A stretch of DNA of 49,964 nucleotides, taken from contig SVJD01000012.1 in NCBI GenBank assembly GCA_015069165.1, positions 1-49,964 on the forward strand, given 5' to 3'. This DNA comes from Oscillospiraceae bacterium (GTDB lineage Bacteria > Bacillota > Clostridia > UBA1212 > UBA1255). Below, in pieces: positions 1-49,964 of the stretch. A model generated the notes under the pieces. The model was not told where the DNA came from and made no database searches. It worked only from the letters and a program-made list of their open reading frames with translations. The first letter of the stretch is position 1; each line of letters begins with the position of its first letter. The position numbers and the translations under genes are program-made.

Positions 1-1
1 A

Positions 2-193
2 GAAGCTCTTCCTGTTGAAAGAATTAACCTTATTTTCGATTTCCCTGTTTGCATTGCTGCTTGTGCCGTCGCAGTCATTCCTACAATTATAATGGGCAAG
101 TTCAAAAAATGGCAAGGATTAGCATTATTGGCAATTTACGTTTCATATATGACACTGCTAATTTTAAATGAAACCGGTGTTGTTACACTATAA
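2..193 (+). CDS. C-terminal end of a sodium/calcium exchanger-like membrane protein (partial)
   Basis: The window opens inside a gene whose last 63 codons are visible, ending in TAA at 191-193. The fragment has two hydrophobic stretches separated by a short basic turn (GKFKKWQG), then a tyrosine-containing final helix (LLAIYVSYM). That pattern fits the last two membrane segments of cation/Ca2+ exchanger (CaCA) family antiporters of the YrbG type, which swap Na+ or H+ for Ca2+ across the membrane. Family assignment rests only on this tail. The gap to the next gene is 30 bases, so the two may share a transcript. No terminator is seen after it. Confidence 0.55.
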   Translation, partial: EALPVERINLIFDFPVCIAACAVAVIPTIIMGKFKKWQGLALLAIYVSYMTLLILNETGVVTL

Positions 194-223
194 TAAAATC
201 AAATCAATCATAAGGAGCGCATT

Positions 224-1780
224 ATGAATTACAAAGAACAAGCATTAAATGAATATAACAGCGAAGAATTTATGGTTCGTCCGGGCGGTGTTAACGGCAG
301 AGGTTTTTGGAACATCAATGCCACACAATTTATGTATACTCCAAGTTTTTCATTCCCTACTTTTCCTAAAGCAAATGGTTATCTTTTTACAGCAACTGAT
401 ACGAATAATAAGATTCACACTTTCACTGCTAAAAAGCCAACCGAAAGCCTTGCTCCTATCTGGAAAGATATTCCCACAGGAATGGTAACATTAAAAGTAG
501 AAGCTTTGGGCAAAGACGAGCAGCCCTTATATCTCATAGGCGCCCGCACTTTCTTTAAGGCAGACGGTTTCCCCGGCAGAGAAGCTTTTCCTCCCAAGGC
601 ATGCTCCTACAAAGAGTGCGCCACAAAAGCTTTAAGATATGTCTTCAACGAAAAATTCAACCAACATTGGTTACTTTACGGGAAGCCGGAACCCACATAT
701 CCTCACAATGTGTATCCCACCAAAACCATAAGCAGCATCATAATGGCTATGATAAACTACTCTAAAATCGATCCGGAAAATAGCGAAAAAGCTATACAAC
801 TCGCAAAAAATGCGGCAGATTATATGCTTTCCGTAACTTATGGTCAAGATACAGCCGTTCCGGACATTCCGCCTACGTATTCTTTCGAGGGACTTGATTT
901 TGAAATCGTGGACAAAACTGCACCTATGGCAAAATACCGTATCGACAAGGTGATGCTTGCTTATCCTGCAACAGCAGGTCTTGCGTATTTGGCTTTAAGC
1001 GAAGTTACAGGGGATAAAAAATATTCTGAAGCCGCATTGTTAATTGCAAAATATTATAAAGAGCATGTTCTTGAATGCGGAAGCTGGTATTTGTTAATCT
1101 CCACCAAAACGGGTGAGCCTGAATCAAACAATATTTGCGCTGCTTATCAGATACTTGATTTTCTGAACGCAATATACAAACTTACAAATGACGAAACATG
1201 GCACACTCTTGAGAAAAACTATTTTAATTACCTTCAAAAAAATCGTTTTGAAGTATATAACTGGGAAGGCCAGTTTGAAGATGTTCCCCTTTCGGGAAAC
1301 TATGCAAATCTTACGCATTTCGATGCTAATTATTTGATAAATTACATCACACAAAACCACGCTGACGATCCCAATGCAATGGAAGACGCCAAAGAACTTT
1401 TGCGTTTTGTAGAAGACCAATTTGTAGTTTGGGGCAAATTCGCTCCGTGGAACGTGAATTACGATCCTGAATTAAGCTATTGGTACTCCCCTGCCGGCTT
1501 GGAGCAATATTTTTGGTATGTTCCCATTGACGGAAGCACCGGCAGAATAATGCGAGCTTTCCTTGATGTGTATCGCGTAACCAAAGAGCCTTTGCTTCTC
1601 GAAAAAGCGTGCGCGCTCGGTGATATGATAACCAGAATGCAAAACAAAGAAACCGGTGTAATTGCCACACATTGGATGAAAAAGGATTGCAGCGAAAATT
1701 TGGAAAACTTCTGGATAAACTGCTTGATAGGTACTGCAAAACACTTGACGTACCTTGCCGAAATACTTGACGAAAACTAA
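224..1780 (+). CDS. Cytosolic helical-barrel (six-hairpin-like) protein, function unknown
   Basis: A 518-residue protein with no signal peptide or membrane segment, starting at an ATG preceded by AAGGAG at 211-216. After an N-terminal region of about 120 residues (probably beta-rich, with several Trp/Phe), the rest is built of paired amphipathic helices rich in Tyr, Phe and Trp, as in (alpha/alpha)6-barrel sugar-active enzymes and epimerases. Segments around residues 365-385 (SGNYANLTHFDAN) and 425-450 (YWYSPAGLEQYFWY) look like conserved barrel loops carrying acidic and aromatic residues. I do not recognise a specific family, so a glycosidase or epimerase role is inference from fold character only. 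Confidence 0.5.
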   Translation: MNYKEQALNEYNSEEFMVRPGGVNGRGFWNINATQFMYTPSFSFPTFPKANGYLFTATDTNNKIHTFTAKKPTESLAPIWKDIPTGMVTLKVEALGKDEQPLYLIGARTFFKADGFPGREAFPPKACSYKECATKALRYVFNEKFNQHWLLYGKPEPTYPHNVYPTKTISSIIMAMINYSKIDPENSEKAIQLAKNAADYMLSVTYGQDTAVPDIPPTYSFEGLDFEIVDKTAPMAKYRIDKVMLAYPATAGLAYLALSEVTGDKKYSEAALLIAKYYKEHVLECGSWYLLISTKTGEPESNNICAAYQILDFLNAIYKLTNDETWHTLEKNYFNYLQKNRFEVYNWEGQFEDVPLSGNYANLTHFDANYLINYITQNHADDPNAMEDAKELLRFVEDQFVVWGKFAPWNVNYDPELSYWYSPAGLEQYFWYVPIDGSTGRIMRAFLDVYRVTKEPLLLEKACALGDMITRMQNKETGVIATHWMKKDCSENLENFWINCLIGTAKHLTYLAEILDEN

Positions 1781-1821
1781 AAAGGCTTCATCTTATATTC
1801 CATTTTGAGGGAGGTTTCGTA

Positions 1822-2619
1822 ATGGGAAAGCGAATATGTTTGGGACTGGTTTTAATGCTATTTCTGTTTCTTTGTGCTTGCACAACAGATGCAGAGATAG
1901 ATGTAGAGAAAGAGCCCACGGCTCAATCCACCGACGGATTATCAACCGCAGAGCCCACAGTCGATTTCGTCGCAACAGCACCTACCCATTCAAAGCTGTA
2001 TCTGCCGGAATATTCTACGCAACAAATATTTGATTACTTTGAAGAAGTTGTTCTTCATACGGAATACTCCACCGGCGCCGGCAATAGTGCCCTCGTTCAA
2101 AAATGGAATGAACCTCTGCGTTATTGCATATACGGCAACCCCACGGACAAAGACCTTGCGGTATTAACGGATTTATTTGCACAGCTCAATGGAATTTCAG
2201 GATTTCCCGGAATCCATGCAGCAGCTGATGGCGAACCGGAGAACTTGACAATCAGTTTCTTGGATAAAGAGTCTTTTAATGAGTCTTTTTCTGAGTTTAT
2301 CAATGGCGAAGATGCCTATGGTGCGACACAGTTTTGGTACTATACTGCCACCAACGAGATCCACACGGCAAGTATAGGTTATCGCACAGATATCGATCAG
2401 ACTACTCGTGTGTCTATACTTATCGAAGAAATTATCAATATGCTGGGAATCAGCGACACCGTATTGCGTGAGGATAGCATTGTTTATCAATATTCCAACG
2501 ACAATACTGCCTTAAGTGATGTGGATTGGATAATTTTAAAGCTACTTTATGACCCTGCAATTCAATGCAGCATGGATGCTGACAGTTGCAGTGCAGTCAT
2601 TCAGGAATTATATTTTTGA
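1822..2619 (+). CDS. Lipoprotein, DUF2927-like
   Basis: A 265-residue secreted lipoprotein. A hydrophobic signal ends in a lipobox (LCAC, lipidated Cys20), followed by a Thr/Pro/Glu-rich linker to about residue 55. The domain beyond carries features I associate with DUF2927: a W-x-E-P motif near residue 95, then RVSILIEEIINMLG near 200 (the Glu-Glu helix), a SIVYQY segment, and a C-terminal W-x-I-L-K-L-L-Y-D-P block. That family is loosely related to zinc peptidase-like folds, but I do not see a full HExxH motif, so activity is unclear. It starts at ATG 1822 behind GGGAGGT and sits 41 bases after the helical-barrel gene, probably in the same transcript. Confidence 0.6.
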   Translation: MGKRICLGLVLMLFLFLCACTTDAEIDVEKEPTAQSTDGLSTAEPTVDFVATAPTHSKLYLPEYSTQQIFDYFEEVVLHTEYSTGAGNSALVQKWNEPLRYCIYGNPTDKDLAVLTDLFAQLNGISGFPGIHAAADGEPENLTISFLDKESFNESFSEFINGEDAYGATQFWYYTATNEIHTASIGYRTDIDQTTRVSILIEEIINMLGISDTVLREDSIVYQYSNDNTALSDVDWIILKLLYDPAIQCSMDADSCSAVIQELYF

Positions 2620-2706
2620 TTTGGCAAGCTTTTTATAGCAATACAAAGAGGTCCAAACTAAAATTTAAGACAGTGTTTTGATAAATAAAAATTTGGTGGT
2701 GAGCAT

Positions 2707-3465
2707 ATGGCTTTTGCAAAATATATTTCCGAGATTTCTTTCGAAAACAATTTGGATAAAAATTCATATCTTAATTCTTTACCCATAATAAAGTTTCTAT
2801 CAAAAGAAAAAAGACTTGTCTTTTCTTCTAATGTAACGTTTTTTGTAGGAGAAAACGGAACGGGCAAATCTACTTTACTTGAAGCGATAGCTGTTGTGTA
2901 TGGATTCAACCCGGAGGGTGGTACAAAAAACTTCACTTTTTCGACCAACGCTACACATTCCGAACTTTATAATCACATCCAAATAGCCAGAGAAAGATAT
3001 GCAAAGGACGGATTTTTTCTAAGAGCTGAAAGCCTTTATAATGTAGCTACCAATATTGATGTTCTGGATAAAGAACCGGCCTTTTCCCCGCGCCTGGTCG
3101 AAAGTTACGGCGGTGTTTCGCTCCACAATCAATCTCACGGTGAAAGTTTCCTGTCTATTGTTCAAAACCGTTTTGGCGGTCACGGCTTATATATTCTCGA
3201 CGAGCCCGAAGCCGCTCTATCGCCTATGCGATTGCTTACCTTGATTGCCGAAATCAATAATTTGGTAAATAAAAACTCCCAATTCATCATCGCAACCCAC
3301 TCACCTATCCTTATGTCTTTTCCCAACGCCGAAATCTTTGAGTTTTCACAAAGCGGAATCGAAAGGGTAAATTATCGGGATACCGAACATTTTCAAATAA
3401 CAAAAAGATTTTTAGACAATCCCGAAAAAATGCTTTACTATTTGTTGGATGATGACGACACTTGA
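2707..3465 (+). CDS. AAA/ABC-type ATPase (COG3910-like predicted ATPase)
   Basis: A 252-residue stand-alone ATPase with an ABC-type core. Walker A is GENGTGKST (about residues 48-56). An ABC-signature-like SHGES lies near 143, Walker B with its catalytic Glu is LYILDEPEAALSP near 160, and the switch histidine is in ATHSP near 197. There is no transmembrane or coiled-coil arm, so it is neither a transporter nor an SMC protein. It fits the small predicted ATPases of COG3910, whose job is unknown; some relatives sit in defence or nucleic-acid contexts. The start codon follows GGTGGTGAG. An 87-base gap separates it from the lipoprotein gene. Confidence 0.75.
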   Translation: MAFAKYISEISFENNLDKNSYLNSLPIIKFLSKEKRLVFSSNVTFFVGENGTGKSTLLEAIAVVYGFNPEGGTKNFTFSTNATHSELYNHIQIARERYAKDGFFLRAESLYNVATNIDVLDKEPAFSPRLVESYGGVSLHNQSHGESFLSIVQNRFGGHGLYILDEPEAALSPMRLLTLIAEINNLVNKNSQFIIATHSPILMSFPNAEIFEFSQSGIERVNYRDTEHFQITKRFLDNPEKMLYYLLDDDDT

Positions 3466-3777
3466 TCCATGTCGGAACAAGCGCAATCAATTTAAACCCA
3501 AATAGAGTACGGTAAAAATTTCAGTAAAAACTGCAAAGGTAACACGTGTAATGCACGAATAAAAAAGATTGTGTGGAACTGTCTTGATTTCATTCGCGAA
3601 AACAGAAGATTTAAGGAATTTGAAGAAATTTTAAATTAATATGCAGAAAAAACATGATGCGTTCTCCCCTTGACAACCCTTTTGCTATCGCATACAATAA
3701 TCACAGAATCAAAGAAATCAAGCAACCAAGAATCTTAAATATTCTAACAGAAGTTGCATATAATAAGGAGGGCAAGT
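3466..3777. other. Intergenic stretch with a possible decayed reading frame
   Basis: This stretch of about 312 bases has no convincing gene. One open frame without a start codon runs on the + strand from about 3496 to the TAA at 3637-3639 and ends in a protein-like string (DFIRENRRFKEFEEILN). It could be the tail of a decayed gene, but I recognise no family. A 51-codon frame at 3654-3809 overlaps the next gene out of frame and looks accidental. The region ends with AAGGAGGG (3765-3772), the ribosome site of the antitoxin gene. Confidence 0.3.
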
Positions 3778-4158
3778 ATGTCTGCATCAACAGTTTCAAA
3801 AAAAGGTGATTTAATTATGGAAAGAAAAATTGTTAGCATATCTTCAAAGAGACAAATAACTATTCCTCAAAAGTTTTTTGAAGCTCTCCGCTTTACAAAC
3901 GAAGCCGAATGTGTAATACGAGGAAACGAACTCGTAATTCGTCCCGCCCGCACAAATTCCGGCGGTGAATTTGCCGAGGAAATCCTCGCAGAACTCATAA
4001 AAAAAGGTTTATCCGGTGATGAATTATTAAAAGAATTCAAATCAATACAAGCTAAAATTCGTCCCGCCATAGAAGCAATAATTTCAGAAGCTGATGAAGT
4101 CGCTTCAGGTAGTGGTGAATATTACACCTACGATGACATCTTCGGCTCGGAGGATTAA
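3778..4158 (+). CDS. AbrB/MazE-fold antitoxin with C-terminal extension
   Basis: A 126-residue DNA-binding antitoxin candidate. I chose ATG 3778 because AAGGAGGG ends 5 bases before it; a frame upstream lacks such a site. Residues 18-60 form a SpoVT/AbrB swapped-hairpin domain (KIVSISSKRQITIPQKFF, then ECVIRGNELVIRP). A C-terminal helical arm of about 65 residues ends in an acidic tail (YYTYDDIFGSED), likely the part that wraps the toxin. It lies 5 bases before a RelE/ParE-type toxin gene, so the two form a type II toxin-antitoxin operon. Autorepression through the AbrB domain is expected from family knowledge, not seen. Confidence 0.8.
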   Translation: MSASTVSKKGDLIMERKIVSISSKRQITIPQKFFEALRFTNEAECVIRGNELVIRPARTNSGGEFAEEILAELIKKGLSGDELLKEFKSIQAKIRPAIEAIISEADEVASGSGEYYTYDDIFGSED

Positions 4159-4163
4159 AGAAA

Positions 4164-4457
4164 ATGACAGAAGTTAGATTCTTACCTCCTGCGGCTAAAT
4201 TTCTCAAAAAATGCAAAGACAAAAAGCTTAAATTGCTTTACAAACAAGCAGTTGACAAAATCAAAGAAGACCACACCATTGGTGAAGTAAAAAGCGGTGA
4301 TCTTGCCGGTATATATGGTTATGACATTTATTATAATAATACAAATTACGAGCTTGCCTACCGTGTAGAGTATTTTGACGATAAAATAATAGTCGTAATC
4401 ATGGCAGGCACTCGCGAAAACTTTTACAACGAGCTAAAAAGGTATATGAAAAGCTAA
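4164..4457 (+). CDS. RelE/ParE-family toxin
   Basis: A 97-residue small basic protein starting at ATG 4164, with its GGAGGA site inside the last codons of the antitoxin gene. The layout is that of RelE/ParE toxins: two N-terminal helices rich in Lys (AAKFLKKCKDKKLKLLYKQ), then beta-strands with a G-x-Y-G-Y-D-I-Y turn, a Y-E-L-A-Y-R-V-E-Y strand, and a final strand IIVVIMAGTREN followed by a Tyr-containing helix. RelE members cleave mRNA in the ribosome and ParE members block gyrase; the sequence alone does not tell which applies. Pairing a RelE-fold toxin with an AbrB-fold antitoxin is a known mixed arrangement. Confidence 0.8.
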   Translation: MTEVRFLPPAAKFLKKCKDKKLKLLYKQAVDKIKEDHTIGEVKSGDLAGIYGYDIYYNNTNYELAYRVEYFDDKIIVVIMAGTRENFYNELKRYMKS

Positions 4458-4495
4458 CAAATGAGCTCTGAGAAATCACTTCGCAAAGAAAGATA

Positions 4496-4784
4496 CTATG
4501 CCTTTATAAGTTTGCTTAAATATTCCTCCAAATTAATATATTGAATATCCTCCATTTCGCGTAGCGCGCCTCGGCAACATCAGATTTTCCTTTAATTTTA
4601 CCAAAACTAAATTCTTTCTCTTTTCATTTTTCTTTATCTGCAAGATGTTTGTATTGATTTGAATCTATTTGGTCTATGTTTAATTTCGTATATATAACAC
4701 CATTCATTTTCAGAATCAAAACGATCATATAAAATTTGCCGAAGTAAAAACAACTTTAAATACTTCACAATCAATTCTTGCCAT
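4496..4784 (-). pseudogene. Frameshifted remnant of an unidentified gene
   Basis: In the 387-base gap between the toxin and the PadR gene, the reverse strand carries a chain of protein-like fragments in shifting frames. They are a start MARIDCEVFKVVFTSANF (ATG at 4784), then YDRFDSENEWCYIYEIKHR, then FGKIKGKSDVAEARYAKW, then a plausible C-terminus INLEEYLSKLIKA with TAG at 4496-4498. The pieces follow each other without gaps, as expected from a gene with two or more frameshifts and a premature stop. I do not recognise the family. Chance cannot be excluded because each piece is short. Confidence 0.35.
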
Positions 4785-4791
4785 TTTACTG

Positions 4792-4820
4792 TTGACAACA
4801 GCTATACTTCGTGATACGAT
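4792..4820 (+). promoter_or_regulatory. Sigma-A promoter of the padR operon
   Basis: TTGACA at 4792-4797 and TACGAT at 4815-4820 are 17 bases apart, a near-consensus vegetative promoter. Transcription would start about 4827, giving a leader of about 18 bases containing the ribosome site AAAGGAGG (4831-4838) of padR. Confidence 0.75.
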
Positions 4821-4824
4821 GTAT
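4804..4824. promoter_or_regulatory. Palindromic operator overlapping the padR -10 box
   Basis: ATACTTCGT (4804-4812) and ACGATGTAT (4816-4824) form an inverted repeat with 9-base arms, one mismatch and a 3-base centre. It covers the -10 element. PadR-family dimers bind such AT-rich palindromes, and autorepression is the rule in the family, so this is the likely PadR operator. Binding is inferred. Confidence 0.6.
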
Positions 4825-4844
4825 TGCAACAAAGGAGGTATGTT

Positions 4845-5165
4845 ATGGACATTCAATTAAAACGAGGTCTTTTAGATGTATGCGTACTTAGCGCCATCAA
4901 AGACGAAGATTCATACGGTTATAAAATCATAAAAGATATAAAACCATATATCGAATTGTCCGAATCAACCTTATATACAATTCTAAAACGCTTGGAAACA
5001 TCGAACATGCTGACAGTCCGTTCCGCAGAACATGACGGCAGACTTCGTAAATATTACCACATCACCGATGCAGGATTGAATCGCATAGAAGAATTTAAGG
5101 AAGATTGGAAAGAAATCATATCGTTATACAAATTCATAACAAAGGAGGAAATCAGCAATGAATAA
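4845..5165 (+). CDS. PadR-family transcriptional regulator
   Basis: A 106-residue winged-helix repressor. I chose ATG 4845, 6 bases after AAAGGAGG; a TTG frame start upstream lies inside the operator and is rejected. The PadR signature is complete: LKRGLLDVCVLSAIKDEDSYGYKIIKDI (helices 1-2), LSESTLYTILKRLETSNML (recognition helix), and the wing RKYYHITDAGLNRIEEF. The C-terminal helix for dimerisation is short. The end overlaps the DUF1700 gene by 8 bases, so the two are translationally coupled. It probably represses its own operon through the palindrome in its promoter. Confidence 0.9.
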   Translation: MDIQLKRGLLDVCVLSAIKDEDSYGYKIIKDIKPYIELSESTLYTILKRLETSNMLTVRSAEHDGRLRKYYHITDAGLNRIEEFKEDWKEIISLYKFITKEEISNE

Positions 5166-5757
5166 ACAAGATTTTCTTACAATTTTACGCAAAGGATTAT
5201 CAGGCTTACCAAAAGACGAAATCGAAGAACGCTTGTCATTTTATAGCGAAATAATAGACGACCGAATGGAAGAAGGACTTTCAGAAGAAGATTCAATTCG
5301 TGATTTAGGCACAACCGACGAAATAATATCGCAAATCGTATCTGACATTCCCCTTTCCAAAATCGTAAAAGAAAAAATAAAACCTAAGAAAAAGCTAAAA
5401 ACTTGGGAAACAATACTTTTAATACTCGGTTCTCCTATATGGGCTTCCCTACTGATTGCCGCTGCAGCAGTAATTTTTTCACTTTATGTTGCTTCTTGGG
5501 CTTTGATAATTTCCTTATGGGCCGTTTTCGTTTCGTTTGGTGCTTCTTTCCTCGGCGGAATCATCGGAGGTATCATTTTGGCTTTAAACGGCAATATTTC
5601 CACCGGTATTGCCTTAATAAGTGCCGGAATCGTATGTGCAGGACTTTGCATATTTGCGTTTTTCGGTTGCAAAGCAGCAACTAAAGGAATTTTGATCTTT
5701 ACAAAAAATATTGCCTTTCTTATAAAAAATCGTTTCATCAAAAAGGAGGAAGTATAA
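5158..5757 (+). CDS. DUF1700 (HAAS-type) membrane protein
   Basis: A 199-residue protein. The N-terminal domain of about 75 residues (FLTILRKGLSGLPKDEIEERLSFYSEIIDDRMEEGLSEEDSIRDLG) is the typical DUF1700/HAAS helical domain. Three or four hydrophobic segments follow between residues 80 and 185, two of them with GG-rich turns (SFLGGIIGGII). DUF1700 proteins usually accompany PadR regulators and are thought to be membrane components of envelope-sensing modules. The ATG overlaps the padR end by 8 bases with AAAGGAGG in front, and the stop overlaps the next ATG by one base, so padR, this gene and the DUF4097 gene are one operon. Confidence 0.85.
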   Translation: MNKQDFLTILRKGLSGLPKDEIEERLSFYSEIIDDRMEEGLSEEDSIRDLGTTDEIISQIVSDIPLSKIVKEKIKPKKKLKTWETILLILGSPIWASLLIAAAAVIFSLYVASWALIISLWAVFVSFGASFLGGIIGGIILALNGNISTGIALISAGIVCAGLCIFAFFGCKAATKGILIFTKNIAFLIKNRFIKKEEV

Positions 5758-6719
5758 TGAATAAGAAAACAAAAATATGGCTTATTGCAGCAGCTTCTCT
5801 TATAGTAATGGGAGGCATAATTTTCGGAGGTGTAATGACTATGCTCAAATGGGATTTCAATAAATTAAGCACAACAAAATACGAAACAAATACTTTCAAT
5901 ATAGAGAACGATTTCAGCAATATATCAATAAAAACAGATACCGCCGACATTATTTTGCTCTCTTCTGAAAACGAAAACTGCAAAGTTGTTTGCTATGAAC
6001 AAGCAAACATAAAACATTCCGTCGAAATTAAAGACGGCACACTCAAAATCAATATTAACGACACAAGAAAATGGTATGAACACATCGGCATAAACATAGA
6101 AAATCCAAAAATAACTGTGTATTTACCGAGTGGAGAATACGGAGATTTATCTATAAAAGAAAGCACAGGAGATGTTAAAATACCCAAAGATTTTACATTT
6201 AAAAACATTGATATTTCCGCAAGTACGGGAGATATCAAAAACTACGCTTGTGCATCTGACATTATCAAAATAAAAACAAGCACCGGCAGTATTCGCGTCG
6301 AAAATGTATCTGCCGAAGCTCTTGACCTTTCCGTTTCAACAGGCAACATAAACGCATCTTCCGTAAAATGCGACGGCGATATCAAAGCAAACGTAACCAC
6401 AGGCAAAACGAAATTATCGGATATTTCATGCAAAAATGTCACAACCAAAGGAAGCACCGGTTCTATTTTATTAAAGAACGTAATTGCATCTGATAAATTT
6501 TTCATTGAAAGAAGCACCGGCGATGTAAAATTTGAGAGCTGTGATGCCGGCGAAATTTTTATAGAAACAGACACCGGAGATGTAGAAGGCAGCTTACTTT
6601 CCGACAAGGTATTTATCACTCAAACCGATACAGGTGACATTGATATTCCCAAGACAACTACCGGCGGCAGATGCGAAATTACTACAGATACCGGAGATAT
6701 TGAGATAAAAATAAAATAA
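5757..6719 (+). CDS. DUF4097 beta-repeat membrane-anchored protein
   Basis: A 320-residue protein with one N-terminal membrane segment (about residues 7-27) and a large exported domain. From about residue 120 onward a motif recurs every 18-22 residues: STGDVK, STGDIK, STGSIR, STGNIN, TTGKTK, STGSIL, STGDVK, DTGDVE, DTGDID, DTGDIE. Ten turns of this kind indicate a right-handed beta-helix or stacked beta-sheet, typical of DUF4097 adhesin-like proteins. It is the last gene of the padR operon; the three are often found together and are suspected to act in envelope stress or signalling. The biochemical role is unknown. Confidence 0.85.
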   Translation: MNKKTKIWLIAAASLIVMGGIIFGGVMTMLKWDFNKLSTTKYETNTFNIENDFSNISIKTDTADIILLSSENENCKVVCYEQANIKHSVEIKDGTLKININDTRKWYEHIGINIENPKITVYLPSGEYGDLSIKESTGDVKIPKDFTFKNIDISASTGDIKNYACASDIIKIKTSTGSIRVENVSAEALDLSVSTGNINASSVKCDGDIKANVTTGKTKLSDISCKNVTTKGSTGSILLKNVIASDKFFIERSTGDVKFESCDAGEIFIETDTGDVEGSLLSDKVFITQTDTGDIDIPKTTTGGRCEITTDTGDIEIKIK

Positions 6720-6738
6720 GGTGCAAACTTCAAAATAA

Positions 6739-6885
6739 GATAATTGCAAATGGTTGCATATTGTGATAGAATTCGTTGGTTGCGATACTACACTTGCCGG
6801 ACAGTTGGTAGTGTGGTCAACACTCGTCTCGGCAATTACAGTTTTCCTTTTTACATTTATACTTCGTGCAGGAGGCGTTTTCTGA
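6739..6885 (+). pseudogene. Remnant: C-terminal end of an AEC-family permease
   Basis: An open frame without a start codon ends in TGA at 6883-6885. Its last 35 residues (GCDTTLAGQLVVWSTLVSAI, then TVFLFTFILRAGGVF) match the final membrane helix pattern of auxin-efflux-carrier family transporters, where a G-x-D-x-x-L-A block precedes V-V-x-S-T-L-x-S-x-I-T. The frame is closed by TAA at 6736-6738, so only about 48 codons remain of a gene that is normally about 300 codons. The next gene's ribosome site lies inside this tail. It is most likely the scar of a deletion. Confidence 0.6.
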
Positions 6886-6886
6886 T

Positions 6887-7747
6887 ATGTATTACGGATT
6901 AATAATTTTATCTGTTATAATGTTAAGCAGTTGCTTTGCCCTTAATGACGTCCACAGAAAAATACAAGGCAGCAGCATTAAAGTAAGCATTCGTTATTCC
7001 GCCATAAGCTCATTGGGAGGTCTTGTTGCTTTAATCGTACTTAATGGATTCAAACCCGAGTTTACGTTTTTTACTTTCATTATGGCGCTTTTAACAGCCA
7101 TAAACGGCTTTGCTTTTACTTTTTGTACTTTCAGAGCATTGGGCAACATAAACCTTTCATTGTACTCACTTTTTTCGATGTTAGGCGGAATGGCATTGCC
7201 GTCCGTTGTGGGACTTGTATTCTACGGCGAAAAACTCACTTTAGCAAAAGCAGTTTGCTATATATTCATAATCACATCACTTCTTTTGACTGTTCAAAAA
7301 GGAGAAAAGAAAAAAGGCACTTTATTTTACATAGGAATATTTACATTAAACGGAATGTCCGGCGTACTTAACAAAATCTTCACTGCTGCACCTTTCAAAA
7401 AAACAAGTGCCGCAGGATATTTGATTTTAGCCGCAATTTCCACTTTTGTAATCGCAATTATTCTTTTGTTGGTATTCTTCCGTAAAATAGAAGCTCCAAA
7501 ACCCACACCGCTTAGCATTACAATAAGTTCCGTAAACGGAATTGTAAACAAGCTTGCCAACTTTGTGCTTGTTTTGGCACTTGCCCACGTAGATGCTTCT
7601 GTTCAGTACCCTATGGTTACCGGCGGCGTTATGATAATGTCAACAATTATTTGTTTCTTTGGTAAAAATAAACCAAGCAAGAAAGAAATACTTTCTGTTT
7701 TCATAGCTTTCATAGGTTTGCTTTTGCTTTTCTTGATTCCCGTTTAA
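6887..7747 (+). CDS. DMT-superfamily (EamA-like) permease
   Basis: A 286-residue integral membrane protein with about ten hydrophobic helices and almost no loops, as in drug/metabolite transporters. The start at ATG 6887 follows AGGAGG (6870-6875), rather far away at 11 bases; that site sits in the tail of the AEC remnant. The two halves resemble each other: each ends with a helix following a G-E-K or N-K-P loop (GLVFYGEKLTLAKAVCYIFI and FGKNKPSKKEILSVFIAF), the EamA duplication. The substrate cannot be read from the sequence. It is followed by a bidirectional terminator. Confidence 0.8.
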   Translation: MYYGLIILSVIMLSSCFALNDVHRKIQGSSIKVSIRYSAISSLGGLVALIVLNGFKPEFTFFTFIMALLTAINGFAFTFCTFRALGNINLSLYSLFSMLGGMALPSVVGLVFYGEKLTLAKAVCYIFIITSLLLTVQKGEKKKGTLFYIGIFTLNGMSGVLNKIFTAAPFKKTSAAGYLILAAISTFVIAIILLLVFFRKIEAPKPTPLSITISSVNGIVNKLANFVLVLALAHVDASVQYPMVTGGVMIMSTIICFFGKNKPSKKEILSVFIAFIGLLLLFLIPV

Positions 7748-7763
7748 TATTTACGAATGGTAT

Positions 7764-7808
7764 AAAAAAAGCAAGTTATCATTAAAGATAACCTGCTTTT
7801 TGTTTTTT
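7764..7808. terminator. Bidirectional terminator
   Basis: A stem GCAAGTTATC (7771-7780) pairs with GATAACCTGC (7787-7796) around a 6-base loop with one G-T pair. A run of A lies on the left (7764-7770) and a T-rich run on the right (7797-7808), so it can end the permease transcript on + and the hydrolase transcript on -. Confidence 0.85.
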
Positions 7809-7810
7809 CG

Positions 7811-8536
7811 TTAAATACGCTCAAAAGCTTTAAGAATAAATTTAACAAATCTATCTCTTGTGTCCGGGAAATCATTCATGTTGCAATGTGCCATTTCTTC
7901 CCTGATCTCAATTTTATAATCAACAGCGTTTTTATCCAACTTTTCTTTTAATTCGCCAATAAGTTCATTTATTGCCGGAGATGGGTCATTTTTACCAAAA
8001 ACAAAAAAATACGGAATTTTAGGCAACTTTTCAACAAAATACGCAGGCGAAAGATCTGTCAATATTTCCTCAAGATTTCCATCTTTGTCAATGTGAGCAG
8101 AAAGTATTGCTGCTCGTGCTTCCTTTGCTTGTTTAAAATAACCTATAACGCTTAACACCGGACAATTTGCAGCGCATGCAATAGCTTTTCGCTTGCCGTG
8201 AAGAAGATAGTTAAGTGCAGTCATTCCTCCCATACTTCCTCCGGTAACGACCAACGGAACACTATCATCTATTCCCAATTTCTCATAAACAGCGTCTATA
8301 ACCTGCTCGCAAAACTGCTGTGAAGTTTGGCTCATCCATGCCCAAACACTGTGGTAAGGAAATACCCAAGCAATACCTTTTGCTCCCAATTCCGCCGCTT
8401 GAAAAGGACTTTCGTTGTAGCGTGTACCGTCTGTAAAGCCGTGAAAATATATACATACTCCCTTTACAGGCTTTTGTAAAGTATCTTCATTTAAAAACGC
8501 ATAATCATACAGATTATCAGATGTAATATATTTCAT
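7811..8536 (-). CDS. Alpha/beta hydrolase (S9-peptidase/esterase-like)
   Basis: A 241-residue cytosolic hydrolase. The oxyanion-hole loop is YFHGFTDG (about residues 29-36) and the nucleophile elbow is GGSMGG with Ser101. The acid is probably Asp182 in GKNDPSP, and His215 in EMAHCN completes the triad. It follows trpB by 20 bases on the same strand and has its own ribosome site (AAAAGGGGAA), so it should be transcribed from the tryptophan-controlled T-box promoter. Its substrate is unknown; the shared regulation hints at indole or tryptophan-derived compounds or peptides, which is inference. It ends at the bidirectional terminator. Confidence 0.8.
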   Translation of the reverse strand: MKYITSDNLYDYAFLNEDTLQKPVKGVCIYFHGFTDGTRYNESPFQAAELGAKGIAWVFPYHSVWAWMSQTSQQFCEQVIDAVYEKLGIDDSVPLVVTGGSMGGMTALNYLLHGKRKAIACAANCPVLSVIGYFKQAKEARAAILSAHIDKDGNLEEILTDLSPAYFVEKLPKIPYFFVFGKNDPSPAINELIGELKEKLDKNAVDYKIEIREEMAHCNMNDFPDTRDRFVKFILKAFERI

Positions 8537-8556
8537 GTTTTTCCCCTTTTATTTGT

Positions 8557-9777
8557 TCATCTTATTCCATATCTTTCAATGATATAATCCATATCTTTAT
8601 CACCGCGACCTGAAAGTGTAATCAAAATAGAGCCTTTTTTCATTTGCTTTGCCAATTTCATACCGTAAGCAACTGCGTGAGAACTTTCGATTGCAGGAAT
8701 AATTCCTTCCATACGAGATAATGTATAAAAAGCATCAATTGTTTCGTCATCAGAAATGACATCATACTTAACTCTGCCTAAAGTATGTAAGAAAGCGTGT
8801 TCAGGACCGCTTGAAGGATAGTCAAGTCCGCTTGCTACTGAATATACCGGTGCAGGCTCTCCGTTTTCGTCTTTAAGCATAATACTGTTAAATCCATGCA
8901 TAATGCCTTCTTCGCCGTATTTGAGACTTGCAGCGTGGTCACCCAAGTCTGTTCCTCTGCCGAGAGGTTCTACGCCGTATATGTCAACAGGATCATTCAA
9001 GAAACCTGCAAATGTACCCATTGCATTAGAACCGCCGCCAACACAAGCAACAACCGCATCGGGAAGCTCCCCTGTCATTTCTATAAACTGTTCACGGGCT
9101 TCTATACCGATAACACTTTGGAAATCTCTAACCATCATGGGGAACGGATGAGGTCCTACAACAGAACCGATACAATAAATAGCATCTTTATATTCATTGC
9201 AATATGCCGCAAAAGCCGCATCTACAGCCTCTTTAAGCGTCTGCAAACCTTCTGTAACTTCTACAACGCGAGCGCCGAGAATCTTCATTCTTGCAACATT
9301 TGGAGCTTGTTTTTTGATATCAACAGCGCCCATATAGATATCGCACTCCATTCCAAAATATGCCGCAGCTGTCGCAAGTGCAACGCCGTGTTGTCCGGCA
9401 CCTGTTTCGGCAATAACTTTTTTCTTGCCCATGTATTTTGCAAGAAGGACTTCACCCATACAGTGATTAAGCTTGTGCGCGCCTGTGTGGTTTAAGTCTT
9501 CACGCTTAACGTAAAGTTGCGCGCCTGTACCAATGCTTGCAGACAATCTTTCCAAATGCGAAATAGGAGTAGGTCTGCCTTGGAATTCTTTGCGAATACG
9601 ACGAAGCTCATCTATAAACTTTCTGGATTTACAAATAGTGTTATACGCTTCTGTAATTTCCTTCATTGCAACTTGCAACTCAGGAGATATATATGAGCCT
9701 CCGAACTTTCCGAAGAAGCCGTCATTTGTAGGGTAATTTTTTAAATAGGTATCAAAATCAACATTATTAAATTTCAT
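8557..9777 (-). CDS. trpB: Tryptophan synthase beta subunit (orphan)
   Basis: A 406-residue PLP enzyme of the TrpB1 type, which joins indole and L-serine into L-tryptophan. The PLP lysine is in HTGAHKLNH (about Lys89), followed by the AETGAGQHG substrate loop, the phosphate-binding [10 protein letters not shown] and the C-terminal LSGRGDKD. Length and motifs are complete. No trpA or other trp gene lies beside it, so here it may salvage indole, or the partners may lie elsewhere. It starts at ATG 9777 behind CGGAGGAAAT. Upstream are a tRNA-Trp T-box and a Trp-rich leader ORF; downstream is a co-transcribed hydrolase. Confidence 0.95.
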
Positions 9778-9841
9778 TTTTATTTCCTCCGTAACAAATA
9801 CTTTTTAGTTTTTTATATTATCTCTTTGTTTGTTTAATTCA

Positions 9842-9880
9842 TTATGCGCCGCAGCGCCACCATCGTTTATATAAAATCAT
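9842..9880 (-). CDS. Trp-rich leader peptide upstream of trpB
   Basis: A 12-codon ORF, MILYKRWWRCGA, with ATG at 9880 and TAA at 9842-9844. A near-perfect ribosome site (GGGAGGT, 9886-9892) stands 5 bases before the ATG. Tandem Trp codons at positions 7-8 match the logic of attenuator peptides such as E. coli TrpL (GWWRTS). It lies after the T-box terminator and about 60 bases before the trpB start, so it is transcribed only on readthrough. The order T-box, Trp-rich leader ORF, gene is that of the Bacillus subtilis anti-TRAP (rtpA) operon. I see no terminator between it and trpB, so any control would be on translation, mRNA stability or Rho. Confidence 0.7.
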   Translation of the reverse strand: MILYKRWWRCGA

Positions 9881-9897
9881 TTTTTACCTCCCGTTTT

Positions 9898-9938
9898 CAA
9901 AAAAAAATCCTTGACAGAAATTATCTTTCTGTCAAGGA
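9898..9938 (-). terminator. T-box regulated terminator
   Basis: On the - strand TCCTTGACAGAAA (9938-9926) and its exact complement (9920-9908) form a 13-base-pair stem with a 5-base loop, followed by a U-run (9907-9898). It competes with the T-box antiterminator. Confidence 0.92.
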
Positions 9939-10194
9939 CGAATAATACTCAAATCATCCGCGGTACCACCTTGATTCACGATAGCCACTCGTGCACTTAG
10001 CAGGATACAAAAGATATCCCCGACATTTATACGCTTGCCTTCAGCGTCGCAGAATACTCTGTGCAAAACACATTTGACTGCGCCCTCAGCGGTCCATTTG
10101 ACAACTTGTTTCTTACCTGACTCTCAGCACTGCAGGCTCTCTGTAAAGGCATCATTGCCGTTATCTCCGCCTCAACGGTTTAACTATTAAGTTC
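9898..10194 (-). promoter_or_regulatory. T-box leader responding to tRNA-Trp
   Basis: Read on the - strand, about 297 bases of leader precede trpB. They contain the distal stem I signature (AGAGAGCCTGCAGTGCTGAGAG), a specifier region AAATGGACCGCTGAGG with the Trp codon UGG at 10094-10096, the conserved T-box sequence AAGGTGGTACCGCGG (9958-9972), and the competing terminator. Uncharged tRNA-Trp would pair with UGG and with the T-box bulge, stabilise the antiterminator and allow trpB transcription. The specifier assignment comes from its place just before ACC in the stem I closing region, and agrees with the trpB gene below. Confidence 0.92.
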
Positions 10195-10200
10195 TCGTTT

Positions 10201-10229
10201 AATATACTCTGTTATGTTTTTTTTGTCAA
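10201..10229 (-). promoter_or_regulatory. Sigma-A promoter of the trpB operon
   Basis: On the - strand TTGACA (10229-10224) and TATATT (10206-10201) are 17 bases apart, giving a start near 10194, just before the T-box stem I. Confidence 0.8.
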
Positions 10230-10246
10230 TATGTTAATTTTTCCAA

Positions 10247-11017
10247 TTACGGAAGCTCTGCCGGTGCGCGATAAGCAAATCTGAATTCTTTTCCCGAATA
10301 TTCAAGAGGCTCATTCGACGGCTGAATACTTTGAATTCTCGTTGTGCTTCCTGCATCATATCTGTAGAACAGACTGTTTCCTGAACTGCCTGCACAAATA
10401 AACACATGATCCGGATAATCCCACAATTCCGGCGGCAAATTGGGAGCATGTTCCTGAGAGTCTCCGACAAAAATAACATCTCCGCCTTGCACCTGTGATA
10501 TATCTTCGATTTTTGTAAAACCATTTCTTATAAGATATGTTTCAATATTTATCTTATCTCCGTGGGGGTACAACGCGAGAACAGAATCTTCGTTGTTATC
10601 TTTGACGTAGCCGGCATCAAAAATCGCCCACTCAACAAATCTGTCGCAAGAAACCAACTTCTCCGTCTTTCCTCTGTCGTATGCAGGATTTACGGTAGCA
10701 TTTCCGTATGTATAACCATTACTTTCAATGTAATCTGCAACACCTTTTGCTTTGTATAATATTCTTGATTGCCCCAAAGTCTCGAATGGATGATATGCAA
10801 CACTTCCTCTGCCGTCATAAACAACATAGCCTAATTGTTTTATACCTTCTACTCTTGTTTTAGCTTCTTCAAGTGTATCAAATGCTTCAATTTTCTTTGT
10901 GGTATCGTCATTTGTATTGTACGGCGAACGTATAAAATACTTATCCATACTACTGCAAGAATATGCGCTTAAAACCAAAATACTCATCAACAAAAGGGAT
11001 ATAATCTTCTTTTTCAT
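10247..11017 (-). CDS. Lipoprotein with an NlpC/P60-like domain
   Basis: A 256-residue exported lipoprotein. The signal peptide ends in SAYSC with Cys21 as the lipidated residue. The C-terminal half looks like a papain-fold amidase: a Cys in LVSCDRFVEWA (about residue 124, nucleophile candidate), a GGDVIFVGDS strand pair near 180, and a His in YPDHVFICAG near 203. Such enzymes cut peptidoglycan stem peptides, and that role is inferred here. The start follows AAAGGAG. The gene diverges from the CDP-alcohol phosphotransferase gene and has a near-consensus promoter of its own. It ends close to the -35 box of the trpB promoter. Confidence 0.7.
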   Translation of the reverse strand: MKKKIISLLLMSILVLSAYSCSSMDKYFIRSPYNTNDDTTKKIEAFDTLEEAKTRVEGIKQLGYVVYDGRGSVAYHPFETLGQSRILYKAKGVADYIESNGYTYGNATVNPAYDRGKTEKLVSCDRFVEWAIFDAGYVKDNNEDSVLALYPHGDKINIETYLIRNGFTKIEDISQVQGGDVIFVGDSQEHAPNLPPELWDYPDHVFICAGSSGNSLFYRYDAGSTTRIQSIQPSNEPLEYSGKEFRFAYRAPAELP

Positions 11018-11050
11018 ATAAAACTCCTTTAAATCATCAACGGTAATTTG

Positions 11051-11079
11051 ATTTTAGCAAAAATTAAAATACGTGTCAA
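11051..11079 (-). promoter_or_regulatory. Promoter of the NlpC/P60-like lipoprotein gene
   Basis: On the - strand TTGACA (11079-11074) and TAAAAT (11056-11051) are 17 bases apart, about 34 bases before the start codon. Confidence 0.7.
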
Positions 11080-11090
11080 ATAAAATAATG

Positions 11091-11119
11091 TTGCTCAATA
11101 ACTGTTTTTGAGTTATAAT
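11091..11119 (+). promoter_or_regulatory. Promoter of the CDP-alcohol phosphatidyltransferase gene
   Basis: TTGCTC (11091-11096) and a perfect TATAAT (11114-11119) are 17 bases apart. The predicted start is near 11126, directly before an inverted repeat. Confidence 0.7.
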
Positions 11120-11130
11120 ACACATTGTTT

Positions 11131-11153
11131 ATTTTGTCAAATTATGACAAAAT
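11131..11153. promoter_or_regulatory. Inverted repeat just after a transcription start
   Basis: ATTTTGTCA (11131-11139) and TGACAAAAT (11145-11153) are perfect 9-base arms around AATTA. The site begins about 5 bases after the predicted start of the phosphatidyltransferase transcript. It could be an operator for a dimeric repressor or a 5' stabilising hairpin. No T-run follows, so it is not a terminator. Confidence 0.55.
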
Positions 11154-11184
11154 AACATATTATTTTCAAAGGAGTTTCAGGCTT

Positions 11185-11742
11185 TTGCCGACTATAATGA
11201 GAAAGCGTATTACAGTCCCTAATTGCATAACGGCCTCTCGTATATTGGGAGCAATCTTTTTGATATTTACAGCTCCTTTTTCAATGCCTTTTTACATAGT
11301 TTATACTATATGCGGTTTCAGCGATGCTATTGACGGTTTAGTGGCTCGCGCTATGAAAAGTGAGTCGGAATTCGGTGCAAAATTAGACAGTGTTGCAGAC
11401 CTTATTTTTTACAGTGTCCTCCTTGCAAAGATTTTTCCTTTTCTTTGGGACAATTTGCCGAAAGGCATTTGGATTGCGGTTACGGCAATAATTTTAACAA
11501 GAATCGGAGCCTACTTAGCAGCTTGTATCAAATACAAAAAATTCGCTTCGATTCACACCTACGCAAATAAACTTACAGGATTTTCACTTTATCTTGTACC
11601 CTATCTTGCAAAAGTATCGCTCCTTCCTGCTTGTATAACAGTCTGCGCAATAGCCGGTTTTGCTTCTTTAGAAGAACTTCTTATTCACTCCCTTTCAAAG
11701 GAATACAATCCGAATAATAAATCTATTTTCCTAAATAAATAA
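11185..11742 (+). CDS. CDP-alcohol phosphatidyltransferase
   Basis: A 185-residue membrane enzyme of phospholipid synthesis. The catalytic signature D-x2-D-G-x2-A-R-x8-G-x3-D-x3-D is intact (DAIDGLVARAMKSESEFGAK, then LDSVAD, about residues 50-76). I chose TTG 11185 because AAAGGAG (11168-11174) stands 10 bases before it; ATG 11197 is 22 bases away and is the alternative. It could be a phosphatidylglycerophosphate synthase or make another head group; the sequence does not decide. PssA, encoded elsewhere in the window, is a separate paralogue. It ends at a bidirectional terminator shared with the M23 peptidase gene. Confidence 0.85.
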   Translation: MPTIMRKRITVPNCITASRILGAIFLIFTAPFSMPFYIVYTICGFSDAIDGLVARAMKSESEFGAKLDSVADLIFYSVLLAKIFPFLWDNLPKGIWIAVTAIILTRIGAYLAACIKYKKFASIHTYANKLTGFSLYLVPYLAKVSLLPACITVCAIAGFASLEELLIHSLSKEYNPNNKSIFLNK

Positions 11743-11750
11743 TCTCAAAA

Positions 11751-11779
11751 AAAAACGGCATCTTCGATGCCGTTTTTTT
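11751..11779. terminator. Bidirectional terminator
   Basis: CGGCATC (11756-11762) pairs with GATGCCG (11766-11772) around TTC, flanked by A-run and T-run. It serves the phosphatidyltransferase gene on + and the peptidase gene on -. Confidence 0.9.
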
Positions 11780-11782
11780 ATC

Positions 11783-12982
11783 TTACGGTTTTACATAATC
11801 AAGCGGATTTGTGTGCTTACCGTCAACTCTCACTTCATAGTGTATATGAGGTCCTGTGGAAGCTCCCGTACTGCCTACAAGTGCTATCACTTGTCCTTGC
11901 CTTACTTGTTGTCCTACTTGAGCAATTACTTTACTGCAATGAGCGTAGAGAGTGGAAATTCCGTTTCCGTGATATACTACTATGTACCAGCCGTAACCGC
12001 CCTCATTGTATATAACTGAGGAAACAACACCGTCTGCACTTGAAATTATGTCTGTGCCGTGGGAAGCACCTATATCAATTCCCGTATGCATACGATAGTA
12101 GCCGTAAATCGGGTGTAAACGCATTCCGTAGTAAGACGAAATTCTGCGGGAACTTCTCGATGGCCAAATAAGACCGGAAGAGCTTTGTGTTTGCTCTTGT
12201 TTTTGGTCTTGAATTTGCTTTTCGTATTCACTTTGAAGTTTTTTAATTTCCGATTCTATTCTGGAAGATTCTGCTTCGATTGCAGCCTCTTGTTCTTCCA
12301 ATATTTCAAGAGCACCTCTGCTCGCTTCCAGTTTATCGGCAATAACTTCTTCCTTTTGCTTAATGGACTCAATTACCGCTTCTTTCTCGGCAATCAATTT
12401 CTCCGCATCTACTTTAAGTTGCTCTTGAATTTGCTTTTTGTTTTCAAGATCTTGTTTCATTACGGTTAACTCTTGAAGTGCCTTGCGGTCGTTCTCCATC
12501 ATACGGGAAAAGAGTCTGTCTCTGTTAGCGTATTCAAATATGTCCTCTGCCTCAACAAAAAGTCTTAAAGAATCGTACTGTGTATATCTGTACATAATGC
12601 GCGCTCTTGTATAGAATTTTTGCAATGCGGCATTATAGTCTTCCTCTGCTTTTTTTATAGAGTCGTAATACTGTGCGATTTGCTCATATATGTAATCTAA
12701 ATCATCGAGCATTTGCTCATATTGCGAAGCCTGTTCTTGCTTTTGCTCTAAAAGCTCTGCCATTTCCGCAGTAATCTTTGCATCTTCTTGCTTTTGGGCT
12801 TCGATTTCTGAACGTAATCCAGCAAGCTCATCTTTAAGTTCGCTTTTGTTTGCCTGTTGATTTGATATTTGACTTTGTATATCGTCTAAACTTACTGCAA
12901 ATGCAGAAGTAACTGTATTTATGAAAAGTAAGAGTATTATAGCAAAAACGACAATCACTTTATATGTTCGTTTATTTATCAT
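11783..12982 (-). CDS. M23 (LytM-like) peptidase with N-terminal coiled coil
   Basis: A 399-residue secreted protein with a signal peptide (cleavage near AFAVS, residue 30). Residues 30-265 form a long coiled coil rich in Glu, Gln and Lys, as in EnvC/CwlO-type wall regulators, and a short Gln/Ser linker follows. The C-terminal LytM domain has its zinc ligands in HTGIDIGASHG (about residues 303-307) and HIHYEV (about 382), and the YGWYIVVYHGNG strand is typical. All ligands are present, so it is probably an active peptidoglycan endopeptidase. It starts behind AGGAGG and has a sigma-A-type promoter about 60 bases upstream. Confidence 0.9.
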   Translation of the reverse strand: MINKRTYKVIVVFAIILLLFINTVTSAFAVSLDDIQSQISNQQANKSELKDELAGLRSEIEAQKQEDAKITAEMAELLEQKQEQASQYEQMLDDLDYIYEQIAQYYDSIKKAEEDYNAALQKFYTRARIMYRYTQYDSLRLFVEAEDIFEYANRDRLFSRMMENDRKALQELTVMKQDLENKKQIQEQLKVDAEKLIAEKEAVIESIKQKEEVIADKLEASRGALEILEEQEAAIEAESSRIESEIKKLQSEYEKQIQDQKQEQTQSSSGLIWPSRSSRRISSYYGMRLHPIYGYYRMHTGIDIGASHGTDIISSADGVVSSVIYNEGGYGWYIVVYHGNGISTLYAHCSKVIAQVGQQVRQGQVIALVGSTGASTGPHIHYEVRVDGKHTNPLDYVKP

Positions 12983-13038
12983 TTGTGTAGCCTCCTAAAA
13001 AGTACAAAAAACAATTCCGTTCGTCTGTAACCACTTAA

Positions 13039-13067
13039 ATGATACCACAGTTTACTCTTTTACGCAA
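13039..13067 (-). promoter_or_regulatory. Promoter of the M23 peptidase gene
   Basis: On the - strand TTGCGT (13067-13062) and TATCAT (13044-13039) are 17 bases apart, a plausible vegetative promoter. Confidence 0.55.
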
Positions 13068-13110
13068 CTTTTTCCACAGCTTATTTTGTAAATATTTTAT
13101 TTGTTTTCTG

Positions 13111-13139
13111 TCATATTTACCCTCCTATTTGCGTACTTT
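13111..13139 (+). promoter_or_regulatory. Possible sigma-E-type promoter of sipL
   Basis: TCATATT (13111-13117) matches the mother-cell sigma-E -35 consensus. After exactly 14 bases, CGTACTTT (13132-13139) matches the -10 (CATACAMT) in 5 of 8 positions. SipL is a mother-cell protein, so the assignment makes biological sense, but the -10 is weak. Confidence 0.5.
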
Positions 13140-13187
13140 TAAGTATATCCGCAAAAGCGGAATTAACTATAAGGAGGCTTTTAAATA

Positions 13188-14744
13188 ATGCTTGACTTAA
13201 TAAAAGATTATGTATGCATAAACAATCTTTCCCTTGTACAGAGTCAAGATTCTGTTTATGAATTCGATTGCATCATTCCCGACACTCTGCCGGATATGCA
13301 AAAAATTCTCGCCGTCGATGCATATACAGAAATCGATTCCGTAAGTAAAACAAGCGGAGGAAGTAATGTAACTTTTAAAATTAACTACAAAATACTTTAT
13401 CTGTGTGAAACCGAAAAGAAAATCAAGGCATTTTCTGCCGTTTCGGAACATTCTGCCAAAATTTCGGCTCCGCACTCTGCAGACGAGGACACTTTTCAAG
13501 TTCTTTGCCGCGTAGCAAACACACAACCGACTTTCATAAACAGCCGCAAAATTTCCGTCAAAACAACTGTACATATTGAGGCTCTTCAAAAGAGCGGTGC
13601 AGAAGTCGGAATTTGCACGGGCATTTCAGGTACCGATGACATTCAAACTCAAAAAAGCAGCGTAACGCTCAGCACAATCGCCGAAAGTATTTCGAGCCAT
13701 TTTGATATTGATGAAGAAATTGAGCTTTCAAGCGGAAAAGCTTCCTACAAAGAGCTTTTGCGTACAGATGCTATGCTTTCTGATGTTTCTTACACCGTTA
13801 TCGGTGACAAATTGCAAATTAAAGGTTCTTTGCAAATATGCACTTTGTATGTTGCTGATGATGTTTCCGAAAGTTTGCAAATAATCGAGAACGAAATTCC
13901 TTTTACACATAGTTTGGAAGTGGAAACAATCGGGGATAACATAAGCCGTCATACTGATTTTTCTCTTAATAAGTATAGCGTCGAGGCTTTGACCGACCTT
14001 GATGGCGAGAAACGTATCTTACATATTACCGCTACCGTAAATATTAACGCAGATGCTTATTCTTTATGTGAGCAAGAGATTCTTTCTGATGCGTATTCTT
14101 TGTCGCAAAAATTCCGCCTTTCTTCTGATTCTGTTGACGGAATGCTCATTTCAGAAGATATCAGCGGTCAGTTTGTACTCAGAGACAGCGCAACAAAACC
14201 GGATGACTTGCCGGAAATTTTCCAAATCGTTAATGTGTCTGCTGTTCCCGGGGATTATTCGTTTATTTCGGAAAACGGAAAAATAACTGTTTCCGGAAGT
14301 ATTATTTGTAACATTTTGTACCTTACAGAAGATGAAGAAGCTCCTGTTGCATCTTTTTCTTCGTCAGTTCCTTTTGTTCAAAGTATCGATTGTCCTCAAT
14401 CCGATTGCGAAACGCAGATACTTGCCGGTGTTTTTGTAAACCACATAAGTTTTAATATTATGTCACCAAGCGAAACCGAATTCCGCATTTCTGCAATTAT
14501 AAAAGGCAGCAGCGTAAAACTGTGTAAATTCAGCAACATAAGCGAAATAACACAACCTGAAAATCCTTTCCTTGAAATAGGCGAAGACAGACCTGCAATT
14601 CTTTTATATGTTGTGCAACCAAATGACACTTTATGGAAAATAGCAAAGAAATACAATGCTCCATTGGATATTTTAAAAGAAGTAAATGCACTTAATAATC
14701 CCGACCTCATTTATCCGGGACAAAAGCTTTTGATTCCGAGATAA
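13188..14744 (+). CDS. sipL: SipL-like SPOCS (DUF3794) and LysM spore morphogenesis protein
   Basis: A 518-residue soluble protein with three repeated SPOCS/DUF3794 modules. The first begins CIIPDTLPDMQKILAVDAY (about residue 27), the second repeats near 165-290, and the third starts near 335 (LPEIFQIVNV). A C-terminal LysM follows (YVVQPNDTLWKIAKKYNAPL to PGQKLLIPR, residues about 473-518). In Clostridioides difficile, SipL binds SpoIVA through its LysM domain and builds the coat around the forespore; the same role is expected here. The start follows AAGGAGG with a long spacer. It is convergent with psd with no base between the stop codons, and its terminator lies inside psd. Confidence 0.85.
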   Translation: MLDLIKDYVCINNLSLVQSQDSVYEFDCIIPDTLPDMQKILAVDAYTEIDSVSKTSGGSNVTFKINYKILYLCETEKKIKAFSAVSEHSAKISAPHSADEDTFQVLCRVANTQPTFINSRKISVKTTVHIEALQKSGAEVGICTGISGTDDIQTQKSSVTLSTIAESISSHFDIDEEIELSSGKASYKELLRTDAMLSDVSYTVIGDKLQIKGSLQICTLYVADDVSESLQIIENEIPFTHSLEVETIGDNISRHTDFSLNKYSVEALTDLDGEKRILHITATVNINADAYSLCEQEILSDAYSLSQKFRLSSDSVDGMLISEDISGQFVLRDSATKPDDLPEIFQIVNVSAVPGDYSFISENGKITVSGSIICNILYLTEDEEAPVASFSSSVPFVQSIDCPQSDCETQILAGVFVNHISFNIMSPSETEFRISAIIKGSSVKLCKFSNISEITQPENPFLEIGEDRPAILLYVVQPNDTLWKIAKKYNAPLDILKEVNALNNPDLIYPGQKLLIPR

Positions 14745-15611
14745 TCAGTTTTTAATACCGATTTCCTCTCCCATTTTCACTATCGTTTCACAATCTTCTC
14801 CGGAGTTTGCAAGAATATCCGGGGAAGATTTTATTTTGTCTTTTTGTGTAAGAAGAATTATTGTTGAACCGCCAAATTCAAAGAAGCCTTTTTCTTCGCC
14901 TTTTTTGTGGCTGTACTCATCTTTATGATGGTTACTGATTTTGCCCACAACCAAGGCACCGACTTCCATTTGAAGTATTTTGCCGAAATTTGCAGTATCA
15001 ATTACCGTATATTCTCTGCTGTTTTCTTTATATATGGGTGCGTGCTCTGCTGCTATGGGATTTACCGTGTGCAAAACGCCTTTTATGTGAACATTTTTAC
15101 TTTTTTTACCGTCACAAGCATAGCAATATCTGTGATAATTATCTACTGTAAGTCGAATGATGTAGCACAGTCCTCCTCTAAATTCCTCGGCAAGCTCATC
15201 ATTTTTAAGCAATTCCGCAAGTGTGTACCGTGTATTTTTAATGCTGAAAACAGTATCGTCTGCTATCTGAGTAACCGTAGCATTTCCGTCAGAAGGACTT
15301 ATCAATATATTTTCATCAGAAGCAACAGGTCGGTTTTCCGTTTTGATTTTTCTGGTGAAGAAATCATTATACGAAGTATACTCTTTTTCTTCATATTGCG
15401 ACATATCTATATTATTTGTCTTAATAAATTTTTTTATAAACAAAGCAGAAAGCCTTGTGTTTAAGAAAAAGCCGCAAACAAGAGTAACCGGCTTTGTTAT
15501 AAGAATCTTTACGCAAAATCTGCCTATTGCCTTTGTGTAAAGTCCTTTCAAAAACCGGTCTTGGCTTGTTTCTTTTTCTATTAAATTACCGTTTCTGTCT
15601 TTATATCTCAT
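14745..15611 (-). CDS. psd: Phosphatidylserine decarboxylase proenzyme
   Basis: A 288-residue enzyme that decarboxylates phosphatidylserine to phosphatidylethanolamine. The self-cleavage site FGGSTI lies near residue 250; its Ser becomes the pyruvoyl group. Upstream are ISPSDGNAT near 105 and the conserved IRLTVDNYHRYCY near 153. The length fits the short clostridial type. The start overlaps the pssA stop by 4 bases, giving a pssA-psd pair for consecutive steps. Its 3' end abuts sipL, and an intrinsic terminator for sipL is written in the opposite strand of its last 85 bases. Confidence 0.93.
   Translation of the reverse strand: MRYKDRNGNLIEKETSQDRFLKGLYTKAIGRFCVKILITKPVTLVCGFFLNTRLSALFIKKFIKTNNIDMSQYEEKEYTSYNDFFTRKIKTENRPVASDENILISPSDGNATVTQIADDTVFSIKNTRYTLAELLKNDELAEEFRGGLCYIIRLTVDNYHRYCYACDGKKSKNVHIKGVLHTVNPIAAEHAPIYKENSREYTVIDTANFGKILQMEVGALVVGKISNHHKDEYSHKKGEEKGFFEFGGSTIILLTQKDKIKSSPDILANSGEDCETIVKMGEEIGIKN
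14792..14845 (+). terminator. Terminator of sipL, located inside the psd coding sequence
   Basis: AATCTTCTCCGG (14792-14803) pairs with CCGGGGAAGATT (14819-14830), a 12-pair stem with one G-U pair and a 15-base loop, followed by a T-rich tract (14829-14845). It is placed correctly for sipL, whose stop is at 14744. Confidence 0.65.
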
Positions 15612-16279
15612 ACTACCGGCTTTCCAATTATAATTCCGAGAATGATGAACAATCCTATAAACGCCATAAAAATCGTTTCTTTTGTTCCCGGTTTCTTTAC
15701 TTTAATATCCCAAACAAATAATATTGCTACAAGGAACATTATTATTGTGTATATAAGATTTAAGCTGGGGATTTTAAAGGGAATTTTAGGTCCGAATTCG
15801 TTCGCCATACTTTCTATTGCAAATATAAACGGAAATACAATTGCGGATGATGTTATTGGAAGTCCTTGGAAATATTTTCTGTTTTCGTCTGTTTGTTGTT
15901 GACGTTCATGTTCCATTACATTAAAGTAACCGAGTCTGATTACTCCTCCCAAAACGAAAAGTCCGCCGGCTACCATGCTTATCCAATGTCTGTGGCTCAT
16001 AGTAATTACTATGAATGCCGGATATACACCGAAGCAAATCAAGTCACAAAGTGAGTCAATTTGTATTCCGAATTCTTTTTCTTGAGGTGTTCTTTTTATC
16101 CTTCGCGCAATTTTTCCGTCAAACATATCACAGAATCCTGATAAAACAAGACACAAAAATGCAATTTTCAACGAAACAGGATCATTTGCCGGAGCAAGTG
16201 CCAAGTTCGCCATTCCGAATAAAGATGACATAAGTCCTACATAAGTTAATATTACAGATACATTATAAAAGCCTATCAT
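15608..16279 (-). CDS. pssA: CDP-diacylglycerol-serine O-phosphatidyltransferase
   Basis: A 223-residue membrane protein with the CDP-alcohol phosphatidyltransferase signature DMFDGKIARRIKRTPQEKEF followed by GIQIDSLCD (about residues 50-78). It has about seven hydrophobic segments. It makes phosphatidylserine from CDP-diacylglycerol and serine; the neighbouring psd completes phosphatidylethanolamine synthesis, which supports this assignment over other head groups. The ATG follows GGAGAGAA. It is 27 bases after the PIG-L-type gene and probably in one operon with rho. Confidence 0.9.
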   Translation of the reverse strand: MIGFYNVSVILTYVGLMSSLFGMANLALAPANDPVSLKIAFLCLVLSGFCDMFDGKIARRIKRTPQEKEFGIQIDSLCDLICFGVYPAFIVITMSHRHWISMVAGGLFVLGGVIRLGYFNVMEHERQQQTDENRKYFQGLPITSSAIVFPFIFAIESMANEFGPKIPFKIPSLNLIYTIIMFLVAILFVWDIKVKKPGTKETIFMAFIGLFIILGIIIGKPVV

Positions 16280-16306
16280 TACAATTCTCTCCTAATTGCT
16301 GCAAAT

Positions 16307-17839
16307 TTATTTCTTCTTTGCTGAAACTGCTGCCATAACTGCTATTGCAATAACGCACGCCGCTATCGCGCAGTAAATCAATATTTCTTCAACATCTGCT
16401 TTATCTTGGTTGATGTTTTGTTTCTTGTCCGAATCTCCCGCACTTGTTGCAGGCGTACTTTCTGAAATTTCGGGTGTTTTTTGTGAAGAATTCGTAGGCT
16501 CGGAAGGCGTTACCTCCGGCACATACTGGTCCTTATACAAGACTATATTATCAACTAAATCCGCTTTTGTGTCAACACCTACGAGAGTTCTGTATAAACC
16601 AAATTTACACGGACTGTAAGTTTGTATCTCGGAAGCCTTTGTTATAGTATCTTTCTGCCCCTCTGATGTGCCTGTAAGCCACCTTGTAAACCATGTCCAC
16701 TGTTGAGAGCGGTGACACTTATAACCTTCTTTTGAAACTTCAAAAGCTGTTTTACCGCCGAAATTTTCAAGCGGAATATCCCAATTCATTGTGATTTGAT
16801 TTTCTTCCCATAAGTGAATATACACTTTAGGCACATCCCAAGTGCCGTAAAGCTCTGCAGATTCCGTATACTTTGAAGAATCAGCCGCAGGCTCCAACGC
16901 CTGCTGTAAAGTATACGTATTTGCAATATGAGCACCGTGTTGATACTCTCCGTTCACATCGTGTGCAACAATTACTTGAGGCTTAAAGCGTCTTATCATT
17001 TCAACTTGAAATTTTATAAGAGCTTCCTCTCCCCATGTTCCGCTTGCATCGTAATCGCCTTTTAAAACTCGTCTTAATGTTTGTTCTACCGTTTCTCCGT
17101 CTTGCTTTAATGTGTCAACGTCATCAGGAAAATGCCCTATTATAGGGTAATTCTTCACACCTACAGTCCAAAGTCCGTTGATTTGTTCGTGGGGCCTGTT
17201 TTGAGTATCCCAATGATTTGTAAGATACACAACTTGTACTGCCGCTCCCACTTCTCCTGCATAATACGGAAGTAATCCTGCGAAAAACAATTGTTCATCG
17301 TCAGAATGTGTGGAAAGCAGCATAATATCTGCTTTTTCACAGGGAGGTTCCCAAACTTGTACCCAATCAGGTAATTCCCCTTGCGAAAACACATATAAAT
17401 CACACAAAGAAATATCTTTAGGCAATATAATACTCACTTCACTGCTTGTACCGCCATATAATTCTTCTACAGACAAATATTCGTGAAGAAAACCGTATTG
17501 TCCCAAAGTAAAGGACTTTTCATTTACCGTCAAATTCCACTCACCCGGAACTTTATTCCAAACAATATACAAACCGGCAATTTGTTCGTCGCTTTTTACC
17601 TTTAATACATCACCTTTTGAAAGTGATGTATACGTTGTATATTCATCATCAAGAAGTTTCTTGGAATCAAGCCATTTCGTATTGCCGTCGGCATCCGAAA
17701 GTGACAAAGTGCAATCATCTGTTATAGTTTCTGCATATAAATTTACATTTCTGTTAACAGCAGACATAATAATCATCACAACCGTAACAAAGACCGCAAA
17801 TATTGCTGTCTGCAAAAGTTTCTTTTCGGTTTTTTTCAC
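16307..17839 (-). CDS. Membrane-anchored extracellular PIG-L-family deacetylase
   Basis: A 510-residue surface protein. It has an N-terminal membrane signal (about residues 10-28), an exported beta-rich domain to about residue 165, then a PIG-L/LmbE deacetylase domain. The zinc and catalytic motif is HSDDE (about 176-180, normally HPDDE), with a second zinc histidine likely in HDVNGEYQHGAH near 293-303. A Ser/Thr/Pro-rich linker and a C-terminal membrane helix with Lys tail (near 487-510) follow. Such enzymes remove acetyl groups from N-acetylglucosamine-type sugars. The GTG start follows GAAGGTG. It sits 12 bases after rho and 27 before pssA. Confidence 0.85.
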   Translation of the reverse strand: MKKTEKKLLQTAIFAVFVTVVMIIMSAVNRNVNLYAETITDDCTLSLSDADGNTKWLDSKKLLDDEYTTYTSLSKGDVLKVKSDEQIAGLYIVWNKVPGEWNLTVNEKSFTLGQYGFLHEYLSVEELYGGTSSEVSIILPKDISLCDLYVFSQGELPDWVQVWEPPCEKADIMLLSTHSDDEQLFFAGLLPYYAGEVGAAVQVVYLTNHWDTQNRPHEQINGLWTVGVKNYPIIGHFPDDVDTLKQDGETVEQTLRRVLKGDYDASGTWGEEALIKFQVEMIRRFKPQVIVAHDVNGEYQHGAHIANTYTLQQALEPAADSSKYTESAELYGTWDVPKVYIHLWEENQITMNWDIPLENFGGKTAFEVSKEGYKCHRSQQWTWFTRWLTGTSEGQKDTITKASEIQTYSPCKFGLYRTLVGVDTKADLVDNIVLYKDQYVPEVTPSEPTNSSQKTPEISESTPATSAGDSDKKQNINQDKADVEEILIYCAIAACVIAIAVMAAVSAKKK

Positions 17840-17851
17840 AAAAACACCTTC

Positions 17852-19447
17852 TTAATTCTTAGCTGCATCGGGAGGCAGTATTTTTATCGTATTGATAAAT
17901 TCCTCGTTGTTTTTTGTTTTAAGCATTTTGCTTACTATCATCTCTGTAACATCTGCAGTACCTAAGTTAGACATAGCTCTGCGAATCGAGAACACACTGT
18001 TTAACTCTTTCTCTGTAAGAAGTAATTCTTCTTTTCTTGTTCCCGATTTATTTATATCTATTGCGGGGAAAACTCTCTTTTCGGAAAGCTTTCTGTCAAG
18101 ATGAAGCTCCATATTACCTGTTCCTTTGAATTCTTCAAATATAACATCGTCCATCTTGCTGCCCGTATCTATAAGCGCCGTTGCCACAATAGTCAAACTT
18201 CCGCCGCCGCGAATATTTCTTGCGGCACCGAAAAATCTCTTGGGATTATAAAGTGCTCCCGGATCAAGACCTCCTGACAAAGACCTGCCTGTAGGTGCAA
18301 TTGTTATGTTGTAGGCTCTTGCAAGACGTGTCAAACTATCCATAAGAATCACAACATCTTTCCCCTGCTCTACAAGTCTTTTTGAACGCTCAAACACCAT
18401 TTCGGATACCTTTATGTGTTTTTCCGGCATTTCGTCGAAAGTTGATGAAATAACATCGCCTTGTACAGACTCTCGCATATCAGTAACTTCTTCAGGGCGT
18501 TCGTCTATTAAAAGTACAATCAAATGTACATCAGGGTGATTCTCTGTTATGGCATTGGCAATTTTTTTAAGTAACACCGTTTTACCTGCTTTAGGCGGCG
18601 AAACAATCATTCCGCGCTGACCTTTTCCGATAGGCGCAATCAAGTCTATTAAACGTGTTGAAAGCTCATTGCTTTGTGTTTCCAAAGTAAGCTTCTCATC
18701 AGGATAAATAGGTGTAAGTGACTCAAACGGTCTTCTCTTTAAAGCTACATCAATAGGGTCATCGTTTATTGTATTTATAAAGCAAAGTGCGTGATACTTA
18801 TCATTTTCTCTTTGCATTTTGCTCTTTCCCTTTATTTTATCGCCCGTTTTAAGTCCAAATTTCCTTATAAGCGTAGGCGGAACATATATATCTTTACTGC
18901 CTGACAAATAATTGTTTACACGCAAGAAACCGTAACCTTCCGCCAAAATTTCAAGTAAGCCTTCTGCATCTTCTGTGTTATCTTGAATTTTCGGTTCTTC
19001 TTTTACAGGTTCGTTAGGCTGAACTGTTTCTTCCGTTACAGGCTGTGCGCTTTCTGCGGGAACTTCTGCTTTTTCTGTGTTTTCGGTTTCATTTTCTGCT
19101 TTTACACCCTTGCGGCCTCTTTTTGACGCGGTCGCACGTTTATTGCGTTTTTCTTTTACGGCATCTGCACGATTTTTCTTTTTCTTCTCGTCGGAAGCCT
19201 GCGGTGTCTCGGAATCTTTGCCTTCCGGCTTCGGAGGTGCTTCTGCGGTAACTTCTTCGCTCGGAGCTTCCTTTGCTTCGGGTTCTTCTTTTACTTCTTC
19301 GCTTTGCTGCTTTTCTGCCTTTTCAACATTCAAAATAGCATCAATCAAAGCTTGCTTGCTCATTTTTGTCATAGACTTAATGCCCAACATTTTACCTATG
19401 TAGCGCAAATCGTCGATTTTCTTCTTCTTCAGTTCCTGAAGATCCAT
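17852..19447 (-). CDS. rho: Transcription termination factor Rho with a long charged insertion
   Basis: A 531-residue Rho, about 100 residues longer than the Bacillus type. The Rho_N domain is residues 1-40. A disordered segment rich in Glu, Lys, Ala and Pro (about 42-165), with a basic block [20 protein letters not shown], separates it from the cold-shock RNA-binding domain (about 168-235, [10 protein letters not shown]). The ATPase core has Walker A SPPKAGKT, Walker [16 protein letters not shown], and the Q/R-loop regions [21 protein letters not shown]. The core is complete, so activity is expected. Insertions of this kind in other phyla bind RNA or drive condensates. It heads an operon with the deacetylase, pssA and psd. 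Confidence 0.95.
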
Positions 19448-19525
19448 TGGTACACCAACCTTAACTTAATTTAATTTTTTACACTGGTAATTTCAAAATA
19501 AATAGTCATTAAAAATACTTTGAAT

Positions 19526-19541
19526 TTGACCGATCGGTCAA
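19526..19541. promoter_or_regulatory. 16-bp perfect palindrome at the rho transcription start
   Basis: TTGACCGATCGGTCAA is a perfect palindrome that begins about 8 bases after the -10 box of the rho promoter, so it starts at about +1 to +2. It resembles TetR-family operators in shape (GACCGATCGGTC core). As RNA it would also form a 6-pair hairpin at the 5' end. No TetR regulator gene is in the window. Confidence 0.6.
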
Positions 19542-19549
19542 CTGCTACT

Positions 19550-19578
19550 ATGCTAAACTAAACGAAGTATTTTGTCAA
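19550..19578 (-). promoter_or_regulatory. Sigma-A promoter of rho
   Basis: On the - strand TTGACA (19578-19573) and TAGCAT (19555-19550) are 17 bases apart. The -35 box lies 8 bases after the dnaI stop codon. Confidence 0.75.
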
Positions 19579-19585
19579 TAAAAAA

Positions 19586-20626
19586 TTACATATTTTTGAG
19601 TTTCAGACGTATATCATCGCCTGCAAATTTCAAAATATCATATCCGCCCAAAATCCTTGAAGCCACACGTTCTCCGTAATGTGCAAAAAGATTTGCAGGC
19701 GAAAGATTTGTCGTAATAACTGTCTTGCAAAGTTCTTTTTTACCCCTTAATTCTCTCATATTCAAAATTTCAAGAAGTTCCGCATAACGAGTACCGGTCT
19801 GCTTTTCACTTCCCAAATCATCTATAAGCAAAAATTTACAGTTAAATATAAAATCTATCAATTCATTAGCTTCTTCTTGGGAATAAAATCCGGGGGCAAA
19901 CGGTTTAAATAACGAAGTAGACGGCATATAAAGGCACGAAACACCTTTATCAGTCAATGCATTTATTATACAATTTCCCAAAAAAGTCTTTCCAAGTCCC
20001 GAATTTCCCAAAAACACCATATTATTGACAGATGGATTCTCAAATTCCTCTGCAAAACGAACACATCTTTTATACACTGCTTCCATTTGTACTTTCGGAG
20101 ATACGGAAATGCCGTACTTTTCCTGATTTGCCGTTTCAGAATACAAACTGCTGTCAAACTTAGAAAAAACATCCTCTGCCGGAACACCTGACACTGCTTT
20201 TAATTTTTCTGATAACAATTTTCGGCGACACTCACAAGAAATCTCAATACCGTTATTCAAAACAAAACCGGTATCGGAGCATTTTCTGCAGAAAAACGCA
20301 TTTTCCATATAATCTCCGGGATATCCTGCTTCTTTTAAAATTACAACTTTCTTTTGTTTCAAAAGCAAAATTTCATTGTCAATTTCTTCTTTGCTGTAAC
20401 AAAAATATTCATTCGGACAATCTTTTAAAATATTTGCATTTACGCTCCTCTTCATAGCTTTATACACAGTAAGAATACCGAGCATATTTATTTTTTTATC
20501 TATCTGTTTAATTTGAGGAAGTTCTGTATAAACACGCTCTTTTCGTACCTCTTGAGCCAATTTTGCTTCATTGCGTCTTTGAGCATATTCTTTTTCCGTT
20601 TCCTTATGAATTCTATCAATAATCAT
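19586..20626 (-). CDS. dnaI: DnaI/DnaC-like replicative helicase loader ATPase
   Basis: A 346-residue AAA+ protein. Residues 1-130 hold a helical N-terminal region and a zinc-binding block (CRKCSDTGF with CECRR, near 114-134). The ATPase core follows, with Walker A GNSGLGKT (about 208-215), Walker B FLLIDDLGSE (about 271), and sensor TTNLSP (about 310). This fits the loaders that place DnaC/DnaB-type helicase at origins and stalled forks. It overlaps dnaD by 4 bases; the dnaD-dnaI pair is the usual Firmicutes primosome arrangement. No terminator is seen before the rho promoter. Confidence 0.85.
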   Translation of the reverse strand: MIIDRIHKETEKEYAQRRNEAKLAQEVRKERVYTELPQIKQIDKKINMLGILTVYKAMKRSVNANILKDCPNEYFCYSKEEIDNEILLLKQKKVVILKEAGYPGDYMENAFFCRKCSDTGFVLNNGIEISCECRRKLLSEKLKAVSGVPAEDVFSKFDSSLYSETANQEKYGISVSPKVQMEAVYKRCVRFAEEFENPSVNNMVFLGNSGLGKTFLGNCIINALTDKGVSCLYMPSTSLFKPFAPGFYSQEEANELIDFIFNCKFLLIDDLGSEKQTGTRYAELLEILNMRELRGKKELCKTVITTNLSPANLFAHYGERVASRILGGYDILKFAGDDIRLKLKNM

Positions 20627-21633
20627 TTTGTTCCATCCTCGCTCACAATAAAGCTGTTAAGATAATCTTCATCATATTTTCGCTGTGTAAAGTTATTCTT
20701 TTGCTCTGCGGATGCAGCAAATCCCGTTTCGGATTTCGGCTGTTTTTTAGTTTGTGCATAAGCGCTTCTTTTTTGTTCTTCATAATTCAAAATTTCTTCT
20801 TGTGTTCTGAGTCCGTTTTTATACCAAGAAGTAATAATTGCATCGAAAGTTGCCAAAGTTGCATTGTTCTTTGTTACCGATTTTTTTAATGCAATTTCAA
20901 TTATCTGCAAATTGTATTTATATGTATAAAACCACTTTTCTACAATTTCTTCTTCATAAACATTCATATTTCTGCGCCATTTAAGACGTTTTAATATTTC
21001 ACTTCTTATTCCCTTATATTCCTCATACGAATTCATATACGCTTCGAGTTGCTCCGACGTGCGTATATGATACTTTTCCCCCCAAGATTCCGCAACTTTT
21101 CTGATATAAGGTCTCGTCATTACTCCGTTTTGGTGACAATGCTGGAAAAGTAAAAATACTACATCCGGCTCAAAACCGTACTTTTCAAACCATAAATCGA
21201 TTTCATTATACCAAGCAATCGGCATTTGTCCCGAGAAGAACTTATCGCTTACGGCTTTTTGAATTTTTGCCCGTGCATATTTCTTTTCAAGATGTGTTTC
21301 TTGCAAATCATCAGGTCTCGAAACTGTACGCAATCTATAATTTCGGTCTATTTCTTTTTGAATAATATCAGTTATAAGTATACCGTCATTTTCTACCGTT
21401 ATGAGCCCCATACTTTCAAGTATTATTATGTTTTCACTTACAACGGAAACATCGCAATTTAATATCATTGCCAAAGCATCTTCACTGCACTCTATTTCGT
21501 TCTCTGCCGCATAGCAAATATATAAGTAAAGTTTTACAGCAACAGCAGGAAGACCCGGGAGATATTCTTTAATAAATACACTCGGAATCATTGTTTTTTC
21601 ATACAATTTATTTTCTGTTTTACTTATCTTCAT
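20623..21633 (-). CDS. dnaD: DnaD-domain primosome protein
   Basis: A 336-residue replication-initiation protein. An N-terminal winged-helix domain (MIPSVFIKEYLPGLPAVAVKLYLYICY, about 15-40, then a helix-turn-helix to about 85) is followed by two DnaD/DnaB2-type helical repeats. The first is near 125-195 (WFEKYGFEPDVVFLLFQHC), the second near 225-290 (WFYTYKYNLQIIEIALKKS, ending in the Y-x-x-x-I-I-T-S-W motif). It helps remodel DNA and recruit the helicase loader. The downstream dnaI overlaps by 4 bases. The start ATG follows GAGGA. Confidence 0.85.
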   Translation of the reverse strand: MKISKTENKLYEKTMIPSVFIKEYLPGLPAVAVKLYLYICYAAENEIECSEDALAMILNCDVSVVSENIIILESMGLITVENDGILITDIIQKEIDRNYRLRTVSRPDDLQETHLEKKYARAKIQKAVSDKFFSGQMPIAWYNEIDLWFEKYGFEPDVVFLLFQHCHQNGVMTRPYIRKVAESWGEKYHIRTSEQLEAYMNSYEEYKGIRSEILKRLKWRRNMNVYEEEIVEKWFYTYKYNLQIIEIALKKSVTKNNATLATFDAIITSWYKNGLRTQEEILNYEEQKRSAYAQTKKQPKSETGFAASAEQKNNFTQRKYDEDYLNSFIVSEDGTK

Positions 21634-21659
21634 ATTAGCAAAATCCTCAAAATTACAAA

Positions 21660-22568
21660 TCAGTTCAAAATACTTGTTCCCACACGTACTGCACTTACTA
21701 CAAGTCTGCCGTTCACGTGATTAAATCTGTAACAAGTTGACAACGTCATTACATCATCGGTAGCTTTTAAAATGACATCTGTTCTGAAAACAGACTTGTT
21801 TTGCAAATCTTTTATAAAGTTATAATACAATTCTTGTGAAGCAAAATTCGTTTCTATATAATACTCGTCTGCATTTGTTTCATAAACAGAAAATATTTTC
21901 CATATACCTACTCCGTCTTCCGAATAAGTATACATATACGGATGTTCCTTTAAATATTGGTCAGTACCACCTGTGTAGAACTTCAAAAGATTACCGAACA
22001 TAGAACCGTCATTCATATTATGCCCGTACACAATAGTATGCCCGCGAAGAGTTTTAGGGTCGTTTCTGAAATCAAGGAACAGCGAACCTGACTCCGCATA
22101 TTTACCGTCAATGTTTTTCTTCAAATAATAATCATTATCCGTAGATTGCATGACATTATAATTTATGGTTGTACCACCGATATAAAGCCAAAAAGCAAAA
22201 TCCTTATTTCTTTTTTTCAAAGATTGAAGCTGCTCCACAGTGATTCCTTGCGGATATGAATAGCGAGGCGGTGTTTCAAGCGGATACTCGGGAACAGGTT
22301 TTTCGGTATTTTCAGGTGTAAGAGCATCAGGTCCCGGTGTACTTCCCGCTTCAATACCCGGTGTGGGTGTGATGGGACTGAATGTTATTCCGAATTCATT
22401 ACGAATTCGTTCGTTTGCTTCTCTTTCTGATACATAAGCATGACCTTTATCTGTCAACATACCTGCAGTAAAGAACAATATTGCACACAAAACCATCTGC
22501 GTTGCTATATAAAAAGCTTTACCCGTTAAGGATTGTTTCTTCTTTTTGGGGCTCTTTTTCTGTGCCAT
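21660..22568 (-). CDS. Class B sortase
   Basis: A 302-residue membrane transpeptidase that attaches proteins to the cell surface. I chose ATG 22568 (MAQKKS) because AGGAGG lies 9 bases upstream; a longer frame from a TTG at 22595 is the alternative. A basic N-terminus and a membrane helix (about 17-40) are followed by a Thr/Pro/Glu linker. The sortase fold carries His in VYGHNM (about 178), Cys in LSTC (about 272) and Arg in NGRLVVSAV (about 283). The start lies inside the last 50 bases of the anchor-protein gene upstream, suggesting coupled translation and a functional link. Confidence 0.88.
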   Translation of the reverse strand: MAQKKSPKKKKQSLTGKAFYIATQMVLCAILFFTAGMLTDKGHAYVSEREANERIRNEFGITFSPITPTPGIEAGSTPGPDALTPENTEKPVPEYPLETPPRYSYPQGITVEQLQSLKKRNKDFAFWLYIGGTTINYNVMQSTDNDYYLKKNIDGKYAESGSLFLDFRNDPKTLRGHTIVYGHNMNDGSMFGNLLKFYTGGTDQYLKEHPYMYTYSEDGVGIWKIFSVYETNADEYYIETNFASQELYYNFIKDLQNKSVFRTDVILKATDDVMTLSTCYRFNHVNGRLVVSAVRVGTSILN

Positions 22569-24129
22569 CGGGTACCACCTCCTGTTCCGTATCAATTACT
22601 GCATCAGATATTATCTGCGCTGTACTGAAAACAGTTTCTGCTTTCAATCCTCTTATATCTATGCTCACTAAATCTTTGCCGTGTATTTCAATAGATTTTA
22701 AATTCACGGCACTCGTAAAGTCAATCTCTTTCAATCTATTGTAACTGCCTTTAAAGTATTCTAATTTATTCACTCCGCGGAAATCAAGATTGAGAATACC
22801 GCAACGAGAACAATTTACAGCTTCAAGATTAGGAAATGTATTTATATAAAATGTTTGAATTTCGTTATTCCCCGAAATATCAAGCATTCTGATATTTTTC
22901 AAATTTTCACCGGAAATTGTGAGATATGCGGCAACTTGAGAATTACTGCAGTCAAGATAATAAAGCTCCGGTAAAACAGAATAATCAAGCCAACCCAAAG
23001 GAGTTCCCGCATAACTTAATATTTGAATTTTCGGGTTGTTTGTAAAATCCAATTCTTTTAAATTTTTATTGCCGTCAAGCACTAATTTTTCAAGATTCAC
23101 AGCACCCGATATGTCTAAACTTGCTATATCTGTTCCCGTAATCGACAAGGATCGTAATTTTGTCGATTTTGTAAGAGATAAAGCAGGTAAACTTCCTCCG
23201 CTTACGGAAATTTCTTCAAGATTCGGGAATTTCGCCAAATCACTTTCTAAATCTTGCAGCGTTTCTCCGGGTGCATGTATACTTATTTTTTTTATTGCTT
23301 CAACATCACGCACTTTAATATTGCTGTCCGATTTATAATCAGAATATCTGCCGTCAGAATTATTATTTACAAGATACTCTATTGCCGCAACTCTTACTGC
23401 TTCGTTTTTAAGTGATACAACATTAAGGTTATCCACGATTTTTCTGTATCCCGTAAATCTGATGTTTTTATAAAATTTCAGTTCGCCTGCTTGTTTTTTA
23501 CACTGTATTTGTCCGTACACAGATGCATTATCGCATTTTATCTCTGCATTAGGAGCAAGAACAGTTCCTATAACAATCGCATCAGACAAATCAATCGTTT
23601 CTGCTTCATAAAAATTGAACACAGCACGCGACGCATATATCCCCGTTTCATCCCTCACAAGAATATAATAATCTTTCAAATCAATATTCTTGCCGGATAT
23701 ATTTATTACCGCATAAAAATTATCATTTCCGGAATCTACCCAAATGTAATTATAGTCGTTCAATGTTTTATTTTCTTCTGCAATATTCGAAGAATCAATA
23801 TTGTAAATAAGATATTCATAACTTTCTGTTGTGATACAAAAAACGCCTTTTTTCAAACCTTCCTCAGAAGAATTCCATTCTTTTAAATTAGACGGAATGG
23901 AAAGATATGTTTGTGAACGATAAAAGCGATTTGTATTGTCTTCTTCAAAATCATTTGCGGAATCAAGGTTTTCCAAAACACTTTGGCCTTCTTTATGAAC
24001 ATACGTATTACCTGCAAGAGTATTTGCAAAAAAACATACGAAAACAACAGCCGCAAGCAATGTAACTGCAAGCAACACTTTTCCTTTACATGTTTTTAAA
24101 TATGCTACACCCATTTCCTGAAGTGTCAT
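22519..24129 (-). CDS. Membrane-anchored protein with choice-of-anchor A domain and leucine-rich repeats
   Basis: A 536-residue surface protein starting at ATG 24129, 9 bases after GGGAGGA. A membrane segment near residues 18-40 is followed by an extracellular domain with the choice-of-anchor A pattern (AVFNFYEAETIDL, then VIGTVLAPNAEI and SVYGQIQC, about 165-215). From about 275 to 500, ten or more 20-22-residue leucine-rich-like repeats follow (FPNLEEISVSGG, STKLRSLSITGT, AVNLEKLVLDGN, FPNLEAVNCSRC and so on). The C-terminus is acidic with no LPxTG-like motif. It overlaps the sortase gene and lies 33 bases after cpsB, in the same operon. A ligand-binding or adhesive role is inferred. Confidence 0.75.
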   Translation of the reverse strand: MTLQEMGVAYLKTCKGKVLLAVTLLAAVVFVCFFANTLAGNTYVHKEGQSVLENLDSANDFEEDNTNRFYRSQTYLSIPSNLKEWNSSEEGLKKGVFCITTESYEYLIYNIDSSNIAEENKTLNDYNYIWVDSGNDNFYAVINISGKNIDLKDYYILVRDETGIYASRAVFNFYEAETIDLSDAIVIGTVLAPNAEIKCDNASVYGQIQCKKQAGELKFYKNIRFTGYRKIVDNLNVVSLKNEAVRVAAIEYLVNNNSDGRYSDYKSDSNIKVRDVEAIKKISIHAPGETLQDLESDLAKFPNLEEISVSGGSLPALSLTKSTKLRSLSITGTDIASLDISGAVNLEKLVLDGNKNLKELDFTNNPKIQILSYAGTPLGWLDYSVLPELYYLDCSNSQVAAYLTISGENLKNIRMLDISGNNEIQTFYINTFPNLEAVNCSRCGILNLDFRGVNKLEYFKGSYNRLKEIDFTSAVNLKSIEIHGKDLVSIDIRGLKAETVFSTAQIISDAVIDTEQEVVPDGTEKEPQKEETILNG

Positions 24130-24162
24130 ACGCAAGTTCCTCCCTGTTTAATCCTTTGCATA

Positions 24163-24888
24163 TTAAATAAGTTCTTTGTGGAAATCAAACATTTCATCAA
24201 AAAAATACTCAGGTATCTTATATTTTGAACAAAACTTTTTTCTTCTTTTTTCGATATCAGACATGTTGGGCTGTCTTGATGTCATATTATGGCAATCGCT
24301 TCCGAAAATTATCGGAAAATCATCTTTAATAAGTTCTGCAACAAATTTTGCAGTTTTCTTGTTTTCCATAAAATCTGCAGAAACTTGGCAGATAATATTC
24401 GGTATTGAAAACAGTTCACTGTAATCATCGTCATCATATATGCTAATATATCTTTCAACATGAGCCAGCACCGGCGTCAAATTTGCTTTTAAAGATAAAT
24501 TATATATATTTTCTGCATAAGCAGGTTGAAAATCGCTGTACGGTAGTTCAAACATTATCAAATCTGTACCTTCAAAAGACAATTCTCCGGGATTTTCAAA
24601 AGGCTTCATTTCGCGGCTTACACGAATTTCCGCACCCAATCTTATCTCGGGAATATCAAAATCAATGTCAACTTCTGCCAAATATTTTTTTAATCTTTCA
24701 AAGCCCTCTGTTCTTCTCTTTATAAAAGATTTTTCTTCTTCACGCGACAAAAGGCAGTGAGGAGTCGCAAAAACTACTTCTGTGCCCTCATCTGCCATTT
24801 TTCTCAGCATATTATATGATTTTTCCGCACTGTCAGAACCATCATCAACTTTAGGCAACAAGTGCGTATGAAAATCTACATACCCCAT
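24163..24888 (-). CDS. cpsB: Tyrosine-protein phosphatase CpsB/YwqE-like (PHP fold)
   Basis: A 241-residue metal-dependent phosphatase that removes phosphate from its partner tyrosine kinase. The PHP signature is complete: DFHTHLLPKVDDGS at residues 5-18, TPHC at 42, RLGAEIRVS near 81, LAHVERY near 138, and FGSDCHN near 196. The gene follows cpsD by 11 bases in a cpsC-cpsD-cpsB order, the classic regulator-kinase-phosphatase set controlling capsule or exopolysaccharide chain length. No glycosyltransferase or polymerase genes are next to it, so the controlled polymer lies elsewhere. Confidence 0.92.
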   Translation of the reverse strand: MGYVDFHTHLLPKVDDGSDSAEKSYNMLRKMADEGTEVVFATPHCLLSREEEKSFIKRRTEGFERLKKYLAEVDIDFDIPEIRLGAEIRVSREMKPFENPGELSFEGTDLIMFELPYSDFQPAYAENIYNLSLKANLTPVLAHVERYISIYDDDDYSELFSIPNIICQVSADFMENKKTAKFVAELIKDDFPIIFGSDCHNMTSRQPNMSDIEKRRKKFCSKYKIPEYFFDEMFDFHKELI

Positions 24889-24899
24889 ATAATTTTCCT

Positions 24900-25622
24900 T
24901 TACTCTTCATCTTCTTTTGATGTGTAGTAATAGTAGTAAGATCCTTTTCCTTTTACATACAAAGATTTCTTACTCTCCACTCCGGCAGTAACTAATCCCA
25001 ACAACTTTGCATTTACTTTTTCCAATGCAAGCTTTGACTTTTTAAGGTCTTCTGTTGTTGTGCTGCCGTATCTTGCAACATAGATAACTCCGGAAATAAA
25101 ATCAGCCATAACCGCAACGTCAGTTACGATGTTAATCGGAGGTGAATCGATTATTATGTAGTCATAATAATCACTTGCTTTTTGCAAAAATACTTTCATA
25201 TTATCGCTTCCCAAAAGCTCTGACGGGTTCGGCGGAATAGGTCCGGCTGTCATAATATCAAGGCACGGAAATACTTCTCTTTTTAACGAATCCGACATCG
25301 TTTCAAAACCGACAATGAATCTGGAAAGCCCCTTTGAGTTATCCAATCCGAGTTTCTTGTGTACTGACGGACGTCTTAAATCCGCATCTATCAAAAGAAC
25401 TTTAGATGATGTAAGAGCCATTGTAAGTGCAAGATTAATTGCAACCGTTGACTTTCCCTCTCCCGCATTTGAAGAAGTAATCGCTACAACTTTACCGTTA
25501 ATCGGCGAAAGAGAATAAAGCAAATTGGTTCTTAATGAATTATATGCCTCTTTTACCGCAAAAGACATATTCTCATCAGTTACTAACTTAAATTTTTCTG
25601 TTTTTTGTTTTTTATTTGCCAT
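24900..25622 (-). CDS. cpsD: Bacterial tyrosine kinase CpsD/CapB
   Basis: A 240-residue P-loop kinase. I chose ATG 25622 (MANKK) because AGAGGGGG lies 5 bases before it; the start overlaps the cpsC end by 11 bases. The FAVKEAYNSLRTN activation helix is near 24, Walker A is SSNAGEGKST (about 51-60), Walker A' VLLIDADLRRPS near 77, and Walker B IIIDSPP near 159. The C-terminal cluster GSYYYYYTS carries the tyrosines expected to be autophosphorylated. The membrane activator is supplied by the upstream CpsC protein. It phosphorylates itself and possibly sugar-metabolism enzymes. Confidence 0.93.
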   Translation of the reverse strand: MANKKQKTEKFKLVTDENMSFAVKEAYNSLRTNLLYSLSPINGKVVAITSSNAGEGKSTVAINLALTMALTSSKVLLIDADLRRPSVHKKLGLDNSKGLSRFIVGFETMSDSLKREVFPCLDIMTAGPIPPNPSELLGSDNMKVFLQKASDYYDYIIIDSPPINIVTDVAVMADFISGVIYVARYGSTTTEDLKKSKLALEKVNAKLLGLVTAGVESKKSLYVKGKGSYYYYYTSKEDEE

Positions 25623-26391
25623 GGCGTCCCCCTCTGTATTCTCTCGAATGACTTCTCGTTGTATACTCATACGATTTATCTCTGTCTGCAGCTTGGTTGA
25701 TATTCGGAATTTCAGCTAACAAGAGAATTCCGAAATCCTCACAAACAGCTGTGCTGTCTTTAACCGTATTATCCAACACAGTTATAACAACAAAAATCAT
25801 TGCTGTAATTATAAATCCACCAATAAAAGCAATTATCGCATTTCTCACAGTACCTGAAGATACAGGTGCCGCAGCCACCTTAGGTGAGTCTATTGTTTGT
25901 AATGTAAGCGTACCAACTTTAGGAGCTCTTGCCTTAGCCATTGATTCAAAAGCATAACAAGCATCGCATGAAAGCTCCGGATTAGTTGTTTTTATCGTAA
26001 CATGGAAATTATTGCTTGTATCACTTACTTGTTCAACTTTAACATTACCCGGTTTCAAGCCTAAATTGGCATATTTAACGTCTGATTCTTGCAAGAAACC
26101 ATTCATCTCGCTGATGGCATCATCAGTCTGTATTGCTTCCAAACAAGTTTCCATAAGTTCGTTTGCATACATGTACTGATTACGCTCATTTGCAGCTGTT
26201 GTGCTCTGAGTCGGCACTTTTTCAATACTGCTTACCAAACAAAACTTAATTGTAGATGCGTATGTGGGTATCGCTGTTAATTTTGTATAAAGACCCACCG
26301 CAACTGCAGAAACAACCGCCACTATCATAATAATGATAATTCTGCTTTTTATAATTTTAAACAATCGTTCCAGATTAATTTCTTTATTCAA
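25612..26391 (-). CDS. cpsC: Wzz/CpsC-type polysaccharide chain-length regulator and kinase activator
   Basis: A 259-residue inner-membrane protein with two membrane helices, near residues 15-37 and 180-205. Between them lies an extracellular domain ending in the Pro-containing LQTIDSPKVAAAPVSS that precedes the second helix, as in Wzz/CapA proteins. The cytosolic C-terminus (about 55 residues, Arg/Tyr-rich end) should activate CpsD. The start is a TTG at 26391, 10 bases after GGGGAGGT. It is the first gene of the operon cpsC-cpsD-cpsB-anchor protein-sortase. A possible extended -10 box (TGGTAAAAT) lies about 40 bases upstream of the start. Confidence 0.85.
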   Translation of the reverse strand: MNKEINLERLFKIIKSRIIIIMIVAVVSAVAVGLYTKLTAIPTYASTIKFCLVSSIEKVPTQSTTAANERNQYMYANELMETCLEAIQTDDAISEMNGFLQESDVKYANLGLKPGNVKVEQVSDTSNNFHVTIKTTNPELSCDACYAFESMAKARAPKVGTLTLQTIDSPKVAAAPVSSGTVRNAIIAFIGGFIITAMIFVVITVLDNTVKDSTAVCEDFGILLLAEIPNINQAADRDKSYEYTTRSHSREYRGGRHGK

Positions 26392-26463
26392 TGTATGATA
26401 ACCTCCCCGGTTTTTTTAAAACGAAGTTATTTTACCATAACACTGAAAAAAAAGCCACTACGT

Positions 26464-27063
26464 TTATAAAATTTTTTGGTATGCACTTCTAAAATTATGC
26501 TTCACTTTTTGGAAAAGTTCCACAAATTTGAATTTTACTGTAACTTTTTCATTGGTATTTCCATCATTTTCCACGGCACTGCCGTTTGAGAAGCAAAGCG
26601 GAGGGAAAAGTACACACCACCAATTTTCTCCCAGCCCCTCTCCTATGATAATTCTCACAGCTTCATAGTCGCCCGCAGGCAGCGACATTTTAGTATAATG
26701 CTTCGTAGGAAAATAAAACTCCCCTATTTCTATTCGTACACTATACTCATACCCTTCATTTTTTATGCAATCCTTTGCCGTTTCTATAATTTCGTCGGAA
26801 TGCTGCGATACTATTTCCGCAGTTTCCTCTGCACTTTCAGATAAATTTGCAAGTTCACTTATCTTACATCCAACCGCATCACGCACCTTTAATTTTAAAG
26901 CTTGGTCCTGAGCTGTGTTACTGTTTGCTATTACGTGAAAACGCAAAATGTTTTCTGCATATTTATGTGAATAATATTCGTTTACAAAATATATCGATAA
27001 TACAAATATTACGCAAACTGCGATAAATGCAACAAATATTTTTTTCTTTTTTACATGTACCAT
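26464..27063 (-). CDS. spoIIR: Stage II sporulation protein R
   Basis: A 199-residue secreted signalling protein of the forespore. A signal/anchor helix (about 8-27) precedes the diagnostic ILRFHVIANSNTAQDQALKL (about 40-59) and NWWCVLFPPLCF (about 148-159). SpoIIR crosses into the space between the two cells and triggers SpoIIGA to process pro-sigma-E. The start follows GGAGG by 5 bases. A promoter with sigma-F features lies just upstream, agreeing with the known sigma-F control of spoIIR in Bacillus. Confidence 0.93.
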   Translation of the reverse strand: MVHVKKKKIFVAFIAVCVIFVLSIYFVNEYYSHKYAENILRFHVIANSNTAQDQALKLKVRDAVGCKISELANLSESAEETAEIVSQHSDEIIETAKDCIKNEGYEYSVRIEIGEFYFPTKHYTKMSLPAGDYEAVRIIIGEGLGENWWCVLFPPLCFSNGSAVENDGNTNEKVTVKFKFVELFQKVKHNFRSAYQKIL

Positions 27064-27103
27064 AAAAACCTCCGCAAAAACTTAATAACATATCTGCAAA
27101 GGT

Positions 27104-27133
27104 TATTTTTGCCGTCAAAACAATTTCTTATAC
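27104..27133 (-). promoter_or_regulatory. Sigma-F-type promoter of spoIIR
   Basis: On the - strand GTATA (27133-27129) matches the forespore -35 (GYATA), and after 15 bases GGCAAAAATA (27113-27104) matches the -10 pattern GGHHANAHTR at every position. It overlaps the last codons of the upstream gene. Confidence 0.75.
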
Positions 27134-27526
27134 AACACCCGATTTTACATAGCAAACAAAATCAGAATTCAATCTCGTGTTTTCTTTCGCTTTTTTTATT
27201 TCCTGAAGTCCATCTAACAATTTATATGATGATTTTCCGAATGTTACGGGACATTTTTTTGTTTTCCTGTATGCCGAATATGAAATATGCACATTCCGCA
27301 TCAATTTTCGAAGTATTTCTTCGTCGCCGCCCACAAAAACAATTTGCGCCGAGTTGCTGTTCAGCCCCGCTATAACAGGCAATATTTCTCCCGAAGAAAT
27401 ATTTTCCGTCATTTTAATAATGCTTCCGATATATCTGTCTCTGTCGATACCATCTATAAACAAGTACGAATCTTTTGCAGCTTTTACGTTAACGATTATC
27501 CCGTACTCTTTAATAGTTTTTTTCAA
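27128..27526 (-). CDS. Small protein of unknown function
   Basis: A 132-residue protein with alternating beta and alpha segments and no signal peptide or membrane helix. It starts at a TTG (27526) behind a weak AGGGGAGAGG; no ATG lies nearby, so the start is uncertain. The segment IVFVGGDEEILRKLMRNVHISYSAYRKTKKCP looks like a small ligand- or nucleic-acid-binding fold. It precedes spoIIR, and its end overlaps the spoIIR sigma-F-type promoter. I do not recognise a family. Codon use and open length support a real gene. Confidence 0.55.
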   Translation of the reverse strand: MKKTIKEYGIIVNVKAAKDSYLFIDGIDRDRYIGSIIKMTENISSGEILPVIAGLNSNSAQIVFVGGDEEILRKLMRNVHISYSAYRKTKKCPVTFGKSSYKLLDGLQEIKKAKENTRLNSDFVCYVKSGVV

Positions 27527-27596
27527 ATCTGCCCTCTCCCCTCACATGATTTTTGACGAAATTAGTATAAGGAAAGGTAGTTTAATACTTTTTTAT

Positions 27597-27630
27597 CAAA
27601 AAGCAAAAAAGCGGGAAATATTTCCCGCTT
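27597..27630 (-). terminator. Intrinsic terminator left behind by a lost gene
   Basis: AAGCGGGAAATATTTCCCGCTT (27609-27630) is a perfect 22-base palindrome. On the - strand it is followed by a T-rich run (27608-27597). It stands right after the stop codon of an SGNH-hydrolase remnant, so it was probably that gene's terminator. Confidence 0.7.
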
Positions 27631-27690
27631 ATAAAATCTCGTGTCCCGCATCATTCGGATGCAATCCGTCCGGGTAAAGTTTTTCCCTTT
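27629..27690 (-). pseudogene. Remnant: C-terminal end of an SGNH/GDSL hydrolase
   Basis: On the - strand, 16 codons ending in TAA (27631-27629) read LYPDGLHPNDAGHEIL, which is the block V signature D-G-x-H-P-N-x-x-G-H of SGNH/GDSL esterases. Upstream the frame is closed by a stop within about 20 codons, and a short ATG frame joins in another phase. Only the extreme tail of the gene and its terminator survive, so a deletion removed the rest. Confidence 0.55.
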
Positions 27691-27824
27691 AATTCCATTT
27701 TACTGTTTCCTGTTATTTTCGGTATATTATTCAAAAATTATACAGTCAAGGAAATTTTTGCATATAAATGGCCTTTATAAAATACAAATATAGCACAGAT
27801 TTTTTTAGCAGAGGTGCCAAATAT

Positions 27825-28481
27825 ATGAAACGAAAAATTTCACTTACATTAACCGCTTTAGCAATATTTTTAACACTTTTATTTACAGGTTGCGGCAATT
27901 CGGAAAAACCGGACATTAACAGCAATATCGAGCAAAACGACGAATACAATCCTGTAAGCAGTATTTCTTTATCAGAAACGGAAGCCGCATCTTTAAATAA
28001 CAGTATAAAAGTCAAAGTGTACTATAAAACGTTGCGCGGCGATAAACTTTGCAGTGAAACAAAATTACTCCAATTCACAAACAAAGACCGCAAAGCTGAT
28101 GTTCTTGCTTCAAAAATCATAGATTTAATGATTGCCGGACCTTCCAACTCAAGTCTTGTAAAAACGCTCCCCGACGGTTCAAAACTCAACAGTTTAAAAA
28201 TCAAAAACGGTGTAGCGTATGTTGACTTTAACGAAGCTTTCGGCAAAGGACTTTCAGAAAGCAACGAAGCTATTTTTATTGCATATTCCATAACAAACAC
28301 TTTGACGGAGTTCAAAAACATCAATCACGTTGCAATAACATGCAACGGCAATAAAATTGAATCTTCCGCTTGCAATTTTTCAAATCTCCTCAGAAACACC
28401 GAAATTGTAACTGATATAGAAAGTGCTTTGCCGCAAACTGACTATTCCGAAAATGTTTTCCTTGAAATAGATCTTGAATAG
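27825..28481 (+). CDS. GerMN-domain sporulation lipoprotein
   Basis: A 218-residue lipoprotein starting at ATG 27825 behind AGAGGTG. The signal ends in LFTGC (Cys23). After a linker, residues 60-175 form one GerMN domain, a beta-alpha-beta fold of spore-germination and sporulation proteins. Typical pieces are IKVKVYYKTLRGDKL, IIDLMIAGPSNSSLVKTLP (the G-P turn before a helix), LKIKNGVAYVDFNEAF, and IAYSITNTLTEFKNINHVAI. Related domains occur in GerM and in ring-forming proteins between forespore and mother cell. It is followed by ddl after 54 bases. Confidence 0.8.
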   Translation: MKRKISLTLTALAIFLTLLFTGCGNSEKPDINSNIEQNDEYNPVSSISLSETEAASLNNSIKVKVYYKTLRGDKLCSETKLLQFTNKDRKADVLASKIIDLMIAGPSNSSLVKTLPDGSKLNSLKIKNGVAYVDFNEAFGKGLSESNEAIFIAYSITNTLTEFKNINHVAITCNGNKIESSACNFSNLLRNTEIVTDIESALPQTDYSENVFLEIDLE

Positions 28482-28535
28482 CGGTAAAATTAAACAGTTT
28501 AGTTGATTAATGAAAATATCACGGAGGATATATAA

Positions 28536-29594
28536 ATGAAAACCAAAACAAAAGTAGCCGTTATTTTCGGAGGCCGTTCTACCGAACACGATGTTTCGAG
28601 AATCTCCGCATACTCCATAATAAAAAATATCGACCGCGACCTTTTCGACGTGGTTATGATAGGTATTACAAAGCAAGGAGAATGGCTCCCTTACGAGGGA
28701 AGCGCAGAAGCTTTGCCCGACGGCTCTTGGGAAAAAGAAGCCAAACCCACAGGCCGTATAAGTCTTGAAAAAGGCGTTGCCGCAATAGAAACCTGCGATG
28801 TAATATTGCCGGTTCTTCACGGACAAAACGGCGAAGACGGTACAGTTCAAGGTTTATTCGAGCTTCTTGATATACCTTATGTAGGCTGCGGAATATTAGC
28901 TTCTGCCGTGGGTATGGATAAAGTTTTCACTAAAATGGTTTTTGAAAATGCCGGAATTCCCCAATGCAAACACATTGTAGCATATCGTCATGAGCTGGAA
29001 AAAAATCCTGAAACTTACAACAAAGAAGTTTCAGAAAAGCTCGGTTTTCCGTGTTTCGTAAAGCCCTCTAACAGTGGTTCCTCTGTCGGTGTTCATAAGG
29101 TTAAAACAGAAGAAGAATTGGTAATTGCTCTTAACGACGCACAAAAATATGACAGAAAAATTCTCATAGAAGAATTTGTAGACGGTCGTGAAATAGAGTG
29201 TGCGGTACTCGGAAACATTGCCGCGCGAGCAGCAAAACCCGGCGAAATTAAACCGTCAAAGGAATTTTATGATTACGAAGATAAATACATAAAAGGCAGC
29301 AGCAGCGTTTGTATTCCGGCGGAAATTCCAGAAGAAAAGATGGAATATATAAAAGAGCTTGCTTTGAAAGCATATTCTGCCCTTGATTGTTCCGGTCTTT
29401 CACGAGTAGATTTCTTCTTAAAAGAAGACGGTACCGTTTACCTCAACGAGATAAACACGCTTCCCGGTTTTACCGACATCAGTATGTACAGCAAAATGTG
29501 GATTTCAGAAGGTATGACATATAAAGATTTGCTCACAGAGCTTATAAATCTTGCCTTTTCACGCAAAACAGAAACATCTCGTTACACAGGGTGA
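28536..29594 (+). CDS. ddl: D-alanine-D-alanine ligase
   Basis: A 352-residue ATP-grasp enzyme that makes D-Ala-D-Ala for peptidoglycan. Visible motifs are VIFGGRSTEHDVSRISAYSI at residues 9-28, VLPVLHGQNGEDG near 91-103, FVKPSNSGSSVGVHKV near 173 (ATP loop), EFVDGREIECAVLG near 212, and LNEINTLPGFTDISMYSKMW near 318 (Mg2+ ligands Glu and Asn). The omega-loop region reads YDYEDKYIKGSSSV, with a Tyr and Lys-containing loop as in D-Ala-D-Ala (not D-lactate) ligases. The start follows CGGAGGAT. Confidence 0.96.
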   Translation: MKTKTKVAVIFGGRSTEHDVSRISAYSIIKNIDRDLFDVVMIGITKQGEWLPYEGSAEALPDGSWEKEAKPTGRISLEKGVAAIETCDVILPVLHGQNGEDGTVQGLFELLDIPYVGCGILASAVGMDKVFTKMVFENAGIPQCKHIVAYRHELEKNPETYNKEVSEKLGFPCFVKPSNSGSSVGVHKVKTEEELVIALNDAQKYDRKILIEEFVDGREIECAVLGNIAARAAKPGEIKPSKEFYDYEDKYIKGSSSVCIPAEIPEEKMEYIKELALKAYSALDCSGLSRVDFFLKEDGTVYLNEINTLPGFTDISMYSKMWISEGMTYKDLLTELINLAFSRKTETSRYTG

Positions 29595-29601
29595 TATAGA
29601 T

Positions 29602-30201
29602 TTGCTTTTACAAGAACAAGATTTTAATTTTGATATAATATGCAAGTATTTTACAGGCGCAAAGGACAATCGCTACGGCGATTTGCAGAGTTTGCGCCCT
29701 GTTTCTTATGCTCCCATATCTCTTCCCGACAAATATCAAATCGAAACCGTAAACGGTTTTGTAAACATAACATTAAATGATTTTTTTCTTATATCTGCCA
29801 TTTCGGATTTTGCTCAAAACTGCCCAAAAATTACCGTAAGCACGTGTGAGCCCCTTTCTTCTGAGTATCGGCTTTTTGTTTTTAATATTTTCATTAGAGA
29901 AATTTGGCAGATACCACAATCTTTTGCTTTAACAGAAACATCAAACCTTTCTTCTTTTGACAGTTTTAATGTGCGCCGTCTGTGTGTTATGGCTTTCTAT
30001 CTCATTTTGCAAACAACCCACTTAAAAGAAAAAGACTCGCAAAACAGCGAGTCTTTGCAAAAACTTTATGACACATTTTCAAGTGAATTATACGATATAT
30101 TAACTGCCGGTGTTTTAAAAGAAACTTCTGACCTTTTAAAAGCACTTACACTTTGCGCTATAAAGCTCTCTGTCAATATCCCGGCTTTCCGAGAAGCTTG
30201 A
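29602..30201 (+). CDS. Unknown protein coupled to ddl
   Basis: A 199-residue protein with mixed helices, no signal peptide and no recognisable motif; a Phe/Ile-rich block near residues 85-125 ([12 protein letters not shown]) suggests a compact helical core. I chose TTG 29602 because AGGGTGA (29588-29594) overlaps the ddl stop and stands 7 bases before it. A longer frame from 29551 would overlap ddl by 44 bases. It runs into pgi from the opposite side with a 29-base overlap of coding ends, and an intrinsic terminator for pgi lies inside it. I do not recognise the family. Confidence 0.5.
30021..30056 (-). terminator. Terminator of pgi, located inside the convergent gene
   Basis: AAAGACTCGC (30031-30040) and GCGAGTCTTT (30047-30056) form a perfect 10-pair stem with a 6-base loop. 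On the - strand the stem is followed by TTCTTTT, so it works for pgi, whose stop codon is at 30173. It lies wholly within the coding sequence of the + strand gene 29602-30201. Confidence 0.7.
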
Positions 30202-31498
30202 ACATATTTTTCTTATATGCCTCAACGCCCGGCTGATTGAAAGGATTTACTCCGAGAACATAGCCGCTTATACCGCAAGCTTTTTCAAAGAAATAAACCA
30301 TCGCGCCGAAATAATAAGCACTCATTTCAGGAACATTCAGAACAATATTTGCCACGCCTCCGTCATTGTGTGCCATAATTGTTCCTTTCATGGCTTGTTT
30401 ATTGATGTAATCAATATCCATTCCCGCAAGGTAATTAAGTCCGTCAAGGTTTGCTTCGTCTTCTTTAACTGTCATACTCTTACGAGCTTTTTCAACATTG
30501 ATTACAGTCTCAAAGAGCACGCGCATTCCGTCTTGTATATACTGTCCCATAGAATGAAGGTCTGTACTGAAATCAACACCTGCAGGGAAAATACCTTTTT
30601 GATCTTTGCCTTCGCTCTCACCGTAGAGTTGCTTCCACCATTCAGTGAAATAATGAAGTTGAGGCTCATAATTTACCATAATTTCAATCATTTTGCCTTT
30701 TCTGTAAAGAGCGTTACGTGCTGCGGCGTAGAGATAACAATCATTTTTCTCTAAATCTTTCTCGTTATAACGGTGGTACGCATCAACTGCACCCTCCATC
30801 ATTTTGTCTATATCAATACCTGCAACAGCAATCGGAAGAAGTCCTACGGGAGTGAGCACAGAGTATCTGCCTCCGACATCATCCGGAATAACGAATGTTT
30901 CATAGCCCTCTTGTGTTGCAAGAGTTCTCAATGCACCTCTTGCTTTATCTGTTGTTGCATAGATTCTCTTTGCTGCTTCTTCTTTGCCGTATTTGTTTTC
31001 CATAAATTCTTTAAGAATACGGAATGCTATTGCCGGCTCTGTTGTAGTACCCGACTTGGAAATAACATTTACTGAAACATCATAACCATTACTGTCAACA
31101 ATTTCCATAAGGTCGGAAATATAATTAACACTTATACTGTTGCCTGCAAAAAGAACTGTTGTTCCCTTTTTATCTCTAAGACCTTTAAGTGCATCAAAAT
31201 TAGGTGTGAGCATATCAATCGCCGCTCTTGCTCCCAAGTAAGAACCGCCTATACCTACAACTACAAGTATATCGGAGTCGCTTTTGATTTTTTCAGCGCA
31301 TTTCTTCACGCGTTCAAATTCCTCTTTGTCATAACTAAGCGGAAGGTCAACCCAACCTGTAAAATCATTTCCTGCGCCTGTTTTATTGTGGAGCATATCG
31401 TGTGCAGCCGCAATTTGCTCTTTAAGACATAAAATCTCATGTTCTCCTAAAAAGCCTGCTGTTTTTTCAATATCAAGTTTCAAAAATTCTTTTATCAT
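30173..31498 (-). CDS. pgi: Glucose-6-phosphate isomerase
   Basis: A 441-residue glycolytic enzyme that interconverts glucose-6-phosphate and fructose-6-phosphate. Motifs: [18 protein letters not shown] near 80 (phosphate binding), [15 protein letters not shown] near 145 (SIS-type sugar-phosphate loop), [17 protein letters not shown] near 205, and the catalytic Glu in [23 protein letters not shown] near 280. I chose ATG 31498 (MIKEFLKLD); AAAGGA lies 12 bases before it. Length matches the short Firmicutes type. It overlaps the convergent 29602-30201 gene by 29 bases. Confidence 0.96.
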
Positions 31499-31648
31499 AT
31501 GGTTTATAAATCCTTTCATTATTTTCAAACAATACATAGTATTCTATCACTACAAATAATATTTTACAAATTGATTTTTTTAAGTTTTCTGCTATACTTT
31601 ATTTTGTGTTATTTTAAAATAATTAATCTGCATGGCGGTGAGTTTTTT

Positions 31649-32575
31649 TTGAAAATATTTAATTCAAACAGATATACAAAAGAAGGAAAAGGAATTGACA
31701 AAAACGCTCCTGAAAAGCACGGTTTTATCAAGTTCTGGGAAATCGTATGGCTTAAAAAATATAAACTTTTAGCTATAAATTTTTTATATTTTATACCTAA
31801 TCTTATTGCTGTGTTTTTCGCAGTACTCAGCTATTTCGTATCTACATCTTTGTTTTATTCTCTGAGCAGCGATACTTCTGTAGGTTCTTCCCAAGCATCT
31901 TCCGAAATAACAACCAAATTACTTTTCTTTGTAGTAATACTTTTTACTGTAATTCCCGTATTTGCAGTCGGTCCTTTTCAAGCCGGAATGACATATATTT
32001 TGCGCTGCTTTACAAAACGCGAACCTTGTTTTCTTTGGAATGAATACATCGGTAAAACCCGCAGTAATATGAAACTTGCCATACAAACTTGCATCATAAA
32101 CTGTTTGGCCGGCTTCCTTATAATTCTTGATTTTGCCGTATATCTCGCTCTTTCGAGCACACAATCCATAGCCTACGGAATATTCCCCCCGTGGATGCTT
32201 ATGATTTCCTTGGTTGTTTTGTTATTCTTAAGTTCGTTGTTTTTAATTATGACAATGTATATGTATCCTATGATAGTTACATTCAGACTCACTTTAAAAC
32301 AGCTTTATAAAAACGCAATGCTTTTTGCTTTCTTGAAATGGCTTCCTAATTTAGGAATCTTAATTCTTGATGCAATTCTTGTTTTTATTCCGCTTTTCTT
32401 TATAAACGGAAATTGGTCTTTGTATGTATCTCTCATTCTTTATGCTGTAATCGGCATTTCGTTCATAGGCTTTATCAATATGTCATATACTTATCCCACA
32501 ATAAAAAGGTGCCTTATAGATAATTACAAGGCAGATAAATCAATCCCCGAAGGAGAGACAGAAAACAATGAATAA
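31649..32575 (+). CDS. DUF624 (YesL-like) membrane protein
   Basis: A 308-residue membrane protein starting at TTG 31649, about 6 bases after GGCGGTGAG; no ATG with a better site is in frame. After a hydrophilic start (about 45 residues), six hydrophobic segments follow between residues 45 and 285. The conserved P-V-F-A-V-G-P-F-Q-A-G-M-T-Y block (residues about 110-123) and the Trp/Glu-containing loop before the next helix are typical of DUF624/YesL proteins, which often lie beside sugar transport or glycosidase genes. It overlaps the DUF4846 gene by 8 bases and leads a four-gene operon. Confidence 0.75.
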   Translation: MKIFNSNRYTKEGKGIDKNAPEKHGFIKFWEIVWLKKYKLLAINFLYFIPNLIAVFFAVLSYFVSTSLFYSLSSDTSVGSSQASSEITTKLLFFVVILFTVIPVFAVGPFQAGMTYILRCFTKREPCFLWNEYIGKTRSNMKLAIQTCIINCLAGFLIILDFAVYLALSSTQSIAYGIFPPWMLMISLVVLLFLSSLFLIMTMYMYPMIVTFRLTLKQLYKNAMLFAFLKWLPNLGILILDAILVFIPLFFINGNWSLYVSLILYAVIGISFIGFINMSYTYPTIKRCLIDNYKADKSIPEGETENNE

Positions 32576-33554
32576 TGACTTTTACGAAAAGAAAAGCGGC
32601 GTTCCGCTTGTAAATAAAATACTCATGGTTGCAAGCGTGCTTTGCGTTTGCGCTACCATTGTTGTTTTTATATTTTTTAATAAGCATCAAAAAAACAAAA
32701 ACAACACCAACCGAGAAAACGGCACCGACAATTCCGTATCTGACACAAATCCCACCGCAGAACCTACACAGAGCATTGTTTTAGATGTAATAGTTCCTGC
32801 AGAAAAAACAATAGCAACACGTTTCAATCCCCCTTCCGGATATACCAGATCAACTTTATCCGGCGGAAGTTTCGGAGATTATCTCAGAAATTTCGATTTG
32901 CGTGAATATTCTGCAAAGCCTTTAGCTTACGACACAACGACAAAAACTCAAATCACCAACGATACATTGCCTTCCGTAAGTGTGCTTGATTTGGACCTTA
33001 TCAACAAAACCAACTTACAGGAAGCATCAAATTCTCTTATCAGACTGTATGCAGAATATTTATACGGACAAAATCGCTTTAACGATATTTCTTTTAATTT
33101 GCTTACAACACCTGTTTTCAAATGCGATTTCAAAACTTGGTCAGAAGGCGGCCGTCTTATTCAAGAAAATAATTCTATCACTTGGTGCATCGAGCACGGC
33201 GACCACTGTACTCACAAAGACGTTGACACTGGTACGGCTTACGGTGTATTCAAATATTACCTGCAAAATGTAATGCTCCATTCAAATGTTTCTTCTTTGC
33301 CTTCAAACATGAAAACAGTTCAGCTTAACGATTTGACCGTAGGAGATGTAATTTATCATGCTGATTCAAACATTCCCGAAATAATTGTTGATATGGCAGA
33401 AGATTCTTCCGGAAATAAAATATGCATACTCGCAAGAGGCGGCACCCCTGCTTCTGAGATATACATTGTAAGAAACGAAAGCAATACCGACTTAAATCCT
33501 TGGCACGAGGTAAACAAATTACTTGCAGGTGCAACTTTTTACAGATTCAAATAA
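32568..33554 (+). CDS. DUF4846 membrane-anchored protein
   Basis: A 328-residue protein with one N-terminal membrane helix (about 18-37), a low-complexity linker (Asn/Thr/Ser-rich, 40-75), and a DUF4846 domain over the rest. Family-like features are TRFNPPSGYTRSTLSGGSFG near 84, YLRNFDLREYSAKPLAYD near 105, LQEASNSLIRLYAEYLYG near 148, and the C-terminal LTVGDVIYHADSNIPEIIVDMAEDSSGNKICILA with W-x-E-V near 310. The family's function is unknown. It is coupled to the DUF624 gene (8-base overlap) and is followed 20 bases later by the phosphodiesterase-type gene. Confidence 0.75.
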   Translation: MNNDFYEKKSGVPLVNKILMVASVLCVCATIVVFIFFNKHQKNKNNTNRENGTDNSVSDTNPTAEPTQSIVLDVIVPAEKTIATRFNPPSGYTRSTLSGGSFGDYLRNFDLREYSAKPLAYDTTTKTQITNDTLPSVSVLDLDLINKTNLQEASNSLIRLYAEYLYGQNRFNDISFNLLTTPVFKCDFKTWSEGGRLIQENNSITWCIEHGDHCTHKDVDTGTAYGVFKYYLQNVMLHSNVSSLPSNMKTVQLNDLTVGDVIYHADSNIPEIIVDMAEDSSGNKICILARGGTPASEIYIVRNESNTDLNPWHEVNKLLAGATFYRFK

Positions 33555-33573
33555 TAAAAAAGAGGATGTTTTT

Positions 33574-34326
33574 ATGGGTATAAAAATAATTTCACAAAAT
33601 GTCATGTGTTGGGAAAAAGAAAACATAGGCACTTATTCCATAAGGCGTCCTCTTTTAAAAAAAGTATTTCTTAATTACAATGCCGACATTATCGGAATGC
33701 AAGAAGTTACTGATATTTGGGAAAAATATTTTGATAAGGATTTAAAAGGCTTCAAGAAACTTTTGGTTTACCGAGGAAAGAAAAACAAAGAAGCTGTCCC
33801 TGTTTTTTGGAAGGACAATAAGCTCGAAGCGTTGGATTACGGACATTTTTGGCTTTCCGAAACACCGGATACAGAATCTTTCGGTTGGAATGCAGCATGT
33901 CTTCGCATTACTTGTTGGGTTTTGTTTAAAATCAAAGAAAACGGCAAAACTTTTGCTTTTGTAAATACGCATCTTGATCACATAAGCGAAGAAGCCCGCA
34001 TAAACGGACTTAAACTTATACACAGTTTTATTGAAGAAAGATTCGGCAAAGATACGCCGTTGGTATTAACCGGCGATTTTAATGCGTTGCCGGATTCCGA
34101 AACTGTCAAAAATGCAAACAGTATGTTTAATGATGCTCGAAAAATTGCAAAAGAAACAACAGACGAGATTACTTTCCACGGATATTCAGACAGTATAAAT
34201 CAAATAATCGACTATATTTACTTAAGTAGCGATATAAAATGTGATAAGTTCCAAGTTATAAAAGAATTCGGCGGCAGTAATCCGCAATCCGATCATTACG
34301 GTTTACTTGCAGAAATAAATATTTAA
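33574..34326 (+). CDS. Endonuclease/exonuclease/phosphatase (EEP) family enzyme
   Basis: A 250-residue cytosolic enzyme of the DNase I/sphingomyelinase fold, starting at ATG 33574 behind AGAGG. Catalytic motifs are IIGMQEVT (metal-binding Glu, about residue 42), FAFVNTHLDHISEEAR (catalytic His, about 131), VLTGDFNALPDS (Asp and Asn, about 170), and the C-terminal SDHYGLLAEI (His). There is no signal peptide, so the substrate is intracellular: nucleic acid, or a phosphate ester such as a sugar phosphate or lipid head group. It sits between the DUF4846 and GH99-like genes, 10 bases from the latter. Confidence 0.85.
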   Translation: MGIKIISQNVMCWEKENIGTYSIRRPLLKKVFLNYNADIIGMQEVTDIWEKYFDKDLKGFKKLLVYRGKKNKEAVPVFWKDNKLEALDYGHFWLSETPDTESFGWNAACLRITCWVLFKIKENGKTFAFVNTHLDHISEEARINGLKLIHSFIEERFGKDTPLVLTGDFNALPDSETVKNANSMFNDARKIAKETTDEITFHGYSDSINQIIDYIYLSSDIKCDKFQVIKEFGGSNPQSDHYGLLAEINI

Positions 34327-34335
34327 GGTGAATTT

Positions 34336-36348
34336 ATGAAAAAACTTTCTTTAGCTCTGTTTGTTTTACTTTTGATTTTAACGATTGTAAGTCCTCTTGC
34401 TGTATTGGCTGACACAAAAATCACACCTGATAATTGGACTTTTACAGACGGACTCGGACGTACAGAAAGTACCTACGGAAACATTCCCGAAAAACGCAAA
34501 GACCATGAGCGTGTTGTAGGTATTTTTTACCACACTTGGCATACTGAATTTTCAAGAGGCAGAATACCGGTTAATGTAAATCAAGTTATAACTGAGTATC
34601 CGGAAGCTGCCGAAGATGTAAAAAACAATATATTCTGGCTAAAAAAGTTTGAACGTTTCAACTCTCCCGGATATTTTTGGAATGAACCTTTGTTTGGCTA
34701 TTACTCAACTGTTGATGAATATGTTTTGAGAAAACACGCAGAATTGCTTGCAGATGCAGGCGTTGATTTTATATTCATAGACGGAACCAACGGCCGTTAT
34801 ATGTGGGAAGACGGTGTTGATTCCATTTTGAAAGTTTTTAAAGAAGCAAGAAACGACGGTGTAAAAGCTCCTCAAATAGTATTTTGGTTAAGTCTTTCAG
34901 ATAAAGAAAACAGAATTTCACAATTAAATGTAATGTACGAAAATTGGTATTCAAAGCCCGAATACAGCGATTTATGGTTTAAATGGGAAGGAAAACCTCT
35001 CGTGCTTTGCTATACTGATGTGCTTGAAGGAACATACGAAAATTCCACCGAAATAAAAAATATGTTTACATTCCGCCAAATAGATCCTTCATATTTTAAT
35101 CAGGGCGGCTCCACACCCACTCACTGGGGTTGGCTCAGTGTGTACCCGCAGTGTAAGTACGGAAAAACTTCCGACGAAGGAAGACCGGAACAAATGGCTG
35201 TAGGTGTTGCTCAAAATGCCAGTTCTTCTACGTATCAACTTACATATATGGCCGCCGGCAAGCATGTAATGGGCAGAAGTTTTGCGGCTCTTGATGTGGA
35301 CACATTGAAAAACTATTCATATTCCTACACTTACGGCGGCAAAGAATATTCAGTAGATCAAAGGAATGACTTTGCAACTCAAGCAGGCAGAAATTTCCAA
35401 CAACAGTGGGATTATGCTATAAAATGCGACCCTGATGTTATTCTTGTTACAGGTTGGAATGAGTGGACCGCCGGCAGAGACAGCGGTTTTTGCGACCAAT
35501 TCACTGACGAATACAGCCGGGATATAGAGCCTACTAAAGGCGTATTAAAGGATAACTACTATTATCAGTTAGTTGCCAACGTAAGGCGATATAAAGGTGT
35601 TGACAAGGCAAATTGGAATATGGACGATTCCAAAAAAATCGACATTTTTTCTGATGATTTATCACAATGGGATTCAATATCTTCCTACGAACATTATACA
35701 AACAGCACACGCGACAGAGATTGCGCCGGGTATATAAAGCACAATTTTGAAAATTTTACAATGCGTAACGATTTTGTTACTTCCAAAGTTGCCTATGATA
35801 AGGACAATTTTTATTTCTATGTATCAACCCTTGAAAACATTTCACCAGAAACGGATTCTGCTTGGATGAGACTTTTTATAGACACCGATTACACGGGAAA
35901 CAGCCAAAATTGGGAGGGTTTTGAATATGTCATAAACCGCACAAATCCCCAAAACGGTCTTTGCAGTTTGGAGCGTTCCAAAGGAATCGGAGATGATGGA
36001 ATATGGCAATGGGAAAGCGTTGCTTGTGATGTAAAATACAGTGTAAAAGGAAATGTTTTGCAACTTGAAGTTCCCAAAAAGGCTTTAGGTTTCGATGATG
36101 ACACGTTTGATTTTAGTTTTAAATGGTCAGATAATATGCAAAACGACGGGGATATTATGGATTTCTACACTAACGGCGATGTGGCTCCCGGCGGAAGATT
36201 TTGTTTCAGATTTCAAAATGCAATAAATAACGAGAAAACAAATATATGGCTCCTCGTCATAATAATTACAAGTATCATTTTAATTGTCTGCGTTATCTGT
36301 GCAATTCTTATATTGAAAAAAAGAAAATCAAAACATATCAAAGAGTGA
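34336..36348 (+). CDS. GH99/WbsX-like glycan-active protein, surface-anchored
   Basis: A 670-residue surface protein with signal peptide (residues 1-25, ALA-like site near AVLAD) and a C-terminal membrane helix with a Lys/Arg tail (636-670). The main domain (about 60-420) is a TIM barrel of the GH71/GH99/WbsX kind: VVGIFYHTWHTEF near 60, DAGVDFIFIDGTNG near 150, IVFWLSLSD near 181, PLVLCYTDVLEG near 222, and TGWNEWTAG near 372, whose Glu is a good catalytic candidate. A beta-sandwich carbohydrate-binding-like domain follows (about 440-630). It ends the DUF624-DUF4846-EEP operon, and its last 21 bases overlap the end of polC. Substrate unknown. Confidence 0.75.
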   Translation: MKKLSLALFVLLLILTIVSPLAVLADTKITPDNWTFTDGLGRTESTYGNIPEKRKDHERVVGIFYHTWHTEFSRGRIPVNVNQVITEYPEAAEDVKNNIFWLKKFERFNSPGYFWNEPLFGYYSTVDEYVLRKHAELLADAGVDFIFIDGTNGRYMWEDGVDSILKVFKEARNDGVKAPQIVFWLSLSDKENRISQLNVMYENWYSKPEYSDLWFKWEGKPLVLCYTDVLEGTYENSTEIKNMFTFRQIDPSYFNQGGSTPTHWGWLSVYPQCKYGKTSDEGRPEQMAVGVAQNASSSTYQLTYMAAGKHVMGRSFAALDVDTLKNYSYSYTYGGKEYSVDQRNDFATQAGRNFQQQWDYAIKCDPDVILVTGWNEWTAGRDSGFCDQFTDEYSRDIEPTKGVLKDNYYYQLVANVRRYKGVDKANWNMDDSKKIDIFSDDLSQWDSISSYEHYTNSTRDRDCAGYIKHNFENFTMRNDFVTSKVAYDKDNFYFYVSTLENISPETDSAWMRLFIDTDYTGNSQNWEGFEYVINRTNPQNGLCSLERSKGIGDDGIWQWESVACDVKYSVKGNVLQLEVPKKALGFDDDTFDFSFKWSDNMQNDGDIMDFYTNGDVAPGGRFCFRFQNAINNEKTNIWLLVIIITSIILIVCVICAILILKKRKSKHIKE

Positions 36349-39300
36349 CATTTGGTTTGTATCGGGCCAACCCTCAAAGCAACCTTCTGTTTTCAATGTT
36401 TCCAAAACGGATTTGTTTACACTTGCACTTAATTGTAAATCTTCTATCGATAAGAATTTGTCGCCGCTTTCAAGGCGTTTGTTTCTTGCCGCAACAATAT
36501 TCATAGCCGCTGCACCTCCAACACCTTGGAATGCTGCAATCGGAGGACGAATCTTTCCGTTTTCCGGTTTAAAGAATGTAGCATCTGATTTATATATGTC
36601 AACAGGCAAAAACTCTATTCCGCGGGCATACATTTCCACAAGCAAATTATACAACGCCGCTTGAGCCTTGTCTTTTGCGCTCATTTCACCTTTTTTATTG
36701 CCGATTGATTCTTCATCCGCATCTGCCCCGTCTATATCCAAATCGGATATGTCACTGTTAATTAAATTAAGAAGTGCCATTTTTCCGTACATTCTGTCAA
36801 GACCGTGAATCATTGACGCACCGTCAAAGTCATCTATTTTCATGGAGAAACGTGCCGCATAATAAGCAACAGGCTGATAAAGTTTATACCACGCTATTCT
36901 GAGAGATAAAGTAACATAAGCAACAGCATGAGCTTTAGGGAACATGTATTTAATTTTTTTACACGATTCTATATACCACTCGGGAACATCATGCTCTATC
37001 ATAGCTTCTTCCCATTCAGGTTTTAAGCCTTTACCTTTTCTTACGGCTTCCATTATGTCAAAGGACATCTTCTTATCGAGATTTTTATTGATAAGATATA
37101 ACATAATATCATCACGGCAACATATAGCCTGCGACAAAGTACACGTACCTTCTGCAATCAAAGTCTGTGCGTTACCGTTCCATACGTCTGTACCATGAGA
37201 TAAACCTGAAATACGTACCAATTCCGAGATTGTAGACGGACGCGTATCCATTAGCATTTTGGTGACAAATCCCGTACCCATTTCCGGAATTCCCAACGTA
37301 CCCAACGGAATCGGCTTTTTAAGTATATCGTTATTAAGCCCCAAAGCATCTGATGAGTTAAACAAAGAAAGCATCTTCGCATCGTTAATATCAACGGTCA
37401 AACTGTCAATTCCCGTATATTCTTCCAATAATTTTAACATTGCAGGACCTTCGTGACCCAGAATATCGAGCTTCAAAATATTATCATGCAAGAAATGATA
37501 ATCGAAGTGCGTCGTAATGGTATCGGAATTTTCTTTCTCTGCAGGGTGCTGAACGGGCGTGAAATCATAAATCTCCTTATCTCTCGGTATAACAATGATA
37601 CCGCCCGGGTGCTGACCCGTAGTCTTGCGTACACCTTCAAAACCGCTTGCAAGACGGTTTATTTCCGCATTGGAAACTTGCTTTCCTCTTTCTTGCAAGT
37701 ATTTTATTACGTATCCTCTTGCAGATTTGTCAGCAAGTCCCGCAATAGTTCCGGCACGGAACACTTTTCCTTTACCGAATAATACTTCTGTATATTTGTG
37801 AGCATTTGCTTGGTCTTCTGATGCAAAATTAAGGTCTATATCAGGAACTTTATCTCCTTTAAATCCGAGGAATGTCTCAAAAGGAATATCATAACCGTCT
37901 CGAGTGAGCAATTCGTCGCACTCAGGGCAATTCTTTTCCGGCATATCAAATCCGCAGTCATATCCCTCATTTTCATGGAATTCATAATAACCGCATTTAG
38001 TACATCTGTAATGTGCCGGCAAAGAGTTTACTTCCGTAATTCCTGCCATAAATGCTGCAACAGAAGAACCAACCGAACCTCTCGATCCAACTTGGTATCC
38101 GTTTCTGGCAGATTCTGCCACAAGCTCTTTCGCGGTTATGTACATGATTGAATATCCGTTACTGATAATAGAATTAAGCTCTTTTTCAAGACGAGCCTCA
38201 ACCAATTCAGGAAGTTTTTCACCATAAATCGAACGGGCTTTTTCATAACAGCTGGTTCTGAGTGTTTCATCAGAGCCTTCGATAACAGGCGGATAGAATC
38301 CGTCCGGCACCGGCCTTATAACTTCTATTTGGTCTGAAATCTCGCGCGTATTTTCTACTACAATTTCATAAGCACGCTCGCCGAGATATTCAAATTCAGC
38401 AAGCATTTCCTCCGTAGTTCTTAAATAAAGCGGAGGCTGTGTGTCCGCATCGCTGTAACCTTGCGCCGCTTGCAAAACTGTTCTGTAAATTTCGTCCTCA
38501 GGATTAAGGAAGTGTACATCACACGTTGCAACCGTCTTTTTACCTAATTTATCGCCCAGTTCAACGATTTTTTTGTTTATAGCTTTTACTGAATCCAAGC
38601 TCTCTACATGTCCGTTTCTTACCAAATACATATCGTTTTCCAAAGGCTGAATCTCAAGATAATCGTAAAAAGAAGCTATTTCCAATAATTTTTCATCAGA
38701 TTCGTTATTTAAAACGGCGTTAAAAAGCTCGCCCTCCGAGCACGCACTGCCTATTATAAGACCCTCTCTGTGAGCTTCGATTTCAAATCTCGGCATTCTC
38801 GGCCGCTTATGATAATAATTCAAATTAGAAAGCGAAATAAGCTTGTAAAGATTTTTAAGTCCCACAAGATTTTTTACCAAAATAATACAGTGCCATGTGG
38901 GAATTTTCTTTGCTTCTTCCGGTGACATTTCAGGCGTGCGGTCACAAAGATAACATTCGCAACCGTAAATCAATTTTAACGCATCCGGCTCGCCTTTTTT
39001 GCTTGCCTTTTTCATTGAGTTAAACATATCAGGGTACGCTTGCGCCGTACCGTGGTCTGTAATGGCAACGGCATCGTGTCCCCATTTTACCAATTGTTTT
39101 ACCAAATCTCCGGGACGTGTCAAACCGTCTTGTGCACTCATATTTGTGTGTAAATGGAGCTCTACCCTTTTAACCGGGGCATTATCTTTTCTGAATACGG
39201 GCTTATACTCACAGATGCTTTTTGCCATAATTGTAAGCTCTCTGGTATATTTATCCTGGGAAGCTTGTCCGTATACAGTTATATAATTACCCTCTTTAAA

Positions 39301-39954
39301 TGTTTTCTTTACAAAATCAGCATCAAATTCATCGAAAAAGAACTTTGCGACGACGGAATACGTATTATCTGTCATTTCAAGCAGTGCAATATACGAACCG
39401 CTGGGAATCTGCCTGTCTTCGTATTTGAATATTTTTCCCGAAACTGCCACATATCCGGAATCAGCATCGATTTCCGACATTTTACTGATTACGCTGTCGA
39501 TTTCTCTACCCATGTAAATGGTATTTCCGCGAGAATCTTTTTTTAATTCCTCTCCCTCTTCGGGAGTAAGTTTTTTCTTTTTGGAATACTTGCCGTCACC
39601 TTTATTTGAATATTCCGTACCTTTTTTACGCTGATACGTACCTCCGCCGCTGTATCCGCCCGATGAATTTTTCATATTCTGCGCCGCTAAACGTATACTT
39701 TCTCTTTGGGCTTCTTCGTATTGTTCAATACTGAACGGAATTTCAACCACTTCTTCATCCGGTAAAATTTCCTTAGGGGCACTTTGGGGCACCTGAACTT
39801 TGATTTCTATATTTACAGAGCCGTCTGCCTTTAGTTTTTTACGCCAAACTTGCTCCAAATTCAATATTTCATCATTGGAGAAAGCTGTATCATTTTCAAA
39901 TAAAAGTATTATTTTCTTTTGCTCATTATATATCTCCGCCGATATAATTTTCAC
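36328..39954 (-). CDS. polC: PolC-type DNA polymerase III alpha subunit lacking the exonuclease insertion
   Basis: A 1208-residue replicative polymerase; the usual PolC is about 1430-1460. I chose GTG 39954 (KIISAEIYN), 8-10 bases after AAGGGAAGG. Order: N-terminal domain, OB fold (about 165-250, YVAVSGKIFKYED), PHP domain from VELHLHTNMSAQDG (about 265), palm with PDIDLNFAS, GTLGIPEMGTGFV and the fingers helices, the Cys4 zinc motif (CTKCGYYEF and CPECDELL), and a clamp-binding tail QMSLFDMF. Between YGCECYLCDRT and TWHCIILVKNL only about 20 residues remain where PolC normally carries a DEDD exonuclease of about 180. PHP ligands appear intact. It overlaps the GH99-like gene end by 21 bases. 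Confidence 0.92.
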   Translation of the reverse strand: MKIISAEIYNEQKKIILLFENDTAFSNDEILNLEQVWRKKLKADGSVNIEIKVQVPQSAPKEILPDEEVVEIPFSIEQYEEAQRESIRLAAQNMKNSSGGYSGGGTYQRKKGTEYSNKGDGKYSKKKKLTPEEGEELKKDSRGNTIYMGREIDSVISKMSEIDADSGYVAVSGKIFKYEDRQIPSGSYIALLEMTDNTYSVVAKFFFDEFDADFVKKTFKEGNYITVYGQASQDKYTRELTIMAKSICEYKPVFRKDNAPVKRVELHLHTNMSAQDGLTRPGDLVKQLVKWGHDAVAITDHGTAQAYPDMFNSMKKASKKGEPDALKLIYGCECYLCDRTPEMSPEEAKKIPTWHCIILVKNLVGLKNLYKLISLSNLNYYHKRPRMPRFEIEAHREGLIIGSACSEGELFNAVLNNESDEKLLEIASFYDYLEIQPLENDMYLVRNGHVESLDSVKAINKKIVELGDKLGKKTVATCDVHFLNPEDEIYRTVLQAAQGYSDADTQPPLYLRTTEEMLAEFEYLGERAYEIVVENTREISDQIEVIRPVPDGFYPPVIEGSDETLRTSCYEKARSIYGEKLPELVEARLEKELNSIISNGYSIMYITAKELVAESARNGYQVGSRGSVGSSVAAFMAGITEVNSLPAHYRCTKCGYYEFHENEGYDCGFDMPEKNCPECDELLTRDGYDIPFETFLGFKGDKVPDIDLNFASEDQANAHKYTEVLFGKGKVFRAGTIAGLADKSARGYVIKYLQERGKQVSNAEINRLASGFEGVRKTTGQHPGGIIVIPRDKEIYDFTPVQHPAEKENSDTITTHFDYHFLHDNILKLDILGHEGPAMLKLLEEYTGIDSLTVDINDAKMLSLFNSSDALGLNNDILKKPIPLGTLGIPEMGTGFVTKMLMDTRPSTISELVRISGLSHGTDVWNGNAQTLIAEGTCTLSQAICCRDDIMLYLINKNLDKKMSFDIMEAVRKGKGLKPEWEEAMIEHDVPEWYIESCKKIKYMFPKAHAVAYVTLSLRIAWYKLYQPVAYYAARFSMKIDDFDGASMIHGLDRMYGKMALLNLINSDISDLDIDGADADEESIGNKKGEMSAKDKAQAALYNLLVEMYARGIEFLPVDIYKSDATFFKPENGKIRPPIAAFQGVGGAAAMNIVAARNKRLESGDKFLSIEDLQLSASVNKSVLETLKTEGCFEGWPDTNQMSLFDMF

Positions 39955-40025
39955 CGATAAGTACACCCTTCCCTTTTGATTATCGGTATTGATTATAACA
40001 TTACAAGCACGCCATTTTCAACATC

Positions 40026-40304
40026 TTAAATGTATTTATTTTTATACTCCAAGCGCTTCTTAATTTCGTTTTTTCTTTTAAAATCATAAATCGAATGAAT
40101 ATTATATTTTTTTGAGCATTTCCTGCAAACACAAAGCTGCCCTTTATGAGAAAGTGACATTCCGACGTGTGAAATATACATAAAATATGTACGTAATTTT
40201 ATTTTGTTGCAACAAGCGCATTTCGGAAATATTTCCGTTTTAAAAATCATAAAATCATACACTATTGAGCATATCGCAAAAAATATAAGCTTTAAAACCG
40301 ACAT
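40026..40304 (-). CDS. Small membrane protein with a zinc-ribbon-like motif
   Basis: A 92-residue protein with one N-terminal hydrophobic helix (about 3-20) and two Cys pairs: CACC near 29-32 and CVCRKC near 58-63, separated by a His/Ser-rich strand region, as in treble-clef or ribbon zinc sites. The C-terminus is highly basic (KRKNEIKKRLEYKNKYI). The ribosome site is weak (GGGGTAG), so the start is uncertain. It lies between SASP and polC on the same strand. One arm of a 15-base inverted repeat is in its coding sequence. I do not recognise the family. Confidence 0.5.
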   Translation of the reverse strand: MSVLKLIFFAICSIVYDFMIFKTEIFPKCACCNKIKLRTYFMYISHVGMSLSHKGQLCVCRKCSKKYNIHSIYDFKRKNEIKKRLEYKNKYI

Positions 40305-40353
40305 TTTTTCTACCCCAAAAAATAATTTTATTAACTATATGCGCTTGTTGCAA
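40207..40353. repeat. 15-base perfect inverted repeat with distant arms
   Basis: TTGCAACAAGCGCAT at 40207-40221 is the exact reverse complement of ATGCGCTTGTTGCAA at 40339-40353. One arm lies in the coding sequence of the zinc-ribbon-like gene, the other in the gap before its start. In a - strand transcript the arms could pair and enclose the start codon. Confidence 0.45.
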
Positions 40354-40377
40354 AATATATTAAAAAATACTACTTAA

Positions 40378-40575
40378 TTACTGCTGATTGTTGTTTTTAA
40401 AGTAGTTATTTCCTGTATAACTTTCGAAAACTTTACGAACGATATTACCGCCGATTGTACCTGCTTCTTTAGAAGTCAAATCGCCGTTATATCCTTCTTT
40501 AAGGTTTACACCTGTCTCTTTTGCAATCTCATATTTGAGTTGGTCAAAAGATGTTTTGCTTCTGCTGTTTGCCAT
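40378..40575 (-). CDS. Alpha/beta-type small acid-soluble spore protein
   Basis: A 65-residue spore DNA-binding protein. The first conserved half reads LKYEIAKETGVNL, including the GPR protease cleavage site around EIA. The second half is YNGDLTSKEAGTIGGNIVRKV, the SASP alpha/beta signature G-x-L-T-x-x-x-x-G-x-x-G-G. It coats forespore DNA and protects it from UV and other damage; on germination GPR degrades it. It starts behind AAAGGGGTGA. A forespore-type promoter lies directly upstream, in the gap after the DUF378 gene. Confidence 0.95.
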   Translation of the reverse strand: MANSRSKTSFDQLKYEIAKETGVNLKEGYNGDLTSKEAGTIGGNIVRKVFESYTGNNYFKNNNQQ

Positions 40576-40604
40576 TTCGTTTCACCCCTTTCGTGATTTG
40601 TGAT

Positions 40605-40633
40605 TATTATTTCCTGTTTATTTGCTTTTATGC
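40605..40633 (-). promoter_or_regulatory. Forespore (sigma-F/sigma-G-type) promoter of the SASP gene
   Basis: On the - strand GCATA (40633-40629) and GGAAATAATA (40614-40605) are 14 bases apart and match GYATA and GGHHANAHTR at every position. It lies in the 65-base gap before the SASP gene. Confidence 0.7.
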
Positions 40634-40640
40634 CGGTAAA

Positions 40641-40856
40641 TTACTCCCTTATTGCTTCTGTGTTTCTGAAAAGCAAACTAATTGAATAAATTCCTGAGAT
40701 TCCCACTACGGAATAAATTATTCTGCTGATTGTAGATGATGCTCCGCCAAAGAGAGCAGCTACAAAGTCATATTGGAACAAACCGACAGAAAGCCATACG
40801 ATTGCACCTACTATTACCAATATCAATGCAATTCTGTCCAAACCGTTTCTTGCCAC
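40641..40856 (-). CDS. DUF378 small membrane protein
   Basis: A 71-residue protein with two membrane helices. The sequence LDRIALILVIVGAIVWLSVGLFQYDFVAALFGG, then SRIIYSVVGISGIYSI, is the DUF378 pattern. The family is widespread in clostridia and of unknown function. The GTG start (40856) follows AAAGGAG by 9 bases. It stands upstream of the SASP gene, which has its own promoter. It diverges from the DUF6873-like gene with about 130 bases between. Confidence 0.85.
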   Translation of the reverse strand: MARNGLDRIALILVIVGAIVWLSVGLFQYDFVAALFGGASSTISRIIYSVVGISGIYSISLLFRNTEAIRE

Positions 40857-40946
40857 GGTAATCAGCTCCTTTCTTGTTAAATGCTGCTGAATATGGCATT
40901 TCGCCGCTATTAGAATTACCCAATTAAATAAAAATTATTACACTGA

Positions 40947-40975
40947 TTGCAAAAAAAATTATTATGTTTTACAAT
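40947..40975 (+). promoter_or_regulatory. Promoter giving a possibly leaderless transcript
   Basis: TTGCAA (40947-40952) and TACAAT (40970-40975) are 17 bases apart. Seven bases on, the predicted start (about 40982) is only 3 bases before ATG 40985. Confidence 0.55.
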
Positions 40976-40984
40976 GTTTTTGTT

Positions 40985-41695
40985 ATGAAAATTTATATCG
41001 TAAATTCTCAAATTAATATAAAGACGAAAGGGCTTCTGGGCACTTACGGCTCAGTAGCAGGTGTTTGTGCACACCCTAATTTGCCCACTCCCGAGAAACA
41101 CCATGCAGATATGCAATTTGCTAAAATCGACAGCCGCACTCTTGTTTGCGCACCCAAAAGTTCCGTAAATGCACCTCTTGACGGAATCACTTGTCTCGCC
41201 GGCAGTGTGGATTTATGTGAGAAATACCCCGATAATATTGCGTATAATATTCTTTGCTGCGGCAAATATTTTTTTCACAATTTAAAACATACCTCTCCCG
41301 AGGTAAAAAATGAAATTAACAAGCGAAACTTTAAACTTGTAAATATAAATCAAGGCTACGCAGGTTGTTCTTCTATTTGCGTACCTTTGCAAAACGGAGA
41401 ATTTCTTTTGATTTCTTCCGATAAAGGAATTATTTCTTCTGTGAATAAACTTAAATGCCCAAATATCCGCACAGAATATTTCGAAGCAACAAAATCCATA
41501 CTTCTTCCCGGATACGACCACGGTTTTATAGGCGGTTGCTGCGGCTATGATGATGAACTGGGATTATTGGTTTACGGAAAAATAAACGGACAGCTAAAAG
41601 AGCTGTCCGAAAGGTATAATTTTCCTATTTTGTCAATTTTTGACGGGTCGCTTACAGATATCGGCGGGATACTTGTTATGTACCCGTGTCTATAA
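40985..41695 (+). CDS. DUF6873-like (GME-fold) protein
   Basis: A 236-residue protein starting at ATG 40985 without any visible ribosome site; its promoter would put the transcript start about 3 bases upstream, so it may be leaderless. Conserved-looking blocks are [21 protein letters not shown] near 28, [16 protein letters not shown] near 120, [15 protein letters not shown] near 172, and [11 protein letters not shown] near 222, in the pattern of the DUF6873 family (pentein-like GME fold). The Cys/His-rich motifs recall guanidine-modifying enzymes, but no substrate can be given. Its 3' end overlaps ndoA by 20 bases from the opposite strand. Confidence 0.6.
41578..41609 (-). terminator. Terminator of ndoA, located inside the convergent gene
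   Basis: CGGACAGCT (41587-41595) and AGCTGTCCG (41601-41609) form a perfect 9-pair stem around a 5-base loop. On the - strand it is followed by TTTATTTTT (41586-41578). It is about 67 bases past the ndoA stop and inside the coding sequence of 40985-41695. Confidence 0.75.
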
Positions 41696-42035
41696 GTCCC
41701 AAACTTATTTTCAATGCATAATCTATTTTTTTCATATTGTCTGTATCTATATGACAGACTCTTTCACGTAATCTTTTTTTATCTATCGTCCTTAATTGCT
41801 CCAACAAAATTACGGAATCTTTAGCAATTCCGAATTGGTCTGCTCTTATAGACAGATGCGTAGGCATCTTTGATTTGTTTATTTGCGACGTAATCGCTGC
41901 CACTATAATCGTCGGGCTGTATTTATTTCCTATATCATTCTGCAAAACAAGCACCGGCCTTATACCTCCTTGTTCCGAGCCTACAACAGGACTCAGATCC
42001 GCATAGTATATGTCACCACGCTTTACAGTTATCAT
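41676..42035 (-). CDS. ndoA: MazF/PemK-type mRNA interferase (EndoA)
   Basis: A 119-residue ribonuclease toxin. The beta-barrel core [21 protein letters not shown] at residues 3-23 carries the catalytic Arg. [25 protein letters not shown] near 27-51 has the Thr-Ser pair, and [11 protein letters not shown] near 79 completes the fold. In Bacillus this enzyme cuts mRNA at UACAU. It follows its antitoxin gene by 33 bases, in an arrangement next to alr that is common in Firmicutes. Its intrinsic terminator is embedded in the convergent gene. Confidence 0.93.
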
Positions 42036-42068
42036 TAAATCACTCCGTTTCCAAAATCTCGTTGATTT

Positions 42069-42329
42069 TTATTCTGCAGATTCGTAGTCAAGGAGATCAT
42101 TTTCAGCACAAAAAAATTCTTCTGCTATTTTAAGGTTAAGCTCTGCCATTTCTTGATAGCCTTTTATCATGTCACTGCGCAAATTTCGTTTTTCTCTTTC
42201 TTCCAGATAAAAACGCATTGCGTGTTCAAGCAATTCATTTCTGCTGATATTATCTCTTTCGGCAACAGAATCCACTTCGTTAAGTAAATTCTCCGGAAGT
42301 TCAAGCTCGACTTTTTTTGCCGTTGCCAT
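42069..42329 (-). CDS. ndoAI: Ribbon-helix-helix antitoxin of NdoA (EndoAI)
   Basis: An 86-residue antitoxin with an N-terminal RHH DNA-binding domain (KKVELELPENLLNEVDSVAERDNISRNELLEHAMRFYLEERE, seen in overlapping pieces) and a C-terminal acidic helix (EEFFCAENDLLDYESAE) that should neutralise the toxin. I chose ATG 42329 (MATAKK), 6 bases after GGAGGG, over a longer frame that lacks a ribosome site. It lies between alr and ndoA, as in Bacillus, where alr-ndoAI-ndoA are co-transcribed. Confidence 0.9.
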   Translation of the reverse strand: MATAKKVELELPENLLNEVDSVAERDNISRNELLEHAMRFYLEEREKRNLRSDMIKGYQEMAELNLKIAEEFFCAENDLLDYESAE

Positions 42330-42413
42330 ATAAAACCCTCCATTCACATTGTATCCATTTTTACAGAGTAAATACACCTAAAAAAGCATATATTTAAAAA
42401 TTTTTATTTTATA

Positions 42414-43619
42414 TTATCTTGTTGTCAATCTGTTTATTATTTCTGTTATTTCACCGTTTTCAATAATAATTTTAGGCACACGGCGCGTTACGGCACAAGA
42501 AATTTCGTAATTTATAGTATTTGCAATTTTTGCAATTCCCTCTGCTGTGGGAAATCTTTTCTTTTCCCCGTCATAATCGCCGAAAAGCACTACTTTATCG
42601 CCCGGCAAAATACCTCCATAGCTCTTTGCCAAAGATGCATCAACCATCATCTGGTCCATACAAATCCTGCCAATTATGGGGAACTTTTGTCCTGAGCGTT
42701 CATGGTATACAAATCCTTTATTGCTTACAATTCTCATATATCCGTCTGCATATCCTACCGGAATTGTAGCTACCGTAATTTTTTTATCTGCACAATATGT
42801 ACAGCCATAGCTTACACAGTTTCCCTTTTCCAATTCCTTTACATAAGAAACTACCGATTTCATCGTCATAACTGCCTTTAAATCGGCTCCCTCACGTTTT
42901 GTTTCCTCAGACGGCCACAATCCGTATAAAATAATACCTGCTCTTACCATATCAAGATGCATTTGCGGAAATCTCAATATTGCCGCACTGTTTGCCGCAT
43001 GTTTTACAGGTATATTAATATGCTTTTCTTTTTTTATTCTTTCGCACACATCGCAAAATTTTTCATATTGCATTTTTGTGTATGCGTTTGATTCGTCGGA
43101 ATACTCATCGGCTACTGCAAAATGTGTAAATATTCCTTCTATTTCCAAAGACGGCATTTTTGATATTTTTTCTGCAATTTCCGGCATTTCTTGCGGCATA
43201 AAACCTACTCTGCCCATTCCCGTATCGACTTTTAAATGAATTTTTGCTTTTTTACCCAATTTCACCGCTGCTGCAGATAATTTCTCGGCAGCTTCTATTG
43301 AATAAACACCTTGTCTTATGTCATTTTTTACTATTGTTTCAGCACATTCAGGCTCATTATCGCTTAATATCAACACCGGAGCTGTAATTCCGGCATTTTT
43401 TATTTCAATTGCTTCATCTAACATCGAAACAGCCAACCAATCTGCACCGTTTTGAAGTATAGTTTTTGCAATCGGTACTACACCGTGACCGTACGCATCT
43501 GCTTTTACAACTCCCATAATTTTAGAATTAGGATTAGTAAATTTGCGTATAATCTCCATATTGTGCTTTAAAGCATCTAAATCTATTTCAACCCATGTTC
43601 TTTTTGTTTGAAGTTTCAT
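42414..43619 (-). CDS. alr: Alanine racemase
   Basis: A 401-residue PLP enzyme converting L- to D-alanine for peptidoglycan. The PLP lysine is in VVKADAYGHG (Lys39), with VDTGMGRVGF near 132, KHAANSAAILRF near 205, the catalytic Tyr in CVSYGCTYCADKKITVATIPVGYADG near 270, and GRICMDQMMVD near 315. The start overlaps the nnrD stop by 4 bases. D-alanine made here feeds Ddl, encoded elsewhere in the window. It is about 15 residues longer than the Bacillus enzyme at the C-terminus. Confidence 0.96.
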   Translation of the reverse strand: MKLQTKRTWVEIDLDALKHNMEIIRKFTNPNSKIMGVVKADAYGHGVVPIAKTILQNGADWLAVSMLDEAIEIKNAGITAPVLILSDNEPECAETIVKNDIRQGVYSIEAAEKLSAAAVKLGKKAKIHLKVDTGMGRVGFMPQEMPEIAEKISKMPSLEIEGIFTHFAVADEYSDESNAYTKMQYEKFCDVCERIKKEKHINIPVKHAANSAAILRFPQMHLDMVRAGIILYGLWPSEETKREGADLKAVMTMKSVVSYVKELEKGNCVSYGCTYCADKKITVATIPVGYADGYMRIVSNKGFVYHERSGQKFPIIGRICMDQMMVDASLAKSYGGILPGDKVVLFGDYDGEKKRFPTAEGIAKIANTINYEISCAVTRRVPKIIIENGEITEIINRLTTR

Positions 43620-44515
43620 ATTGAATTTACCTCTTTCAACATTTCTGTTAAATCGCCGGCTTTTACGGCTCTTTGTCCGTATTTTTCAGCTGCAATATCT
43701 CCGCACAATCCGTGAATAAATACTGCGCAGCAAACTATTTCAAAAATCGGGTTTTCTCTGCCATCAGAAGCAATCAAACCTGCTATAATGCCCGTCAGAA
43801 CGTCACCGCTGCCGCCTGTTGCCATTCCTGCATTTCCCGTAGTGTTAACATATATTTTGCCATCCGCTGCATTTAAAGGACTCACAAGCGTTTTATTTCC
43901 TTTAAGAACAGTAATTGCTTTAATCTTCCGGGAAGTTTTCAAAGCTGCATCTATTCTGTTTTCATTAATATATTCCACCGTCATACCCATAAAGCGAGAG
44001 AGTTCTTTTGTATGAGGCGTAATAACCAAATTCTCTGGTAAATTTTCTTCTTTATCAAACATATCTGCACAAGCATTTAATCCGTCTGCATCAAGTATTA
44101 CCGGAATATCTGAATTTTTAAGTTCAATCATCAAGCCTTGCACGAATCTTTTTATTTGCGGATTATTACCAAGTCCCGGACCTACTGCCGCGCAAGCTTG
44201 TTTTCCTGCTTTTTTGATAGTTTTTATAATTTGTTCAATATGCTTTTCTTCGAAACACGCTGTATTATCATCACCTATTTTGATTTTTACTGCTTCTTTA
44301 CAGGAAGTTTCATATATCGGTAAAAGTTTTCCCGGAGAAAAAAGATAAACTAAACCGGCACCTGTCCTTATTGCACTTTCTGCGCAAAGCATCGCGGCTC
44401 CCGTCATACCTTCGGAGCCCGCTACAATAAAAACATGACCGTAATCACCCTTATGGGTATCGGGTTTTCTTTCTTGATTATAGTATTTTAAAAAGTCCTC
44501 TTTTTCTAATTTCAT
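43616..44515 (-). CDS. nnrD: ADP-dependent NAD(P)H-hydrate dehydratase
   Basis: A 299-residue repair enzyme that dehydrates damaged (hydrated) NADH and NADPH. The sequence is the C-terminal YjeF domain alone, without the N-terminal epimerase. Motifs: HKGDYGHVFIVAGSEGMTGAA near 21, AAVGPGLGN near 109, LDADGLNA near 141, ITPHTKELSRFMG near 161, and NTTGNAGMATGGSGDVLTG near 226 (nucleotide site). It lies upstream of alr with a 4-base overlap. The epimerase partner is not in the window. Confidence 0.92.
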   Translation of the reverse strand: MKLEKEDFLKYYNQERKPDTHKGDYGHVFIVAGSEGMTGAAMLCAESAIRTGAGLVYLFSPGKLLPIYETSCKEAVKIKIGDDNTACFEEKHIEQIIKTIKKAGKQACAAVGPGLGNNPQIKRFVQGLMIELKNSDIPVILDADGLNACADMFDKEENLPENLVITPHTKELSRFMGMTVEYINENRIDAALKTSRKIKAITVLKGNKTLVSPLNAADGKIYVNTTGNAGMATGGSGDVLTGIIAGLIASDGRENPIFEIVCCAVFIHGLCGDIAAEKYGQRAVKAGDLTEMLKEVNSI

Positions 44516-44549
44516 ATAGGGACATCTCCCGCTTTTCTTTTATTATATT

Positions 44550-45347
44550 TTACACAAAATTATTTAGGAGTACAATGGCTGCGAAAAGAATTATTGTAAA
44601 TAAAAGTAACAATAAATCTATCATAGAAAATTTTAAAACTTTAAATTTTGTTCTGCCTTCTCCGCCTCTGTAACATCTTGCGTTCATAGCAGTTGCCAAA
44701 TCTTCCGCTTTTCTCCATGCACTTATAAATAGAGGTATCAATATAGGAATATAGCTTTTGATTTTTTTTATAAAGTTTTTATCATCGAAATCTGTACCTC
44801 TTGCCATTTGCGCTTTCATAATTCTGTCTGTTTCGTCAACAAATGTAGGTATAAATCTAAGTGCAATACTCATCATCATTGCTATCTCGTGTGCAGGAAA
44901 ATGAATTTTCTTAAGCGGTGCAAGCAAACTTTCTATTCCGTCAGTAAGCATTACAGATGTTGTTGTGTACATTAAAACGGATGAGCCAAGTACCAAAAGC
45001 ACTATACGAAGTAACATTCTTACAGCAAACAAAATACCTTCTTTATAAATTGTTATTTTCCAAAAATCAACCAAAACAGTTTCTCCTTTATAAAAAAGTA
45101 TATTGAGTGTAACTGTTATCAGCATCATTATAATGAGTGGTTTTAAACTTCTCAAAATTTTGGCAATGTTTATCTTTGCACAGAGATACGCCGCACCCAC
45201 AAAAACAGTCGCAACAGCGTATGCCGCGAAATTATCTGCAATCATTACAGCTATCATATATGCAAAAGTAAGCACAAATTTTGTTCTGGGATCTGCCCTG
45301 TGCAATATTGAATTTCCCGGAACGTACTGTCCTATTGTTATTTTCAT
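44550..45347 (-). CDS. ecfT: ECF transporter T component
   Basis: A 265-residue transmembrane coupling protein of energy-coupling-factor vitamin transporters. About six hydrophobic segments are present, and the cytosolic coupling helices carry the two Ala-Arg-Gly-type motifs: KAQMARGTDFDD near 180 and TAMNARCYRGGEGRT near 222 (here ARC instead of ARG in the second). The start overlaps ecfA2 by 4 bases. It pairs with ecfA1 and ecfA2 in one module and can serve many substrate-binding S components encoded elsewhere. Confidence 0.93.
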   Translation of the reverse strand: MKITIGQYVPGNSILHRADPRTKFVLTFAYMIAVMIADNFAAYAVATVFVGAAYLCAKINIAKILRSLKPLIIMMLITVTLNILFYKGETVLVDFWKITIYKEGILFAVRMLLRIVLLVLGSSVLMYTTTSVMLTDGIESLLAPLKKIHFPAHEIAMMMSIALRFIPTFVDETDRIMKAQMARGTDFDDKNFIKKIKSYIPILIPLFISAWRKAEDLATAMNARCYRGGEGRTKFKVLKFSMIDLLLLLFTIILFAAIVLLNNFV

Positions 45348-46204
45348 ACAGTACCTCCCTTACTTAGCAAACGCAATATTTCATCGGTGGCTTCTTCTAC
45401 AGTGAACAAATCTGTATTTATATGCAAATTCGGTAAAATTTCGTCAATTTTATGGAAAACAGCCGATAATTGAGGTACTGACAAGCCGATTTCATTAAGC
45501 CTTTTGCCGTTTCTGAAAACTTCTTTCGGTGTACCTATCATTTCAATGTTACCGCCATTCATTACAATAACTTTATCTGCAAGTTTTGCTACATCTTCCA
45601 TGCTGTGAGATACAAGGATTACGGTGATACCTGTTTCATCCCTCAATTTTTTTGCAAAACTTAATATTTCATCTCTTCCGGCCGGATCGAGACCTGCAGC
45701 AGGCTCATCTAAAACGAGTATTTTAGGATTCATTACAATTATTCCCGCAATTGCAACGCGCCTTTTTTGCCCTCCGGATAAATCATACACGGATTTTTCT
45801 AATACATCCTCGGACAATCCGGTCTTTTTTATTGCATCTGCAACTCTTTTATATTCTTCATCTGCAGAAAGTTTTTCTTTCTTTATACCAAAGGCGACAT
45901 CCTTGTATACCGTTGACTCAAAAAGCTGATATTCGGGATACTGAAATACAAGTCCTACTTGCTTTCTCATTTCTTTGCAATTAGAGTCATTCATCAATTT
46001 ACCATCAATATATATATTTCCGGTTTCAGGTTTCAAAAGTCCGTTAAAATGCTGAATCAACGTTGATTTTCCGCATCCCGTGTGACCTATAATTGCTGCA
46101 AATTCTCCGTCATTTATCTCAAAATTGATATTTGCAAGAGCTTTTTTTTCAAAGGGAGTGCCCTTCATGTATGTGTGGCTTAAATTCTCTATTTTTAAAG
46201 GCAT
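45344..46204 (-). CDS. ecfA2: ECF transporter ATPase A2
   Basis: A 286-residue ABC ATPase. Walker A GHTGCGKST (about 39-47), Q-loop VFQYPEYQLFESTVYKDVAFG near 88, signature LSGGQKRR near 142, Walker B ILVLDEPAAGLDP near 162, and switch His in ILVSHSM near 196. The long C-terminal extension fits EcfA proteins. It overlaps ecfA1 by 10 bases and ecfT by 4, so the three are made together. Confidence 0.95.
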   Translation of the reverse strand: MPLKIENLSHTYMKGTPFEKKALANINFEINDGEFAAIIGHTGCGKSTLIQHFNGLLKPETGNIYIDGKLMNDSNCKEMRKQVGLVFQYPEYQLFESTVYKDVAFGIKKEKLSADEEYKRVADAIKKTGLSEDVLEKSVYDLSGGQKRRVAIAGIIVMNPKILVLDEPAAGLDPAGRDEILSFAKKLRDETGITVILVSHSMEDVAKLADKVIVMNGGNIEMIGTPKEVFRNGKRLNEIGLSVPQLSAVFHKIDEILPNLHINTDLFTVEEATDEILRLLSKGGTV

Positions 46205-47100
46205 TGTATTTCACCGCCTTTTTTCAACAATTCTGAAAGCACCGCAATTCCTTCTTCTTCTGTAATTATATCGTTCGGAACATCAATGCCTTTTTTTCTT
46301 AAATTATACATTAAAGCTGTTATTTGCGGGACTTCAAGTCCTGCTTCTTTAACAAGCTGAACATCAGAAAAAAGTTTTCTCGGTGTTGTATCTGCCAAAA
46401 CTTTTCCGTTGTCTATCAAAACAACCCTGTCTGCTTGACTTACCTCATCCATGTGATGTGTTATATGAACTATTGTTATGTTATTTTCTTTGTTGAGTTT
46501 TTTTATAAGATTTATTACTTCTCTTCTTCCTATGGGATCAAGCATCGCCGTAGCTTCATCCAAAACAATACACTCCGGTTGCATTGCTATTATTCCTGCA
46601 ATTGCACATCTTTGTTTCTGTCCGCCTGACAATAAGTGCGGCTCTGTTTTGCGCTCATTTTGAAGTTTTACAACATCAAGTGCCGAAGAAATCCTTTCAA
46701 TCATTTCATTTCTCGGAACGCCAATATTTTCCAAACCAAAAGCCACATCTTCTTCTACCGATGTACCGATAATCTGATTATCCGGATTTTGAAAAACCAT
46801 ACCCACGCGACTTCTGATTTCCCAGATCATTTCGTCATTTCGGGTATCTATATCATTTACAAAAACGACACCTTCGCTCGGAAGTAAAAGAGCATTCATT
46901 GTTCTGGCCAATGTAGATTTACCCGAACCGTTTCTGCCGACGATGGCAACAAATTCGCCTTTTTTTATGCCGAAATTGACATTTTCGACAGCAAAATCAA
47001 CACGAGACAAATTTTTTATTTGTTCCTGCTTACTGTCGAATTCTTCTTCATTATCATCATAAGAATATGAAACATTTTCAAAGCGAATAAAATCACTCAT
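46195..47100 (-). CDS. ecfA1: ECF transporter ATPase A1
   Basis: A 301-residue ABC ATPase. Walker A GRNGSGKST (about 55-63), Q-loop VFQNPDNQIIGTSVEEDVAFG near 101, signature LSGGQKQR near 157, Walker B CIVLDEATAMLDP near 177, switch His in VHITHHMDE near 212. The FQNPDNQ sequence is typical of EcfA1. It is the first gene of the ECF module and follows rplQ after a terminator; no separate promoter was recognised between them, so expression may depend on readthrough. Confidence 0.95.
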   Translation of the reverse strand: MSDFIRFENVSYSYDDNEEEFDSKQEQIKNLSRVDFAVENVNFGIKKGEFVAIVGRNGSGKSTLARTMNALLLPSEGVVFVNDIDTRNDEMIWEIRSRVGMVFQNPDNQIIGTSVEEDVAFGLENIGVPRNEMIERISSALDVVKLQNERKTEPHLLSGGQKQRCAIAGIIAMQPECIVLDEATAMLDPIGRREVINLIKKLNKENNITIVHITHHMDEVSQADRVVLIDNGKVLADTTPRKLFSDVQLVKEAGLEVPQITALMYNLRKKGIDVPNDIITEEEGIAVLSELLKKGGEIQCL

Positions 47101-47123
47101 ACCGAGCTTCTCCCTTTTGTTTT

Positions 47124-47158
47124 AAAAAAAGGGGGATTATCTTACATAGACAATCCCC
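47124..47158 (-). terminator. Terminator after rplQ
   Basis: On the - strand GGGGATT (47158-47152) pairs with AATCCCC (47138-47132) around 13 bases and is followed by a T-run (47130-47124). It separates the ribosomal genes from the ECF genes, perhaps partially. Confidence 0.75.
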
Positions 47159-47196
47159 GATTAAAATACTACATACTTCTATGTGGTCTTTTATAA

Positions 47197-47721
47197 TTAT
47201 ACAAGTTCCAAAATTGCCATCGGGGCTGCGTCGCCTCTTCTGGGTCCTGTTTTGTAAATTCTTGTATAACCACCTTTGCGCTCTTTATATTTAGGCGCAA
47301 TCTCATCAAAGAGCTTATTAACAACGTTGATATTGTTACCCTCAGCGTCTTTTACTTTGTAAATCCACTCAATAGCTTGCTTTCTTGCAGCCAATCTTGA
47401 AGGATTATCTATACGTACAAGCTCTGTTTTGATTTCACGGTCAGCAAATTTTGTAAATTTGTTTCCGTTTTTAGATGTAACAACAATAGTTTGTTTTTTA
47501 CCTTTTGAGTCAGTAGGAACGCTGCTAACCTTTGCTTGTTTTGTTGTGAAGTTATCTGCTTCACGAACTGCTTTTGCTATAATTTTTTCAGCTATGCTCT
47601 GAACTTCTTTAGCTCTTGTCTCTGTAGTAACGATAGAACCGTTCTGGAAGAGTGCTGTTACAAGACCTCTGAGCATTGCTTTTCTCTGGTCGGCTGTACG
47701 ACCAAGTTTTCTATATGCCAT
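47197..47721 (-). CDS. rplQ: Ribosomal protein bL17 with a central insertion
   Basis: A 174-residue large-subunit protein; the usual L17 is about 115-125. The N-terminal [17 protein letters not shown] and the C-terminal [29 protein letters not shown] are standard. Between about residues 55 and 106, an extra segment of roughly 50 residues (rich in Lys, Thr, Ser and Val, probably beta-hairpin-forming) interrupts the body before [12 protein letters not shown]. The frame is unbroken, so this is a family variant and not an error. It ends the S13-S11-S4-RpoA-L17 set and is followed by a terminator. Confidence 0.93.
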
Positions 47722-47753
47722 TTGAATATACCTCCTATCTAAATAGTACGACC

Positions 47754-48707
47754 TCAGTCTTCTTTTTTAAGTGAAAGTCCTAAAGATTCAAGTTTTTGGA
47801 TAACTTCTTCCAATGACTTTCTGCCGAGGTTACGAACCTTCATCATCTCGTCTTCGGTTTTTTCTACCAAATCGCCTACTGTGTTTACAGAAGCACGTTT
47901 TAAGCAGTTATAAGAACGAACGGAAAGATCAAGGTCTTCGATGTTCATGTCCAATGTCTTCTCTGTCTTACCCGAAGTATTTTCAACAGGTACGTATTTG
48001 ATTTCTCTTTCCTCATCGAAACGAGTAAAGAGTTCAAACTGTTCAATCAAGATTTGAGCACCTTCGCAAATAGCCTCCTCAGGAGTCATAGCACCATTTG
48101 TCCAAACCTCAAGTGTAAGTTTGTCGTAGTCTGTTACATTTCCCACACGTGTATTTTCAACGTAGTAATTTACCTTCGGCACAGGTGAGAAAAGTGAATC
48201 GATAGGAATAACACCGAAAGGCATATTGGGAGTCTTATTCTTATCTGCAGATCTCCAACCCTTCGAAGTGCCAACTTCCATTTCTATTGAAAATTCAGCT
48301 TCACCATTCAATGTAGCAATGTGTTGATCAGGATTGAGTACCTCGATTTCTGAATCACATACGATATCAGCTGCTGTTACTTCGCCTCTTTCAGATTTTG
48401 AAATACTAACAAATTTTGTAACAGAAGGATCCTCAGCAAGTACTTTGAAAGCAACTTGTTTGATGTTAAGAATAATTTCTGTAACATCCTCAACAACACC
48501 GGGGATTGATGTGAACTCATGGCAAGCACCTTTGATTTTTACATTCATAGCTGCTGAGCCCGGTAATGACGAAAGAAGTATTCTTCTGAGTGAATTTCCC
48601 AATGTCGTTCCGTATCCTCTTTCAAGGGGTTCAATAACGAATTTGCCATATCTGTCAAATTCATCTGATGCCACACATTCAATTCTTGGCTTTTCTATTT
48701 CAATCAC
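47754..48707 (-). CDS. rpoA: RNA polymerase alpha subunit
   Basis: A 317-residue alpha subunit. The N-terminal dimerisation domain shows [28 protein letters not shown] near 22-49, and [11 protein letters not shown] near 226 ends it. The C-terminal domain (about 250-312, [22 protein letters not shown] and [21 protein letters not shown]) contacts UP elements and activators. It lies in the usual order between rpsD and rplQ. Confidence 0.97.
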
Positions 48708-48745
48708 AATATTCCCTCCTTGGAATCTAAATACTAACGGCGAAA

Positions 48746-49378
48746 TTATTTACTGTACAACTCAACAATCAAGTGCTCCTGTACAGGTAAATCAATATCT
48801 TCACGTTTCGGATATGTCAAAACTGTTCCTTGCATTTTATCTGCATCGAATGAAAGCCATTCCGGAATTGAACGTCCGCTTGTTACATCAAGAATTTCGG
48901 TAATTCTTGCATTTGTTCTGCTCTTCTCGCATACAGCGATAACATCGTTAGCTGAAATAAGGTATGAAGGTATGTTTACTCTCTTACCGTTTACAGTAAA
49001 ATGTCCGTGAAGAACAAGCTGTCTTGCCTCTGCTCTTGAAGAACCGAGACCAAGGCGATAAACAACGTTATCAAGTCTTCTTTCAAGCAATATCAAAAGG
49101 TTTTCACCTGTTACACCGCTCTTTTTGTTTGCCATTTCAAAGTAAGTATGGAATTGTTTCTCCAATACACCGTAATATCTCTTAGTTTTTTGTTTTTCTC
49201 TGAGCTGCATGCAATATTCAGACTGTTTCTTCTTAGCCTGTCCGTGCTGTCCGGGTGCATAGCTTCTCTTAGGTCTTGACATTGCACACTTTTCTGTATA
49301 ACATCTTGTTCCTTTAAGAAAAAGTTTTTCGCCTTCTCTTCTGCAAAGTCTGCATGATGCATCATTATATCTGGCCAT
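48746..49378 (-). CDS. rpsD: Ribosomal protein uS4
   Basis: A 210-residue small-subunit protein that nucleates 16S rRNA folding. The zinc-binding form is seen: CRLC near residues 9-12 and CYTEKC near 26-31. The S4 RNA-binding domain is at [40 protein letters not shown] (about 101-140, described in part). The gene lies in its standard place after rpsK. Confidence 0.97.
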
Positions 49379-49396
49379 TCTTTAACACCTCCGTAA

Positions 49397-49795
49397 TTAA
49401 ACTCTTCTTCTCTTGGGCGGTCTGCATCCGTTGTGCGGAATAGGAGTCTCGTCCTTGATCAATGTAACATCAAGTCCTGCTACCTGCAACGCTCTGATTG
49501 CTGACTCACGGCCTGCTCCGGGTCCTCTTACGTAAACCTCTACAGACTTAAGTCCATGTTCCATAGCTGCTTTAGCTGCTGTTTCTGCTGCTGATTGAGC
49601 TGCAAAAGGAGTGCTTTTCTTTGAGCCACGGAATCCGAGTCCGCCGGCACTTGCCCATGAAATAGCATTACCGGATTTATCAGTGATTGTAACAATTGTA
49701 TTATTGAAGGTTGAACGAATATGTGCCTGACCAAACTCAATAAATTTTCGTTCTCTTCTTCTGCCTTTTATAGTCTTTTTGGTTTTAACAGCCAT
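49397..49795 (-). CDS. rpsK: Ribosomal protein uS11
   Basis: A 132-residue small-subunit platform protein. [19 protein letters not shown] near 25-43, [19 protein letters not shown] near 49, and the C-terminal [18 protein letters not shown] are all standard. The ATG at 49795 follows AAGGAGG. It lies 13 bases after rpsM. Confidence 0.98.
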
Positions 49796-49808
49796 AACTC
49801 AAACCTCC

Positions 49809-49964
49809 TTATTTCTTCTTGCCTGCTACAGGTCTGGCGGGACCTTTTCTCGTTCTGGCATTAGTTTTTGTTCTCTGGCCTCTAACGGGAAGTCCCATCT
49901 TATGACGTCTGCCTCTATAGCAACCAATTTCCATAAGACGTTTAATGTTGAGGGAAACTTCTCT
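49809..49964 (-). CDS. rpsM: Ribosomal protein uS13, C-terminal part (cut by window edge)
   Basis: The last 51 codons and TAA are visible. They read [20 protein letters not shown], then [17 protein letters not shown] and a basic PVAGKKK end, which is the tRNA-contacting tail of uS13. Upstream parts lie outside the window. Gene order rpsM-rpsK-rpsD-rpoA-rplQ is the conserved distal alpha operon. Confidence 0.97.

Follow-up and report, generated by a model that had tools for sequence, protein, structure and literature searches.

A conserved short reading frame with a CGA-UGG codon pair lies between a tRNA-Trp T-box and an orphan trpB gene in Clostridia

The window (the whole stretch of 49,964 nucleotides that was analysed) carries on its minus strand a trpB gene headed by a tRNA-Trp T-box and, behind the T-box, by a short open reading frame (ORF) with Trp codons. 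Is this ORF an accident of one genome, or does it give the cell a second reading of its tryptophan supply, and if so, how would that reading reach trpB? The order promoter, T-box, terminator, GGGAGGT, ORF, 51-nt spacer, GGAGG and trpB was read directly from the sequence (Table 1), and the stop codon of the leader ORF lies 64 nt from the trpB start. The T-box, UGG specifier and 13-pair terminator described in a first-pass annotation of this DNA were all recovered in place by sequence reading and cmscan, and the 12-codon ORF, with its ribosome site 5 nt before the ATG, was confirmed by reading the sequence.

Table 1. Coordinates of trpB and its leader features in the window
Feature	Position	Strand	Basis or detail
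σA-like promoter	10201-10229	-	TTGACA 10229-10224, 17 nt, TATATT 10206-10201; read from sequence
T-box leader RF00230, tRNA-Trp type	9931-10184	-	cmscan
Specifier codon UGG (Trp)	10094-10096	-	Aligned to RF00230 specifier loop
T-box motif AGGUGGUACCGCGG	9958-9971	-	Sequence and cmscan alignment
Intrinsic terminator	9899-9938	-	13-pair stem 9938-9926/9920-9908, T run 9907-9899
Shine-Dalgarno GGGAGGT of leader ORF	9886-9892	-	5 nt upstream of ORF ATG
Leader ORF MILYKRWWRCGA*, 12 codons	9842-9880	-	Family M-x-(L/I)-L-(T/S/A)-K-R-W-R
Core codons CGA-UGG-UGG	9857-9865	-	9865-9863, 9862-9860, 9859-9857
Spacer, leader stop to trpB ribosome site	9791-9841	-	Unstructured, A-rich, G-poor
Shine-Dalgarno GGAGG of trpB	9786-9790	-	Read from sequence
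trpB, orphan tryptophan synthase beta chain, 406 aa	8557-9777	-	Pfam PALP 140 bits

The T-box matched RF00230 over the full model (positions 1-219 of 219) with 81.7 bits and an E-value of 4e-18 (cmscan, E-value threshold; window 10184-9931, minus strand). The curated Rfam cut-off for this family is 93 bits, so the element is missed by a default Rfam scan. Its specifier codes for Trp, in agreement with the trpB gene downstream, and the specifier region CAAATGGACCGC recurs in relatives. The terminator stem and its T run follow directly 3' of the T-box motif; the stem forms in the computed fold, and from their layout terminator and antiterminator appear to be mutually exclusive. Six T-boxes were found in the window genome, and since only that of trpB was recognised as being of the Trp type, the leader was rejected as part of a general Trp regulon.

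Neither TrpA nor TrpC was found in the window genome, and a trpA match was absent from 37 of the 42 related genomes. As both trpA and trpC are missing, TrpB probably makes Trp from indole and serine, that is, by indole salvage. The controlled gene had been called biosynthetic; trpB does lie downstream, and this description is better replaced by that of an orphan enzyme, probably for salvage, outside any trp operon. TrpB contains no Trp residue in the window or in 87 of 88 relatives. As the enzyme is free of Trp, all Trp codons up to the end of trpB lie in the leader, and only the leader would be sensitive to a lack of this amino acid.

Conservation of the ORF among relatives, proposed as a check in the first-pass annotation, was examined in 80 further trpB loci (GTDB genomes), by searching 391 genomes of the class for the pattern, and in extra regions; 93 different clostridial trpB leaders were left once duplicates had been removed. 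In 64 of these 93, a short ORF with the core (L/I)-L-(T/S/A)-K-R-W-R was kept at the same position; one of the 64 is the nearest relative (G002/L002, TrpB 93% identical), in which the T-box, the terminator, AGGAGG and MKKIWWRQKPHNIN occupy the same place. Typical leader peptides are MLLTKRWRSLN, MFILTKRWRKVK, MVLLTKRW and MKRW, and Massiliimalia timonensis, a relative in culture, has MLFTKRWRCLK (L065). The strong Shine-Dalgarno (SD) sequence of the ORF is conserved among relatives, and an SD-preceded ATG shared the frame of the core in 54 cases; the other two frames gave 0 and 4. CGATGG was the most widespread hexamer in the last 200 nt of the leaders (62/93); GGAGGA, the Shine-Dalgarno word, was present in 59, and letter permutations of CGATGG occurred in a mean of 4.5 leaders each. 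Judged from these alignments, the ORF of the window is far above chance and is no accident of one genome. After clustering at 90% TrpB identity it was present in 26 of the 33 clusters, and on the TrpB tree its distribution required 22 parsimony changes, at least 8 of them forced by well-supported branches. Because its absences are scattered over the tree, the ORF looks old and repeatedly lost or moved. Searches of the leader peptides against NCBIfam (six of the longer peptides) and Pfam (five) gave no family match, and in the open-licence full texts searched no paper was found on a TKRWR peptide in a relevant context or on a T-box with a leader ORF at trpB.

T-box and ORF occurred together in 63 leaders, the T-box alone in 14, the ORF alone in 1 and neither in 14 (Fisher 4e-8, for leaders that are related). 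The lone ORF encodes MMMKRW (L049), and the T-box there seems to have been lost. In a further leader (L053) the T-box has apparently been lost as well, and LTKRWW is retained without an ATG start, as though decaying. Leaders with the T-box only (for example L081, L082 and L071) have the same T-box and orphan trpB but neither ORF nor spacer, and in most of them 75-135 nt separate the T-box motif from trpB. The 14 leaders of this kind speak against a sensor and mean that the ORF is dispensable. In the 391 clostridial genomes, each in-frame short [T/S/A]KRW ORF with readable downstream DNA preceded trpB. In 299 genomes from the rest of the phylum, outside Clostridia, the pattern matched 12 times, no more often than the reversed control, and no match preceded trpB. 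Within this sampling the leader-ORF motif is specific to trpB.

Tandem Trp codons had been taken as the key feature of the ORF. They were found in only 4 of the 63 aligned motif copies (the window, L002, L007 and L118), and the rule is instead a single UGG after CGA, with L-(T/S/A)-K before it. CGA is lost in two of these four, which may hint that a second UGG substitutes for it, though on few copies, of which the window and L002 form a sister pair. The Trp codon was UGG in 63/63 copies. Arg preceded it in 60, and 59 of these 60 Arg codons were CGA; as a share of all Arg codons, CGA reached 2.6% within these trpB genes themselves and roughly 7.5% over 726 ORFs. Most copies had been aligned via CGATGG, and a separate screen therefore deserves mention, which required only [KRQ][RKSCI]W in an SD-led ORF and found, beyond the CGA cores, L002, L007, L038, L040 and the second ORFs of L105 and L116. 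As this screen made no demand for CGA, the CGA share is not a product of the search. The codon after UGG was Arg in 48/63 copies, always CGN and never AGA or AGG, and the base following UGG was C or U in 62/63 compared with 39% in genes. Upstream of the Arg, in the 63 copies, stood K (54, plus R in 6), T/S/A (53), L (48) and L/I (48). Third codon positions were free (0.2-0.4 bit) at codons -4, -3, -2 and +1, and codons 0 and W were fixed. Free third positions before the Trp are the pattern expected from selection at the level of the amino acid. The conserved residues before the Trp and the fixed Arg codon exceed the needs of a simple hungry-codon leader; a single UGG would in itself be a weak hungry-codon signal, and this counts against a sensor.

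Amino-acid conservation of this kind is what the main rival explanation draws on, namely a nascent-chain arrest similar to that of TnaC, in which (L/I)-L-(T/S/A)-K-R-W in the upper tunnel would stall the ribosome at high free Trp or indole and trpB output would fall. Residues -4 to -1 are conserved with free third positions, the Trp codon is the seventh or eighth in 51/63 copies, and indole is the likely substrate of a TrpB without trpA or trpC. A chain of only 6-8 residues at the Trp is short for a ligand pocket, however, and CGA-UGG is kept without L-T-K in GRRWR (L017), GVRWR (L041), KERWR (L062) and ATRWR (L067). A peptide code also leaves the fixed Arg codon unexplained, and in most leaders the stop is too distant from the trpB ribosome site for direct blockage. 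Arrest by free Trp or indole is accordingly regarded as unlikely.

The fixed Arg codon can also be accounted for by a word in the RNA or DNA, AARCGAUGGYG, whose reader would be a protein, a small RNA or the GCCA end of tRNA-Trp (complement UGGY), with the frame secondary. This would explain why the Arg codon is fixed at all three letters and why Y and G are kept after UGG though R, W, C or a stop result. The T-box base opposite the tRNA discriminator (UGGU or UGGC; window 9971-9958 and relatives) weakly tracked the base after the leader UGG: T was commoner there where the T-box has UGGU (4/11 vs 4/50, Fisher 0.03, in related species), as a word read by the tRNA end might predict. The frame, SD and start codon are nevertheless conserved, and the remaining positions show the variation typical of codons. 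Base pairing between the conserved word and other parts of its own leader was tried as a candidate and rejected, since shuffled words paired equally well. We consider a word of this type improbable.

The tRNA-Arg anticodons found were ACG, CCG, TCT and CCT, and no tRNA-Arg with a TCG anticodon was found in the window genome (89% complete), so that CGA is presumably decoded by inosine-adenine wobble. Such decoding is inefficient in E. coli, and decoding is slowed by a 3' pyrimidine. In yeast, I-A wobble at a P-site CGA weakens the decoding step that follows (PMC6301793). The idea that genes avoid CGA-UGG was considered and dropped: the pair was seen 0/45 times in a first sample, and in a larger one at 6/64 Arg codons before UGG (4.8 expected). 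That the pair is not avoided in genes counts against a sensor, and the pair may not be strongly inhibitory.

Between the leader ORF and trpB the first-pass annotation had seen no attenuator hairpin, and this was borne out. From the ORF to 40 nt inside trpB no such hairpin was detected in 62 leaders, with a mean fold z-score of +0.2 relative to shuffled sequences. The predicted accessibility of the trpB ribosome site was 0.44 in the free leader vs 0.48 with a ribosome placed on UGG. With folds no better than shuffled and accessibility about equal (about 62 leaders), SD sequestration and attenuation were rejected. A frameshift at CGA-UGG joining the leader to trpB was also rejected, the stops in the +1 and -1 frames having no common pattern. 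The distance from the leader stop to trpB in relatives was -134 to +4, mostly -30 to -70, and any mechanism must tolerate this wide variation. In two leaders (L006 and L015) the ORF reaches the trpB start with an ATGA overlap, and there, unlike in other leaders, translational coupling would be possible. A second terminator-like hairpin (CTCCTTTGACA...TCAAAGGAGTTTTT) was noted downstream of the T-box terminator and ahead of the leader ORF in L007, L009, L013, L015, L016, L038, L065 and L078; in L015 and L040 the 3' arm of the second hairpin includes the SD sequence of the leader ORF itself.

In the absence of a structure to switch, translation, mRNA decay and Rho had been named as possible outputs, and Rho is the least likely of these. 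In a Rho attenuation, a ribosome terminating at the leader stop would expose the spacer and Rho would stop transcription before or in trpB, and a ribosome stalled at UGG would hide the spacer. The pooled spacers of the relatives contain 45% A, 14% C, 9% G and 33% T; they are thus G-poor with C above G, and a rho gene is present in the window (17852-19447, minus strand), encoding, to judge from its translation, a Rho with a long charged N-terminal extension. Many of the fragments that Rho terminates in B. subtilis either show a high C content relative to G over more than 150 nt or are rich in T (PMC13323073). Unlike these, the spacers are A-rich and mostly 15-90 nt long, and a rut-like spacer was not found in about 62 leaders. 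Species with runaway transcription have purine-rich genes, and their ribosomes lag so far behind the polymerase that they cannot guide it (PMC13323073). The genes of the window are 55% purine, which suggests trailing ribosomes and disfavours both coupled attenuation and Rho. The probability of a Rho mechanism is put very low.

With no RNA structure present to switch, an effect on the lifetime of the message is favoured. The conserved CGA-UGG suggests a second check of the tryptophan supply via the ribosome, and we infer that a cis-acting leader peptide would stall at this pair when Trp-tRNA is short and raise trpB output, likeliest by shielding the mRNA from RNase J; this reading is given an even chance. 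Uncharged tRNA-Trp would bind the T-box, as in the established family, and transcription would pass the terminator. A ribosome would then initiate on the leader ORF, reach CGA-UGG and pause at UGG while Trp-tRNA is scarce, with CGA in its P site read by the wobble tRNA-Arg(ICG) and M-x-L-T-K-R attached. The leader would be cut above the terminator, and the paused ribosome would protect the body of the mRNA from 5'-to-3' decay by RNase J; on return of Trp-tRNA the ribosome would finish and leave, and the message would decay fast. In B. subtilis, a ribosome stalled near the 5' end stabilises long downstream mRNA, and the thrS leader, which is controlled by tRNA-mediated antitermination, is cut above its terminator by RNases J and Y (PMC3997798). 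The window genome has an RNase J gene, and TTATTCG, which resembles the thrS cut site, is present in 35 of the 64 leaders.

Protection of the message could also follow from leader translation per se: a strong ribosome site and a short ORF behind the terminator would raise trpB expression by shielding the 5' end or opening it, and the Trp codon would be no sensor. The conserved strong SD fits this explanation, and in B. subtilis a strong SD close to the 5' end stabilises an mRNA even when it is untranslated (PMC3997798). It needs neither UGG in 63/63 nor CGA in 59/60 copies, though, nor a restriction to a Trp enzyme, and is rated rather improbable, less so than the word AARCGAUGGYG.

The leader resembles several known systems in part. 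That of the rtpA (yczA, anti-TRAP) operon of Bacillus subtilis has three Trp codons, and its stop adjoins the downstream ribosome site and blocks translation directly. Both leaders place a Trp T-box first, then a short SD-led ORF with Trp codons and then the controlled gene, and share the logic that tRNA-Trp charging is read first by an RNA and then by a ribosome, a step that for trpB would be the pause proposed above. The trpB leader differs in usually having one UGG behind a fixed CGA rather than three Trp codons, in a stop usually 30-70 nt upstream and not next to the ribosome site, in control of the enzyme gene trpB instead of anti-TRAP, and in its wide clostridial distribution. The rtpA precedent, invoked in the first-pass annotation, is a real one, to judge from the title of Chen and Yanofsky (2003), as cited in PMC11255114; the two-layer principle is known from this operon (Chen and Yanofsky 2003, 2004, cited in the same paper), and the two-layer logic itself is for this reason not new.

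The E. coli trpL leader likewise has Trp codons in a leader peptide ahead of a Trp gene, but the trpB leaders have no competing hairpins or terminator after the ORF (62 leaders), in contrast to trpL and other transcription attenuators, and they conserve flanking residues and one Arg codon. TnaC, a peptide of 24 residues with a fixed W-to-P spacing, a proline at the stop codon and a rut site, is also a short leader peptide with a key Trp ahead of a gene of indole or Trp metabolism; the trpB leaders, by contrast, reach the Trp after 7-8 residues and have neither a Pro at a fixed place nor a rut site. By the features compared, the trpB leader is neither a trpL-type attenuator nor a TnaC. Leaders of the ermC type, short ORFs behind a strong SD, stall the ribosome early and protect the downstream mRNA, and both the early stall and the protection are proposed for trpB; here the signal would be Trp-tRNA and not a drug, and no SD-sequestering stem-loop precedes trpB.

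More tentatively, and with a doubt that we would not understate, the leader may represent a new class of amino-acid sensor, in which one hungry codon is sensitised by its neighbours (a P-site CGA decoded by I-A wobble, an A-site UGG and a 3' pyrimidine) and forms a stand-alone layer behind a T-box, setting the lifetime of the trpB message in a lineage that has trpB as its sole Trp enzyme and uses the indole of other microbes. If the stalling mechanism holds, many gut Clostridia would as a rule control a salvage enzyme by sensing tRNA-Trp twice, as one regulatory operon of Bacillus is known to do, and the leaders would be a natural, strongly conserved bacterial case in which the identity of a codon pair, and not the amino acid alone, is the regulatory signal. 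It would also be relevant to the tuning of Trp supply in indole-dependent gut bacteria. Some sixty natural variants, among them WW in place of CGA-W, two motif copies, two ORFs and ORFs of 4 codons, make the mechanism directly testable.

Duplications of the motif were observed in three leaders. Two ORFs stand in a row in L105 and L116, MFIFSKRWQGLKHE followed by MYILSKCWRTGKVLKKTK or ...KEIK, and in L048 the motif occurs twice within one ORF (MLLTKRWRSLLTKRWRGLNESEN); these natural duplications would permit dose tests. Elsewhere in the window, at 3754-4457, an AbrB/MazE-like protein is followed by a RelE/ParE-like protein, and the two resemble, from their translations only, a type II toxin-antitoxin pair.
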